From Bartonella sp. B1099 (GTDB lineage: Bacteria > Pseudomonadota > Alphaproteobacteria > Rhizobiales > Rhizobiaceae), in assembly GCF_944801835.1 (NCBI RefSeq), contig NZ_CALYLN010000002.1:310001-374000 (forward strand): 64,000 nt of DNA, read 5' to 3'. Under the pieces are notes generated by a model that was not told the DNA's origin, did no database searches, and was given only the letters and a program-made list of their open reading frames with translations. The position numbers and the translations under genes were made by a program. Shown one piece after another: positions 1 to 64,000 of this stretch (its first letter is position 1; each line of letters begins with the position of its first letter).

Positions 1-41
1 GTTGCCATTTGATTTAAACTGAGGTTTCTATTTTCTGAATC

Positions 42-221
42 CTAATCAATAAGGCTCGGCATATCACATTCTAAGAGGGCTTTTCCTATCTCAGTAAAGT
101 TTGCACCTGGCTTCAACCACCCGTATACTTCTCCTGGAGGAAGTTTATCGATATTTGATATGTCACATCCAGTGATACTTAACAGAATAAGCACACTCAA
201 TAATTTAAACAATGTATTCAT
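42..221 (-). CDS. small lipoprotein, unrecognised family
   Basis: A 59-residue protein starts at the ATG at 221, with a GGAG-type ribosome binding site just upstream on the minus strand. The first 19 residues form a lipoprotein signal: MNTLF, a hydrophobic stretch, then a lipobox ending SITGC. The mature part is only about 40 residues, with no domain I recognise. The same frame is open further upstream to 455, but that part encodes the tail of the adjacent haemagglutinin remnant, so the internal start is preferred. It lies directly downstream of, and in the same orientation as, the FhaB-like C-terminus. An immunity or accessory role is possible from position alone and is inference. Confidence 0.6.
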   Translation of the reverse strand: MNTLFKLLSVLILLSITGCDISNIDKLPPGEVYGWLKPGANFTEIGKALLECDMPSLID

Positions 222-1820
222 TTTTTTTCTCCATAAAAAACCTAAACCTAAATTATCTAAAATCGCATGAGGTACATAAATTGTTGCATTATGATGTTTT
301 CCATAAGCATCTTGACATTTTTTCCCTGCATCACCATAGCAATTATGTGTGCTAGGGTTAAAGCCACGTATCGCTCCCCATTCCTCTCTCATTGGAATTG
401 CTGGTGGAAATAATAGATAGGGGAACTTCAAGGGTACCTTAAAGCTGTAGGCCAATTGTCACCAATTCCTGTCCCAATAGGATCAGGTATATGGCTTTGT
501 AAGTAAACATGATCTTTTTTACCATCGCTTACATAATAGTGTGCATTCGCTATCGATTGAGCATGATCCGTGGGTCCATAAAGATAGATCTGTTTTTTCT
601 GCTATACCGTGGATGCCACGCTTTTCAAAGTCACGTAGTCCATTGCCTACTGTTAAGCTACCACGACTATGCGCACTCACAATAGCCCCATCATTACCAT
701 AACGAGAGATAAAGTCTTGGAACTTCTTGGTTGAATTGCTCAATGCCCAAGTATTACCTTCAAGAAACTTTTGATAAAATGCTATCCCAAACTCTACCAG
801 CACATCTTTAGATTGTGGAAAATATGTAAAATAAAGGTGACCATTGTTATTAACAGCCATTTGGACAGCATTAGCCGCTGCATCATCCGGTGAATAAAAA
901 ATGCCATTGTAAAGCATATAAACATTGCCATCAGAGCCTTTTTGTAAATGATTTTCTTCTTCTGGTTTTAAATAGTGATACAGAGTAATATTTTTTCCAT
1001 CATTGCCTTTGATATACTCTCCATTGTCATTAGTTAAATAGAGAACATTGCCATTTTCATCGTGCGCAACCTCAGCCATTGGGTGAACAACACGAAGTGT
1101 CATTTTACGTACTTCATCCCAATATCCCAATCCTTCATCGGATAAATCATTGATCATGTCTAAGCGATTATGCACTGCTCCCTCAAGCGATGTGGCGTCT
1201 ATCGGTGCAACAGCCTGGTAGGCTGCTGCGGTATTGCGGTTGAGAGAGTCAATGATTTTCCAGCATCTTGCCCCATCGCTCTCTGGCTGCTTTTACCCGT
1301 TAGGATGATGGTGCCATCACTGATGGCAGATTTTGTTTCCCCTTCTACGCTATCCTTGGCTTTTCCGTGATTTAAAACATTCTTGGTAATGTTCTTTATC
1401 GTGTCATTTCCAGAAAGGCTAAAACCATAGCTGCTAGCTTGAGCATGGGCACTGTTGGTGATATCACTGGTGCTGATGTTTCCGGTGGCCAGACTATTTT
1501 TATCCGCTGAGGCACTGCTGGCAATAATGCCGCCGTTCATGGTTGTTTGATTTTTAACGTTAATCTCAAAGTCGCCATCACTCGCTTTAATGTCTGATTG
1601 TTCCACAACATTGTGATAATCACTAGAGGTTTTATCCTTTGTTAAAGGCAATATTGGTTGAGGCTACATCCTCTTTTTTTCCACCATTAAAACCAATAGA
1701 AAAAGAGTTTTGCTTGCTGGAGCTTTTTCCCGTATCGCTCTGGCTGGTAATGATGAGAGCACCATCAACATCCATATCCACCGAGAACCACTCGTTCCAT
1801 AGGTGCAACCAACATTCGTT
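222..1820 (-). pseudogene. FhaB-like filamentous haemagglutinin, decayed C-terminal part
   Basis: Three open stretches on the minus strand read as one protein broken by frameshifts near 1650, 1190, 590 and 440. The upstream part (about 1820-1199) has Ser/Asn/Gly-rich repeats such as DGTIILTGKSSQ, typical of haemagglutinin repeats. The next part (1175-519) has VSAHSRGSLTVGN, a Ser-centred motif resembling an alpha/beta-hydrolase nucleophile elbow. A further frame between about 600 and 440 continues it with IYLYGPTDHAQSIANAHYY, and the frame from 455 adds FPPAIPMREEWGAIRGFNP. The passenger N-terminus, secretion signal and any TpsB partner are absent. The family assignment rests on recognising the repeat style and tail, not on a search. 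Confidence 0.65.
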
Positions 1821-2069
1821 GAAATGCTTTGCGAATGATTTTGCGCTGTTAAGGTTGGCATTCAAGTGCGTTTTTATGTCTTTTACAATAAGGGCTATAT
1901 TTAAGCGTTTCTCAACACTTCGCTGAGGCATAACTGCACCAGGACGACATATGGGAAGGTTGTCCGATTTATGATTCTCACACCATTCTTGTATGGTAAA
2001 GCTAGGGCGAAAACCTGATTGCCCCATACAAATTTCAATACTAGCAAATTGATTCAAATCTAGCGCCAC
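1821..2069 (-). pseudogene. unrecognised coding remnant fused to haemagglutinin repeats
   Basis: The minus-strand frame from 2069 begins MALDLNQFASIE and includes GAVMPQRSVEKRL. It then runs without interruption into haemagglutinin-like sequence after about 1820. The first 80 or so residues are not repeat-like and I do not recognise them. They may be a short piece of another gene joined to the haemagglutinin by deletion, or a non-repeat segment of the same protein. The reading frame is already shifted again at about 1632-1650, so the product is not expected to be functional. Confidence 0.35.
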
Positions 2070-2098
2070 AACCTTATCAAGGTCCAGTACTCCACATT

Positions 2099-2522
2099 CT
2101 AAAAGTATTTTCTGTCTCCATAATATATATTACGCACCCACTTTTGTTTATATTTTTTACTGTCTAGATTTCTTATCTCTGAAATAACATCTGTGCCTAT
2201 TTGTATCCCTAAAAAGAACGGATTACTCTTTAATAGCTTCAAATATGGTTGAATATAGATGTGCCCCCCCTGTTGCAATCCGAAAATATTTTTTACAAAT
2301 GAGACACATACAAGTATATTTATGAAGTAAATCATAATCGAGATCAAAAGGCTCTCCACCAGAAAGAATAATAAAATCAGATTTTATGTCATTTATTGTA
2401 TATAAAGATTCAGGCAACACGTCATCTCTCACCATACATTCCATCGAATACGGACAATGATTGCAGCCCGCACTGCAATTTTCATTACAAATTACAATAT
2501 TATCGCCCATGAAATTTCTCAT
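2099..2522 (-). pseudogene. radical SAM protein, N-terminal part, frameshifted (second copy of the cluster)
   Basis: The frame starting at 2522 carries CSAGCNHCPYS near residue 16, a CxxxCxxC [4Fe-4S]/S-adenosylmethionine site, followed by SGGEPF, the usual SAM-binding GGE motif. It stops at 2223. A second frame (2359-2099) continues the same protein with YLKLLKSNPFFLGIQIGTDV. The two join cleanly across a seven-G run at about 2266-2272 on the minus strand, so one base gained or lost explains the break. The start overlaps the end of the MFS-kinase gene by 23 bp, which suggests one operon. The C-terminal half of the barrel is missing: the frame ends at 2099 against the haemagglutinin remnant. 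Substrate unknown. Confidence 0.75.
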
Positions 2523-4284
2523 TCAAATTCATATAATCCAATACTAATTGTTTCATGAAAATATTTTGGTATAGACAAAGATCAGAAATTTTTTTAGCTA
2601 CAAACGCTTTTATCATTGGTAAAGCTTCATCCTTTGATATAGACAGCAAATGAGAAATATAGTCTATCCGTTCTTCTAAATTGAGAGATAATCTTGGACT
2701 GGTGAAAAATGTTAAGATATCCAATTCCGGACTGGCTTCTTGACATAAATCCCAATCCACTACCATAAAAGAACTATCAGGAGTAACAATGATATTATCA
2801 GGATGTAAGTCTCCATGTGATAAGATTATATTCTTGCTTAATCGATCTTGAAAGATCTTATTGATTTGATCAATAATCGCCTTTTGATGCAGCAAATCCA
2901 TTTGGCTCAATACAGTACCCCGGATAAACTCCCATTCGACTACTTCATCGCAAAGTGTTATCAAATTTGGTGCAGGATAAAGACTTTGTCGAAAAGAGCC
3001 ATCCTTGATGTTTTCATTAATGCACGATGCTTTCGGATAAATTTGCCCATAGGAAAACTCTTGATGCTTGCGTTTCAAGAAATGTTGTTTTGACGATTGT
3101 GCATTTTCAGGCTGTAACCAAATGATTTCTTGTTTTCTGACAAAAATAATTAAAGCAGACATCCCAAAAATCACAGCCATAACCACTGCCAACCAAAAAT
3201 TAGCTTGCCAGAATGTTGAAAAAACATGACCGTATAAAAAACTGAATGCAAAGGATACAACAGCTGTAATAATGGCTGTAAATGATAAAACAGTCGCGAT
3301 AGCTTTGGGATCAATCAGTGAATTTATAAGAAGAGACGACAGATAAGATCGATAAGCAGATTTAAAAACACATAGCAGTAAAAATCCTAATATAAGAGCC
3401 GCAATGATTTGAAATGACATGAGAAAAAAAGCAATGGTTACCATACAACCAATCATTAAGACGGGAAAAATAGGATTTTGAAACTTTGAAAAATACTTCT
3501 GAACCAATATATTGGAACTTGCTGAAAAAAAATTCCCAATGATAAAAATAATCGAAACAAAAATAGCAGGTTGAAATGGCAAAAAATCAGAAAATGCGAT
3601 AGAAACAGTTCGATTATTAACCAAAATAGCAAAAGCTGAAACTGCACTTAAAAAAATAAGAGTGAAGCGATAAGGATTTTTAACTTCTTTACGGCTGGCG
3701 CACATAACTGTGAAAATACTCGGATGAGCGTTGATATGAAAACTATCTAATCCCTTCGTCAGTTTTGAAAACATAAAAATAGCAAAAATTAATGAAAGGA
3801 CTTGAAAAATCACAGGCAATACAGGATGCACATAATAAAGTATTCCCCCTAAAAAAATAAGTACCGTTGTCACACTATAGGTAACAGCAGCCACTTCGGA
3901 CTTAACGGAAAACAGTGTGCGATGCTTTGGTACTACAGAAAAGAGTAAACTATCTTCCGCACCTGAGAAACAAGCGGCTGCTAATGTAATACACAGCAAA
4001 TAAGTGGCGTAAGCAAAATACGCATAATTCATAAAAAGAGCTAAAAAACCGCAAAGAAAGAAAAACAGCCCAGTATAAATAACGCGCTTACTTCCATAAA
4101 CATCTGATAATAAACCCAAGGGGACTTCTAAGATCAAAGGAAGCAATAAAAAATAACTACCGATTAAAACAATATCTGCTTGCGACAAATGCAATTTTTC
4201 CGACAAAAAAAGTGGTAAAACAGCAACCACTAGAGCAGTAGACTTGCTAACACTATAAATCTTAAATTGCTTAACCTTATCCAC
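2500..4284 (-). CDS. MFS transporter fused to an APH-like phosphotransferase domain
   Basis: An intact 594-residue protein. Residues about 10-385 are a major facilitator domain of about 12 membrane segments, with motif A at 58-68 (LLSDVYGSKRV). After KQEIIW at about 384-389 comes a cytoplasmic domain with LSHGDLHPDNI at 488-498, the catalytic loop of aminoglycoside phosphotransferase/choline kinase-like enzymes, and VVDWD at 508-512, the metal-binding Asp. Only about 100 residues separate the last membrane helix from the catalytic loop, so the kinase N-lobe looks short or degenerate. The gene sits between two radical SAM genes and overlaps both (8 bp upstream, 23 bp downstream), so translational coupling is likely. 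A role in exporting or modifying a product of the radical SAM enzymes is inference; a self-resistance pump is another reading. Confidence 0.85.
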   Translation of the reverse strand: MDKVKQFKIYSVSKSTALVVAVLPLFLSEKLHLSQADIVLIGSYFLLLPLILEVPLGLLSDVYGSKRVIYTGLFFFLCGFLALFMNYAYFAYATYLLCITLAAACFSGAEDSLLFSVVPKHRTLFSVKSEVAAVTYSVTTVLIFLGGILYYVHPVLPVIFQVLSLIFAIFMFSKLTKGLDSFHINAHPSIFTVMCASRKEVKNPYRFTLIFLSAVSAFAILVNNRTVSIAFSDFLPFQPAIFVSIIFIIGNFFSASSNILVQKYFSKFQNPIFPVLMIGCMVTIAFFLMSFQIIAALILGFLLLCVFKSAYRSYLSSLLINSLIDPKAIATVLSFTAIITAVVSFAFSFLYGHVFSTFWQANFWLAVVMAVIFGMSALIIFVRKQEIIWLQPENAQSSKQHFLKRKHQEFSYGQIYPKASCINENIKDGSFRQSLYPAPNLITLCDEVVEWEFIRGTVLSQMDLLHQKAIIDQINKIFQDRLSKNIILSHGDLHPDNIIVTPDSSFMVVDWDLCQEASPELDILTFFTSPRLSLNLEERIDYISHLLSISKDEALPMIKAFVAKKISDLCLYQNIFMKQLVLDYMNLNEKFHGR

Positions 4285-4892
4285 AAAATACCTTCCCGCT
4301 CCATGCGCCAGATTCTTTCAAAGATTTTAAAACACTTTGAGCAGACCAATCTATTGCCTCATAATTTTGTAGATTCCCAAAAGCTTCTGAATAAAAGCAA
4401 TTTTTTAAATCTCCATTATAATCCAATACCAAGGATGAAAATAGAAATAAACACATTAACGGCGACGAAACGTACGTAGAATTTTCGCCTAAGTAATAAT
4501 TAATACAATTTACAAAATTTTGTGACGTCCATGAGATTTTCCTTTCTTGGAACTTTTTATCTATATAAATCTGGAGGGGGGATTCTTTCCTTGATAATTC
4601 ATCTCTCAAATGAAAAAGTGAGGCGTTTGGCGGAAAGTTTTGTTTCTTAAAGCCTTAGATCAATCCTTTGTATTATTTTTTCTAGAAAAACTAAATGATG
4701 ACGTATCGAGCGGGATGAATCCGATATAATCGACATTTTGGCTTATACAAAAATCGATAAAATTAATAATATTTTCTAGAATCTCTTTGGTAACTGTCGC
4801 TCTTATTCCTATACTTTGCAGAGGTTGAAGATTCTTAAATGTTTCAATGTTTTTCCACACGCGATCAAATTTATTCGCCCCCCGTATATCAT
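4277..4892 (-). pseudogene. radical SAM protein, C-terminal part, frameshifted (first copy of the cluster)
   Basis: Two frames (4860-4660 and 4609-4277) read as the second half of a radical SAM protein: IGIRATVTKEILENIINF and DYIGFIPLD, then a tail with CLFLFSSLVLDYNGDLKNC resembling the C-terminal region that ends such enzymes. The break between them lies near 4640-4660, where a single shift links NNTKD to GFKKQNFPP. Upstream, an ATG at 4892 with GAGGAGG five bases before it would enter this frame if the six-G run at about 4878-4883 had one more G. The N-terminal CxxxCxxC part is absent. The end overlaps the start of the MFS-kinase gene by 8 bp. Confidence 0.65.
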
Positions 4893-5549
4893 AATAGCCT
4901 CCTCATATTGTTACTATGTACCTTATGTATATTCAAAACAATTAGTATTTTGTAAAAAGTTTAAAATTCTACAACTTTATAATTGTAAAGTCAATTTAAC
5001 TGTATTATGAAATATTCAGTTTGGAAAACAAATTGGCCTATACCGGTATAAATCGAAAAACTCTTGTGCTCAGCTAATTTCCATTTTAATTATTAAGTTC
5101 ATTCAAAAAGTATTATTCCTGATTTCAATGGCTATTTCACTTCAATCGCAATAAAAAATATGCAATGTTCTACTTTATCAAGTAATTTAAAAAAGGTTTT
5201 TTTGGGCTGAAATAAAGAATAGTTGTTGCGTAAATCAGCTTCTCAGAAGAAAAATTTTTCAATTATTTTTCTGTTTTAATTGTAATTTTGTGAAATACTA
5301 CTTGCGGTGAAATTACCTTTAAAAGAGGTTCTACTCGACGCCAAAATACAAACTTTTATTTCTTATTAAAGATACAATCATATTGATTTATAATGATAAT
5401 CTAGCGTTATTCATATTGAATTAGACCCTCGAATAACGCAAGATTCTCTCATTCCAAACCTGTTTATGTTGAATCAATCAAAACCACTCGCTTGCACATA
5501 ACAAGCGGGATGAGTGTGTGGATCAAATTTGTATAAGAAAGAACTAAAA
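4893..5549. other. AT-rich intergenic stretch, no gene seen
   Basis: About 650 bases separate the radical SAM cluster from the integrase remnant. Short open frames here have no recognisable content. The last 90 bases (from about 5460) resemble the stretch before the second integrase remnant at about 12.1 kb, including a shared AATCAATCAAAACCA, so they probably belong to the original integrase upstream region. Confidence 0.5.
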
Positions 5550-6109
5550 ATGGTTCTTATGAATCGTCTTAAGTGCCAAGGGCTGTCGCAACATTGGGGG
5601 CTGGCGAATAGTGTGATGGTGCCGGCTTATTACTTCATAAGCGTAAAGATGGAGGTGCTCAATGGATTTACGGTATACTCTTCACGGGCGCCGTCATGAA
5701 ATGGGCTTGGGAGCGTTGCGAGATGTTTCTTTAAAACAAGCCCGTGAATGTGCAAATCAATGGCATTCTGTTCTAGGTGAGGGGCGTGACCCCATTAAAG
5801 AACGCAATAAACAAAAGCGTGAGGCAATAAGTAATCTTCATTATTTAAAATGATATTGCTTTAGATACTTTTGAAAGCCGTAAAGCTGAATTAAAAGGAG
5901 ATGGTAAGGATGAAAGTTGGTTTCTACCCTTAAAACTCCATATTCTCCCTAAATTGGGCTGCCTGCCCGTTTCTGAGATTACCCAAACAGAGATACGCAA
6001 TACCCTCGCTCCTATTTGGCATATAAAAGCTGATACAGCCCGTAAAGCACTGAACCGTCTTAATATATGTCTCAAACATGCGGCTGCCAAGCCATGCACC
6101 ATGAAATAA
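5550..6109 (+). pseudogene. P4-type tyrosine integrase, N-terminal part, frameshifted
   Basis: Starting near the ATG at 5550, successive frames give an integrase head (MNRLKCQGLS), then KRKDGGAQWIY, then YTLHGRRHEMGLGALRDVSL and KQARECANQW, the arm-binding (DUF4102-like) domain. A further shift near 5850 leads to DTFESRKAELKGDGKDESW and EITQTEIRNTLAPIWHIK, the core-binding domain, ending in LNRLNICLKHAAA. At least three frameshifts are present. The catalytic Arg-His-Tyr domain is missing: sequence changes abruptly near 6090 into a DUF3987-like tail, which suggests a deletion joint. Related decayed heads occur at about 12.1-12.4 kb and 35.7-35.85 kb. Confidence 0.8.
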
Positions 6110-6789
6110 ACGATGATGGTTTATTGCAACGGTTTCAAATGCTGGTCTTTCCCGATGAACGAAAAAAGCGTGACTGGGTTGATAGATCTCCCAATCAAAA
6201 GGCATGGGAAAACTATCAAGAGGTCTTTTGTTCTCTTTATGATAAACCTTTAGGATCACCAAAACACCCCATGACCATACGCTTTTCTGCTGATGCTCAA
6301 GAGATGTTTCGTGAATGGTGGGAAAATTTTCAAAAAACAATCAAAGGGGGGAATTTCTCTACAAGTTTACAATCATATCTTTTGAAAATGAATAAAACCA
6401 TACCAACCCTTGCGTTGATTTTTGAACTGTGTGAAGGTGGGCGTTTTGAAATCAATAGAAATGCCCTTGAGAGAGCCTTGTATTGGGAAAAATATCTGAT
6501 AAGTCACGCAAAACGTCTTTATGCGGCGGGGGATACATTAACAGCAGAGCGTGCAAAATTAATTGTCGAACGCTGTGATTGTTTACCCGATGTTTTTACG
6601 GCAAGGGATATCTATAGACGATGTTGGAGTTTTTTAAAAGACAAAGAAGCTGTCACGCAAGCTTTAGAACTTTTATGCCGTTGCAACTATATTCGTGCAA
6701 TATCTGAAAACAATAGCTCTAAAAGCGGTCGACCTACAATACGCTATGAATGGAATCCTTTAATGAAAAGTGATAAGATATCACAATAG
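6097..6789 (+). pseudogene. C-terminal part of a DUF3987-like island/phage protein
   Basis: From about 6097 the frame reads HEINDDGLLQRFQMLVFPDE and continues for about 230 residues to a stop at 6789, including RDIYRRCWSFLKDKEAVTQA and a C-terminal winged-helix-like stretch. This matches my memory of DUF3987 proteins, primase/helicase-like products of integrative elements next to P4-type integrases. The N-terminal ATPase part is missing. The first codons (from 6067) are integrase sequence read in another frame, so the start is artificial. The C-terminal part is intact, so a truncated product could be made, but no promoter or good ribosome binding site is evident. Confidence 0.6.
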
Positions 6790-6884
6790 GCAATCTGAAA
6801 ATATTATAAAACACTAAACTTTATAACCTTTATTTGTGTCATAAACCTTAAAAGTCTTTTTATCTCTTAATTTCGAGGATTTTG

Positions 6885-7078
6885 AAGGTTTTGAAGGTTC
6901 CTTTTACCCCTCCCTTTATATATTTTTTTCAATAAAAAATAAAAGTTATTATATTTCAATGTGTTATTTTTTATCAAGTTTTAAAATAACAACCTATAGT
7001 GATATTATGAAGCTATAGATACAATTAATAATATATTTTGAAGGTATTTTGAGAGTGTTAGAAATCTTCAAAACCTAT
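6885..7078 (+). repeat. left arm of a ~195-bp imperfect inverted repeat
   Basis: This stretch is the reverse complement, with scattered mismatches and small indels, of 7921-8115. The best-matched block includes ACAACCTATAGTGATATTAT and ATATATTTTGAAGGTATTTT. The arms enclose about 840 bases without a gene. The sequence is extremely AT-rich and noncoding on both strands. It lies immediately after the DUF3987 remnant. Confidence 0.8.
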
Positions 7079-7920
7079 CTATTAAAGTGTCTCATAAAAC
7101 CTATCAAAATAATCATTCTGATTTCTTAAAGTACATACTTCATTTGTCTTGATTAACACGTCAAACGATAAGCAAATTTCACTATTTTGCTGATCTTATC
7201 TCTCTTATAAGCTGTTGATAAGAATTCTTTAAGAACCTCTTTGAAAAAAACTATAGGCTTTTTTCCCATTTTTATTGTCGTTCTTAAAGTGAATTAGGAC
7301 ATCTATCAAAACATTTATTTTAACGCTTTAATATATTTTAAAAACATATCGTATTAATCACATTTAACGATTGGAATGAACAAACAATAGTCCTATGTGA
7401 ATATGATATGTATAAAAAAATAAATTACCTTTTTGAAATTATTGGTGTTATTATAATTATAACAGCATTTATTTTTACGTGTACGCTATTATTAACTCCC
7501 GTGTAGATTAAGCGTTTTTCTGCATTTTTATCTATATTCATTCAAAACGTATTTAATAAGCTTCATTTCAATTCTTTTAAAGAGAATTAATGAGTATAGA
7601 AGTTAGAGAAACTGAATAGACTTATGAGGTTTTACATATCTCTCAAGGGGCATAGAATATAGCTATTAATCTATACCTCCTTTATTAAGCTGATTACCTA
7701 CAATCTTAAAAGAAGTGTTTATATGCGTTATCTAAAAAGAGAACATTTGCACTTTTAAACACTCTTATTTGGATTGCTTTAAGACTTGTAAGAAATCTCA
7801 TCTTAAATAGAATACGCTTCTTTTGGATTGGCTTTAAGAGATTATACCGAAATCTCAAATGATAGCTTTATTGTTTTCAAAAGCTTTGTTTAAAGAGAGA
7901 TTTGTATATTCATTTTGCTA
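7079..7920. other. noncoding spacer between inverted-repeat arms
   Basis: About 840 very AT-rich bases with no frame longer than a few dozen codons and no recognisable protein or RNA. A weak direct repeat lies inside it (listed separately). Nothing marks it as a transposon: no transposase and no clean target duplication is visible at the arm ends. Confidence 0.5.
7764..7857 (+). repeat. short imperfect direct repeat
   Basis: Two copies of a roughly 37-41-base unit, at 7764-7800 and 7817-7857, share TTTGGATTG, CTTTAAGA and GAAATCTCA in the same order. A weaker third similarity (TCTTTTGAAATGCTTTAAA) occurs at about 8168-8186. The spacing is irregular and there is no CRISPR-like array. Confidence 0.35.
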
Positions 7921-8115
7921 TAGGTTTTGAAGGTTTCTAATACTCTCAAAATACCTTCAAAATATATTATTAGTTGTTTTTATAGCTTTATAATATCACT
8001 ATAGGTTGTTATTTTTAAACTTGATAAAAGTTAATACATTGAAATATAAATAACTTTTATTTTTAATTGAAAAAAAAATATATAAGAGGGCGTAAAAAGA
8101 ATCTTCAAAATTCTC
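7921..8115 (-). repeat. right arm of the ~195-bp imperfect inverted repeat
   Basis: Reverse-complement partner of 6885-7078, aligned along its whole length with roughly one difference per ten bases by eye. The outer end (about 8100-8115) is less well conserved than the inner end. The 83-bp copy of the MFS gene begins about 160 bases beyond it. Confidence 0.8.
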
Positions 8116-8274
8116 AAAACTCATAACCATAATGATCTTGATAGCATTTCTTATGATTATAAATCGTTTCTTTTGAAATGCTTTAAAGGATCACATGCTT
8201 TCATAAGACGTATTTTAATCATTCTCTAAAAATTATAAGATATGGAATCTTTTGAGATTTTCTCAATATTTCTT

Positions 8275-8357
8275 AAAGTTTCAAAATCCTATTTTTCCCG
8301 TCTTAATGATTGGTTGTATGGTAACCATTGTTTTTTTTCTCATGTCATTTCAAATCA
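8275..8357 (+). repeat. 83-bp inverted copy of part of the MFS-kinase gene
   Basis: These 83 bases match the reverse complement of 3405-3487 inside the MFS-kinase gene with one difference seen by eye, and encode FQNPIFPVLMIGCMVTI and flanking residues in the same frame. Similarity stops abruptly after CAAATCA and is weaker before AAAGTTTC. It is a fragment without start or stop context. Near identity implies a recent duplication, or a recent loss of a second full copy. Confidence 0.9.
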
Positions 8358-8440
8358 AAGAGTTATTTCTTGTCTTTTTTTACGATAAACTTGGCTATTT
8401 TCTCTTTCCAAGAGCGAGGGTATTCATCGCTAGAAAGCTC

Positions 8441-9006
8441 TCAGTGATTATCAGAATCTTTTGTTATATGTTCAATCAAAGCGTAGCTTAGTTGCTTCAC
8501 CTTTGATACTTCTTGAGCTAAAGCTATAGCCCATTCAAGATGAAGCTGTTGGATGCTTTCGCCAAAACCTAAATGATCCCCTGCTGCAAAGCTTTTTTGA
8601 TAAGAGAGCGAAGTCTTTCAAAAAGATCAATCTCTTTGACCGCCCATTCTAGTGCATCATCAAGCGCCTGTGTTAAACGATCTGCAGTAACCTCTGGTTC
8701 AAAGATTTCCAAACCCTTGGCTTCAAAATTAAGCTGTATATCTGGAATATTTTCCGTGTGTGTAGGATCAATGAATTTGCAAGCTGCGGAAAGAATACCC
8801 GTGCTAATCAAAAAGGCGCTATCGAATTGTGGACAATCTTTAGCAATTTCATCGTTGTAAAGAATGTCTACTTCACGATCAGCCAATTGATAGCTTGCCA
8901 TATGGTCATTCTCATCGATTTTCTCGGTTGACCAGCCTAGGCTTTTTAAAAGCGCTGTGGCACTTTCCATGGTCAATGGAGCATCTTTATTTATCATCCG
9001 TTTCAT
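8441..9006 (-). pseudogene. member 1 of a tandem family of unrecognised proteins, frameshifted near its end
   Basis: The frame from 9006 encodes 145 residues with LLKSLGWSTEKI near the start and LTQALDDALEWAVKEIDLFE near the end. It terminates at 8569 after a run of six A. One shift at that run lets the protein continue (SFAAGDHLGFGESIQQL and beyond) to a stop at 8441. The same pattern, ALLKSLG then a beta-rich middle with an AAC(K/E)(F/Y) signature and a helical ALxxAxxWA tail, recurs in the two neighbouring units, so they are paralogs. The truncated 145-residue form could still be made. Function unknown. Confidence 0.55.
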
Positions 9007-9157
9007 CTATATCCTCTGTCGCCTCAACAGATGTTGTTTGTAGATCCAAGCTTAAAATCGGAGCGTTTTTTGGAAAACCCGTTCGATAACCCCGTGCAAG
9101 ACTAAAAGCGTTGTCAATTGTATATTTCGTGATACCTTTTACAAAACCTAAAGGATT

Positions 9158-9590
9158 TCACTTTCTAAAATTCTCCTTGTAAGATTTGAGCTTTTCAACA
9201 TCTCCAATCAAAACAAGCGCAATAAGGTGACGCGCCACAAGATCAAGTTCACTGTCTGGGGAAAACGCTACATAATCATAAATGATTTGATTGACATTTT
9301 GCTGCTCAGCCCATTCAAGTATATCTGTACAAATCTTCTTCAGCTTGCCTTCATCCAATTCAGGACTCGAAACTGTATAAACTTCTTCGCTTCTTTGAGG
9401 GCTATATATTGAGGAATATTGCTAAAAAGAGATCGATAAGCCATGGAAAAGCCAAGTGTTGAAAGGGAAGCCTTAAATGCAACAATCGGCTCTTCTTCAT
9501 CACTTTGAAGGCTATACATTATATTGATGATACGGTCTTTACTTATAAAATAAGCATTGCGATTGTAGTTTTTATCCCGATAAACTGTCC
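9158..9590 (-). pseudogene. member 2 of the tandem family, frameshifted fragment
   Basis: An open frame on the minus strand from about 9590 reads KDRIINIMYSLQSDEEEP and STLGFSMAYRSLFSNIPQYI. A second frame (9358-9158) reads DEGKLKKICTDILEWAEQ and ARHLIALVLIGDVEKLKSY. They join by one shift near 9375. The last segment matches NHSLVAKALLGDIEALRSY of the upstream neighbour, which identifies it as the same family. The N-terminal LLKSLG segment is missing, and its upstream end abuts the stop of member 3. Confidence 0.5.
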
Positions 9591-10739
9591 AGCCCTTTTA
9601 ATTGCTCAGCAACTTTATTGAAAGTAATCAAAGCTTGTGGACCAAGATGCGCTTCAGCAGCTTCTCGTTCATGAAGGATTTTTAGATATTTTTCAGCAAA
9701 TTCAACAGCGTACTTAACAGACTTTTCTACGATATTGCTTTCCAAACGTTCAGAAATTGTACCTACCGCAATGGAATTTTGATAAGATATCAGCACATCA
9801 ATCTTTCCAGTCAATGCTATCCACTCAGAAATTTTGGTAAGCTCTTTCTCATGCAATGTCTTTACACAAATATCAATTCCTTTACCAAAACCGCTAAAAA
9901 TCCCCCCCAATCGTATTAAAAGACTTATAAATATTTGTAGGTGATATACACTCATATTCCTCTCTATAGTGAATATACTTGCAAGCTACAGAAATCTCTT
10001 CGTTAGAGATCTCAGCTTCAAGACGGACATTGTAATTGTCATAGAGATGTACAAAACCAAAATCAAATTGAATAAAACGATCTGGCAAAGAGAGCCACAT
10101 TTTTCCAGGTTCTGTAGAAAACCAACCTTGCTTTTTAAGAATACAACTTGCTGCGATAAGACTTATCGAGCGCTGTTTGGGCTTTTTACGCCTTAGAATA
10201 TCGTCTAACTCCCCATTCTTATAGGCCTCTGCAAATAAAATAAGGCGATCAGTCCACGTCATCATTTTACAATCAGAAAATTCTGGCACAAATAATTGGG
10301 GCGTAGGCTCATAACTCCTTAAAGCTTCTATGTCGCCAAGAAGAGCCTTTGCAACAAGAGAATGATTAGCGGCTTCTTCATGTAATTTTTGTTCAATATC
10401 TTGTACTTTTGCCCACGCAATTACCCTATTTAAAGCTTCCTCAATATGGTTTTCAGAAAGATCCTGTACCGTAATTCCGAAATCGCTTACTTCTGGATAA
10501 AGTACATATCCATACCGCGACTTTTTTCCCCTAGAATATTCACAAGCAAGACTATAAGAAGCAGTTGTAAGACTAGCTAATAACCAAAATTTCTCACCAT
10601 CCTTTTCATGTTTTACACCATAGCTCAAATCCACAATGCGATCGGGAAAATAATAATAGGCAAATATATCGCCTACTTCATCACGATAAGGCTCACAGCC
10701 AAGACTTTTTAATATTTATGCTGCATCTTTAGTTTGCAT
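9572..10739 (-). pseudogene. member 3 of the tandem family, double-length, with a stop and a frameshift
   Basis: Reading from the ATG at 10739, codon 8 is TAA (10716-10718). After it the frame continues ILKSLGCEPYRDEVGDIFAY into a 246-residue stretch ending at 9894. The protein then continues in another frame (GIFSGFGKGIDICVKTLHE) to 9572, joined across a seven-C run at about 9901-9907 on the plus strand. The protein has two copies of the family unit: DRIVDLSYGV...LACEY in the first half and DRFIQFDFGF...VACKY in the second. So it is an internal duplication, now broken twice. Function unknown. Confidence 0.55.
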
Positions 10740-10836
10740 AATGCTTCACTCTTCTCCAATCCCCGGATAACAGCTAACTGTGTAAGCAATTATTCTATTC
10801 CACTCTTTGTTTATTTGATTTTCACTCCAATTGTCT

Positions 10837-11100
10837 CTAAACTGCTTTCAGCAGCTCTGTATCTCCTTCAAATTTTTTCAAATCTTCCTGGTATTTATTA
10901 AGCTTTTCCTTATTTTCCTCTAAATACCGTTTCATAATTTTTCCAAAAGGTTTTGCATCTCCTGTTTGATATGCTATTTCAAAATCTTTTTGACATTCTG
11001 TTAATCAAGAATTACCAGTTTTTATATCAATAACTTTTAATACGCTTTTTTCCACATAAATAATATCAGGGCGATGTATTTTTTTTAAAGCAAAATTCAT
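10837..11100 (-). pseudogene. PD-(D/E)XK-like toxin-tail fragment B
   Basis: From the ATG at 11100 the minus strand reads RPDIIYVEKSVLKVIDIKTG, then an in-frame TGA at 11005-11007, then LTECQKDFEIAYQTGDAKPF and KYQEDLKKFEGDTELL before the stop at 10837. The D...(D/E)xK spacing (PDIIYV...IDIKTG) is that of PD-(D/E)XK nuclease folds, and the same layout recurs in fragment A just upstream (ADIVYI...GEVKTG). The two are clearly paralogous, also in the KYQED tail. By comparison with other haemagglutinin loci this would be a discarded C-terminal toxin module; that is inference. Confidence 0.5.
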
Positions 11101-11221
11101 AGATTATTCTCCACAATTCAAAGCTTATTCCTGTTAATACTAATTTTCTGCCATCGATGATAGCTGATCTCATACTCCCAACTTAACTTTCAAAGCCCTG
11201 TTATATTTTTAATTTTCCTCA

Positions 11222-11690
11222 TCACTCAATTTCCTTAAGTCCTGGATAACGAAAAAGCTTAAATTCGGTTTTCTCTAACTTATTACTTAATTGTTCTTTA
11301 ACCCAGTTTTGATTAGCTTTTCTCAATTGATCTTGATTTCCTTTAAAATTTTTAAAATCTTCTTGATATTTTTCTAAGAATTCTTTATTTTTTTTTAAGA
11401 AGTTTTATAAATTTTTCTTTTGTTGGTTCTGTATTTCCTTCTTCATGTGCCTCTTTTAAAATGTTTTGCAGTTCACTTAATTTAGAATTCTCTCCCGTTT
11501 TTACCTCACCAATTTTCATTTTACCATCCCTTATATAAACAATATCCGCACGAGATCTTATTGTCTCATTTCCATTTTTAGTTTTGGATACTACTTCTGT
11601 CACGCCCACCATTCAGCCTTTATAACATCAATAACTCTGTGATTTGTCATATTCTCTTCAGGGTATAGGGGGTGGAAATAAAGGTTATAG
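11222..11690 (-). pseudogene. PD-(D/E)XK-like toxin-tail fragment A
   Basis: The minus strand from about 11690 reads NLYFHPLYPEENMTNHRVI and DVIKAEWW. It then shifts frame into VTEVVSKTKNG and SRADIVYIRDGKMKIGEVKT (11612-11385), and shifts again at a run of nine A into EFLEKYQEDFKNFKGNQDQL and FRYPGLKEIE, ending at 11222. The ADIVYI...GEVKTG pair fits a PD-(D/E)XK nuclease core. In another frame the first segment reads LFPPPIP, like LFPPAIP in the haemagglutinin tail at about 400. That supports an origin as a haemagglutinin C-terminal cargo module. Three frames are needed, so it is dead as it stands. Confidence 0.5.
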
Positions 11691-12099
11691 GATTTTACAA
11701 CATGCCTCTCCAAAGAGCATGCTTTGCGGCGTATTTTTAATATTCTCGAGTTCTTACAATGCCTCAGATAAGCTATTTGAAAGCATCATAAACACAACAG
11801 CAGTTTTAGTTGCAATAGCTTAGAAGGGGTAAAATTCTTTCGACACACTTCAACTGCTTCTTTAAAAAAATATTGTTTACCTTCTGATCTATCGTCTATT
11901 TTTTTGATTCTTTTTTCTCTATTAAAGGAACACCTGTTGTCAAAATAATTAGAGACATAATAACAACCTCTTCAATACGTAAAGCACTTGCTTTTTAGAG
12001 TAGTATTTTAAGCTTACCAATGACAGGTCATCATGAAATATTCAAAAGAGTAAGAAATCCGAATTTTTTAAAGCTCTCTCATTTCAAACTTCTCCCATA

Positions 12100-12420
12100 T
12101 TAAATCAATCAAAACCATCCCTCTTGCACGTCACAAAGAAGATTGCCATGTGGATAAAAATTATACAAAAAAAGCACTAAAATACCTATAATGATCTAAA
12201 AAGCTAAGATTTATCGCAATATTGGCGGCTAACAAATGGGCAAAATGTACGATGTGCTAGCTTATTCTTTCATCGACGTAGAAGATGATGGTGCTTAATG
12301 AATTCAGCCATTATATCATTCACGAGCGCCGGCGTGAAATGGGGCTTTTGAGAGCTCTAAAGGCTATTTCTTTAAAACAAGCGCATAAATATATACAATA
12401 CAATAGCACTCTATTCTTTG
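12100..12420 (+). pseudogene. second decayed integrase N-terminal region
   Basis: This stretch aligns by eye with 5480-5770: shared blocks include AATCAATCAAAACCA, GTGTGGAT, GCTTATT, CACGAGCGCCGGCGTGAAAT and TTTCTTTAAAACAAGC. Translation in patches gives the ERRREMGL and ISLKQA parts of the arm-binding domain, but frames are broken repeatedly. It points toward the tRNA-Arg gene at 13112, the usual place for such an integrase. The catalytic half is not recognisable. Confidence 0.65.
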
Positions 12421-13111
12421 CACAATCTTTCTATTGAAGTATCTTATCTGTGCAAAACACACAGCCTCTTTTTATACAAGAAAGAACTCTAAAGTAGTAA
12501 CAGATTATAAGGTACAGCTTTCAAGACAAGAAGACACCCTTTATCCTTAAGGGGATGTTTCTAAACTCTCATCCATAAACAGATACCATTTTCATGCTTC
12601 AGTGTTTCATAAGACGTTTCTAAACGGAATCTATCATGCCTTGAAGACCAATCATCTTACCAAAAATCATACTGAAAAACCTAGTAATATTATTCATAAA
12701 AAAAATTAAAGTAGGCATTTTTGTGCAATTGTACCGGCATTAGTCGCAATGCTTAAACCTCATCTAAGAAATAGCACATTCATTTTCAGAAAAATGGAAA
12801 GAAGTACCTAAAAGAAAGTTTTGGCAATCTGTTTTCTAAAGCATGGAATGCGGCTTCATTAAAAAAATCAGCAATGGGTAAAAAATGACCAGCAATACGT
12901 GGTAAGCAAATACAGGAGCTACTATATCACAACTTAAAGTACTTTTGGCTGTCCATAAAACAGCATGTCATCACTTTATACTCAAACAACCAACAAAAAA
13001 GGCAATAGCATTAATAAAAAACATGAAAAAGGTTCAAGGTGTACAGAAAAATAAATTAAGAGAATTAAAGAGAAACTCCCGAACTTTTTTATCTATTAAT
13101 TTTCTTAAACA
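12421..13111. other. noncoding stretch before tRNA-Arg, probable decayed island end
   Basis: Nearly 700 bases with only short frames. By position it should have held the catalytic half of the second integrase, but no Arg-His-Arg-Tyr motifs are readable. The open frame covering 12945-13202 on the plus strand is the antisense reading of the tRNA (GDPDRIRTCDPRLRRPLLYP), a well-known false gene. Confidence 0.45.
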
Positions 13112-13188
<77 letters not shown>

Positions 13189-13234
13189 CAACACCCAACT
13201 GATTATTTTCTCAATTCAAAATAGCATCTTTAAC

Positions 13235-13540
13235 TCAATGTGTCCAAGATTGCTGCCGATCACTGCGAAAATTATCAGAATAAGAAACAGCACGCCGAAT
13301 CGACATATGTGTCTTTTCCACACGATAAGGGATAGCATTCTTGCGTGCAAAAGCAATCGCTTCTTCTTTTCTATTAAATCGGATTCTTACCTGACTATTC
13401 ATATCAGATGTTGCCGTGTACCCCATAAGAGGCTCCAGCATTTTTGCTTTTATCGGCTCATACTGCAGAATCCAAAAGCCTGTATTCCCCTTCCCTGACT
13501 GCATAGCTGTTTTAGCAGGACTATAAATACGTGCGATCAT
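13235..13540 (-). CDS. NADH dehydrogenase accessory subunit, NDUFS4-like (ETC complex I subunit)
   Basis: A protein of 101 residues from the ATG at 13540. That start has AAAGGG upstream and begins MIARIYSPAKTAMQSG, the usual start for this family; the longer frame to 13579 adds 13 unlikely residues. It has the conserved WILQYEP near residue 25, GYTATSDMNSQVRIRF in the middle and EEAIAFARKNAIPYRV toward the end. The family is the alphaproteobacterial counterpart of the mitochondrial 18-kDa complex I subunit and helps assemble the peripheral arm. It lies between two tRNA genes on the same strand. Confidence 0.9.
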   Translation of the reverse strand: MIARIYSPAKTAMQSGKGNTGFWILQYEPIKAKMLEPLMGYTATSDMNSQVRIRFNRKEEAIAFARKNAIPYRVEKTHMSIRRAVSYSDNFRSDRQQSWTH

Positions 13541-13619
13541 ACCTTTTCCCTTTAATTCTTGAATGATCGTTTTCACCACACGTACCCAACTGGGCCATTT
13601 TCATACACCTTATCAAATA

Positions 13620-13696
13620 TGGTCGGAGCGATAGGATTCGAACCTACGACCCCCTGATCCCAAATCAGGTGCGCTACCAGGCTGCGCTACGCTCCG
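13620..13696 (-). tRNA. tRNA-Pro (anticodon TGG)
   Basis: The minus strand gives a full cloverleaf: acceptor CGGAGCG with CGCTCCG, D arm GCGCAGCCTGGTAGCGC, anticodon arm CCTGA-TTTGGGA-TCAGG, T arm GTAGG-TTCGAAT-CCTAT, then A and an encoded CCA. Total 77 bases. Same strand as the upstream hdaA genes and the complex I subunit. Confidence 0.97.
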
Positions 13697-14131
13697 CCAT
13701 TTAATATTTATTTGATGCATATTTCCTAAAATTTTCACAACAGAAGTGCAAGAGAAAAACACACTTTTTTTCAATTTTGTTGCATTTCTTTACAACAAAG
13801 AACGTTTTTAAATTTTTTCCTCCCCCCCATAACATATTTATTGACGAAAATAGAAAATAGCATCCGCATCAAAATTCCATCGATATAAAAAATAATAAGC
13901 CTCTTTTTAGAAATATTTTCAAACACAAAAATATATAAGCTTGTAAAAGTGATGAAAAGAATACTCATCCAATAAAATCTCAAAGCCATTTCTGATACGC
14001 ATAAAAAAGTAAAAATAATATCTTTCACTTTTAACAGATATTAAGAAAGCAAAAAATTTAAATGACGTGTCCTTCCTTATATTCAAACAATAATAAAAGG
14101 AAATATCATGTGAAGTCATGATAAGAAGTGT
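13697..14131. other. AT-rich gap, doubtful minus-strand membrane frames
   Basis: Two overlapping minus-strand frames (14028-13771 and 14119-13919) encode hydrophobic, Phe/Ile-rich residues, but neither resembles a known family and no good ribosome binding site is seen. A seven-C run lies at about 13822-13828. I treat the stretch as intergenic. A small palindrome (ATCATG...CATGAT) near 14106-14121 could end hdaA transcription. Confidence 0.4.
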
Positions 14132-14821
14132 TTACGTTTTTTTTCTATTCAAAACCTCAGCAATCACAGCACGCGTTATTTTTCTTTTTCTTTGTAACGC
14201 CAACTGATCAACAGAATCAATAACATGATTCAATGAAAATAAAGAACGTTCACAACGGCTGATAAGATAATAAACTGTATCTGGATGTACAATAAGCTGT
14301 CTATCGGAAAAAAGCTTAAAGGCAACAGCTGTTAACAATGCATCATCAGGCTGATTAATTTCAACAAACATCACCGAATTAAGACGACTTTTTAGATCAT
14401 TTAACTTTAAATTCCAAGTAGAAGGGAGTGTTCGTGCTGTCATCAATAAAGTAGCTTGTCGTGCATCAACATTTGCTTGCTTAACACTGTTAATTAGATG
14501 AAAAAGTTCTGTTTCACTAATTTCACCAGCATCAATATCTTCTATTAAAAATGATCTGCCTAAAGAAGCCATAGCAACAGCTTGATCAATTTTATTGCAC
14601 TGAATCCTGAATGCATTTGCTTTTTGCTGCCATATACTCGAAAAGTGCGTTTTTCCAGATCCTTCTTTTCCAACCAAAACGGCAATAGGCACACTCCAAT
14701 TGGGCCAATGATCAATAAGCTGAAAAGCCATACGATTGCTATCCGTCACAACTAAATCATCAAATTGAAAAATCGCTTCGTAAGGAAAATTTAAAGATAA
14801 TTGCGTTTCTCGCCCATTCAT
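14132..14821 (-). CDS. hdaA: DnaA-related regulatory ATPase HdaA
   Basis: A 229-residue AAA+ protein of the DnaA/Hda type. Walker A is GKEGSGKTHF near residues 52-61 and Walker B is FLIEDID near 95, with an SRLNSVMFVEI stretch like sensor-1/box VII further on. The C-terminus ends in a short helical domain without the DnaA DNA-binding helix-turn-helix. In alphaproteobacteria HdaA works with the sliding clamp to stimulate ATP hydrolysis by DnaA and so limits initiation. A clamp-binding QLSLNF motif sits at residues 7-12, as expected for this family. The start overlaps the stop of the upstream permease gene by 4 bp, so the two are co-transcribed. Confidence 0.9.
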   Translation of the reverse strand: MNGRETQLSLNFPYEAIFQFDDLVVTDSNRMAFQLIDHWPNWSVPIAVLVGKEGSGKTHFSSIWQQKANAFRIQCNKIDQAVAMASLGRSFLIEDIDAGEISETELFHLINSVKQANVDARQATLLMTARTLPSTWNLKLNDLKSRLNSVMFVEINQPDDALLTAVAFKLFSDRQLIVHPDTVYYLISRCERSLFSLNHVIDSVDQLALQRKRKITRAVIAEVLNRKKT

Positions 14822-16029
14822 TTTAGTGGCTCCGACTTTCCGCTTCGCGAATACATCTGAGAACTAAGATAAGTATGAAGGGCAAAACGAACTAAAACGC
14901 CTACAGCCGCCGCTGCAGGAACAGCCACAAGCATACCAGTAAAACCAAAAAGTGAAGAAAAAGCAAAAAGCGAAAACATCAACCACACAGGATGTAATCC
15001 CACGGATGAACCAACAAGTTTTGGTTGAAGAATATAACCTTCAATAAATTGACCAATTAAAAAAAGTACCATCACAATGATGATTCCCCCCCAATTATTG
15101 GGATAAAACTGAACCCATGCAATCCCAACAGAAAGAACCAAACCACTCATTGTTCCAATATAAGGAATAAAACTAATAAGGCCAATAAACATACCAACCA
15201 AAAGACCAAAATTGAGTCCTGCAATTGTTAAACCAATCGCATAATAGCCTCCCAATATGAGGCAAACGGTTCCTTGTCCACGAACAAAGCCTGCGATAGC
15301 TCTATCCATTTCATGAAAAATACTTCGAACGGTTTCAAGATGATCACGTGGTATTAACGAATCAATTGCTGTCACCATACGTGGCCAATCTAATAACATA
15401 TAAAATGTCACCACAGGCGCCACAACAAATAAGCTAACAATATTAACAATAGACTTTCCTGATTTCAAAAGTGAATTCAAAAGAGATGTAATAAAATCAG
15501 AACCTTCTCCCAAAAGCCCTTTAATATTACTCCGTAATTCATTTGGATCACTTCCAAAATAGTGCCTTATCCAATCAAAATCATGTTCAACGAAAAAAGT
15601 TTGAATACGATTAATATAAACAGGTAAGCCATCACTCACAAATTGCTGTATTTGCGAACTAATAATAGGAATCAGGATAACTAAAGCAGCAACAAAGATA
15701 ATAACAATAAATAAGGTAATAAGGACAGTACCAAAAACACGGCGAATACCAAACTTTTCAAGGAGTTGAACAATGGGATTAAGAAAATAAGCCAACACAA
15801 TTCCTGCCACAAAAGGCAGCAAAATTGATCCAAAAACAAACATAAAAAAAATAAAAAAAATCAGCGTCCCCAGCCAAAAAAAGATTTGTCTTTTCATATT
15901 ATTTGGCAATGGTAATTGTGTATATGCTGGCGTATAAGTCTTATAACGGTCACGGGATGTACTCTCACTCCCTTTCTTTTTCATAAGTTTCCACGAAGAC
16001 TGCCCATGATTATCTGATATCTTGCTCAT
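14818..16029 (-). CDS. AI-2E family (PerM-like) permease
   Basis: 403 residues. After a hydrophilic N-terminus of about 45 residues come two to three membrane helices, a cytoplasmic segment around 120-180 (SDGLPVYINRIQTFFVEHD) and then a cluster of helices with GLISFIPYIGTMSGLVLSVG and FLIGQFIEGYILQPKLVG. These two blocks are the hallmark of the family. Some members export signals, ions or solutes; the substrate here is unknown. It is translationally coupled to hdaA, an arrangement common in Rhizobiales. It is divergent from purM, 159 bp away. Confidence 0.88.
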   Translation of the reverse strand: MSKISDNHGQSSWKLMKKKGSESTSRDRYKTYTPAYTQLPLPNNMKRQIFFWLGTLIFFIFFMFVFGSILLPFVAGIVLAYFLNPIVQLLEKFGIRRVFGTVLITLFIVIIFVAALVILIPIISSQIQQFVSDGLPVYINRIQTFFVEHDFDWIRHYFGSDPNELRSNIKGLLGEGSDFITSLLNSLLKSGKSIVNIVSLFVVAPVVTFYMLLDWPRMVTAIDSLIPRDHLETVRSIFHEMDRAIAGFVRGQGTVCLILGGYYAIGLTIAGLNFGLLVGMFIGLISFIPYIGTMSGLVLSVGIAWVQFYPNNWGGIIIVMVLFLIGQFIEGYILQPKLVGSSVGLHPVWLMFSLFAFSSLFGFTGMLVAVPAAAAVGVLVRFALHTYLSSQMYSRSGKSEPLK

Positions 16030-16188
16030 AAAATATCCTAAAAAAAATTCTTCACAAAAATTATAAACATCTTCAAAATAAGGTACAAGTAAAGTTGCTT
16101 ATTTTCTTATCAATATCTCTTGCAGAGAAAACTCTATCATGGCATTGCATAACATCAAAACCTGATTTTCCATTAAAGGAAGGCTCCA

Positions 16189-17280
16189 ATGAGCAATCAA
16201 GATCTTACAAAAAATAAATCCAAGACTGGTCTTACCTACGCAAAAGCCGGTGTAAACATCGATATGGGTAATGCTATGGTAGAAAAAATTAAACCCTTTA
16301 TACGCGCGACAAAACGAGCCGGAGCAGATGCAGAAATTGGCGGTTTTGGTGGCCTTTTTGATTTAAAAGCAGCCGGATTTGCAGATCCTATCTTAGTCGC
16401 AGCCAATGATGGTGTGGGAACAAAACTAAAAATTGCCATTGAAGTAGACTATCACCACACTGTAGGCATTGATCTGGTTGCTATGTGTGTCAATGATTTA
16501 CTTGTACAAGGAGCGGAACCTCTTTTCTTTCTGGATTATTTTGCAACTGGAAAACTTGACCCTGAACAAGGTGCTGCAATTGTTTCTGGCATTGCAGAAG
16601 GATGTAAACAAGCCGGCGCTGCTCTTATTGGGGGAGAAACTGCAGAAATGCCAGGAATCTATGCAGAAGGAGATTATGATCTAGCAGGTTTTGCGGTAGG
16701 CGCATGTGAACGCAGCGCGCTTCTCCCTTCAAAAGATCTAACAGAAGGCGATATTATCTTAGGTCTAAGCGCCTCTGGAATTCATTCCAACGGCTTTTCG
16801 CTTGTTCGACGAATCATTCAAGAAAGTCATCTCAAATGGAATGACCCTGCCCCTTTTTCCCCCAAAAACAGCCTTGGTACAGCACTCCTAACACCAACAC
16901 GCATTTACGTGAAATCGCTTCTTCCCATCATGCGAAAATACGAAGGAATTAAGGCTCTAGCGCATATTACAGGTGGAGGCTTTCCTGAAAATATTCCACG
17001 TGTCATTCCCTCTTCTCTTTGCGCTGAAATTAATCTTTCTAATATCAATGTTCCCTCCGTCTTTTCATGGATTGCCAAACAAGGTAAAATAGAAGAAACA
17101 GAAATGTTACGAACGTTCAATTGTGGTATTGGCATGATCATTATCGTCGCACAGCATGCGGCTGAAACAATTACGCAAGCTCTTGAAAAAAATGGAGAGA
17201 CTGTGACTCCCCTTGGTATTTTAATAAAACGCCAAGATCAAAATAAAGGAATACTTTATAAAGGGGGACTGTATTTATGA
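16189..17280 (+). CDS. purM: phosphoribosylformylglycinamidine cyclo-ligase (AIR synthetase)
   Basis: 363 residues. Converts FGAM to AIR with ATP, the fifth step of purine synthesis. Motifs in order: [13 protein letters not shown] at the start, [19 protein letters not shown], the GGETAEMPG loop, [16 protein letters not shown] and [12 protein letters not shown]. Length is normal. A GGAAGG-like ribosome binding site precedes the ATG. It overlaps purN by 4 bp (ATGA), so the two are coupled. Confidence 0.97.
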
Positions 17281-17888
17281 AAAAACGAATCGTTGTTTTC
17301 ATTTCTGGTAATGGATCCAACATGGTCGCCCTTGCTCAAGCAAGTCAGCAAAAGGAATATCCTGCTGAAATCGCCGCTGTTATTTGCGATAATCCACGTG
17401 CAAACGGTATTGAAAAGGCACAAAATCACAACCTACCTATTCATATTGTTGATCGCAAAATTTACAAAACAAAAGAAGAGCATGAAGAAGATATTTTCAC
17501 GATTTTAGATCAATATAAACCGGATTTTATCTGCTTTGCGGGGTATATGCGCCTTATCTCATCGTGTTTCGTAAAACGTTATGAGGGACGAATTTTAAAC
17601 ATTCACCCTTCTCTTTTACCCTCATTTAAAGGCTTAAATACGCATGAAAGAGTTTTACAAGCAGGCGTGAAAATCACGGGGTGCACTGTTCATCTTGTTA
17701 CAGAAGACATGGATGCAGGCAAAATCCTTGCCCAAGCAGCCGTTCCAGTCTATCCTGATGATACCGCTGAGTGCTTAGCACAAAGAGTTCTTAAAGCAGA
17801 GCATAAACTCTATCCCGAAGCCCTAAAAGTATTTATTGAAGGAAAAAGCAGAATAGCCGATACGCAACAACAACTCTTATCCTTTTGA
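17277..17888 (+). CDS. purN: phosphoribosylglycinamide formyltransferase
   Basis: 203 residues. Transfers the formyl group from 10-formyl-THF to GAR, the third purine step. It shows the phosphate loop FISGNGSNM at the start, GYMRLIS near 85, and the catalytic Asn-His in [11 protein letters not shown] followed by [13 protein letters not shown] with the catalytic Asp. Coupled to purM by ATGA overlap. The 280 bases after it contain no gene and no convincing terminator before the convergent cckA. Confidence 0.97.
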
Positions 17889-18168
17889 ATGTATCAGCAA
17901 TCTTATAGCATTTTTTAACGTTGTAGATACAGTTTATCTTTAGAATCTATGATTAAAAAAAACTCTAAAGTTGACAGGGTAAAGTCTATTTCTTTATAAA
18001 TTTTTGCGTAGAATATGCAATTATTTTGAATTTTAGTTAAATTTCCAAATCGTTCTTCTTCATTTCGTTTTCTAGACATTGCCACGAGCTCTATTGAATC
18101 AAAATACTCTCGTATTTCCCCTAAAAAATCTTAAAACACGCAATTTTTCTATCGCATCTATTTTTGTG

Positions 18169-20712
18169 TCATGATGCAAGTGTTTCTTTAACTGTTAGAG
18201 CTAACTGTTTGAGTGTAAAAGGTTTAGATAAAAAACCAAAAACAGCATCTTGTGGAAGATTCTTAGCAAAAGCATCTTTTGCATATCCAGAAACGAAAAG
18301 AAATTTGATATCAGGATAGTTTTTACGGACTTCCTTCAATAAAGTGGGCCCATCCATTTCTGGCATCACCACATCGGAAACAATAATATCAACAACGCCT
18401 TTTTTTTCCTCAAGAATAGAAAGGGCTTCCACCCCACTAGCTGCCTCCAAAACCGTATATCCTCTCATTTGAAGAGCTCTTACCCCCCCCATTCTGACCG
18501 CATCCTCATCTTCAACCAATAAAACAGTCGCAGATCCTGTTAAGTCTATATTTTTATCTTTCTCTTCCTCTTTTTCAATTTTTTGAGAAATTTCTCCTTT
18601 TATATCTGGGATATAACGGGGCAGAAAAATATGAAATGTTGCTCCTTCTCCCTCTTTACTTTCACAATAAATATACCCACCACTCTGCTTGATAATTCCA
18701 TAAACCATTGATAAACCAAGGCCTGTTCCTTTTCCAACTTCTTTGGTTGTAAAAAAAGGCTCAAACATTTTTTCTTGTACAGCAGTAGATATCCCAGTTC
18801 CTGTATCTGAAATAGTCAATTGCACATATTCACCAATTGCTAAACCAAGATGATTAAAGTCAGCACTTTGTTGTTTTGTAATATTGTTTGTTGCAATCGT
18901 AACAATACCTCCATCAAACATAGCATCACGCGCATTAATAACCAAATTCATAATCACACGCTGAAAAGAGGCTTGATCGACCTCAACGCTCCACAAATCT
19001 CTTCCATGAATAATTTTTAACTGAATATTATTTCCCAAAAGGGGTAAAATAAGATTGCGGATATCTGATAAAAATTCAGTGAAATCAACCTCTTCAGGTC
19101 GAAGGGTTTGCTTTCTAGAAAAAGCAAGTAATTGCTGGACAAGAGCAGCTGCACGATTAGCATTATTTTTAATATTGATCAGATCAGCATGAGCAGGATC
19201 AGAGCTACGATGCGTATTTAAAAGAAGATCACATGACATTAAAATTGCTGTCAAAACATTATTAAAATCATGCGCAATGCCACCTGCCAATTGTCCAACA
19301 GCTTGCATCTTCTGGCTTTGCATCATTTTATCTTCAAGTGTTTTTTGTTCTGTTGTTTCAATGGCAGAGATAATAATCAAATCTTGTAGCGTATCACCAT
19401 GATAGGGTGGTACAGACATCACATGGAGGCGTAAATGGCGTTCTTCATTCTTTTTTAAAACCGTTTCCAGAGAAACAAAATAATTTTTATTGGTCGCAAT
19501 TTTCTGAAAAGCACGCTCTAACTGCATACAATCACGACGAGAAATAATATCATAAAAACTGATAGTCTTATCCATACATGCCGTAAGTGATGAAAAAGCA
19601 TTATTCATATGAATCAATTGCCCTTCCTGATTTACCACGGCTATTGCAAAAGGACTCGCATCAAAATATTCTTCTAATATACTCGGTAATTTTGATTGAT
19701 CATCCTCTTCTTTTTGTATTTGTTGTGGAATAATCACAATACGATAAACGGCTTCCTCCTCTAAGAGAGAAGAAGCAGAAATAAAACAATGAAATATTTT
19801 CTCACCTATCGTCTGTGAATTTAAACACAATGAAAATCTATAAGGTAAAGAGTAACCTGAGTTTTGATATCTATTAGTTTGTAAACAAATATCACTCCAT
19901 GAGCTTTTAACGCCAGCGCTCTCAAATAATGGATCAAAATGATATTGACCAACCGAAAAATTTGCTAAATCAATAGAGAACCATTCGGAAAAAACCGCAT
20001 TGGCATAAAGAAGTGTACCTTGTGTATTAACGGATACAAAACCAATAGGCGCTTGATCTAAGTGATTAATCGCCTCTTGAAGGTTAGAGAAAAAAACTTC
20101 TCGGTTTTGTTGTAAATGCGAAATATCGCTAATACGCCAAAATAAAAGCTTTTTTTTCCGTTTTGTAATAGGTTGAACCGAGATATTATACCAAACAGAT
20201 TTTTTTTGTGTAGAATCGGTAAAGATTGGTTGCTCTACTCTTAGCTCTTCTTGCGCAGCAAAGTTATTATAGGCTGCAACTTTTAAGCGATAAGAAAGTG
20301 CACCAGCTCCTGGAAGATCAGCAATAACCCTATAACAAGACTCTTCAGGCTTATAGGTTAGAATTTTTTGATAATTTTGATTAGAATAATAAACAAAACC
20401 AGAAAGATCAGAGATTACAATTGTATCATCGCTCCTATTAAAGATGCTAAAATCAAAATCTTCATGTAGCCACAATGCGTGGCATCTTAACATTCCCATT
20501 CCACTTAAAATGAGTGTTGCAACACCGATAGTGGCTAGAATCAAAAAAGAGGCCACCACAGCCTTTTGCAAATAACTTTGTGGATAAAAAAAATCTAAAA
20601 TGCCCACAGTGAAAAGGAAAACAAAGATAAAAACAACACCTAAAATAACAACTCTCCGACGAACAGAAGACGAAGACGCTGATCTTTCATTATTCTCAAA
20701 ACCTTTATCCAT
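18169..20712 (-). CDS. cckA: hybrid sensor histidine kinase CckA
   Basis: 847 residues. Two membrane helices lie at about 20-42 and 50-72, then PAS-like sensor segments at about 90-200, 210-330 and 345-450. The histidine phosphoacceptor region AGGIAHDFNNVLTA has His481. The ATPase domain has NLVINARDAM, DTGTGI and GKGTGLGLSMVYGI (about 589-672), and the C-terminal receiver domain has Asp780 in VSDVVMPEMDG. CckA controls CtrA phosphorylation through ChpT in the alphaproteobacterial cell cycle. A run of eight C at about 18484-18491 is in frame, a useful control against homopolymer miscalls. Divergent from the fliO-like gene. Confidence 0.95.
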   Translation of the reverse strand: MDKGFENNERSASSSSVRRRVVILGVVFIFVFLFTVGILDFFYPQSYLQKAVVASFLILATIGVATLILSGMGMLRCHALWLHEDFDFSIFNRSDDTIVISDLSGFVYYSNQNYQKILTYKPEESCYRVIADLPGAGALSYRLKVAAYNNFAAQEELRVEQPIFTDSTQKKSVWYNISVQPITKRKKKLLFWRISDISHLQQNREVFFSNLQEAINHLDQAPIGFVSVNTQGTLLYANAVFSEWFSIDLANFSVGQYHFDPLFESAGVKSSWSDICLQTNRYQNSGYSLPYRFSLCLNSQTIGEKIFHCFISASSLLEEEAVYRIVIIPQQIQKEEDDQSKLPSILEEYFDASPFAIAVVNQEGQLIHMNNAFSSLTACMDKTISFYDIISRRDCMQLERAFQKIATNKNYFVSLETVLKKNEERHLRLHVMSVPPYHGDTLQDLIIISAIETTEQKTLEDKMMQSQKMQAVGQLAGGIAHDFNNVLTAILMSCDLLLNTHRSSDPAHADLINIKNNANRAAALVQQLLAFSRKQTLRPEEVDFTEFLSDIRNLILPLLGNNIQLKIIHGRDLWSVEVDQASFQRVIMNLVINARDAMFDGGIVTIATNNITKQQSADFNHLGLAIGEYVQLTISDTGTGISTAVQEKMFEPFFTTKEVGKGTGLGLSMVYGIIKQSGGYIYCESKEGEGATFHIFLPRYIPDIKGEISQKIEKEEEKDKNIDLTGSATVLLVEDEDAVRMGGVRALQMRGYTVLEAASGVEALSILEEKKGVVDIIVSDVVMPEMDGPTLLKEVRKNYPDIKFLFVSGYAKDAFAKNLPQDAVFGFLSKPFTLKQLALTVKETLAS

Positions 20713-20926
20713 CTCTCTTTGCCTTAGATTTAGCTGTCTCTTATGCTAAGAAACTTCCTTTATATTCATTGTTATAAAATATATACTATGATATCACCTT
20801 TCTAAGAAAGCTCACTTAATGTTAAAAAGTTTATTTCTTTGTCTTTAAGTGAAACTTTTAAGGGGATGTTTATAAATTTATCTCAATAAAAAACGATAGT
20901 TTCCATACCAAAATGGGAGAAAATCT

Positions 20927-21403
20927 ATGGTTATCTGGTTATCAGAGCAAATAGGTACATCTGCTGCAAACATAACGATAAGTTTTTTGTTTTTTATAAT
21001 AACAATCACAGCTCTTATCATAATTATCTTGTTTTTACGCCGTTTAAATATGGGAAGATACAACACGAATAGAAAAAAAAGTCTATCACGATTAGCATTA
21101 TGTGAAGCAATTTCTCTAGATCGAACACGTCGCCTTGTTTTAGTCCGTTGTGATAATAAAGAACATTTACTCCTTATTGGCGGATTAACAGATGTGGTTG
21201 TAGAATCCGATATTACCAGCACATCCAGAACACAAAAGAGAGAAATGCCCCCCCACTCCACCTCCTCCCTTCCAGAAAGAAACGAGACGACAGATAAAAC
21301 CTCCTTTTCTTTTACGAATCAAACGGTAAAAGATTCAGCCATCACGGCCGAAATTGAAGGGAGGCAAGAACCATCTTTGTTTATTCCCACCCCTCCAAAA
21401 TAA
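20927..21403 (+). CDS. FliO-like flagellar biosynthesis protein
   Basis: 158 residues. One membrane helix at about 15-40 (ITISFLFFIITITALIIIIL), then a short basic stretch and the FliO-type cytoplasmic domain: LALCEAISLDRTRRLVLVRC and LLLIGGLTDVVVE. The C-terminal 70 residues are low complexity. A GGGAGA ribosome binding site precedes the ATG. FliO helps assemble the flagellar export gate, but no other flagellar gene is in the window, and many Rhizobiales keep this gene beside cckA and dksA. It may therefore be a retained relic or have another role. Confidence 0.7.
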   Translation: MVIWLSEQIGTSAANITISFLFFIITITALIIIILFLRRLNMGRYNTNRKKSLSRLALCEAISLDRTRRLVLVRCDNKEHLLLIGGLTDVVVESDITSTSRTQKREMPPHSTSSLPERNETTDKTSFSFTNQTVKDSAITAEIEGRQEPSLFIPTPPK

Positions 21404-21436
21404 AATATACAATTTGATCACTTACGAACTTCGTTT

Positions 21437-21473
21437 GTTTATCGTTCTCATGACTTTAATCATCACGATAAAC
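21437..21473 (+). terminator. intrinsic terminator between fliO-like gene and dksA
   Basis: A perfect 9-bp stem, GTTTATCGT at 21437-21445 with ACGATAAAC at 21465-21473, is followed by five T. The loop can form a further ATGA/TCAT pairing. It ends the plus-strand fliO-like transcript and overlaps the last codons of the convergent dksA. Confidence 0.6.
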
Positions 21474-21872
21474 TTTTTCACGTCGTTCGTGACGTTCTTG
21501 TGCTTCCAGTGACAAAACGGCAATCGGCCGAGCCTCAAGACGCTTTATACTAATAGGCTCGCCGGTTTCTTCACAAAAACCATATGTCCCATTATCAATT
21601 CGCTCCAAGGCAGCATCTATTTTTGAAATAAGTTTCCTTTGACGATCACGAGCACGTAATTCAATTGTACGATCAGTTTCACAAGATGCCCGATCGGTCA
21701 AATCTGGTTGAACAACATTCTCTTCCTGCAAATTCTCCAAAGTCTCACGCGCTTCTTTTAAGATATCATTTTTCCAAGAAATCAATTTAGCACGAAAATA
21801 CGCCTTTTGCCGTTCATTCATAAAAGGCTCATCTTCACTAGGGCGATATTGACCATCAATCTCTTCGCTCAT
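21456..21872 (-). CDS. dksA: RNA polymerase-binding transcription factor DksA
   Basis: 138 residues from the ATG at 21872, chosen because GGAGG lies upstream and the protein then starts MSEEIDGQYRPSEDEPFMN, usual for the family; the open frame continues to 22046 without family residues. The coiled coil spans about residues 30-100, followed by GTYGFCEETGEPISIKRLEA and ARPIAVLSLEAQERHE. The globular domain keeps only one of the four canonical zinc cysteines, as in related alphaproteobacterial DksA proteins. It binds the polymerase secondary channel and works with ppGpp in the stringent response. Confidence 0.93.
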   Translation of the reverse strand: MSEEIDGQYRPSEDEPFMNERQKAYFRAKLISWKNDILKEARETLENLQEENVVQPDLTDRASCETDRTIELRARDRQRKLISKIDAALERIDNGTYGFCEETGEPISIKRLEARPIAVLSLEAQERHERREKVYRDD

Positions 21873-22186
21873 GCAATAAAAAACCTCCACATCTGCTCTG
21901 TGGGGTCTATATATTGTGCAATACCCATCAACACAAGAATAAAATGTTCTTTCATAACAATCTATAAATATGTCTAAATACGCTGTTTGATCCTGATCGA
22001 TCCTGATCGCTTTTTTGCCTAAGTTGGAATTTTGATCAAAGATCACCCCAAAATCATCTTTCTCATTTATTAAGAAACCTCAAAAAGAAGAAAGTTCCAA
22101 GCAATCTCCCTCCTCCTTTTTCAGTGCTCTAAAATTTAAATGGAACACCAATAAATCATTTCACCAATGCCAAAAAATAAAAATCT

Positions 22187-22720
22187 TTATAAAGGTAAAG
22201 TGTGATATCTACGATTCAAATACATCAAAGCATCTTTTTCTTGATTTCGGTTGATTGCAACAACTTCACCAATCAAGATACAATGGGTTGCATGTTCGTG
22301 CCAACAAATTAAACGACAATCAAAAGAGGCTAAAGCATCTGAAAGACTAGGCGCTCCCGTCTGCAAAGTTCCCCATTGAGTCCTATCAAAACGCTCATTT
22401 TGTGTGACATTGCAACGCCTTGAAAAGGCATCCGCTAATGGGCGATGTTTTCCTGCCAAGCTATTAACACAAAAAATTCCATTCTCCATAAACACATGAT
22501 TCTTCAGGTTATGGCGCATCAGACAAACAAGAAGCGTTGGAGGATTATCTGATAAAGAACAACACGCCGAAACTGTCACCCCGCGCTTTCCTTTAATGCC
22601 ATCTGTTGTCACAATATGCACAGCGCCTGCAAAATGACTCATAGCATCTCGATATTCTTGCGAAGAAACGGTAATATTATCTTGAAGTTCAGGCTTCAAA
22701 TATGTTTTATGATTCGACAT
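22187..22720 (-). CDS. flavin reductase family protein (FMN-binding)
   Basis: About 177 residues from the ATG at 22720; a GTG at 22729 in the same frame is a possible longer start. It has the family fold signature: FAGAVHIVTTDG, GVTVSACCSLSDNPPTLLVC near 45-65, and FCVNSLAGKH near 85. Such proteins are NAD(P)H:FMN oxidoreductases that supply reduced flavin to monooxygenases. No monooxygenase partner is adjacent; the FAD monooxygenase at 43.7 kb is a self-contained type. Monocistronic by appearance. Confidence 0.85.
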   Translation of the reverse strand: MSNHKTYLKPELQDNITVSSQEYRDAMSHFAGAVHIVTTDGIKGKRGVTVSACCSLSDNPPTLLVCLMRHNLKNHVFMENGIFCVNSLAGKHRPLADAFSRRCNVTQNERFDRTQWGTLQTGAPSLSDALASFDCRLICWHEHATHCILIGEVVAINRNQEKDALMYLNRRYHTLPL

Positions 22721-22863
22721 ATCTTTCACTTATCAAACTTTAAAATTTCAAGCGATCTTTGTATAAAAAATCTATAATACGTATTTTTCTTTTTCGTCAT
22801 AACACAAAAGATATTTGTGTATACAGAGCGACATGATAAAAACAGCCAATCAAGGAGATTTTT

Positions 22864-23550
22864 ATGCCCCATTCTCATCTCATTTCACCTTCTCTCTTGG
22901 CATCTGATTTTTCCAAACTTGGGCAAGAAATATTAGATGTTGTAGACGCTGGTGCAGATTGGCTCCATCTTGATATTATGGATGGGCACTTTGTTCCGAA
23001 CATCACCTTTGGCCCTGAAATCGTCAAGGCTCTGCGTCCACTCACCAAAGCAATATTTGATGTCCACCTGATGATCAAACCAGTTGATCCTTATTTGGAA
23101 GCTTTTGCAAAAGCAGGTGCAGATATTATAACTATTCATGCTGAAGCAAGTCCCCATCTTCATCGCTCACTCCAAACAATCAAAGCAATGGGTAAAAAAG
23201 CAGGAATTGCACTCAATCCAAGCACCCCTGAACATGTCCTTGAATATTTGCTTGATCAATTAGATCTCATCCTCATCATGACGGTTAATCCAGGTTTTGG
23301 TGGACAAAATTTTATTCCAGAAATAAAAGATAAAATTAAGCGCGTTAAAAGCATGATTGCAAACCGCCCTATTGATCTTGAAGTTGATGGTGGTATCACC
23401 GTTGATACAATTGGAATAACTGCAAAAGCTGGTGCAAATGTATTTGTTGCAGGCTCTGCAATTTATAAAAACGGAAACAAAGAGCTTTACAAAGCACGCA
23501 TGAGTGCACTGCGCCAAGCCGCACTCCTCTCACAACAAGGAAAAAAATAA
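22864..23550 (+). CDS. rpe: ribulose-phosphate 3-epimerase
   Basis: 228 residues, a (beta/alpha)8 barrel. Interconverts ribulose-5-phosphate and xylulose-5-phosphate in the pentose phosphate pathway. Motifs: SPSLLASDFSKLG, the metal/catalytic LHLDIMDGHFVPN, FDVHLMI, MTVNPGFGGQ and EVDGGI with the second catalytic Asp, then AGSAIYKN. AAGGAGA lies before the ATG. The stop overlaps the purB start (TAATG), so the two are coupled. Confidence 0.97.
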   Translation: MPHSHLISPSLLASDFSKLGQEILDVVDAGADWLHLDIMDGHFVPNITFGPEIVKALRPLTKAIFDVHLMIKPVDPYLEAFAKAGADIITIHAEASPHLHRSLQTIKAMGKKAGIALNPSTPEHVLEYLLDQLDLILIMTVNPGFGGQNFIPEIKDKIKRVKSMIANRPIDLEVDGGITVDTIGITAKAGANVFVAGSAIYKNGNKELYKARMSALRQAALLSQQGKK

Positions 23551-24857
23551 TGATCGCACGTTATTCCCGCCCTGAAATGGTAGCAATTTGGTCTCCCGAA
23601 ACGAAATATCGTATTTGGTTTGAAATTGAAGCCCATGCCTGTGATGCCCTTGCTCAACTGGGGGTTATTCCTAAAGAAGCCGCCAAGATCATTTGGGAAA
23701 AAGGGGCATCCGCTGAATTTGATGTCAATCGTATTGATGAAATTGAAGCTATTACCAAACATGATGTTATTGCTTTTCTAACCCACCTCGCTGAATTCAT
23801 TGGACCAGAAGCGCGCTTTATCCACCAAGGCATGACATCATCTGATGTTCTTGATACAACGCTGAGCATTCAATTGATGCGTGCGAGTGATATTTTGCTC
23901 AAGGATATAGACCAACTCCTTGAAGCCTTAAAAAGACGTGCTTTTGAACATAAAGAAACCATCACTATTGGGCGAAGTCATGGCATTCATGCTGAACCAA
24001 CAACATTCGGCGTCAAATTCGCTCTCGCATACGCTGAATTTTCCCGTTGTCGCAAACGTCTTCTTGCTGCACGCGAAGAAATTTCTACTTGCGCGATTTC
24101 AGGCGCTGTAGGAACTTTTGCCAATATCGATCCACGTGTTGAAGAACACGTCGCAAAAGCCTTGAGGATGCGTGCTGAACCCGTTTCCACCCAAGTCATA
24201 CCACGGGATCGTCATGCGATGTTTTTTGCAACACTTGGTGTTATTGCGTCCTCTATTGAAAGGCTCGCGATAGAAATACGCCATTTACAGCGAACGGAAG
24301 TTCTCGAAGCAGAGGAACATTTCTCACCAGGGCAAAAAGGCTCCTCGGCAATGCCTCATAAACGTAATCCAGTTTTAACAGAAAATTTAACGGGATTAGC
24401 CCGTATGGTTCGTGCATTTGCACTCCCTGCCATGGAAAATGTAGCACTTTGGCATGAACGCGATATTTCTCACTCATCTGTCGAGCGTTATATTGGCCCT
24501 GATGCAACGATCACACTTGATTTTGCTCTTTCTCGCCTCACATCTGTCATTGACAATCTCATTGTCTATCCAGAAAATATGCAAAAAAATCTCAATAAAT
24601 TCCGAGGTCTTGTTCACTCACAACGGGTACTTTTAGCACTCACACAAGCAGGAATCAGCCGCGAGGATTCGTATCGAATTGTACAACGAAATGCGATGAA
24701 GGTTTGGGAACAAGGAAAAGATTTTTTAGAAGAACTGCTCAATGACAAAGATGTTAACAAAGCTTTAAGTGAATCAGAGCTTCGAGAAAAATTTGATCTC
24801 TCTTATCACACCAAACATATCAATACGATTTTTAAACGTGTTTTTGAACAACAATAG
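23550..24857 (+). CDS. purB: adenylosuccinate lyase
   Basis: 435 residues of the fumarase/aspartase superfamily. Cleaves SAICAR to AICAR and adenylosuccinate to AMP, two steps of purine synthesis. Starts MIARYSRPEMVAIWSPETKY. It contains the TSSDVLDT segment, GRSHGIHAEPTT with the catalytic His, and the superfamily signature GSSAMPHKRNPV near residue 265. Coupled to rpe through a shared A (TAATG). Confidence 0.97.
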   Translation: MIARYSRPEMVAIWSPETKYRIWFEIEAHACDALAQLGVIPKEAAKIIWEKGASAEFDVNRIDEIEAITKHDVIAFLTHLAEFIGPEARFIHQGMTSSDVLDTTLSIQLMRASDILLKDIDQLLEALKRRAFEHKETITIGRSHGIHAEPTTFGVKFALAYAEFSRCRKRLLAAREEISTCAISGAVGTFANIDPRVEEHVAKALRMRAEPVSTQVIPRDRHAMFFATLGVIASSIERLAIEIRHLQRTEVLEAEEHFSPGQKGSSAMPHKRNPVLTENLTGLARMVRAFALPAMENVALWHERDISHSSVERYIGPDATITLDFALSRLTSVIDNLIVYPENMQKNLNKFRGLVHSQRVLLALTQAGISREDSYRIVQRNAMKVWEQGKDFLEELLNDKDVNKALSESELREKFDLSYHTKHINTIFKRVFEQQ

Positions 24858-24925
24858 AACAACATAGAAAGCCTAAATCTATTCCCTCTATGATCAAAAA
24901 ACTATTGTAACAAAGAAAACAATTC

Positions 24926-25474
24926 ATGAAAGCAAATCAACTCGATATTCTTATTGTTCCTGGCTACAAAGGATCTGGCCCTGATCATTGGCAAACACGT
25001 TGGGAGAAAAAACTGTCGACAGCCCGCCGCATAGAACAAGCCCATTGGTCAAAACCTGTTTGTGATGAGTGGGTTAATGAAGTTAAAACCGCCATCGCAC
25101 AAGCTCAAAGGCCTGTTATGATTATCGCTCATTCATTAGGGGTTCCTACCGCACTTCATGCAACGGTACAAAATGCAGAAAAAATTTGTGGCGCTTTCTT
25201 TGTTGCGCCTCCCGATGTCGCTAATGAGAAAATACGCCCCAAACATTTAATGACATTTGGACCCTATCATCGTCAAAAGTTACCTTTTCCTTCTATTGTC
25301 ATAGCCAGCCGCAACGATGAATTTTGTCAATTTTCAGTAGCAGAAAAAATCGCTCATGACTGGGGTTCCTTCCTTGTTGATGCTGGATATTCCGGCCATA
25401 TTAACGCAGAATCTGGACACGGACCTTGGCCTGAAGGACTTATGGTTCTCTCTCATTTTCTTGCAAAAATTTGA
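24926..25474 (+). CDS. RBBP9/YdeN-type alpha/beta hydrolase
   Basis: 182 residues. IVPGYKGSGPDHWQTRWE at the start, nucleophile elbow IIAHSLGV near residue 73, acid-region SRNDEFCQF near 128 and catalytic His in AESGHGPWPEG near 170 complete a Ser-Asp-His triad. The family consists of small serine hydrolases of uncertain substrate. It lies between purB and purC on the same strand but has its own short leader. The 170 bases after it hold no gene. Confidence 0.88.
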   Translation: MKANQLDILIVPGYKGSGPDHWQTRWEKKLSTARRIEQAHWSKPVCDEWVNEVKTAIAQAQRPVMIIAHSLGVPTALHATVQNAEKICGAFFVAPPDVANEKIRPKHLMTFGPYHRQKLPFPSIVIASRNDEFCQFSVAEKIAHDWGSFLVDAGYSGHINAESGHGPWPEGLMVLSHFLAKI

Positions 25475-25647
25475 TCTCAAAGAGGATATCTTTTTTCTTA
25501 TTACCTCTATATCTTTCCCTTTAAGAAGATGTATCATGACAAAAATTATAAAAGTATCATAGCAATATCATTGAGAATTTAGATCAATTAGGATAGTATC
25601 ACTTACTAATGTTAATACAAACCTCTCAAGCTAAATAGAGAATTATA

Positions 25648-26412
25648 ATGAATCGTCGCCACCGTATTTATGAAGGCAAGGCCAAAATTTTATATGAAGG
25701 TCCTGAACCAGGAACATATATTCAATTTTTTAAAGATGATGCCACGGCCTTTAATGCAAAAAAACATGAAATTATCGACGGAAAAGGGGTTTTAAATAAC
25801 CGAATTTCGGAACATATCTTTAGCCACCTTGGACGTTTGGGTATCCCAACACATTTCATCAAACGCATAAATATGCGCGAACAGCTTATTAAAGCGGTGG
25901 AAATCATTCCATTGGAAGTTGTTGTTCGCAATGTCGCGGCTGGCTCTCTTGCAAAACGTTTAGGACTAGAAGAAGGAACCCCACTCCCGCAATCCATCAT
26001 AGAGTTCTACTATAAGAATGATTCTCTTGATGATCCGATGGTGACAGAGGAACATATCACTGCTTTTGGGTGGGCTGTCCCACAAGAGCTAGAAGATATC
26101 ATGCAACTTTCAATTCGTATTAATGATTTTCTTTCTGGGCTTTTTGCCGGTGTCAATATCCAGTTAATTGATTTTAAAATGGAATTTGGTCGCCTGTGGG
26201 AAGATGAAACAATGCGCATTGTTCTTGCTGATGAAATTTCACCTGATTCTGCACGACTATGGGATATGCAAACACGAGAAAAAATGGATAAAGATCGTTT
26301 TCGTCGTGATATGGGGGGGCTTATTAACGCCTATCAAGAGGTTGCCAAACGCCTTGGTATTATGAATGAAAATGAACCAACTCGGCCAAGTGGTCCCGTT
26401 TTAGTAAAATAA
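25648..26412 (+). CDS. purC: SAICAR synthase
   Basis: 254 residues. Joins CAIR and aspartate with ATP, the eighth purine step. It has [11 protein letters not shown] at the start, [34 protein letters not shown] near 95 and [13 protein letters not shown] near 200. An in-frame seven-G run at about 26311-26317 is intact. A strong hairpin follows before purS, so this first cistron may be expressed more than the next ones. Confidence 0.97.
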
Positions 26413-26455
26413 GAAAACGCGTCAAGGTAAAGTAATTATACCCTTCTATCAATAC

Positions 26456-26480
26456 ACCTCTTCAAAGAAGAGGTTCTTTT
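26456..26480 (+). terminator. hairpin with T-run between purC and purS
   Basis: ACCTCTTC-AAA-GAAGAGGT is a perfect 8-bp stem with a three-base loop, followed by TCTTTT. It looks like an intrinsic terminator placed inside the purC-purS-purQ gene group. Partial read-through or attenuation would set the ratio of PurC to PurS/Q; no leader peptide or riboswitch-like fold is visible. Confidence 0.65.
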
Positions 26481-26498
26481 AAAAACAGGAAGCAAAAA

Positions 26499-26738
26499 AT
26501 GAAAGCACGCATTACAGTTACTTTAAGAGAAAGCGTCCTTGATCCACAAGGAGAAGCAATTGTTGGTGCTTTAAAAAGTTTAGCTTTCGAAGGTATTCAA
26601 TCCATTCGTCAAGGAAAAGTTTTTGATATTGTTCTTGATGATCACCCCTCTGAAACAGCAAAGACAAAACTTGCGCAGATGTGTGAAGAATTACTCGCAA
26701 ATACTGTCATTGAAAATTATACTATCGAACTTCTTTAA
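26499..26738 (+). CDS. purS: FGAM synthase subunit PurS
   Basis: 79 residues, normal for the family. Starts [20 protein letters not shown], followed by [20 protein letters not shown]. PurS bridges PurQ and PurL in the three-part FGAM synthase. The ribosome binding site is AGGAAG. It lies 11 bp before purQ. Confidence 0.95.
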
Positions 26739-26749
26739 GTGGAACACTC

Positions 26750-27421
26750 ATGAAAACTGCCATCATTCAGCTTCCTGGATTAAATCGCGACCGAGATATG
26801 GTTGCAGCATTGCATCATATAACAGGAGTTGAGCCCCTCAAAATTTGGCAAACAGAAACAACAATTCCAGATGTAGATGTTATTATTATTCCGGGTGGTT
26901 TTTCTTATGGCGACTATTTGCGATGTGGGGCTATTGGAGCACGAACCCCCGTCTTAAAAGCTATTCGTGAAAAAGCACAAAAAGGGGTTACGATAATAGG
27001 TATTTGTAATGGATTTCAAATTTTGTTGGAAGCTGGATTGCTCCCTGGGACTTTAATGCGTAACGCCTCCTTAAAATTTGTTTGTCGTGAAGTCAAACTT
27101 GAAGTCGTTAACGCCAAAACAAAATTTTCTCGATATTATTCTAAAGGACAAATTATTCGTTGTCCTGTTGCCCACCATGATGGAAATTACTTTACTGACA
27201 GTGAAACATTAAAACAGATGGAAGATAACGACCAAATTGTTTTTCGCTACGCAGAAAATACAAACCCTAATGGCTCAATAAAAGATATTGCTGGTATTGT
27301 TAATAAAGCTGGTAATATTCTTGGTATGATGCCCCATCCTGAAAACTTTATTGAACCTGCTCACGGAGGGATTGACGGTCGTTTATTTTTTCAAAGCGCT
27401 TTAGAATTAGTTAATAGGTGA
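26750..27421 (+). CDS. purQ: FGAM synthase glutaminase subunit PurQ
   Basis: 223 residues, class I glutamine amidotransferase. [15 protein letters not shown] near 45-60, nucleophile Cys in [10 protein letters not shown] near 87, and the catalytic His-Glu pair in [11 protein letters not shown] near 200. Delivers ammonia to PurL. Followed by 290 bases of AT-rich DNA with no gene before purL. Confidence 0.96.
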
Positions 27422-27713
27422 TGCTACAAAAATCCCTGTACGCAATAACTTTAAAAACAAAAGTCTATATTATTTGTCACGTTGTAAATCTATAAATGAA
27501 ATTCTATACAAATAACAATGGATATTATTAAATACATAATTATTTGAGATTGTTTTTGGTCTTGAAATCCCCCCCAGCCAAACGAACAAAATCTTCAGTT
27601 TACGCTCTCATGAATACTTTTATTATTAAACCACGTAGTTTTTCATAATCTAAGCTGCTAGATTAAAAAAAATTAAAATGCTAAATTTCGATTAATTTGA
27701 TGGATAAATACTC

Positions 27714-29924
27714 ATGAATCCTTGCAATAACATCACGATTACACCAGAGCTCATTGCACAACACGGTCTAAAAGAGGACGAATATCAACGTATCCTAACG
27801 TTAATCGGGAGAGAACCAACATTTACTGAATTGGGAATTTTTTCTGCAATGTGGAACGAACATTGTTCCTATAAATCCTCTAAAAAATGGCTCAAAACAC
27901 TTCCAACAGAAGGAAAGTGTGTCATTCAAGGTCCTGGTGAAAATGCTGGTGTTGTTGATATTGGTGAAGGGCAATGTGTTGTTTTCAAAATGGAAAGTCA
28001 TAACCATCCTTCTTATATTGAACCGTATCAAGGGGCCGCAACAGGTGTTGGTGGTATTTTACGTGATGTTTTTACAATGGGTGCCCGTCCTGTTGCAGCG
28101 ATGAATGCATTGCGTTTTGGTGCTCCAGATCACCCCCGAACACGCCATCTTGTCTCTGGTGTTGTCTCTGGAATAGGTGGTTACAGCAATTCTTTTGGTG
28201 TTCCAACAGTTGGTGGGGAAATCAATTTTGATGAGCGTTATAATGGCAATATTCTCGTTAACGCTTTTGTCGCCGGGATTGCAAAGACAGACGCCCTTTT
28301 TTATTCTAAAGCACAAGGCGTAGGGCTCCCTGTTGTTTATCTTGGTGCCAAAACAGGGCGAGATGGTGTTGGTGGAGCAACAATGGCTTCTGCTGAATTT
28401 GATGATTCAATCAGTGAAAAACGCCCAACTGTTCAAGTTGGTGATCCTTTTACAGAAAAATGTCTTCTTGAAGCGTGTTTAGAGCTCATGGAACTTGGAG
28501 CCGTGGTTGCTATTCAAGATATGGGGGCTGCAGGACTCACCTCTTCTGCCGTTGAAATGGGTGCAAAAGGGAATCTAGGAATACAGCTTAATCTCGATAA
28601 AGTTCCCATTCGTGAAGAAAACATGACAGCCTATGAAATGATGCTTTCTGAAAGTCAAGAACGTATGCTCATGGTCCTTAAACCAGAGCTAGAACAGCAA
28701 GCTGCAGCAATTTTTCATAAGTGGGGGCTCCATTTTTCCATTATTGGAAAAACAACCGATGATTTACGTTTCCGTGTCTTTCATCAGGGAGAAGAAGTTG
28801 TTAATCTTCCCATCAAAGAACTTGGTGATGAAGCACCTGTTTATGATCGCCCTTGGAGTGAGCCTGCAAAAAAAACACTTCTGAAAGCAGAAGACGTCAA
28901 AAAAGTTGAAAATCTTGGTGATGTGCTTTTGACCTTATTGAATTCTGCTAATCAAAGCTCACGACGGTGGGTTTATGAACAATATGATACGCTTATCCAA
29001 GGAAATAGCCTCATTTGTCCAGGAAGTGACGCAGGCGTTATCCGCGTCAGCAATAAGAGTAGACGAGCTCTTGCTTTTTCTTCTGATGTAACCCCGCGCT
29101 ATTGTGAAGCAGACCCTTATGAGGGAGGAAAACAAGCTGTCGCAGAATGCTGGAGAAATATTAGCACGACAGGTGCAACACCACTGGCTGCGACAGATAA
29201 TCTCAATTTTGGAAACCCTGAAAAACCTGAAATCATGGGACAACTGGTTTTTGCAATTAAAGGCATCGGAGAAGCTTGCAGAATCCTCGACTTCCCTATC
29301 GTTTCAGGCAATGTTTCTCTTTACAACGAAACAAATGGGGAGGCTATTTTTCCTACCCCCACAATTGCTGGTGTAGGACTTCTGAATGATTGGTCAAAAA
29401 TGGTCACAATAAGTGGTATGCAAAATGGAGATAGTATCATTTTAGTGGGAAATTGTGGCTCTCATTTAGGACAATCAATCTATGCACGTGACATTTTAAA
29501 TATTGATGCAGGTGCCCCCCCCCCTGTAGATTTGCAACTTGAAAAAAAGCATGGTCAATTTGTCCGAGATGTTATTCATAACGGTTTTGTTCATGCCGCT
29601 CATGACATTTCTGATGGGGGATTAGCGATTGCACTTGCTGAAATGGTCATTAAAGCAGGGAAGGGAATCAAAGTAAAATTAAGCAATAAATCTCCCCACC
29701 ATGCAGAACTTTTTGGAGAAGACCAAGGACGTTATCTCTTAGCCGTCAAACCTGATGCTCTCAACAATCTTAAAGAGCATGCACAAACCCACGCTATTTC
29801 TTTAATAGAGCTAGGTCAAGTTGAGGGAGATTCCCTTCATATAGATGGGATATTCGCACTTTCAGTAGAAAGTCTCACACAAGCCTATGAGAACTGGTTT
29901 CCACAATTTATGGGTGAAAAATAA
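27714..29924 (+). CDS. purL: FGAM synthase subunit PurL
   Basis: 736 residues, the small-type PurL that needs PurS and PurQ. Converts FGAR to FGAM. It has [13 protein letters not shown] near 45, [20 protein letters not shown] near 92, [16 protein letters not shown] and [13 protein letters not shown] near 270, and a repeated PurM-like half with [11 protein letters not shown] and [18 protein letters not shown] nine-C run at about 29516-29524 is in frame. The 292-bp leader may hold its own promoter. Confidence 0.97.
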
Positions 29925-29981
29925 AAATTTATTCTTTCTCTTAAAACACTCTTACGAAAAAATGAACGATATAGGAGGATA

Positions 29982-30218
29982 ATGATGGCAATGAGTGCCC
30001 ATGCAATTGAAAAGCTTATTCATGAAGGTATTCCCGATGCGACTGTAACAATTCGTGATCTTGCTGGAGATGGGGAACATTATGCTGCAGAAGTTATCTC
30101 TGAAAGTTTTCGTGGTAAAACCCGTGTTCAGCAACATAAAATGGTCTATGATGCCCTTAAAGGTAATATGGGAAATGACCTTCACGCCTTAATGTTACAA
30201 ACAAATATCCCAAAATAG
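29982..30218 (+). CDS. BolA/IbaG family protein
   Basis: 78 residues preceded by TAGGAGGA. It has the class II KH-like fold: HAIEKLIHEGIPDATVTIRD, then DGEHYAAEVISESFRGKTRV and QQHKMVYDALKG, with the conserved His pair region that binds Fe-S clusters together with monothiol glutaredoxins. The adjacent grxD is its usual partner. It sits 57 bp after purL. Confidence 0.93.
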   Translation: MMAMSAHAIEKLIHEGIPDATVTIRDLAGDGEHYAAEVISESFRGKTRVQQHKMVYDALKGNMGNDLHALMLQTNIPK

Positions 30219-30312
30219 TCTAAAATTTCTTCTTGCATTCATTCATTCAATACGATTAAAAATAGTACGAACATTACACACTTATAAAAATCTGAGATAT
30301 CGAGGAATAAAA

Positions 30313-30645
30313 ATGACCACTGTTCATGATTTTATTGACAACGAGATTAAAACAAACGACGTCATTTTATTCATGAAAGGAACACCTGACGCTCCACAAT
30401 GCGGTTTTTCAGGGCAAGTTGTTCAGATCCTCAACTATTTAGGATTGGACTATAAAGGGATTAATATTCTGACTTCTGACGAATTGCGTCAAGGGATTAA
30501 AGAATACTCAAATTGGCCAACAATTCCACAGCTTTATGTCAAAGGTGAATTTATTGGAGGGTGTGATATTGTTAAAGAAATGTTTCAAAACAATGAGTTA
30601 CAGGAACTTTTGAAAGAAAAAAATATTCCGTGTAATCAATCATAG
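30313..30645 (+). CDS. grxD: monothiol glutaredoxin, Grx4 type
   Basis: 110 residues. The CGFS active site appears in APQCGFSGQVVQIL near residue 29, with WPTIPQLYVKGEFIGGCDI near 73-91 for glutathione binding. Transfers [2Fe-2S] clusters and pairs with BolA proteins in iron sensing or cluster delivery. A weak stem (CTCTTGAAAGAG) and T-run follow at about 30667-30690. Confidence 0.96.
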   Translation: MTTVHDFIDNEIKTNDVILFMKGTPDAPQCGFSGQVVQILNYLGLDYKGINILTSDELRQGIKEYSNWPTIPQLYVKGEFIGGCDIVKEMFQNNELQELLKEKNIPCNQS

Positions 30646-30717
30646 GTATCTTTTATTTTATTCAGACTCTTGAAAGAGAGCTGTTTTTAGACGAAATTTT
30701 TATTTCAAGGATGCCAT

Positions 30718-31974
30718 ATGTCATATTCAGTTGATGAACAAACGCATAGTGATGCGATTAGAAAAAAAATTGGCTATAAAGAATTTGTTATTCTAATTGC
30801 TTCACTCATGGCTATTAATGCTATAGCTGTAGATATTATGTTGCCAGCTATGCCCAATATTTTGGAAGGATTAAATGTTCTCAACGAGAATGATCAACAT
30901 TATATCATTTCGAGTTATCTTATTAGCTATGGTATTGCTCAAATATTTTTTGGTCCAATTAGCGATCGATATGGGCGACGTAAACTTATGCTTATTGGGC
31001 TTGCTTTTTATTCATTTACGGCGATTGGTTGTGCCTTTGTAACTGATTTTTCTCTCTTGCTTATTTTGCGTGTCTTGCAAGGCATTGGGGGAGCGTCTAT
31101 GCGCGTCCTTACAGTTTCTGTCGTCCGTGATCTCTACAGTGGTCGAAAAATGGCAGAAGTCATGTCTATTGTTATGATGGTTTTTCTTGTTGCACCCATG
31201 GTTGGTCCCGCAACAGGACAGATCATTTTACTGCTCGGGCACTGGCAATTTATTTTTGTTTTCATGGCAATGATTGGTTTTGGACTAATGATTTGGATTC
31301 TATTTCGCTTGCCCGAAACACTTCATGAACAACGCCCTCTTTCCTTTTCTTCCATTAAACACAACTTATGGATTGTTGTGACAAATCGTACTACACTTTG
31401 CTACACACTTGCAACATCCATCATTTTAGGCTGTATTTTTATTGCTGTTAATACATCGCAACAAACCTATGAAGGAATTTATAACTTAGGCTTTTGGTTT
31501 CCGATAGCTTTTGCCATCGGCGCTGCATTTCAGGCTTTTTCATCATTTATGAATTCTCAACTTGTTGGATGTCTTGGAATGCGGCGTATTGCCCATACAA
31601 TGCTTTTGCTCTTTTGTGCCACTTCATGCATTTGGTTTATTGGATCCGTCTTAGCAGGTGGCGTTATCTCTTTCCCCTTTTATATGACGTTATATTGTAT
31701 ATTAATGTTTACCTGCGGTGGTATAATGGCCAATTTCAATACACTCGCTCTCGAATCTCTGGGCGAAATTGCTGGTACAGCCTCTTCTGTCTCCGGATTT
31801 CTCCAAACATCTATCGGTGCAGGGCTGAGCTTTTTTGTAGCGCAACAATTTGATGAAACAACCATCCCAAACTCAGCAGGATTTTTCTTTCTCAGTCTCG
31901 TTGCCATCCTTCTTGTCTTATGGGCTGAACGTGGTCATCTCTTTAGGCAATATCATCATAATCCTAACGAATAA
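30718..31974 (+). CDS. Bcr/CflA-type multidrug efflux MFS transporter
   Basis: 418 residues with about 12 membrane helices. Helix 1 contains AVDIMLPAMPNIL, typical of this drug:H+ antiporter group; motif A is GPISDRYGRRKLMLIG near 79-94, and motif C-like GPATGQIILLL is near 158. Substrate cannot be told from sequence. Followed by a 528-base gap. Not related at sequence level to the MFS-kinase fusion at 2.5-4.3 kb. Confidence 0.9.
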   Translation: MSYSVDEQTHSDAIRKKIGYKEFVILIASLMAINAIAVDIMLPAMPNILEGLNVLNENDQHYIISSYLISYGIAQIFFGPISDRYGRRKLMLIGLAFYSFTAIGCAFVTDFSLLLILRVLQGIGGASMRVLTVSVVRDLYSGRKMAEVMSIVMMVFLVAPMVGPATGQIILLLGHWQFIFVFMAMIGFGLMIWILFRLPETLHEQRPLSFSSIKHNLWIVVTNRTTLCYTLATSIILGCIFIAVNTSQQTYEGIYNLGFWFPIAFAIGAAFQAFSSFMNSQLVGCLGMRRIAHTMLLLFCATSCIWFIGSVLAGGVISFPFYMTLYCILMFTCGGIMANFNTLALESLGEIAGTASSVSGFLQTSIGAGLSFFVAQQFDETTIPNSAGFFFLSLVAILLVLWAERGHLFRQYHHNPNE

Positions 31975-32503
31975 GTATGCTTACGCGCAAGATTAATAAC
32001 ATCTCTCTTGAAGAAGAAAGATAGGCCTTTCACACAAAACAGAATACCTCCCAATAGGACACTTTTGTGTTAAACATTCACATATTTGTTTTAAAGATAA
32101 TACACTTCTCAAAACATCAAATCATTGCACGATAGCCCTTATGCATGATATAAAACATTCTATCATCCCCACGCTTATAAAGCGTGTAAACTTGTCACCT
32201 TTATATTTCTATCCCCAATGTTACAACAGCTCTTGGGACTTGAAACAGCTCATAAAAGAAATTTTTAATTCTTTTCTTTATAAATTTCTATCTACAATAC
32301 TAATCCACTTGTGATGTACAACAAGCAGATCATTTTGATTGTTTCAACATGAAGAAGATTGAAATAAGAAAAATTATGGATATTAGAGACTCTTATTTAA
32401 CATAAGAATGATATTATTATAAATCAATACCTTATCATATAATAAAAACCCATAAGCATTTCTTTTACACTTTTATAGGCCTGAAATAAAAACGTTCTAT
32501 TAT
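31975..32503. other. gap between MFS pump and parC, nothing seen
   Basis: AT-rich, with stop codons frequent in all frames. The two genes converge here. No tRNA, repeat or clear stem with T-run was recognised. Confidence 0.5.
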
Positions 32504-34753
32504 TTAATTGGTAAATTTTCCTGATTTGGGAAATCCTTTTGGAACCAGACGCCCGACACCTGCACGTGTTCCCATCCATTCAATGAGATCATCAGCTTGA
32601 CGGTTAAAGATTCGTTCAGCGGTATCTTGCCAACTTAAGCCTTCTGATAAATTAAAGGTCTTGGCATCAACAATACCACCCTCTTTGTAACGCTGTAAAC
32701 GAACCCCTTTACCACGATTCATTTCTGGTATTTGTTCAATAGAAAAAATAAGCATTTTGCGGTTTTCACCAACCACGGCAACATGATCACCATTGACTGG
32801 AACACAAAGCTTTACCTTATCAGGAGATTTCACATTCATCACCTGCTTTCCTTTTCGTGTATTGGCAATCACTTCTGCAGCAGGAACGATAAAGCCATTG
32901 CCCTGAGATGAAACCAGGAGCAATTTTTCTTCTGCATGATGCACAAAAGCTGTAAGAACATCATGCTCATCATCCATATCAACTAAAAGACGAATGGGCT
33001 CACCCTGTCCTCGTCCTCCAGGCAAACTATTTGCACCAAATGCGAAAAACTTTCCACCATTACTTATTAGCACAATCTTGTCGGTCGTAAATGCCGGAAA
33101 TGCCAACTTCAAACTATCTCCTTCTTTAAAAGAAAGCGCTTTGTAATCGTGCAAATGCCCCTTCAAAGCACGCACCCACCCTTTTTCAGAAATAACAACA
33201 GTCACCGGTTCTTTTTCGATCATTGCTTGTTGAATATCATCAAGATCATGTCTTGGTGCTTCTTCAAATGTCGTACGCCTTTTCCCTAAGAGCGTTTCAG
33301 GACCAAAAGTGTTGCGAACTTTTTTAATTTCTTCTGAAATTATTTTCCATTGTTTTATAGGAGAGGCTAACAAATTCTGTAGTTTTTCTTTTTCAGCTTT
33401 AAGCGTTTCAAATTCCTTACGAATTTCAAATTCTTCAAGCTTACGTAAAGAACGCAAGCGCATATTAAGAATAGCTTCAGCTTGATTTTCTGTTAATTCA
33501 AAACGATTAATCAGCTTTTTTTTCGGTTCATCCTCTTCACGAATAATCTGTATGACCTCATCGAGATTCAAATAGGCAATAAGATACCCATGAAGAATTT
33601 CCAATCTGCTATCAATTTGATCAAGCCGATAGTGAGAACGTCGAATAAGCACTTCTTGACGATGTTCAAGCCATTGTTGCAAACTTTCTCGCAGCGAGAG
33701 AACATTGGGTCTTTTTCCCAAAGATAAAACATTAAGATTAAGAGGAAATCTGACTTCAAAATCAGTTAATTTAAAAAGGGATTCCATAAGAAGTTCAGGA
33801 TCAACCGACCGGTTTTTAGGAACAAGCACAATGCGGATATCTTCTGCTGATTCATCTTGAATATCCTCAAGCATTGGTAAGCGCCGCGCAAGCAACAATT
33901 CCGCAGTTTTTTCAATAAGGCGTGACTTTTGAACTTGATAGGGAATTTCGGTCACAACAATCACATAAGAACCACGGCTACCATTTTCCTGATGCCAACG
34001 TGAACGTAATCGAAAAAAACCCCGCCCTATACGATAAGATTCCTCAATACTTTTTTTAGGCTCAACCAAAATGCCACCGGTTGGGAAATCAGGTCCCAGC
34101 ACAAATTGATTTAAATCCTCATCACGCGTATCAGGATGTGCAATCAAATGCAGTGCCGCATCACAGAGCTCAGCAACATTGTGGGGAGGAATAGATGTTG
34201 CCATACCAACAGCAATACCTGAAGAACCATTAGCTAAAAGATTAGGAAAAGCACCTGGTAGAACAACAGGCTCTTCATCTTCTTCATTATAGGTCAAACG
34301 AAAATCAATAGCATTTTCATTAATTCCCTCAAGCAATAATGCAGCTACTTCAGTCATGCGAGCTTCCGTATAACGCATAGCTGCAGCATTATCACCATCA
34401 ATATTACCAAAATTTCCTTGTCCATCAACCAACGGATAACGAACCGCAAAACTTTGAGCCAAACGCACCAAAGCATCATAAATAGAGGCATCTCCATGAG
34501 GATGAAATTTTCCCATGACATCACCAACAATCCGCGCACATTTCGCATAAGATTGTCCAGGGTTTAGTTTGAGAAGACGCATTGCATGAACAATCCGACG
34601 ATGGACAGGTTTCAATCCATCACGCACATCAGGCAATGCACGATGCGTAATCGTAGAAAGTGCATAAGCCAAATAGCGTTCCTGTAAAGCAAAACGTAAC
34701 TCTATTGGCTCAATATGTTCTTTATCAAAAGGTAAATTCATTTTATCAAACAT
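32504..34753 (-). CDS. parC: DNA topoisomerase IV subunit A
   Basis: 749 residues. The winged-helix/tower domain carries catalytic Tyr128 in [10 protein letters not shown]. The quinolone-determining region is [17 protein letters not shown] (84-100): the position equivalent to E. coli Ser80 is Ala89 and that of Glu84 is Asp93. A coiled coil lies at about 370-480 and a C-terminal beta-propeller-like domain at about 500-740, which favours ParC over GyrA because no GyrA box (QRRGGKG) is present. Decatenates daughter chromosomes with ParE. Monocistronic by spacing. Confidence 0.93.
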
Positions 34754-35940
34754 AATATTAGAACAAAAACTCCCACAATAATAAGAAATTATTGTGTAGG
34801 ATTTATTTAATGAAAACTTTTATGAGTAAACTTTTTTATTAAAAGTCAACGACATAAAAATAAACGTTGTGATTAGAACATGAACAGAAAATTATATCAA
34901 TTTGAAAAATTTATACATGTTCTTCTCTCTTGTTCTAAACAATATATGAAAATATTTAATACATTTTCGAAAACTTCTTTCAATATCCTCTTTAAGGGGT
35001 AAAAAAACAAAATAAACTAAAAGAAGTAGAAAATATTTTCATTGTTAAGGAAAGCGATAAGCATTTTTAAATAAATAAAAATCTCAAAAACAACGCTATT
35101 ATTAATTGATACAGCTTTAAGCAAACTGGAGTCATGATAACGTTTCAAAACGACGTAAATAAATTTTTATAGTCTTTCCAACAACAACAATTTCCTTCCA
35201 AATATATTTTGAATGCAGATTATTCTAGACAAAAATCTTATTGAAAGCTTTGCCAAATCCGACAATATAATTTGACGGCTCACAAAGAGTCATTTCATCC
35301 TTTTAGGAATGAAAAAAGCACCTTTCAAACATCATCTTTTAGTATAAAAGTAAGTTGTATAACAACTTCATCCCGTTTCTCTATGAAAACTTAAAAAATA
35401 TTTAAAGCTTATAGAGTTCCCCAAGGTTAAGTCCATAGGAAGCAAAAATGCATTATTTTCATAAACGCGAAGAGAGATAATTATCTTTTACAATGTCGTA
35501 AGAACTTCAATAAAATATAAATAACATATTGATATATAAAGATAATTTATTCATTTACAACTTAAATAAAGATCCCAAGTATTCTAAAGTTTTCTCATTT
35601 CCGATTTATTCATGATAAATTACTCACAATCATTTTTCTGCTTATCACAAAGGTAAGAGCGACTATCTAAGAAAGGAAAATGACAGCTTATTCTTTATTC
35701 AACAAAGATGGCAATAGTCTCATAGCACTCATGAGGTTTTAAGTTATATCCTTCATGAGTGAGCATCGTAGCATGAGATCGACTGCATTGAGAGATATTT
35801 CTTTAAAAACAATGCCTCTGGAAGGATTAATACAATAGCATTCTTCACCTCTCTAAGTCCATAAACAACAGATACGCTCTTGAGAGACATCAAAAACTTC
35901 ACACTACGGAGAAAGAGACGACAACAATCCATAAATTACT
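34754..35940. other. 1.2-kb gap holding a decayed integrase trace
   Basis: No intact gene. Most of it is AT-rich with short frames. The segment at about 35690-35850 resembles the integrase heads elsewhere in the window and is listed separately. The rest may be the remainder of the same lost element. Confidence 0.5.
35690..35850 (+). pseudogene. third, strongly decayed integrase N-terminal region
   Basis: Shared blocks with 5620-5780 and 12260-12420 in the same order: GCTTATTCTTTATT, AAAGATGG, TTATATCCTTCATGAG, GCATTGAGAGATATTTCTTT followed by AAAAAC, and AATACAATAGCATTCTTC. The last block matches the second copy (AATACAATAGCACTCTATTC) better than the first. All frames are broken. Assignment is by eye only. 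Confidence 0.5.
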
Positions 35941-37734
35941 TTATGAACTATTTTTGTGCGTAGGAGCCATGCGGATTCCTAACTCACGTAATTGCGTAGA
36001 AGAAACATCAGATGGCGCACTCATCAAAAGATCAAGTGCCTGTTGATTCATAGGAAATAAAGCAACTTCACGTAAATTTTTAACACCTTGCAACAGCATA
36101 ATAATGCGGTCAATTCCCGCAGCCATACCACCATGGGGTGGAGCCCCATAATGGAATGCACGATAAAGAGCACCAAAACGATCTTTCACAACTTCCTTAG
36201 AAAGTCCTACAAGTTCAAAAACTTTAAGCATCATTTCAGGCAAGTGATTACGAATTCCACCGGATGCAATCTCATAACCATTACAAACAAGATCATATTG
36301 AAAAGCTTTAAGCGTAAGAGGATCTTGACACTCAAGAGCATTTTCTCCCCCTTGAGGCATAGAAAAGGGATTATGGGCAAAATCAATCTTTTTCTCATCT
36401 TCATTCCATTCAAAAAATGGAAAATCAACAATCCACGCTAAAGAGAAACTCTTTCTATCGACAAGGTCTAATTCTTCCCCTACCCGTATGCGGGCTGCTC
36501 CAGCAAAAGATGCGAATTTTTTTGGATCTCCAGCCACAAAAAAACAAGCATCCCCATTTTCAAGTCCAAGTTGCATACGAAGTGCTTCAGTTCGCTGCTC
36601 ACCAATATTTTTGGCAATAGGCCCTGCTCCTTCAAATTTTCCTTCTTCTTCACGCCAGAAAATATAACCGAGCCCTGGTTGCCCTTCACCTTGTGCCCAT
36701 CCATTCATACGATCACAAAAAGCACGACTTCCACCCCTTTTAGCTGGAATAGCCCACACTTGTGCTTTATCATCATTCGCTAAAATCTGAGCAAACACTT
36801 TGAAACCAGAATTATAAAAATGCTGAGAAACATCTTCCATAATAATCGGATTACGCAAATCAGGCTTATCAGAACCATATTTCCGCATTGCTTCATCATA
36901 AGAAATGCGAGGAAAGCTTTGTGTCACCGTTTTTCCATTTGCAAATTCTTCAAAAATAGAACGCATAATGGGTTCCATAGTTGTTAAAACATCTTCCTGC
37001 TCAACAAAACTCATTTCAACATCTAATTGATAAAACTCACCAGGAAGACGGTCAGCCCGCGGATCTTCATCTCTAAAACATGGCGCAATTTGAAAATAAC
37101 GATCAAAACCTGACATCATCAACAACTGCTTATATTGCTGTGGTGCTTGTGGTAATGCATAAAATTTTCCCTGATGAACACGACTTGGAACCAAAAAATC
37201 ACGTGCACCTTCCGGCGATGAGGCTGTCAAAAGCGGTGTTGTAAATTCCGTAAAACCATTATTTTGCATAGCCCGTCTCATAGCCGCAATAATTTCAGTT
37301 CGACGCATGATATTTTTGTGCATAGTCTCCCGACGCAAATCAAGAAAACGATATTTTAATCGGATATCTTCAGGATAATCAGGCTCACCAAAAACCGGTA
37401 AAGGAAGCTCTTCAGATTTTGAAAGAATTTCTACCTCTTGTGCAAAAATTTCAATCTCACCTGTTGGAAGCGTTGCATTAATAACCTCATCAGAACGTGC
37501 ACACACCTCCCCATCCACACGAATAACCCATTCAGAACGCACTTTTTCAATAACTTTAAAAGCTGGCGAAGCAGGGTTCGCAACAATTTGTGTGATTCCG
37601 AAATGATCGCGTAAATCCACAAAAAGAATTCCTCCATGATCACGAACACGATGAACCCATCCCGAAAGACGAACTTGTGTTCCTACATCACATTTACGAA
37701 GAGCCGCACAATGATGACTGCGATAACGGTGCAT
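35941..37734 (-). CDS. aspS: aspartyl-tRNA synthetase
   Basis: 597 residues from the ATG at 37734, where the protein starts [14 protein letters not shown]; the frame is open to 37842 but those residues are not family-like. An OB-fold anticodon domain ([20 protein letters not shown]) comes first, then class II motif 2 [19 protein letters not shown] near 225, the bacterial GAD insertion around 290-420, and motif 3 [13 protein letters not shown] near 535. Charges tRNA-Asp. Divergent from rnd. Confidence 0.96.
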
Positions 37735-37870
37735 GTTTTTTTGCCTTTGATTATAATATTCACATGCGCTACAAACGCTTTTTAATAACCATTTGTCAAG
37801 ATATGAGAATAAAAACGCGAAAATAAAGTCAATAAAAGACAAATTTAATGTATCGAATGATAATAAAATG

Positions 37871-39022
37871 ATGAATCTTATTACACAAACAACAGATCTT
37901 GAAATTGCACTTAATGCTCTACGGACCTCTGATTTTGTAACAGTTGATACTGAGTTTATCCGCGAAACAACTTTTTGGCCTCAACTGTGTTTAATTCAGC
38001 TCGCATCACCAGATGTTACAGTTTTAATTGATCCCATAGCACCAGATATTGATTTACAAGCATTTTTTGACCTCATGATCGATAAAAAAATTGTCAAAGT
38101 TTTTCATTCTGCTCGCCAAGATATTGAAATGATTTATTATCTTGGAGGCGTTATTCCTTCCCCTCTCTTCGACACACAAATAGCAGGATCAATTTGTGGA
38201 TTTGGTGATTCGATCTCCTATGATCAAATTGTACAACGCTGCACAGGGCATCATCTTGATAAATCTTCCCGCTTTACAGATTGGAGTTGTCGCCCCCTGT
38301 CTGAAAAACAACTACTCTATGCCCTTGCCGATGTAACTTATCTAAGAGATGTTTACCTCCTCTTAAAAAAAAGATTAGAAAAGAGTCAACGTGTTCACTG
38401 GATGGATGACGAAATAACGATTCTTTTAAATCCTAAAACCTATGATATGCCAGAAGATGAAGCATGGAAAAAAGTGAAAGGAAAAGTTAAAAAACCGCGT
38501 GAACTTGCTGTATTACAAAAGATAGCAGCTTGGCGTGAACGTAAAGCGCGAAAATACAATATGCCCCGTCGCCATATCATGAAAGATGAATGTCTCATAG
38601 AAATAGCAACCCAACAACCAAAAGATGAATCTGCGTTAAAACGGTTGCGCAGTCTCAGTAAAAATTGGGATAAACACTCAATTGCGCAATCATTAATCAA
38701 AGCTGTCCATGAAGGCTTAGAGGTCGATCTTTCTACTTTACCCCCCATTCCTAAATATAACCCACTCAATGATACGACAGCCGCTGCTATCGATCTGCTC
38801 AAAGTCTTATTAAAACTTGTTGCAGACGAAAACAGCATTGCCCCTAAAATTATTGCAACATCCAATGATTTAGAAAAAATCGCCAATGGAGGAATAAAGA
38901 AAAATATCCCCGCTATGAATGGCTGGCGCTATGAAATATTTGGTCAAAAAGCCGAACAACTTCTAAAGGGTCAGATAGGTTTTTACTTTAACGATGGAAA
39001 AATAAGCACAAAACAGCTCTAA
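37871..39022 (+). CDS. rnd: ribonuclease D
   Basis: About 383 residues from the ATG at 37871 (an adjacent ATG at 37868 is equally possible; the longer frame from 37793 overlaps the aspS leader). DEDD exonuclease motifs: VDTEFIRE near 24-31, [13 protein letters not shown] near 78-90, and [13 protein letters not shown] near 155. An HRDC domain follows ([20 protein letters not shown]). Trims tRNA 3' ends. The 374 bases after it hold no gene. Confidence 0.93.
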
Positions 39023-39396
39023 ATGTACATTTCCCCCACATTCTCAGATTTCCATAAAATCTCCTAAAGGAAAGCTTGTTCTATGTCAAAATGAGTAGCA
39101 AATCAAAAGAGAAAAATTTTGTAATCGCATCTTATTAAATCAATTTTATTTGAAAAATATAAAAGAACTTCTGAGTAAATTTAAAACATTCTCATTTTTT
39201 AAAGATCCATTATGCTCCTTATATCTACATCAATTGGTATCGTTATAAGAATAATACAAATAGGATAAATAAAATCTGCTGCTGACAAATTTAAAAACTT
39301 AAATAGTAAGCTCTTATTAAAGAGAAATGAGCGAGCATAAAACCTAAAATACCTAATCTTTTAAGATCTAAAATGCGAATAAACAAGGAGGAAACA
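39023..39396. other. gap between rnd and ppx, nothing seen
   Basis: Convergent 3' ends flank it. AT-rich, with no frame of note and no clear terminator stem. An AAGGAGGAAA at 39388 on the plus strand has no gene after it. Confidence 0.45.
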
Positions 39397-40914
39397 TCAA
39401 GAAACTTCAAAAGCAAGAGGTTGTTTTATTATTTTTGATAACTTCTTTAATCGCCCAAGAGGACGTTCTCCTAATAATCCAGCATAATTTTTTGGAATCT
39501 GCAAAACGATATGATCTTCTTTTTTAAGCCACAATAAATGAGGTAAAATCCCTGCAACAGAAGCGCTAAACAGGTGAGCAATACGCATGGTTTCACCAAG
39601 AATACGTGCTTTTTCAATGATACTTTGCGTTGCTAATTGAAAAATGGGAAGAGATTCTTTATCAACCAATAAACTTGTATTGCGAAAAAAAACAGCAAGT
39701 GCTGCATAAAGGCGCCCCTCATGAGAAATTCCTGGATAAGACCCTAATGCTATCTGATTGGCTGCTTCATTCCCCCGATAATCTGGATGTATACGCCAAC
39801 CAATATCCGCAAGAAGACAAGCCGCTTGACGATAGCGGCTTTCATTTTCAGTTTCTGAAATTCCAAAAACATCAAAGGCATTCGCCGTAAAATCAATAAG
39901 TTCTTCTGCTTGTTTTGGTGAACGTGCTCGTAAAATAGCCATTTCTGTACAGGCAGCAATGAGAGGGTCTGAAAGTCGAATCGCCTGCGGCAAACGTGAA
40001 TAAAGAAAACCTTCACGAACACCAGCACCAGAAAAGATTATCTTTTCAAACCCCATACACTGAATGAGTTCAATAAGAACAATGGCCCCATACGATAAAA
40101 GTTTCCGACGATTCTGTGAAACCGCCGCAATCCCTCTCATATTATCAATATTGCCACCTGCGACAAGATGTAAAAAACTCTCCATTTCCACGGCATCAAC
40201 TTCATAGCCATGCATAACAGGAAGTCGATAGTGTTTCATTGCCATATGGAGTTTTGCCAAATTACGCCATGTTCCCCCTACGGCATAAAAATAAGGTGCC
40301 ATACCTCTACGTGTACGTACAACAGAAGATTTATAAAATTGCTCATGTACAATTTTTGCAGCGACAGCACTATCATTATTTGACATATACTGTAGTCGTA
40401 AACCACCCAATGGAAGCGTTATCCCTTCACCAACATCAGAATGATCAACACCAATGAGTTCTAGACTTCCACCACCAAGATCTCCAGAAAGTCCCTTTGG
40501 TTGATAAAAAGTAGAAACAACCCCATAGGCGGAATACATCGCTTCTTCACTTCCTGAAAGCAGATATATTTTATTTTGTAAAATATCTTCAGCACTTTGA
40601 ATAAACGCGACGCCATTTTTTGCATCTCGTGCTGCTGCCGTTGCTAAAGTATAGACCTCATCGGCCCCAATCTGTCGACAAAGCGTACGAAATCGCTTAA
40701 GCGTTTGCAACGCCATTTTCATCGCTTTTTCTTCTAAAAATCCCGTTTTTGCCACACCATGACCGAGACCACACAGAATCTTTTCATTAAACAAAACCGT
40801 TGGTGAGCGAACAAGCCCCTCATAAATAACCAACCGAACAGAATTTGATCCAATGTCAATAACAGCAACAGGCTTACGCCCTTTTAACCGGCCTTGAGCA
40901 TCTCTATATGTCAT
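39397..40914 (-). CDS. ppx: exopolyphosphatase (Ppx/GppA family)
   Basis: 505 residues with the acetate-kinase/Hsp70-type fold: AVIDIGSNSVRLVIYEG at 18-34, NEKILCGLGHG, DLGGGSLELIGVD near 145-157, and an HD-like C-terminal half. Degrades polyphosphate or pppGpp. Located six bases after ppk in the same orientation, so synthesis and breakdown of polyphosphate are co-transcribed. Confidence 0.93.
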   Translation of the reverse strand: MTYRDAQGRLKGRKPVAVIDIGSNSVRLVIYEGLVRSPTVLFNEKILCGLGHGVAKTGFLEEKAMKMALQTLKRFRTLCRQIGADEVYTLATAAARDAKNGVAFIQSAEDILQNKIYLLSGSEEAMYSAYGVVSTFYQPKGLSGDLGGGSLELIGVDHSDVGEGITLPLGGLRLQYMSNNDSAVAAKIVHEQFYKSSVVRTRRGMAPYFYAVGGTWRNLAKLHMAMKHYRLPVMHGYEVDAVEMESFLHLVAGGNIDNMRGIAAVSQNRRKLLSYGAIVLIELIQCMGFEKIIFSGAGVREGFLYSRLPQAIRLSDPLIAACTEMAILRARSPKQAEELIDFTANAFDVFGISETENESRYRQAACLLADIGWRIHPDYRGNEAANQIALGSYPGISHEGRLYAALAVFFRNTSLLVDKESLPIFQLATQSIIEKARILGETMRIAHLFSASVAGILPHLLWLKKEDHIVLQIPKNYAGLLGERPLGRLKKLSKIIKQPLAFEVS

Positions 40915-40920
40915 TGGAAT

Positions 40921-43104
40921 TCAGTCTTTATGCACTTCAGCTTGTTGCCGATGCACCGCAACCAAGCGCGAAATAGAAGATTCAAAAGACTCACTTTCCC
41001 CCGCAAAACCTGTATTGGCCATAAAATACTCCTGCGCATTAAACGGACTTTCACCTCTCTGCGGTGTGATACGTTTTGATGTTCCATCTTTCAGTATATC
41101 AAAGCTTTGTTGATTATCAATCAGATTAGCCAGCATAATTTGTAAAAGAATCTTCCGCCGCACCATTTCATTAAAAATTGGAACCAATATTTCAATACGG
41201 TAGTCTAAATTACGAGGCATCATATCAGCAGAACCTAAGTAAACAAGTGCATTTTCATTAGGCAAATCTTGACCATTCCCAAAACAAAAAATGCGACTAT
41301 GTTCAAGAAAACGCCCTACGATTGATTTTACACGAATATTATCCGAAATTCCTGGAATACGAGGACGTAAACAACATATCCCCCGCACAACCAAATCAAT
41401 CTGTACCCCTGCTTGACTAGCACGATATAAAGCATCAATAATTTCAGGATCAACTAATGCATTTACTTTCATCCAAATAGCAGCAAGCTTTCCTTGTTGT
41501 GCATGAGCGATTTCTCCTTCAATATGCTGAAGAATACGACCACGCAATGTTAAGGGCGAAAAAGCAATCTTCATTGTTTCATGTGGGCGCTCATAGTGCA
41601 CAATATAATTGAACAATAACACAACATCATGAGCGATATCATCATCCGTGGAGAAAAAAGAAAGATCCGTATAAGTTTTAGCGTTAACAGGGTGATAATT
41701 TCCTGTTCCAAGATGAACATAAGAACAAAGACGTTTTCCTTCACGTCTCACAACAAGAGACATCTTGGCATGTGTTTTTAAGGTAATAAAACCAAAAATA
41801 ACTTGAACTCCAGCACATTCAAGATCTCGTGCCCAACGAATATTCGCTTCCTCATCAAAACGTGCTTTAAGTTCTACCAAAGCCGTTACAGACTTTCCCC
41901 GTTTAGCAGCTTCAATCAAAGCGCTAACAATTGGGCTATCATTTGATGTACGATAAAGTGTTTGTTTAATTTCTACAACATCAGAATCGCAAGCAGCTTG
42001 ACGTAAAAATTGGACAACAGCATCAAACGTTTCATAAGGGTGATGAATCACGATATCATTTTCACGAATAGCCGCAAAACAATCCCCATTATGTTTACGA
42101 ATAGATTCGGGAACACGAGGAATATAAGGAATAAATTTGAGATCATCACGGGGAATAGAAACAATCTCTGAAACCATATTAAGTGCCAAAGGCCCATCAA
42201 GAACATGAATACAGTTATCAGGAACAGCAAGACAATTCGCTATAAATTGGCGTAAATTCTCTGGCATTTTTGCGTCAAATTCAACGCGAATAACCTGCCC
42301 ACGCCGCCGCCTTTTAAGCGCCTTTTCAAAAAAATGAACAAGATCCTCAGCTTCTTCTTCTACTTCAATATCGCTATCTCGAATCACTCTAAATGTACCA
42401 ATTTCATTAATCTCATAGTGAGGAAAGAGATATTTAATAAAAAGGTAAATAACATCTTCAGATGCAATAAAACGAAAATGATGCCCCTCTTCTTGAGGAA
42501 GAAGAATAAAACGCCTCAAAAGCATTGAAATGGGCAATAACACTGTACGTGCGTGTTGCCCCGCCTCTTCAGACAATTGAAACGCAAGAGAAAATCCTAA
42601 ATTAGGGATAAAGGGAAAAGGATGTGTAGGATCAACAGGCAAAGGTTTTAGAACAGGCAAAATTGTATCAAGAAAATATTTTTCAAGCCACGATTTTTCA
42701 ATGTCTGAAAGATCATCAGAACAAATAATTTCAATATCATTCTTTTTTAATTCGCCACGTAAAACATTTAATTCCCGTAGTTGCTGAACCTGCAACTTTG
42801 AAATTTCAGCTAATACAATATCAAGTTGCTCCTGTGGAGTATACCCATCTGCACTGCGTGCTGTAACATGAGCACGAATTTGAGCCGCAAGACCAGCAAC
42901 ACGAACCATAAAAAATTCATCAAGATTTGTTGCTGAAATCGAAAGAAATTGTAACCGTTCCAATAAAGGATGTTTCGAATTAGCCGCTTCCATCAAAACA
43001 CGATTATTAAATTGTAGCCATGAAAACTCTCGATTAATAAACCGCACCGGATTTTTCATTGTTATATCCGATAGAGAAATTTTATCTGCCACCCTCTGTT
43101 CCAT
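40921..43104 (-). CDS. ppk: polyphosphate kinase 1
   Basis: 727 residues. The N-terminal domain begins [17 protein letters not shown]. Catalytic His regions: [20 protein letters not shown] near 465-485, with the phosphorylated His, and a second phospholipase-D-like half with [20 protein letters not shown] near 625. Reversibly makes polyphosphate from ATP. Upstream of ppx in the same operon. Confidence 0.96.
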
Positions 43105-43429
43105 ATATGCTCATTAATCTTCTTTTATACTGTCTAAAATTCTTGACGCGATATCTCACATAACATTCTATAATATGTTATCTTCCTCATAATACATCAA
43201 TGTCTCATTTTTATTATTATGTTTCCATTTAATATTTAAAAATACTTAGAAAAAAGTCCCATATGCAAAGTGCTAAAACCATGACGATTATTCTATATAG
43301 CATAAAAGAAAAGCACTTTGCCTTAAAAAGCATCTTGCATTATTATAAGCATTATTACAAACTCACGCTTGTAAAATGGAAGAGCCGCATCATAGCTGAT
43401 GAGACAATTTATTCTGGAGTTCATACACC
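43105..43429. other. divergent promoter region between ppk and zinc-finger gene
   Basis: 325 AT-rich bases serving both divergent genes. A short plus-strand frame (43263-43496) overlaps the zinc-finger gene and is probably not real. No operator-like palindrome was recognised. Confidence 0.4.
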
Positions 43430-43678
43430 ATGGCTGATCATAACATTCCCCATTTCCAAAATGACCTTGGATATAAAACAATTGAAATTGGTGTGAAAGA
43501 ATTTATGTGCGTAGGCGCAACACAACCATTCGATCATCCTCATATCTTTATCGATATGGGAGCAGCTGATGAGAAAATCTGCCCTTATTGCTCAACCCTT
43601 TATCGTTATGTTCCCTCACTCTCCTACGATCAAACAAACCCAACAGGATGTTTATATCATCCAGAAGAGCGAGTATAA
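43430..43678 (+). CDS. zinc-finger (zf-CHCC) protein, NDUFS6-like
   Basis: 82 residues. The CHCC pattern is visible: FMCVGATQPFDHPHIFID supplies Cys and His, and EKICPYCSTLYRY the two closing Cys. Such proteins are the alphaproteobacterial counterparts of the mitochondrial complex I subunit NDUFS6, though in bacteria the role is not settled. Followed 46 bp later by the FAD monooxygenase on the same strand. Confidence 0.85.
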   Translation: MADHNIPHFQNDLGYKTIEIGVKEFMCVGATQPFDHPHIFIDMGAADEKICPYCSTLYRYVPSLSYDQTNPTGCLYHPEERV

Positions 43679-43724
43679 TGCGTTATCGGGCTTTCTACCA
43701 CTCTTTTAGTTCTGCTTATTGAAT

Positions 43725-44972
43725 ATGAAATCATTTGTGGAGCAATCACCCATCATCGTTGGAGGCGGAATTGCGGGTTTAAGCACCGCTTTAGCGCTCG
43801 CTCATAAAGGAATTGCAAGCACCATTATCGAAAAATGTAAGCAACTTGAAACGATAGGTGCTGGTATTCAACTCACTCCAAATGCAACATCTATTCTTGC
43901 TCACTGGAAACTTCTTAACAAACTCACTGAAGTCGCAATAATCCCAGATTTTCTTGAGTTAAAAGATGGAATATCTTTAAAAACACGTCTACATGCTCAC
44001 CTTATCAATCTAACAGAAAAATATTGGAAAGCCCCTTATATGACCATTCATCGTGCGGCTTTACAAAAAATTTTATATAATGCAGTGATTGAAAATCCCC
44101 TGATTAAATACAAAGCAGGCGAAACAATCGTATCTTCTAGCCACTCCGCAACCAACATTAAAATAACGACAACAAAAACAGATACAGCAACAAAACAGCT
44201 TTATTCAACGCCCCTCCTGATCGGATGTGATGGTGTATGGTCAACATTAAGGCAACAAGCTCCTTTTCATGAAAAAGCAAATTTTAGTGGCTTTATTGCT
44301 TGGCGTGCAACAACAGTATATGATAATCTTCCTCAAAGCTTTCGTTCTTCGCTGCAAAATATGAGGACAATCACAGCATGGATGGGACCAAACAATCATC
44401 TTGTTGTCTATCCCCTTCAGGCGTCAGAAAAAATTTTTAACTTTGTCGCTATTACGCATGGAGAAAATTCAAAAGAAGGATGGGCGCATAAAGGAGATAA
44501 AGAAAAACTCAGATCTCTTTTTAAGGATTGGAATTCAAAAATCTTACAAATCTTTGATCATATTGATGAATGGAGATATTGGCCGCTCTTTCACATGAAA
44601 AAAAGTCGTTTTCTAGGCTTAGAGAGACAAATATTTGTTGGCGATTGCGCACATGCAGCTTTACCTTTTGCAGCGCAAGGTGCTGCTATGGCAATTGAAG
44701 ATGCTGCCACATTAGCAGAAGCACTTTCATTGAAAGATCTTTCATTAGCAAAAGCACTTTCGCTTTACGAAACAACACGCATCCCCCGTATCGCATCAGT
44801 CAAAAAACGTGGAGATTTCAACAGATTAGCTTATCATGCAACCGGTCCCATAGCCATTGCACGTAATCTCATGATGAAAATTTGTACGCCTGAGAGCATT
44901 ATGTCAAATCTTAATTGGCTTTATAGGTATGATGCGATGAATTCCATAAAAAGTAATGATAAAAGCTTATAA
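43725..44972 (+). CDS. FAD-dependent monooxygenase (PHBH/UbiH-like)
   Basis: About 415 residues from the ATG at 43725; a TTG two codons earlier is a less likely start. Rossmann FAD motif PIIVGGGIAGLSTALALAH near 10-28, GAGIQLTPNATSIL near 47, GCDGVWSTLRQQ near 165 (DG motif), and GDCAHAALPFAAQGAAMAIE near 305 (GD motif). The overall pattern resembles salicylate-hydroxylase-type enzymes. The substrate is not decided; ubiquinone biosynthesis is possible but unproven. Confidence 0.85.
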   Translation: MKSFVEQSPIIVGGGIAGLSTALALAHKGIASTIIEKCKQLETIGAGIQLTPNATSILAHWKLLNKLTEVAIIPDFLELKDGISLKTRLHAHLINLTEKYWKAPYMTIHRAALQKILYNAVIENPLIKYKAGETIVSSSHSATNIKITTTKTDTATKQLYSTPLLIGCDGVWSTLRQQAPFHEKANFSGFIAWRATTVYDNLPQSFRSSLQNMRTITAWMGPNNHLVVYPLQASEKIFNFVAITHGENSKEGWAHKGDKEKLRSLFKDWNSKILQIFDHIDEWRYWPLFHMKKSRFLGLERQIFVGDCAHAALPFAAQGAAMAIEDAATLAEALSLKDLSLAKALSLYETTRIPRIASVKKRGDFNRLAYHATGPIAIARNLMMKICTPESIMSNLNWLYRYDAMNSIKSNDKSL

Positions 44973-45151
44973 AATTCTTTCAGTACTTTGAATATCACCA
45001 AAGAAAGAGATTTTTTTGACTTTATGATACTAAAAGCCCGTCAATAATTTAACAAGACCTTTCAAAATCCCTTATCTGATTTTTAAAGCTCAACTTTTAA
45101 CTTTTCCAAAAGCAAAAATCCCCCCAAATAGCCTCTATCTTTAATCTCGTT

Positions 45152-48100
45152 TTAACTCAATTCCACTTCGACAATACCCTGAATTAATTTCATAGCATTT
45201 GCAACATGTGAATTGACCTTATATCGCTTTGGAAGTGCAATTTCGACTTCTCGCAATCCCTCTTCTTGAATTAAAATAAGCCCAACCTCTCCATTTCCCC
45301 CAAGCTTTAAATTTTGTTCAATTTGTGGAAGCATATCAACTGTTTTTATAAAAAGACGCATCATTTTATGCTGCTGTAATGCTTCCTTTTCCAAAGACTG
45401 AATTGTCTCAATTCGCAAATTAACCCCTTCAGAGCGATTTTCTGCGCTCACTGTAATAATAAAAGATTTTCCAGGTTCTAGCATCTCCTCATAATCCGAA
45501 AGTGCTTCAGAAAAAAGAACGGCCTCATATTGTCCGCTTGTATCAGAAAAATGAATAATTCCCATTTTTTTACCGGACTTTGTTTTGCGCACATTTTTTG
45601 CGACAACGGTTCCAGCAAGACGCGCAGCTGTTGCTCCCCCTTTAACGGCATTGGCAAAATGACTCCAAGTCTGAACGCGTTTTTTGGCAAGAATAACCTG
45701 ATACTCATCCAATGGATGAGCCGAAAAGTAAAAGCCTATTGCTTGAAATTCTCGATAAAGTTTCTCAGCTGGCAACCAAGGAGTCGTTTGGGATAAAATC
45801 AATGGTTCTTTTAATCCACCTTCCATTCCAAATATATCAACCTGCCCGCTAGAGTTGTCATCGAGAATACGAAGTGCCCGCGCATGAAGTGTTCCAAGAT
45901 TGGCTAATAAAACCTCACGCGCAATATTAAAACAATCAAAAGCGCCAGCACAAACTAAACTTTCCATTGCACGCTTATTAACAATACGAAGATCAACGCG
46001 TGCACAAAAATCTTCCAGATCCTTAAAAATCTTATTTCCACGACAAGCGACGATATGATCGACAACTGTTTCTCCTACCCCCTTAATGGCAGCAAGAGAA
46101 TAATAAATACAGTTATCACCAACTTCAAAAACACGATGAGATGTTTGTATAGAAGGTGCAATAACTTCAATACCCAGCCTTAATGCCTCACGCCGAAAAT
46201 CATTGAGCTTATCGGTATTCGTCATATCATGCGTCATTGAAGCAGCTAAAAACTCAACGGGATAATTGGCTTTCATATAAGCTGTTTGATAAGAAACAAT
46301 TGCATAAGCAGCAGCATGAGATTTATTAAATCCATAATCGGCAAATTTTGCTAAAAGATCAAAGATAATATCAGCCTGCTCTTTATCAACACCACCAGCA
46401 ACGGCTCCATTGACAAAACGTGTACGCTGTTTTTGCATTTCTGCATGAATTTTTTTCCCCATAGCACGACGTAATAAATCAGCTTCTCCAAGTGAATAAC
46501 CAGCCAGCACCTGAGCAATCTGCATCACCTGTTCTTGATAGACTATAACACCTTGTGTTTCTTTAATCAGATGATCTATTTTAGGATGAATAGAAGCTAT
46601 TTCCTCTTCCCCGTGTTTGCGTGCATTATAGGTTGGAATATTCTCCATTGGACCAGGACGATAAAGCGCAACCAGCGCAATAATATCTTCAATACGGTCT
46701 GGCTTCATTCCAATCAGCGCCTTGCGCATACCAGAACTTTCCACCTGAAATACGCCAACCGTTTCACCACGTGCCATCATAGCGTAGGTTGCTTCATCAT
46801 TCAGAGGAATATTTGACAAATCTATTTTGATCCCTTGTCTAGCAACAAAATCAACAGCCATTTTCAAAACAGTAAGCGTTTTTAATCCAAGAAAATCAAA
46901 CTTTACCAGCCCGGCCTGTTCAACATATTTCATATTAAATTGCGTAACAGGCATATCAGAACGAGGATCACGATACATCGGGACAAGCTCCCAAAGTGGA
47001 CGATCTCCGATAACAATCCCAGCAGCATGAGTGGAAGCGTGACGATAAAGTCCCTCCAACTGAAGTGCTATATCTAATGTGCGTCCAACAACGGGATCTT
47101 TTTTCTTTTCTTCTTCAAATTTAGGTTCATCCTTAATCGCATCCGCTAATTCTACCTGACTTCCTGGTGTGGCAGGAATTAATTTTGTAAGATAATCCAC
47201 CTGACGATAAGGAACTTCTAAAACACGCCCTACATCACGCAAAACCGCACGAGCTTGTAACTTACCAAAGGTAATAATTTGAGCAACTTGATCACGTCCA
47301 TATTTTTTTTGAACATATTGAATAACTTCTTCACGCCGCTCTTGACAAAAGTCGATATCAAAATCTGGCATCGAAACACGGTCTGGATTGAGAAAACGTT
47401 CAAAGAGAAGAGAAAAACGCAATGGATCAACATCGGTAATCGTCAATGCATAAGCAACAAGTGAACCAGCACCAGAACCCCGCCCTGGACCAACAGGAAT
47501 ATCATGAATTTTCGCCCATTTTATGAAATCTGAAACGATAAGAAAATATCCAGAAAATTGCATACGCGTAATAACCGAGACCTCATAATCAAGCCGCTGT
47601 TCATAATCTGCGATCGTATAGCCTTCAGCCAATCCAATCGTTTTAAGTCGCATCTCTAAACCAGCTTTAGCTTGATTTAACAATTCACTATCTTCTGCTT
47701 CTAAAGTAGTTTCTGAACTAACAGATTGTTCTATAAAACGAGGTAATATCGGTTTTCGAAGAGGCGTGGCAATATGACAACGTAATGCAATTTCAACACT
47801 ATTTTCTAAAGCTTCTGGAAGATCAGAAAACAGTGCAACCATTTCATCTTGTGACTTCAAATAATGATCTGGCGTCACCCTTTTGCGATCAGGGTTAGAG
47901 ACGATCTGCCCTTCTGAAACAGCCATTAATGCATCATGCGCTTCATACCCTTCTCTCTTCAGAAAAAAAGCTTCATTCGTTGCAACAAGAGGAACTTCAT
48001 GCGCATAAGCCAATTCAATAAGATCTGCTTCTACTCCTCGGTCATAAGAGCCATGCCGTTGTAATTCCATATAAAGACGATCAGCAAAAATTTTTTTTAA

Positions 48101-48646
48101 ATAAATTAAGCGCTCAACAGCGCGTTCTTTTTTTTCTTCTGCCCAGGAAAGATTAATAGGTCCTCCCTTGCCCCCCGTTAAAGCAATTATGCCTTCACTG
48201 TGTGCCGACAACCAATCAGCTTTAATATGAGGAGGATCAGTATCACATTTATCAAGATAAGCACAGCTTACAAGACGAACCAAATGAGCATAACCAGTTT
48301 CACTCGCAGCTAACAGAATGACAGAGCAGAAATCAGAAGCATGACGTCCTTTAACCAAACGTGAATGATCATTTTCATCACAAAAATCAACGGTAAGCTG
48401 ACAGCCAATAATAGGTTGAACTCCATGAGAAAGACAATACTGCGAAAATTCCAAAGCCCCAAATAAATTATTGGTATCGGTAATAGCAACCGCTGGTGCA
48501 TGATCTGAAATCGCCTGTTGAATAATTTGTGGGATTTTTAAAGCCCCTTCAAGCAAGGAATAAGCAGAATGCACTCTCAAATGAATAAAGCGAGGAAGAG
48601 AATTTTTGTCCTCTTGTAGTTTATTTTTATCTTTGATCACTCTCAC
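45152..48646 (-). CDS. dnaE: DNA polymerase III alpha subunit
   Basis: 1164 residues, full length for DnaE1. PHP domain at the start (FIHLRVHSAYSLLEGALKI), GPGRGSGAGSLVAYAL near 390, the catalytic aspartates in PDFDIDFCQERR near 430, fingers and thumb with GFNKSHAAAYAIVSYQTAYM near 780, a helix-hairpin-helix region around 860, and an OB fold near 1000 (GTVVAKNVRKTKSGKKMGII). Replicative polymerase. Monocistronic. Confidence 0.97.
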   Translation of the reverse strand: MRVIKDKNKLQEDKNSLPRFIHLRVHSAYSLLEGALKIPQIIQQAISDHAPAVAITDTNNLFGALEFSQYCLSHGVQPIIGCQLTVDFCDENDHSRLVKGRHASDFCSVILLAASETGYAHLVRLVSCAYLDKCDTDPPHIKADWLSAHSEGIIALTGGKGGPINLSWAEEKKERAVERLIYLKKIFADRLYMELQRHGSYDRGVEADLIELAYAHEVPLVATNEAFFLKREGYEAHDALMAVSEGQIVSNPDRKRVTPDHYLKSQDEMVALFSDLPEALENSVEIALRCHIATPLRKPILPRFIEQSVSSETTLEAEDSELLNQAKAGLEMRLKTIGLAEGYTIADYEQRLDYEVSVITRMQFSGYFLIVSDFIKWAKIHDIPVGPGRGSGAGSLVAYALTITDVDPLRFSLLFERFLNPDRVSMPDFDIDFCQERREEVIQYVQKKYGRDQVAQIITFGKLQARAVLRDVGRVLEVPYRQVDYLTKLIPATPGSQVELADAIKDEPKFEEEKKKDPVVGRTLDIALQLEGLYRHASTHAAGIVIGDRPLWELVPMYRDPRSDMPVTQFNMKYVEQAGLVKFDFLGLKTLTVLKMAVDFVARQGIKIDLSNIPLNDEATYAMMARGETVGVFQVESSGMRKALIGMKPDRIEDIIALVALYRPGPMENIPTYNARKHGEEEIASIHPKIDHLIKETQGVIVYQEQVMQIAQVLAGYSLGEADLLRRAMGKKIHAEMQKQRTRFVNGAVAGGVDKEQADIIFDLLAKFADYGFNKSHAAAYAIVSYQTAYMKANYPVEFLAASMTHDMTNTDKLNDFRREALRLGIEVIAPSIQTSHRVFEVGDNCIYYSLAAIKGVGETVVDHIVACRGNKIFKDLEDFCARVDLRIVNKRAMESLVCAGAFDCFNIAREVLLANLGTLHARALRILDDNSSGQVDIFGMEGGLKEPLILSQTTPWLPAEKLYREFQAIGFYFSAHPLDEYQVILAKKRVQTWSHFANAVKGGATAARLAGTVVAKNVRKTKSGKKMGIIHFSDTSGQYEAVLFSEALSDYEEMLEPGKSFIITVSAENRSEGVNLRIETIQSLEKEALQQHKMMRLFIKTVDMLPQIEQNLKLGGNGEVGLILIQEEGLREVEIALPKRYKVNSHVANAMKLIQGIVEVELS

Positions 48647-49016
48647 AATTTCCCACTAAAAACTAAATGCTAAACAGCACCCTTTAAAGAAAAAATTCCA
48701 CGCTAACATAACTTTAAAGCTATAAATTTATCATCCTACATAGGAAAATATTCCAATTTTATTGATATTTATAAGAGAGTTCCATCAAGAAAATGCTTCT
48801 ATTCACAGCAAATAAACGCCTAAAATAAAAAGAAACCAAATATAGCTCATATAAGCCCTTTAATTTTAGTATTCTTTTATTGTATTTCTCTTTAAATATT
48901 CATTTTTCTTCCTAACACTCAATAAGTTAATAAAACAATTTCTTCTTTATGAATTTATCCCCAAAAAGCTCTTCTAAAGGTCTAGAAAAAACAAAAAGAG
49001 CAGGTTAAATTTCCTC
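48647..49016. other. divergent gap between dnaE and recG, nothing specific seen
   Basis: About 370 AT-rich bases that must carry both promoters. No operator palindrome, repeat or small gene was recognised. Confidence 0.4.
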
Positions 49017-51125
49017 ATGCTTCCAAGTCTTCTTACCCCTCTTTTTAATTCTATTCGAACCCTTTCTGGTATTACACCTAAAATCTATGGCTTACTGACA
49101 AAACTTTTAAATGTTAATCCTACACAACGTGAAGCAACCCTTATTGATCTTCTTCAATTAATGCCTCATTCTGTTATAGACCGCAGAATGCGTCCCAGCA
49201 TTGCCTATGCAAAAGAAGGAGAGACTGTTACGTTAGAAATTGTCATCGATCAACATCAACCACCCCCTCGTGGTCATAACAAGATCCCCTATCGTGTTAT
49301 CGCCCATGATCAAACAGGAAAAATAAATTTAGTCTTTTTTCACGCTCAACCTCTTTGGCTCAAAAAACAGCTCTCTGAGGGAAAAAAAGTCATTGTATCA
49401 GGGAAAGTTGAATGGTTTAATGGGCAACTTTCAATGGCGCATCCCGACCATATTATCCCGAGTGAACAATCAAATCAGATTCCTCTCATCGAACCTGTTT
49501 ATCCCTCTACCGCCGGACTCACTTCAAAGACGTTAAGACGTGCTATACAAAACGCTCTCGATTTTATTCCTCTCCTCCCAGAATGGATAGATGAAAATGT
49601 TAAAAAGCAACAAAACTTTTCTTCCTTTTCTGTTGCTTTACGCCGTATCCATGCCCCTATTAATCCCGAAGATCTATCCTTAGAAAGTACAGCACGTAAA
49701 CGTCTTGCCTACGATGAACTGCTCGCTTGTCAATTGGCGCTAGGTCTTGTGCGTTTGAAAACCAAATCTCTTGTTGGGACTTCTCGACCATCAACGGGAA
49801 TTTATACGAAAAAATTGCTTAATATTCTCCCCTTTCAGCTCACAAAGGGACAGATAAAAGCGCTAGAGGATATAGCCAATGATCTTGCTTCACCAGAACC
49901 GATGCTAAGACTGCTCCAAGGTGATGTAGGTGCAGGAAAAACAGTCGTAGCACTCATGGCAATGGCACAAATTGCTGAAAATTCAGGACAATCAGCTTTA
50001 ATGGCTCCCACAGAAGTGCTTGCTCGGCAACATTTTGCCACCATTGCCCCTCTTGCCGAAAAGATAGGCTTACAAACAACGCTTTTAACAGGACGAGAAA
50101 AAGGAAAGTTGCGGACAAATATTTTGAATGATATTTTATCAGGCCAAGTTTCTATCGTCATTGGAACCCATGCTCTTATACAAGACAGCGTTACTTATAA
50201 CAATCTCGCTTTAACCATTATCGATGAACAACACCGTTTTGGTGTGCATCAACGTATTGCCCTTACAGAAAAAGGCAATAAACCGGATATGCTGGTCATG
50301 ACCGCCACACCCATTCCCCGCACACTTGTTTTAACAGCTTTTGGTGACATGGATGTATCCAAAATTACAGAAAAACCAATGGGACGACAACCCATTACAA
50401 CAGCAATACTTTCTTTGAAACGTATGCATGAACTTATAGAACGAATCGCAATTGCACTCGAAAAAGGAGAAAAACTCTATTGGATTTGTCCTTTAGTGGA
50501 GGAATCGACAGCTCTTGATCTTACTTCAATTGAAAATCGTTTTGCGTTTCTCCATGAACGCTTTGGAACTCGCGTTGGGATGATCCATGGCAAAATGTCT
50601 ACAGCAGAAAAAGAAGCTGCTATGGCATCTTTTAAATGCGGAAATACACGTATTTTAGTTGCAACGACCGTCATTGAAGTCGGCGTGGATATCCCAGATG
50701 CTTCAATTATTATCATCGAACATGCAGAACATTTTGGTCTTTCACAATTGCACCAATTGCGTGGACGTGTAGGACGAGGTGATAAAAAATCTTCCTGTAT
50801 TTTGCTCTATAAAGATCCACTCACCAAAACAGCAGCAAAACGCCTAAATATTATCCGTAATACAGAAGACGGTTTTGAAATTGCCGAAGAAGATTGGCGC
50901 TTGCGAGGCGAAGGAGAACTTTTGGGAACAAAACAGTCCGGCGTCCCTGAATTTCATATAGCAAATCTTGCTGTTCACAGTGATCTTTTGTCAATAGCAA
51001 GAAAGGATGCACGCTTATTTTTACAACGCGATCCTCACCTTTCTTCTGAACAAGGACAAGCTTTACGGCTGCTCCTTTATCTTTTCGGACACGACAATGC
51101 TACACGTCTCTTACGAGCAGGATAA
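49017..51125 (+). CDS. recG: ATP-dependent DNA helicase RecG
   Basis: 702 residues. N-terminal wedge domain with an OB fold (about 50-160), then helicase motifs: LLQGDVGAGKTVVALMAMA near 297-315, APTEVLARQH, DEQHRFGVHQR near 402 (the DEQH box), MTATPIPRTL, and QLRGRVGRGDKKSSCILLYK near 580. Remodels stalled forks and branched DNA. An AGCAGG element lies upstream of the ATG. Confidence 0.96.
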   Translation: MLPSLLTPLFNSIRTLSGITPKIYGLLTKLLNVNPTQREATLIDLLQLMPHSVIDRRMRPSIAYAKEGETVTLEIVIDQHQPPPRGHNKIPYRVIAHDQTGKINLVFFHAQPLWLKKQLSEGKKVIVSGKVEWFNGQLSMAHPDHIIPSEQSNQIPLIEPVYPSTAGLTSKTLRRAIQNALDFIPLLPEWIDENVKKQQNFSSFSVALRRIHAPINPEDLSLESTARKRLAYDELLACQLALGLVRLKTKSLVGTSRPSTGIYTKKLLNILPFQLTKGQIKALEDIANDLASPEPMLRLLQGDVGAGKTVVALMAMAQIAENSGQSALMAPTEVLARQHFATIAPLAEKIGLQTTLLTGREKGKLRTNILNDILSGQVSIVIGTHALIQDSVTYNNLALTIIDEQHRFGVHQRIALTEKGNKPDMLVMTATPIPRTLVLTAFGDMDVSKITEKPMGRQPITTAILSLKRMHELIERIAIALEKGEKLYWICPLVEESTALDLTSIENRFAFLHERFGTRVGMIHGKMSTAEKEAAMASFKCGNTRILVATTVIEVGVDIPDASIIIIEHAEHFGLSQLHQLRGRVGRGDKKSSCILLYKDPLTKTAAKRLNIIRNTEDGFEIAEEDWRLRGEGELLGTKQSGVPEFHIANLAVHSDLLSIARKDARLFLQRDPHLSSEQGQALRLLLYLFGHDNATRLLRAG

Positions 51126-51526
51126 TGATAGAAAAAAAACTTTGATAAAAAATAAAAATACTTCCCATGCAAATATACTTTTCTTTCTTGGAATCACTCA
51201 TAAATGATTTAACACCTCCCTACGCCATTTATGCTTCATGAAAGTATAACAAACCAATAGCAGCATCTTTTCTCTCGATCTGGATTACTCTTGCATTAAA
51301 GGAGGAGAAGCATAATGCGTTCTTTTGCCCCTTATCTTCATAGATCTGATCCATTTTTTGATCGCTTAAGAGAATATTTTTTATTCTGTCATTAAGGATT
51401 TGGAATGAAAAATTCTATCTTTGATATTCTCATTCAACAGAAAAAATGAGAAAACAAACTATCATTATAAATCAATTTGTTATATTTTGATTATTCTCCT
51501 AAAATTCAGAAATATACAATCTATTT
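51126..51526. other. gap between recG and glmS
   Basis: 400 bases between convergent genes. Apart from the short frame at 51315-51395, which has a strong ribosome binding site, no gene or clear terminator is visible. Confidence 0.4.
51315..51395 (+). CDS. possible 26-residue small protein or gene remnant
   Basis: ATG at 51315 is preceded by AAAGGAGGAGAAGCATA, an excellent ribosome binding site at good spacing. The frame reads MRSFAPYLHRSDPFFDRLRE and stops at 51395. The start faintly recalls small heat-shock proteins (MRxx...PLYRSxxGFDRL), so it may be the stump of a lost Hsp20 gene. It could also be a genuine short peptide. Confidence 0.25.
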   Translation: MRSFAPYLHRSDPFFDRLREYFLFCH

Positions 51527-53350
51527 TTATTCAACGGTGACTGATTTTGCTAAATTACGCGGTTGATCAACATCTGTTCCTAATAAAACAGCCGTATGAT
51601 AAGCGATTAACTGAATAGGGAGCGCATAAATAATAGGAGCAATAAATTCTGGAACAACGGGCAAAGTAATCGTTGATAAAGTCTTAAGACAAGCTGCTTC
51701 TGCTCCTTTTTTATCGGTTATCAAAATAATACGACCATTGCGCGCTCCTACTTCTTGCATATTAGACAAAGTTTTTTCAAACCACCGATCATAAGGAGCC
51801 ACAACAATAACGGGGATTGTCTCATCCACCAGTGCAATTGGTCCATGCTTCAACTCCCCCGCTGCATAACCTTCAGCATGAATATAAGAAAGCTCTTTCA
51901 GTTTTAGAGCTCCCTCCAAAGCAATCGGATAAGAAGTTCCACGTCCCAGATAAAGAACACTTTTTGCATTCACCAAATCACGACAAAGAGATTCAATTTT
52001 GCTTTCTAATTTTAAGACCTCATTTAAAATACGGGGAACTTCTGCCAACTGTTGAACCAATTGCTTTGCCATTTGAACCGTGAGATAACCACGTTGTTTA
52101 GCCGCGCTAAGTGCGAGTGAAGCAAGCGTTGCCAATTGGCAGGTAAAAGCTTTTGTTGAAGCAACACCAATTTCCGGTCCGGCAAGTGTTGGGAAAATAA
52201 AATCAGCCTCTCTTGCCATTGTTGATTGCTCAACATTCACAATTGTAGCTGTTTTTACACCCCGCTCACGACAATAACGCAAAGAAGCCAATGTATCAGC
52301 TGTTTCACCAGATTGAGAAACAAACAGGGATAATACATCAGAGGTTATAGGGGGTTCACGATAACGAAACTCCGAAGCAACATCATTATCAACACTCAAA
52401 GCGGCATATTTCTCAAACCAATAGCGGGCAACTAAGGTTGAATAATAAGCCGTTCCACAACTCGCAAAAAGGAGACGATGAATATTTTTCCAATCAATCA
52501 AATTCTCGAAAGATCGAACGGTATAATTTCCAAGATCAAGATAATGCGCCAAATTATGAGAAATCACTTCAGGTTGTTCAAACATTTCCTTGTGCATAAA
52601 ATGACGATGATTTCCCTTAGAAATCAATAATGCTTGTTCAAGTAAGGTTGTTACAGAACGTTTTACCAGCTGATTGTCTCTATCGTAAATTGTGACGCCT
52701 TCCCGTGTGAGGACAGCCCAATCCCCATCTTCCAAATAACTAATATGATCAACGAATGGTGCCAAAGCAATAGCATCTGATCCCACAAAAAATTCATCTT
52801 TTCCATAACCAATTGCCAACGGTGGGCCAGAGCGAGCCGCAATCATAAGGTTATCTTCACCTTCGAAAATAAGAGCAAGTGCAAAAGCCCCCTGCAGCCT
52901 TTTCCAACTATTACGCATGGCTTCTTGCGGAGAAAGACCACTTTTTAATGCACGCGTTATTAAATGTGCAATAACTTCAGTATCCGTCTCTGTTTCAAAG
53001 ATATAACCATCTTCGATGAGTTCTTTTTGCAATTCTACAAAATTTTCAATAATACCATTATGCACAACCGCAAGCTTTTCAGTTACATGGGGATGCGCAT
53101 TGCGCTCAACAGCAACGCCATGTGTCGCCCAGCGGGTATGTCCAATCCCTAAATTTCCTTCCAGAGGAGTTTTTTTTAATTTTTCTTCTAAATGAACAAG
53201 CTTCCCCTCAGCACGTACACGATAAAGATGCCCATTATAAACTGTTGCCACCCCAGATGAATCATACCCCCTATATTCAAGACGTTTTAATCCCTCAACC
53301 AAAGAAGATGTAACACACCTCTTTCCAAGAATTCCAATAATTCCACACAT
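51527..53350 (-). CDS. glmS: glutamine-fructose-6-phosphate aminotransferase (isomerizing)
   Basis: 607 residues from the ATG at 53350, so that Cys2 becomes the N-terminal nucleophile (MCGIIGILG); the frame is open six codons earlier. The glutaminase domain extends to about 240 (GIGHTRWATHG near 72). Two SIS domains follow, with SQSGETADTLAS near 350 and GRGTSYPIALEGALKLKELS near 475. First step of UDP-GlcNAc synthesis. glmU, a later step, lies directly upstream on the same strand. No glmS ribozyme is seen. Confidence 0.97.
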   Translation of the reverse strand: MCGIIGILGKRCVTSSLVEGLKRLEYRGYDSSGVATVYNGHLYRVRAEGKLVHLEEKLKKTPLEGNLGIGHTRWATHGVAVERNAHPHVTEKLAVVHNGIIENFVELQKELIEDGYIFETETDTEVIAHLITRALKSGLSPQEAMRNSWKRLQGAFALALIFEGEDNLMIAARSGPPLAIGYGKDEFFVGSDAIALAPFVDHISYLEDGDWAVLTREGVTIYDRDNQLVKRSVTTLLEQALLISKGNHRHFMHKEMFEQPEVISHNLAHYLDLGNYTVRSFENLIDWKNIHRLLFASCGTAYYSTLVARYWFEKYAALSVDNDVASEFRYREPPITSDVLSLFVSQSGETADTLASLRYCRERGVKTATIVNVEQSTMAREADFIFPTLAGPEIGVASTKAFTCQLATLASLALSAAKQRGYLTVQMAKQLVQQLAEVPRILNEVLKLESKIESLCRDLVNAKSVLYLGRGTSYPIALEGALKLKELSYIHAEGYAAGELKHGPIALVDETIPVIVVAPYDRWFEKTLSNMQEVGARNGRIILITDKKGAEAACLKTLSTITLPVVPEFIAPIIYALPIQLIAYHTAVLLGTDVDQPRNLAKSVTVE

Positions 53351-53524
53351 TAAAAAGCTCCAACCCACATATCTTAAGATTTAAATCTCATAAAACAATC
53401 TAACAGTTTTTATTTTAAACGATAAATAATAAAATAATTCAAACATGGAGTACGGCAATCTTTAAGAATAAACCTCCTCTCCATCGTTAGATCAGTACAA
53501 AACAAAGGAATAGACTAAAAATAA

Positions 53525-54889
53525 TCATTTTTTCTGTTTGTTTTTTGACAAGTTATTCTCTAACAAGCGCGCCCGAAATTTTGTTGCATAGCCTTCTTTT
53601 ATAACCTGTCGTGCACGCCCAAAAGCCATACTGTTCACAGGAATATTTTCAGTAATAACACTTCCTGAAGCGACATAAGAGCCATCCCCTATCACCAATG
53701 GGGAAACAAGCGCCGTATTAGACCCAACAAAAGCATGATCACCAATCGTGGTTTTATATTTGTTAAACCCATCATAATTGCATGTAATCGTACCGGCTCC
53801 AATATTAGTATGTGCACCAATTTCGGCATCACCAATATAACTTAAATGATTAATTTTAGAAGATTCTCCTACCTTAGCTTGTTTGACTTCACAAAAATTT
53901 CCAACCTTTACGAATTTTGCCAACTCTGTTCCAGGACGCAAACGTGCATAGGGACCAATCTGCGCATCTTGACCCACCACAGCACCTTCGAGATAACTAA
54001 ATGCATGAATAACAGCACCAGAGTGTACTTTCACGCCTAATCCAAAATAAACATTTGGTTCTATCACCACACCTGGTTCAATTTCTGTATCATGAGAAAA
54101 ATAGACTGTTTCTGGTTTTAAGAGTGTAACACCCGATAACATTAAATCGCGCGCTTTACGTTTTTGCCACAAAGAATCAGCCTCAGAAAGCTCAAGACCG
54201 TTGTTAATTCCTACAATATTTTCAAAAGGGACTTCAACAACACGTACATCCAATCCTTCGCGCGAAGCAAGAGAAGCAATATCGGTTAAGTAATATTCCT
54301 TTTTCATATTGTTATTATCAACCTTCTCTAAAAGAGAAAGGGCATGTTTTCCACGCATAGCGAGTATTCCCCCATTACAAAAAGAAATCTTTTTTTCTTC
54401 ATCGCTTGCGTCTTTTTCTTCCACAATTGCAATCAATTGACCATTTTTCTCGAGAAGACGTCCATAACCTGTTGGATCTTGGGTATGAAAGCCTGCAAAA
54501 ACAACATCTGCTCCATCAGCAAGCTGTGCACGTATTTGGTGCAAAGAATCTTTCTGAATGAGAGGCGTATCCCCAAAAACAATGAGAACATCATCCACTC
54601 GCCTTTGCAAAGCTAAACGAGCCGATAAAACAGCATGCGCCGTTCCTAAACGCTCTTTTTGTTCAAAAATCATCACATCTTTTACACATGACTGAACAAC
54701 ATGTGCAACCTCTTGAGCACCAAATCCCACAACAACAGCCAATTGTGAAGATCCTGCCAATTCTATTTGTTTTAGAACATGGCATATAAGAGGCAGTCCA
54801 GCAATTTTATGAAGCACCTTAGGCAGAGACGACTTCATACGCGTCCCCTCACCTGCAGCAAGAACAATAGAAAGACAACTTCTAACCAT
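53525..54889 (-). CDS. glmU: bifunctional GlmU: GlcN-1-P acetyltransferase / GlcNAc-1-P uridyltransferase
   Basis: 454 residues. The pyrophosphorylase domain starts with [20 protein letters not shown] at 10-29. From about 250 a left-handed beta-helix of hexapeptide repeats carries the acetyltransferase: [37 protein letters not shown] and [20 protein letters not shown]. Makes UDP-GlcNAc for peptidoglycan and lipid A. Starts 14 bases after ccdA, same strand. Confidence 0.97.
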
Positions 54890-54903
54890 AAAAACACATC
54901 AGA

Positions 54904-55710
54904 CTAACGAGAAAATCCAAAAAAGTTCATAATATCGTGCCAACGAATATCTTCAACATAACTCAATGAAGGATAATGCTCTAAAAGCCAAAATGAAAGA
55001 TCCTGCATAGAGCCTGTTAAAAACAAAATCCCCGTAAGAATAAGAAAAACACCAATAATTTTTTCAACTTTTCCTAAATGAATACGAAAAGCTGCTAAAA
55101 ACCGCATAAAACGACTGGAAAATAAAGCCGCCAATACAAAAGGAACAGCAAGACCTAATGCATAAACTGCTAATAGAATAGCACCCTCACCCACAGTTTC
55201 TTTTGTGCCAGCAAGCGTTATAATAGGTCCTAAAATGGGACCAATACACGGTGTCCAACCAAAAGCAAAAGCTAAACCAATAACATAAGCTCCTAAAGGA
55301 CCAGCAGGTGTTTTATGAGTCTGAAAACGAGCTTCACGAAATAAAAACGAGATCTTGAAAAGTCCTAAAAAATTTAAACCAAAAATAATAATGATCATTC
55401 CAGCAGCAAGAGCAAACCAATCACGATAATACCCGATGAATTTACCAATTGTACTTGCACTAGCGCCTAAAGCAACAAAAACAGTGGTAAATCCAAAAAC
55501 AAAAGCGATAACAGAAGACAATAAAGCCCACCGTATAAAGACTTTCTCATCACGCTTTTCTGACCGAAAGTCATCAATACCAATCCCTGCCATATAGCAT
55601 AAATAAGGAGGAACTAACGGCAAAACACATGGCGACAAAAAAGAGAGAGCCCCTGCAAAAAACACACCAACTGTTGAAATTTCAATCAAAACGCACACCC
55701 CATCTTTCAT
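54904..55710 (-). CDS. ccdA: cytochrome c biogenesis protein CcdA
   Basis: 268 residues from the ATG at 55710 (a GTG one codon earlier is possible). Six membrane helices with the paired cysteines of the family: SPCVLPLVPPYLCYMAG near 27-43 and FGWTPCIGPILGPI near 155. Carries electrons from the cytoplasm to periplasmic thioredoxin-like proteins for cytochrome c maturation. Lies between glmU and a secreted protein gene, all on one strand. Confidence 0.9.
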   Translation of the reverse strand: MKDGVCVLIEISTVGVFFAGALSFLSPCVLPLVPPYLCYMAGIGIDDFRSEKRDEKVFIRWALLSSVIAFVFGFTTVFVALGASASTIGKFIGYYRDWFALAAGMIIIIFGLNFLGLFKISFLFREARFQTHKTPAGPLGAYVIGLAFAFGWTPCIGPILGPIITLAGTKETVGEGAILLAVYALGLAVPFVLAALFSSRFMRFLAAFRIHLGKVEKIIGVFLILTGILFLTGSMQDLSFWLLEHYPSLSYVEDIRWHDIMNFFGFSR

Positions 55711-55735
55711 CACGGTTTAGTTCTATGAACAACAA

Positions 55736-56746
55736 TCAATCCATATCCTCATCAATTCGTTGCATATTTTGTTCATTCGCCACCACGCTTATATCTTCAT
55801 CATGACCAGAAACGACAGAAAAAACCTTTTGATAAATTTTATCTTTATTTTTAGCAATGGCAATATACTCTCCCTCCGCTAACACAAGTGAAACATAAGC
55901 CCCAACTGTTTCATAAACAATATCACCAGAATCATTGGCAAGAGACCAACTTGTATCTGCAAGCGCTTCTCCTCCTTCTTGTCGTACCAGCTTTAACACA
56001 ATTTGAGCTGCCTGATGTTCAAGAGTAACTTCCGTTATTTTACCAGCCTCTACTTGAATATCCGAACGAGCCGTCGCATTAATGGAACCATAATGGGAAG
56101 CAACATGGTAGCGACCAGCTTTTAAACGCACAACAGATTGAGGTTTAACATTTGATAAAATGATCCCCGTATCATCATTTTCTTTTTCATCCTCATAGAT
56201 CGTAAAACGTAATTCCTTTTCATTGATTTCACCATTGAGCAGTGTCGCATTTAAAATAAGACCACCTGCCTCAAGATGAAAGTTTTTCACAAGACTCTGC
56301 CCATTTTCTAGACGAATATGGCGCATAGCACTCATATGACCAAATGAGACATGAACAAGATAACTTCCTGGCTCTAAATCAAAACGCGCACTTCCCCCCT
56401 TATGGGTTGCCACTAATGGTAATTTATTATCAATCCCTAGAATAGGAGCATAAACCCGCCAGACAAGCCCTTTCTCAATATCTTGACGGCTATTTGTTAA
56501 TCGAGCATTCAAAATGAGTTGTGCTTGAGATGCTAAGTTCTCTTTTTCCTGCTCTTGGGACTTTAGAATAAAACTCCGTGATGGTTCCTGCTGCTGATCT
56601 ACTCCTTCTTCACAAAAAGCACAGGGGCTCCAGATCAACAAAGTAAGCACCACGCATAACCGCACACATCGGTGCACTATTTTTATAAGACTAGCCATTT
56701 TTACATTGTTGACCAACATGATATTTTTTTCAAGAAACAATATCAC
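55736..56746 (-). CDS. secreted protein with three beta-rich repeats, function unknown
   Basis: Up to 336 residues; the start may be the ATG at 56698, giving a cleaner signal peptide (KIVHRCVRLCVVLTLLIW, then SPCAFC). The mature part has three similar blocks of about 80-90 residues, each with a WxVY or WxLA-type strand, an LxxGxYxVxxxxG core and a closing IxLxxG: EPGSYLVHVSFGHMSAMRHI, KAGRYHVASHYGSINATARS and AEGEYIAIAKNKDKIYQKVF. These look like Ig-like or carboxypeptidase-regulatory-like beta sandwiches for extracytoplasmic binding. I do not recognise the family name. It is followed 22 bases later by ccdA. Confidence 0.75.
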   Translation of the reverse strand: MILFLEKNIMLVNNVKMASLIKIVHRCVRLCVVLTLLIWSPCAFCEEGVDQQQEPSRSFILKSQEQEKENLASQAQLILNARLTNSRQDIEKGLVWRVYAPILGIDNKLPLVATHKGGSARFDLEPGSYLVHVSFGHMSAMRHIRLENGQSLVKNFHLEAGGLILNATLLNGEINEKELRFTIYEDEKENDDTGIILSNVKPQSVVRLKAGRYHVASHYGSINATARSDIQVEAGKITEVTLEHQAAQIVLKLVRQEGGEALADTSWSLANDSGDIVYETVGAYVSLVLAEGEYIAIAKNKDKIYQKVFSVVSGHDEDISVVANEQNMQRIDEDMD

Positions 56747-56759
56747 AAAGCCCCCACTC

Positions 56760-57083
56760 TCAAATTGAAAAACTTACACCACAACCACACGATGAAACAG
56801 CATTGGGATTATGAATTTGAAAAGACTGCCCCATAAGATCATCAACAAAATCAATCTCAGCTCCTTCCATGAAAGGAAGCGATAGTGAATCAATAAGCAC
56901 AATTGCCCCATCTTTTTTGAGAACGAGATCATCTTTACACATTTCAGAAACCAAGTCATATTTATAAGAAAAACCAGAACATCCACCACCTTCAACAGAA
57001 ATACGTAAGGCTATTTTATCAGGTTCACGCAAAAGTATCTGTACAATTTGCTGAGCAGCAGCCTCTGAAATTTTCACATTCAT
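56760..57083 (-). CDS. iron-sulfur cluster insertion protein, HesB/ErpA type
   Basis: 107 residues. A-type carrier with its three cluster-binding cysteines: EGGGCSGFSYKYDL near 33-40 and SSCGCGVSFSI at the end. Transfers Fe-S clusters to apoproteins; it could be ErpA, IscA or SufA, and no suf or isc neighbour decides it. The gene is 13 bp before the secreted repeat protein on the same strand and divergent from dgt. Confidence 0.93.
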   Translation of the reverse strand: MNVKISEAAAQQIVQILLREPDKIALRISVEGGGCSGFSYKYDLVSEMCKDDLVLKKDGAIVLIDSLSLPFMEGAEIDFVDDLMGQSFQIHNPNAVSSCGCGVSFSI

Positions 57084-57192
57084 TTTATATATCCTTGCAT
57101 TAAACCATCAAGAAAGAGTATCCCACACTATAAAGAGGAATTTATTCATCATAAACCACTCTCAATTTTAAGATGATAATGGACAGCTTGCA

Positions 57193-58395
57193 ATGGATAT
57201 AGGCACAATCAACTTCAATTACCAATCTCGAGCCGTCTACAGTGCTCATCCACAAACAAGCCGTGGACGATTATTCCATGAAACGATGAGCTCTACACGC
57301 TCACCCTTTCAGCGAGATAGAGATCGTATTATCCATTCTAATGCATTTCGACGTCTTAAACATAAAACGCAAGTGTTTATTGCTGATGAAAGCGATCATT
57401 ATCGTACCCGCCTTACCCATTCCATAGAGGTTTCTCAAATTGCACGAACACTCGCCCGTGCCCTGTATCTTGATGAAGATCTTGCCGAAGCCATTGCCCT
57501 TGCTCATGACTTTGGGCACACGCCCTTTGGCCATGCAGGGGAAGAGGCTCTTAATGAAGCCATGGCTCATTATGGCGGCTTCGATCATAATGCACAAGCC
57601 TTACGCATTGTTACAAAACTAGAACAGCGCTATGCAAATTTTGATGGACTCAACCTTACGTGGGAAACCCTCGAAGGTCTTGTAAAGCATAACGGGCCTC
57701 TTTTAGGGACTCACACGAAAAATAAAGAAGTTCCCCCCGATATTTTACAATACAATGCCAAGCAAGATCTTGCACTCGATTGTTTTGCAGGACTAGAAGC
57801 GCAATGTGCTGCGATTGCAGATGATATCGCATACAATGCCCATGATATTGATGATGGTTTACGATCGCAATTTTTAACCCTCGATCAATTTGAACACATT
57901 TCACTAACAGCAGCCATCTTAAAAGATATAACCGATGAGCATCCCCGCCTTGACCAAGCACGACGCGGTTACACACTTGTACGAAGACAAATCACAACCA
58001 TGGTCGAAGATGTTATCAAACAATCACATGAAAATTTGGCACGCATCAAACCAACCAGTATAAGCGATATTTACCAAGCAAAACAAACTATTGTTACCTT
58101 TTCACCGTCAATGACCGTTTACGAAAAAGAACTAAAAAACTTTCTTTTTAAAAATCTTTATTACCACGAACAAGTTCTTAGTCGTCGCAATGCAGCAAAA
58201 TGCATTGTACAAAAATTATTCAATTGTTATTATGAAAATCCAGATACACTGCCTGAAAGTTGGTGCAAAAAAGCAGTACACTTAAAAAATCAAGAGTTAG
58301 CACGTCTGATTGCTGACTTTCTTTCAGGGATGACTGATCACTATGCTTTACGTGAATATCACCGTTTATTTGACCATACAGATCATTTCGTTTAA
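57193..58395 (+). CDS. deoxyguanosinetriphosphate triphosphohydrolase-like protein
   Basis: 400 residues of the HD superfamily. The metal site is [14 protein letters not shown] near 77, followed by [19 protein letters not shown] near 99-117, with a further conserved Asp in [19 protein letters not shown] near 205. Removes triphosphate from dNTPs. Followed 30 bp later by argS, a common pairing in Rhizobiales. Confidence 0.93.
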
Positions 58396-58425
58396 TGGCT
58401 TTTAGCATCATCATGGAAGCTTAAT

Positions 58426-60183
58426 ATGAATATCTTTAAAAACTTCGAAAAAAAAATTAAAAGATCCATTGAATTATCTGATATAAAAGGAAAAAATGGA
58501 GAAGATCTAGATTTATCAAAAATCACCGTTGATCCCCCACGTGATTCCTCCCATGGTCATTTATCAACCAATGCTGCTATGGTTCTTGCAAAATCTATTG
58601 GGATGGGGCCCCGTACACTTGCAGATAAAATCATAGAACTGCTTAAAAATGATTCCTCTATTGAAAATATTGATGTTGCCGGTCCTGGCTTTATCAACAT
58701 CAAGCTTACAAAATTATTTTGGCAAGATGCTATAAAGTCCATGCTTGAATTAGGGCTTTCTTATGGTCGCATGCCGATGGGACAGGGAAAACGCGTCAAT
58801 GTTGAATATGTCTCAGCAAATCCGACGGGCCCTATGCATGTAGGGCACTGTCGCGGAGCTGTGGTGGGAGATGTTCTCTCCAATTTGCTGCAATTTACGG
58901 GCTATAACATCACGAAAGAATATTATATCAATGATGCTGGTCAACAAATCGAAGTTCTCGCTCACTCTGTACTGTTGCGCTATCGCGAAGCTCTTGGACA
59001 AAAAATTAATGAAATTCCAGAGGGGCTTTATCCTGGAGAGTACTTGATACCATTGGGTCAATCGTTGGCTCAAGAGTTTGGTGACCAATTCCTCACCATG
59101 GATAAAGATGAAGCCTTATCTATCGTGAAAGAACGGGCGATTCAGGCAATGATGTCCATGATTCGCGAAGATTTGGCAGCTCTTAATATTTATCATGATA
59201 TCTTTTTCTCTGAGCGAATGCTTTACGCAGATAATGCCCGCGCTATTCGTAATACCATTAACGACCTCACTTTAAACGGTTATATCTACAAAGGAAAGCT
59301 TCCCCCTCCCAAAGGACAAAATATAGAAGATTGGGAAACAAGCGAGCAAACTTTGTTTCGTTCAACAAATGTTGGTGATGACCAAGATCGTGTTTTGGTC
59401 AAATCTGATGGTTCTTACACTTATTTTGCTGCTGATGTTGCTTATTTTCGGGATAAATTTAATCGTCATTTTGATGAAATGATTTATATTCTAGGCGCAG
59501 ACCATGCTGGCTATGTAAAGCGGCTAGAAGCCATGGCAAAAGCAATTTCTGGGGATAAAGCCAAATTAAGTGTTTTCTTATGTCAATTGGTCAAACTCTT
59601 TCGCGATGGTCAACCTGTACGCATGTCAAAAAGAGCAGGATCATTTGTGACTCTAAGAGATGTTGTCGAAGAAGTTGGTCGTGATCCAGTGCGTTTTATG
59701 ATGCTATACCGCAAATGCGAAGCACCTCTTGATTTTGATTTTACAAAAGTAACGGAACAATCAAAAGATAATCCCATCTTTTACGTACAATATGCAAGTG
59801 CACGTTGTCACTCAGTCTTTCGTCAAGCACAAGAAGTGCTTCATATTGAAAGCTTTTCAAAGGACACATTGACCTCCCATCTTCATCGACTAACAGATGA
59901 CAATGAAATATTATTAATACGCAAACTTTCTGAATATCCGCGTATCATCGAACAAGCCATCATTCATAAAGAACCCCATCGATTAGCGTTTTATCTTTAT
60001 GATCTTGCCTCCTGCTTTCACACCCATTGGAATAAAGGGAGTGAAAGTCTCAATTTACGCTTTATTCAGCCTAATGATAAAGAGTTATCCTTTGCAAGAT
60101 TGGGCTTGATACAAGCTGTTATCAATATTTTATCATCAGGACTTAGCATCATAGGAGTCGAAGCCCCAATAGAAATGCGTTGA
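58426..60183 (+). CDS. argS: arginyl-tRNA synthetase
   Basis: 585 residues, class I. The N-terminal Add1-like domain is followed by the HIGH box variant [19 protein letters not shown] near 127-145, the KMSKS-equivalent [17 protein letters not shown] near 404, and a DALR anticodon domain at the end. It shares an operon with dgt and the SPOR protein by spacing. A possible stem (TGAAAAAGTT with AACTTTTTCA, 60181-60232) follows. Confidence 0.96.
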
Positions 60184-60334
60184 AAAAGTTCTATAAATAC
60201 ATACAATAGACACTTTATTGGTAAACTTTTTCATGTATCCTTGCATGAGAGGGGGAAAATTTATTATTTTAATATAACAAATCAAAATTAACCATTGATT
60301 GCACGTCAGTGCAAATCATTATGTGAGAAAAGCC

Positions 60335-62845
60335 ATGAGCGATAACGATCGCAAAAATCCGCACGAAACAAACCACGATCATGAACATCATGATCCTTTA
60401 GAAAAACTTACGCGCATTTTTAATCCGACCAAACAAAACGGAAACCAAAATGAGCACTCTTCTTTAGAGACAGATCGCTCGACATCTCATTCCAAAACAT
60501 CATCCCCTGATGATTTCGATTTGTCCTTCTTAGAAGAAGAACTTGAAAACAATTTAACACACGACTCAACCTTTGATGATCAAAAAAAGCAATGGAACTT
60601 GCATGCAACCAGCAACGCAACAGCCTCAGATATTGCACAAACTGGTTCTTTCAACCATTCAAAAAAAAATAATTTATCTGAAGAAAAATATTCTTCACCG
60701 ATCAGTCATGATGAAGAACAAATTTTAGACGCGCTTTCTCCATTACCAATCCAAAAGAATCAATTGTCTCAACAGAAAAAGACAGCAACAAGTGATAATC
60801 CTTTTTTTGAAAAAAGGAATTTTATCTCACAATCAGAATCAGAAAAATTCTTTTTTAATGAATCTGAAAAGCGCGAAAACAAAAGAGATGAGACAGAAAC
60901 TGTTGAAAGAACCAATCGTTTTTCACAAACAACCTCACAACAACCTAAGACTTCAAATATACAAAAAACTTATGATGATAATCAAAACTTCTATGATCCT
61001 TCCATAAACCATCCCTATAAAATTTCAGCAAACCAAGAAAATTGGACCAAAGAAGATTATATGGATGTCTCCTCTTCTTCAAAAGCAAATGAGTTTTTCT
61101 CATCTTCCAACCTTGTGTCGGAAAAACAAAACACGCCAAGAAATCAAACAACAAATGACTTCTCCTCTCCTTTGGATTCTACACACGTTGACCAACAATC
61201 TTATTTAGAGAGAGCTTCACAAGAAGATCATACAACCAATTATCCCTATTTTTTTGAAGAAAATCCCTCACAACAAGAAACTTATAGTGAAAAAGTTCCA
61301 ACATATAATGAGGCTCAAACCCAATACATCAATAAGCCTGAAAATGTCTCTAACCCAAACAGAGAAATTTCATATAACCAAAATAATTTAGATACGTTTC
61401 TTTCCTCACCAAAACCTCTTAATACAAAACAAACAGAGAGTTTTTTTGCCCATAATTATACACACAGAGATACGCCCCCTCCCAATGTTGATACTTATAA
61501 ATTTTCAGAAGAAATTGTAGAAAAAACTGGTCCTATTATGGTTCCAGAAGTCCCGTATGAAGCTCCAGAATATGATGTACCAGCAGGTGGTTTGGAAGAA
61601 GAATTTGCAGATGTACTCAATGTAGGAAATGTTCCAACAGATAATTTTTCTCAAAAACAACAGAAAAATAAAGCTTTCACTGAAATTTTTCATCAAACTA
61701 TGCAAAATTCAAAAGAAGGGGTTTATATAAACTCTAAAGAACAAAATGCCGACTATTTTTCTGCTGGCAATATGGAATATAATTCTCCCTCTTTGAGTGA
61801 GAATTCACCATACACAAGCTCAGATGGAATCCCTACGCCTCCCTCAGCGCCTCCTCCCTTTAAAAGTTCTGTTTTGGGGAAAGTTTTCATCAAAGGTATT
61901 TTTCTTATTATTTTAGTAGCCATTGGATTTGCTGGTTATTCTTATTTTTTCATGCCATCACAGAAAAATGAAGAAAGGGTCATTATCCACGCTGATAATA
62001 CACCTTTTAAATTCAAACCAGAAACAATTGAAACGAAAAATGATGTTGCCCATAATCTAGATGTCTACCAACAAACAACTAGACAAAATGACAAACAAGA
62101 AAATACACAACAATTTCTTATTGATAGCTCTGAACAACCTGATAACTTAGAGGGATTAAATCCAGAAGAGTCTCCAAACGTTTCATCATCTTCTTCGACT
62201 GAATCTGATGTTGAAGATGCAGTCACTGAAGCTATCAATCATACTATTCCAACACGAGAAGTACAAACCGTTATTGTCAATCAAGATGGTACAATAACAC
62301 TCGCTCCTGTGCATCCAACAGAGAGCAAAACGGCTGCTCAATCTACACAATCCATTGATCAAATTCCTGACGAAATTCAAGATTCGTCCGTTATTTCGTC
62401 GCATAATTCCGATAAAAATGACCAAGAAAGTGATTATGCTCTCAAAAATAATATTGATAAAATAATCGCTGAGAATACTTCTAATGCGAGTATTGAAGAA
62501 AAATTTATCCCAATTCCATCTCATGCAGAGAGAAATGCAGAAGTTGAAACGCACGCCGCCACTCGTCCCACATCACCAAACAGAGTTTCACCCCAAAATT
62601 CAGAGGGTTATTATGTGCAACTTTCCTCTCAACCAACACATGAATTAGCGAGAGATTCTTTGAAAAAGATGAAATCCAAATATGGATTCATTATCGGGTC
62701 CCGTCCTTTAAATATTCAGCCGGCTTTTATACCAGAAAAAGGAACATATTACCGTGTTCGTATTCAAACGCAGAACCGTAATGAAGCCATAATCCTTTGT
62801 GAAACTATTAAAAATTCTGGTGGAAGTTGCTTCATCACACGTTAA
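60335..62845 (+). CDS. SPOR-domain cell-envelope protein
   Basis: About 836 residues from the ATG at 60335; a TTG at 60299 gives a longer frame but is less likely. Residues 1-515 are a very long acidic, Ser/Asn/Gln-rich cytoplasmic region. One membrane helix follows at about 518-540 (VFIKGIFLIILVAIGFAGYS), then a periplasmic low-complexity linker, and the C-terminal SPOR domain begins GYYVQLSSQPTHELARDSLK and ends CFITR. SPOR domains bind denuded peptidoglycan at division sites. In Rhizobiales such a protein typically sits after argS. Repeat content and disorder in the linker are striking. Confidence 0.88.
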   Translation: MSDNDRKNPHETNHDHEHHDPLEKLTRIFNPTKQNGNQNEHSSLETDRSTSHSKTSSPDDFDLSFLEEELENNLTHDSTFDDQKKQWNLHATSNATASDIAQTGSFNHSKKNNLSEEKYSSPISHDEEQILDALSPLPIQKNQLSQQKKTATSDNPFFEKRNFISQSESEKFFFNESEKRENKRDETETVERTNRFSQTTSQQPKTSNIQKTYDDNQNFYDPSINHPYKISANQENWTKEDYMDVSSSSKANEFFSSSNLVSEKQNTPRNQTTNDFSSPLDSTHVDQQSYLERASQEDHTTNYPYFFEENPSQQETYSEKVPTYNEAQTQYINKPENVSNPNREISYNQNNLDTFLSSPKPLNTKQTESFFAHNYTHRDTPPPNVDTYKFSEEIVEKTGPIMVPEVPYEAPEYDVPAGGLEEEFADVLNVGNVPTDNFSQKQQKNKAFTEIFHQTMQNSKEGVYINSKEQNADYFSAGNMEYNSPSLSENSPYTSSDGIPTPPSAPPPFKSSVLGKVFIKGIFLIILVAIGFAGYSYFFMPSQKNEERVIIHADNTPFKFKPETIETKNDVAHNLDVYQQTTRQNDKQENTQQFLIDSSEQPDNLEGLNPEESPNVSSSSSTESDVEDAVTEAINHTIPTREVQTVIVNQDGTITLAPVHPTESKTAAQSTQSIDQIPDEIQDSSVISSHNSDKNDQESDYALKNNIDKIIAENTSNASIEEKFIPIPSHAERNAEVETHAATRPTSPNRVSPQNSEGYYVQLSSQPTHELARDSLKKMKSKYGFIIGSRPLNIQPAFIPEKGTYYRVRIQTQNRNEAIILCETIKNSGGSCFITR

Positions 62846-62850
62846 AGACT

Positions 62851-62885
62851 AACCATGTAACGGTTATTAAAACCGTTTCATGGTT
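62851..62885 (+). terminator. long hairpin after SPOR gene
   Basis: AACCATGTAACGGT pairs with ACCGTTTCATGGTT around a seven-base loop: 14 positions with a single T/T mismatch. There is no T-run, so it may be a Rho-assisted or mRNA-stabilising stem. It begins six bases after the SPOR stop. Confidence 0.55.
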
Positions 62886-63018
62886 TATCTCTATGATTTA
62901 TCAAAAACTTCAGAAATTAAAATCATCTCAATCTTTTTCGCTTATGTATTTACGCTAACTTTATTTTTTAATCTGCGTCAGTTTTCACTTTATTTAAAAG
63001 ATTATGTTTACAAAAAAA

Positions 63019-63294
63019 TCACTGCGTACTCTTATTGGTATAAGGTACAGGAGGGGATGAATTTAAATCTTTTTGGGGCGTTGTTATGCTCTGGTTTGTT
63101 TCTAGAGTATTATAATGTGAACTATGTTCAGGAGATTTTGCAAAAAAAGATCCTAAAAAACCAAAAATAAACCAAATAATAAACAGCGCGAGAAGAATAG
63201 CAAAAATACCTTTAGCAATTGAAACACGCTGTTCATGATCTTTTTTTTCTTCAGCAATACGTTCTTCATATGTGTGATAATTTTTATCAATCAT
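63019..63294 (-). CDS. small membrane protein, unknown
   Basis: 91 residues: a charged N-terminus (YEERIAEEKKDHEQRV), one helix at about 27-50 (IFAILLALFIIWFIFGFLGS), then a polar Ser/Thr/Pro tail. An AAGGAAA precedes the ATG on the minus strand. Convergent with the SPOR gene and divergent from ilvE. Family not recognised. The opposite-strand frame at 62880-63170 is a shadow. Confidence 0.6.
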   Translation of the reverse strand: MIDKNYHTYEERIAEEKKDHEQRVSIAKGIFAILLALFIIWFIFGFLGSFFAKSPEHSSHYNTLETNQSITTPQKDLNSSPPVPYTNKSTQ

Positions 63295-63602
63295 AGTGGA
63301 TTTCCTTTTCTCGATTCCCTTACCTTTAAATTTCTAGAAAATATGCATATATGAAATTATTCAGATACTTATTTTGAGAAAACGATAAAGAGAGATAAAG
63401 GTTCCAGATACCTTCATAAAGATGGAAAAAAGAGCTGAGAATAGAATGAAAATATCGACCACAGCCTTTGAGTTCTATAATAAAACTCTTTGAGTTCTAC
63501 AATAAAACATTGACACAAAGGATTTGCTAATAATAGAGTTATGTCAAAATATCTTATTATTTTTATTAATAAAAAATAAAACATTCTCAAAAGGTTTTTC
63601 TT
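63295..63602. other. divergent gap before ilvE
   Basis: 308 AT-rich bases. A direct repeat is visible: AAAACTCTTTGAGTTCTA and its near copy at about 63460-63505 (TTTGAGTTCTAYAATAAAAC twice). It could be a regulatory site or chance slippage. No gene. Confidence 0.4.
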
Positions 63603-64000
63603 ATGAAATCTCCCCTATCGTCACTTCCCTTTAAAATAGAAAAGCACCCATCACCTCTGTCAGAAGAAAAACGTGAAGAAATTCTAAAAAATCCTGGTTT
63701 TGGTCAATTCTTTACAGACCATATGTGCACTATTCAATGGACGGAAGACAAAGGCTGGCATAACGCCGTTATTTCTCAATACAAAACTTTAGAAATTAAC
63801 CCCGCAAGTACCGTTTTGCATTATGGACAGGAAATTTTTGAGGGTTTAAAAGCATATCGCGCAAAAGATGGACGCATCTTGCTTTTCCGTCCTGATGCCA
63901 ATGCACAAAGGTTTATAGAGTCAGCAAAACGGTTAGCCATGCCAGAATTACCAAAAGATATTTTTCTAGATGCCGTTCATCAATTAGTAAAAACTGATCA
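63603..64000 (+). CDS. ilvE: branched-chain amino acid aminotransferase, 5' part only
   Basis: The gene runs off the window end; 132 codons are visible. It starts MKSPLSSLPFKIEKHPSPLS after AAAGG. The class IV aminotransferase N-terminal domain has MCTIQWTEDKGWHNAVIS, PASTVLHYGQEIFEGLKAYR near 75-94 and LFRPDANAQRF. The PLP lysine would lie beyond the edge. Catalyses the last step of Leu, Ile and Val synthesis, or their breakdown. Confidence 0.93.
   Translation, partial: MKSPLSSLPFKIEKHPSPLSEEKREEILKNPGFGQFFTDHMCTIQWTEDKGWHNAVISQYKTLEINPASTVLHYGQEIFEGLKAYRAKDGRILLFRPDANAQRFIESAKRLAMPELPKDIFLDAVHQLVKTD

Follow-up and report, generated by a model that had tools for sequence, protein, structure and literature searches.

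A decayed integrase-head unit between parC and aspS of Bartonella sp. B1099 and the short-repeat family to which it belongs

MITEs and other bacterial short interspersed repeats are short, non-coding, multicopy and intergenic sequences that derive from a larger mobile element. Tyrosine integrases are regarded as precise, two-ended enzymes, and those of low specificity of the Tn916 type use many AT-rich targets, where a few variable bases adjoin a conserved terminus; Tn916 itself is transferred as a complete circle. In Bartonella, the Brt RNA is characterized in the available part of PMC5387305 as multicopy, intergenic and ~200 nt long, strongly folded, located before XRE-type genes and present in more copies in rodent species, with numbers between 9 (B. 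henselae) and 34 (B. tribocorum). The fha-repeats of B. grahamii, as far as the available part of PMC2697382 describes them, are alike in size, copy number and integrase to the parent elements treated here. A family of left-end repeats is not described in the available parts of PMC3610622 and PMC5387305, and no account of such a family was found in the literature at the level of titles and abstracts; few subscription papers were covered, and an earlier description is possible.

In the present study, a window of 64,000 nt from the genome of Bartonella sp. B1099 (contig NZ_CALYLN010000002.1, positions 310,001 to 374,000) was analysed, for which an earlier note had reported a heavily decayed integrase trace in the gap before aspS. 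Judged by sequence comparison, this trace (copy 3) is one of a large family of short repeats that fill intergenic gaps in some Bartonella genomes.

The unit in the parC-aspS gap and the other units of the window

Copy 3 is located in a 1.2-kb gap between parC (32504-34753, minus strand) and aspS (from 35941, minus strand). The C-terminus of aspS was closest to that of B. elizabethae (98%) among the named genomes scanned, from which the window's own record was possibly left out. As had been observed, no tRNA is nearby, the nearest of the two tRNAs that ARAGORN located in the window being at 13620-13696. Units were detected with a sequence-only leader model (R1), for which 13 copies from this genome were used (copy 1 included, copies 2 to 5 excluded), and with an nhmmer profile of leader plus integrase that was based on 8 full-length copies. 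The leader of copy 3 (35522-35678) was recovered by R1 at E=2.1e-14 in the window and at E=8.7e-13 in the genome-wide search, and the nhmmer profile matched copy 3 at E=1e-12. In blastn with loci of the same genome, the leader reached E values as low as 1.5e-14 and the head block (35735-35844) matched separately at E=2.3e-6. The similarity of the trace to integrase heads is accordingly confirmed at a level well above chance; the unit, however, starts ~170 bp to the left of where the earlier note had placed it and is larger than described. The coordinates of all features are compiled in Table 1.

Table 1. Units of the repeat family and associated features in the window
Feature	Position	Strand	Evidence
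Copy 1: internally deleted element, leader with 5′ part of the integrase gene	5377..6088	+	R1 E=1.4e-46; nhmmer model 15-722
Cargo sequence of the copy-1 element, fused to the broken integrase	6088..7263	+	blastn to full-length elements
Copy 2: decayed short unit, left edge unrecognisable	12037..12417	+	R1 E=8.1e-16; nhmmer model 54-409
Copy 4: short unit between MFS gene and parC	32025..32436	-	R1 E=7.3e-17; nhmmer model 10-420
Copy 3: short left-end unit, leader and decayed integrase head	35521..35844	+	R1, nhmmer profile, blastn
Left terminus of copy 3, TAACATATTGATATATAAAGATAAT (family consensus AYAANAYATTGATTTATAATGATAAT)	35522..35546	+	R1 alignment; base counts
Gap sequence between copy 3 and the aspS stop	35851..35940		recognisable in many relatives with or without the unit
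Copy 5: very decayed unit between the recG and glmS ends	51290..51482	-	R1 E=1.3e-8; nhmmer model 12-214, E=4e-5

At the protein level the trace could not be recovered. The proposed search with the PF13356 profile (DUF4102/Arm) gave 23 matches across the genome (E<=10), none of them at copy 3, which is thus without a three-domain integrase, and tblastn with integrase proteins gave only matches of 14 residues (35767-35808, E~9.7-9.8). In contrast, the alignment of DNA that had likewise been proposed was successful for copy 3. Other parts of an element were not recognised at the site, where only left-end sequence is recognisable between the gap flanks. The whole parC-aspS gap gave no match to phage records, and Rfam at gathering scores reported two tRNAs and nothing else in the window.

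Three copies had been claimed; the window contains five units. Copies 4 and 5, which had been missed, were placed by R1 at 32261-32434 and 51315-51482, both on the minus strand. The proposal that related elements inserted repeatedly is thereby upheld but was understated, given five units in the window and at least 148 left ends in the genome. The second proposal, that dispersed heads persist after loss of their cargo, holds for copy 1, in which the 5′ part of the integrase gene joins cargo sequence over an internal deletion and further parts of the element are still present at the site, as in a decayed prophage, but it fits the short copies less well. Copies 2 and 3 had also been regarded as the closest pair, which was not sustained: copy 2 ranked only 60th of 86 by identity to copy 3 and 23rd of 85 by non-consensus states in common with it. 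A 12-base string common to both copies lies beyond model position 373, outside the alignment used for this kinship comparison, and may result from parallel drift.

In the gap of copy 4, units on the same strand were found in L195-L204, and in the gap of copy 5 they were found in 9 of 30 loci. Longer units in or near these two gaps, each in a single relative (L234, model 12-775; L201, model 10-597), are separate insertions in opposite orientation. At the parC flank of another species (L199), an integrase head is interrupted at model 421-425 by ~304 bp with an overlap of 5 positions. This insert, parts of which also match L022 and L202, may be another small mobile repeat; since it is a single case and not general, it was rejected as an explanation for the right ends described below.

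Anatomy and copy number of the repeat family

Full elements for which the right end could be determined are ~13-16 kb long. Full elements carry CAAnATATTGAYTTTAT-like cores at left and right in direct orientation, and the domains Arm-DNA-bind_3, Phage_int_M and Phage_integrase were detected in all three copies scanned. In the short units, the attachment core was seen at the left only. Of the 20 integrase-head loci that were fetched, 14 have a leader of up to ~170 bp with a sharp left edge ahead of the integrase gene. The left terminus AYAANAYATTGATTTATAATGATAAT was derived from 83 of 95 copies and is preceded by AT-rich host sequence; these 83 were chosen by resemblance to the core and 12 were dropped, which makes the letters of the core partly circular, but not the eight bases preceding it.

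Side observations were made on several members of the family. At L258:2-4603 (contig C4 of the same genome), within a full-length element, a gene encodes a large restriction-modification protein of Type ISP (domains Type_ISP_C, E=5e-110; ResIII; N6_Mtase), upstream of which a primase-like gene with DUF7146 and a DUF3987 helicase-like gene are located. By its gene content, this element resembles a satellite-type island that carries a defence gene. Two other full-length elements, L032 (C1:6117) and L033 (C1:859796), are 99.5% identical over 10.8 kb, and a 17-bp deletion in the integrase head is common to both and to L012; this integrase variant seems to have spread. In L013, the start of the leader matches L001 and its end matches L014, which suggests that mosaic leaders arise by recombination between copies.

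Left edges are constant and right ends are ragged. Right ends were determined for 87 copies, drawn from 150 matches: 22 came from the 30 best, another 60 were further stretches, and five were the window copies; this set contains some redundancy (L078 is copy 1 of the window, L081 and L085 are a segmental duplicate, and L075 and L121 overlap, the same neighbour having been read twice). In 70 of the 87 the unit ends at or before model 445 (range 158 to 445), near the point where the Arm domain ends, and 17 copies reach past this position; if the 8 full-length copies used as profile seed are counted, the early right ends amount to 70 of 95. Four of the 70 (L108, L109, L111, L141) resume in later integrase sequence after a gap and are therefore internally deleted longer copies. 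Two other species contributed 30 high-scoring copies, of which 18 end by 480, 8 are full within the fetched length and 4 are between. Compared with a random-truncation null, right ends crowd at model 262-280 (11/79 vs 9/345), 362-377 (10/79 vs 13/345) and 429-439 (9/79 vs 8/345). Five of the 19 junctions read base by base stop at model 433-434, and a single fixed right end at model 434 was nevertheless discarded, the excess being real but not general.

The right ends were unlike the left end in these 19 junctions, and terminal inverted repeats were not found there. The exception is L139 (~254 bp), which has left termini at both ends and represents an inverted pair fused tail to tail. Tail-to-tail fused pairs of units in opposite orientation were also noted at L087/L156, L110 and L080, and such pairs could be MITE-like derivatives.

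In the host genome, the leader was matched by R1 at no fewer than 148 places at E<=1e-3 and at least 134 at 1e-8, lower bounds obtained with 150 of 2070 candidates scored. The integrase 3′ end was found at 18 places (all 114 candidates scored) and the right end of the element (R3) at 15 places among 150 of 1079 candidates scored, so that left ends outnumber the other parts of the element eight- to tenfold, while the mean column identity of the integrase 3′ end (94%) is higher than that of the leader (89%). A similar imbalance between leader and integrase 3′ end was seen in two other species (at least 102 vs 10 and at least 131 vs 6) and in a third genome (at least 20 vs 1), with cut-offs of 1e-12, 1e-12 and 1e-8 for the leader and 1e-8 for the integrase and with up to 150 leader candidates scored in each. 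Three further Bartonella genomes yielded no R1 match at E<=1e-8 among 150 scored of 939-1493 candidates each. An orientation bias of the units along contig C1 was not detected in a single-split test (90 matches, p=0.27).

Orthologous sites and the origin of the short units

The unit of copy 3 was recognised by the profile in 14 of 30 orthologous gaps (its own included), and two more align only partly; the flanks of the gap are conserved and bound the unit. In L057, L061 and L067 the gap is empty-like within ~20-40 bp. Out of 80 named loci, 26 were examined, all from Bartonella, and the unit is present in 13 of them, once weakly (E=0.008), the carriers including B. elizabethae, B. grahamii, B. 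tribocorum, B. queenslandensis, B. massiliensis and B. rattimassiliensis; it was not found in the other 13, e.g., B. vinsonii, B. taylorii and B. bacilliformis. On the basis of this distribution across the gaps of relatives, copy 3 is most likely an old insertion that was passed down within a clade. Clades were also seen to have such units in common. In L054, L304 and L306 the parC-aspS gap holds a unit that scores far better and is located at a different place in the gap, and a separate insertion is therefore probable in these loci.

Two sites allowed short units to be compared with empty sites. At the L097 site, the same short plus-strand unit is present in 6 of 30 loci (own included), the flanks are joined and the site is empty in 6, minus-strand units occur within ~50 bp in 3, and the left flank is unrecognisable in the other 15. 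At the L084 site, the short unit of the host genome is ~90% identical to a full copy, and in the nearest of the relatives drawn the two flanks adjoin each other directly (14 of 25 loci tabulated). At both sites, the empty sites of sister species abut the short units with no host bases visibly missing. Right junction bases common to unit and host are TTT at L084 and GTTA at L171/L173; this microhomology of 3-4 bases, read at two sites only, may be due to chance in AT-rich DNA. About 5 extra bases lie to the left of the terminus at L084, and the junctions at the L097, L171/L173 and L084 sites had no clear target duplication. A full-length element was not seen at any of the orthologous sites examined, the loci reaching ~1.5 kb to either side. 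As a separate observation, the empty site that corresponds to L084 (C1 near 757,764) in the relative L379 resembles a terminator hairpin, CCTTTTCTTT-AAA-AAAGAAGG, and the L084 unit may have been inserted into a transcription terminator.

We consider it moderately probable that copy 3 is a short interspersed repeat that stems from one end of an integrase element and was inserted as a short piece. Such units consist of the AYAANAYATTGATTTATAATGATAAT terminus, the remainder of the ~170 bp leader and up to ~270 bp of the integrase gene, and they would be inserted short by the tyrosine integrase of the element itself instead of being worn down in place. In this reading, the integrase would use numerous AT-rich intergenic sites as targets for its left attachment core. 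Within 150-450 nt, the strand undergoing copying or repair would then switch back to the target where a few bases match, resulting in a one-ended insertion; afterwards, the inserted unit would drift without function. We infer one-ended strand transfer or abortive excision as the cause. Only tentatively can this be generalised to a tyrosine integrase that repeatedly inserts its own left end alone, with a ragged end by microhomology, and that in this way generates more than 100 repeats per genome from a handful of parents. As part of the same tentative reading, the process might be the bacterial counterpart of truncated retro-element copies.

A possible but less probable origin is abortive excision or trimming, by which a full element was inserted, its right end was cut and chewed back to the leader bound by integrase, and the remainder was rejoined to the flank. 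This would account for the constant left end, the ragged right end and the abutting host flank, and full elements of ~13-16 kb are present in the genome. The preferred right-end points at model 262-280, 362-377 and 429-439 would fit a site-specific trimming of a resident full element as well. One-ended insertion is nevertheless preferred, because the L084 site, empty in the nearest of the relatives drawn, is already occupied by a short unit in the host genome and because no full-length occupant was met within the ~1.5 kb examined on either side of orthologous sites. Furthermore, the host genome contains about as few right ends as intact integrases, which also speaks against trimming.

Ordinary decay, in which the units are leftovers of full prophage-like elements after random deletion (the second option of the earlier note), is improbable for the family, even though copy 1 is a clear case of it and the 17 copies beyond model 445 as well as the four that resume after a gap are in line with it. 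Random deletion predicts similar counts of left and right remnants and the loss of host bases at the junctions; the 18 integrase 3′ ends and 15 right ends face at least 148 left ends, and the host flanks at the junctions are intact.

It is very unlikely that selection retains the units because they serve adjacent genes as promoter, terminator or small RNA modules. The units followed in the window do occupy gaps between core genes and persist across species, and the leader contains a weak hairpin. However, selection on the leader would predict its slower decay, and leader and head decay alike (0.760 vs 0.743 in 34 copies, p=0.19), with leader identity falling to 0.64-0.66 in copies 5 and 3. A conserved RNA was rejected for the leader, as only 1 of 15 predicted pairs has a double change, and the Rfam matches above gathering scores in the window were limited to the two tRNAs. 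Chance similarity in AT-rich intergenic DNA can practically be dismissed, since, despite a GC content of 0.25 in copy 3, the R1 value of 2e-14 was obtained with a model built without this copy, the same model gave no match at 1e-8 in three other Bartonella genomes (150 candidates scored each), and conserved flanks bound the unit in orthologous gaps.

The constant left end, the mostly ragged right end and the 8- to 10-fold excess of left ends over the other parts of the element together point to a side reaction, or to a failed excision, that is frequent and would affect how genes are spaced in this zoonotic genus. The number of integrase heads near a gene does not equal the number of former islands. 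As many comparable sites are available, with empty, short and opposite-orientation states at one locus, the question is testable from public genomes.

Comparison with known systems

Like MITEs, the units are short, non-coding, intergenic, present in many copies and derived from a larger mobile element. Unlike MITEs, they are usually without terminal inverted repeats, and their parent encodes a tyrosine integrase and not a DDE transposase; in place of a fixed length with two defined ends, right ends between model 158 and 445 were found in 70 of 87 copies. The occupation of many AT-rich sites with a variable few bases by a conserved terminus resembles Tn916, from which the family differs in that mostly one end was found. 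With regard to the fha-repeats of B. grahamii, the elements described here are repeats of ~13-16 kb with the integrase at the left end, and the five cargo ORFs scanned encode a primase-like protein, a helicase-like protein, a Type ISP restriction enzyme and two repeat proteins, with no fha among them; left-end fragments are not mentioned in the available part of PMC2697382. The leader family shares with the Brt RNA, as far as the available part of PMC5387305 describes it, the multicopy intergenic occurrence, the similar size of ~200 nt and the higher copy number in rodent species. By description it is set apart from Brt, as the leader is weakly folded (consensus fold of -7.9 kcal/mol) and is followed by the integrase reading frame in intact copies.
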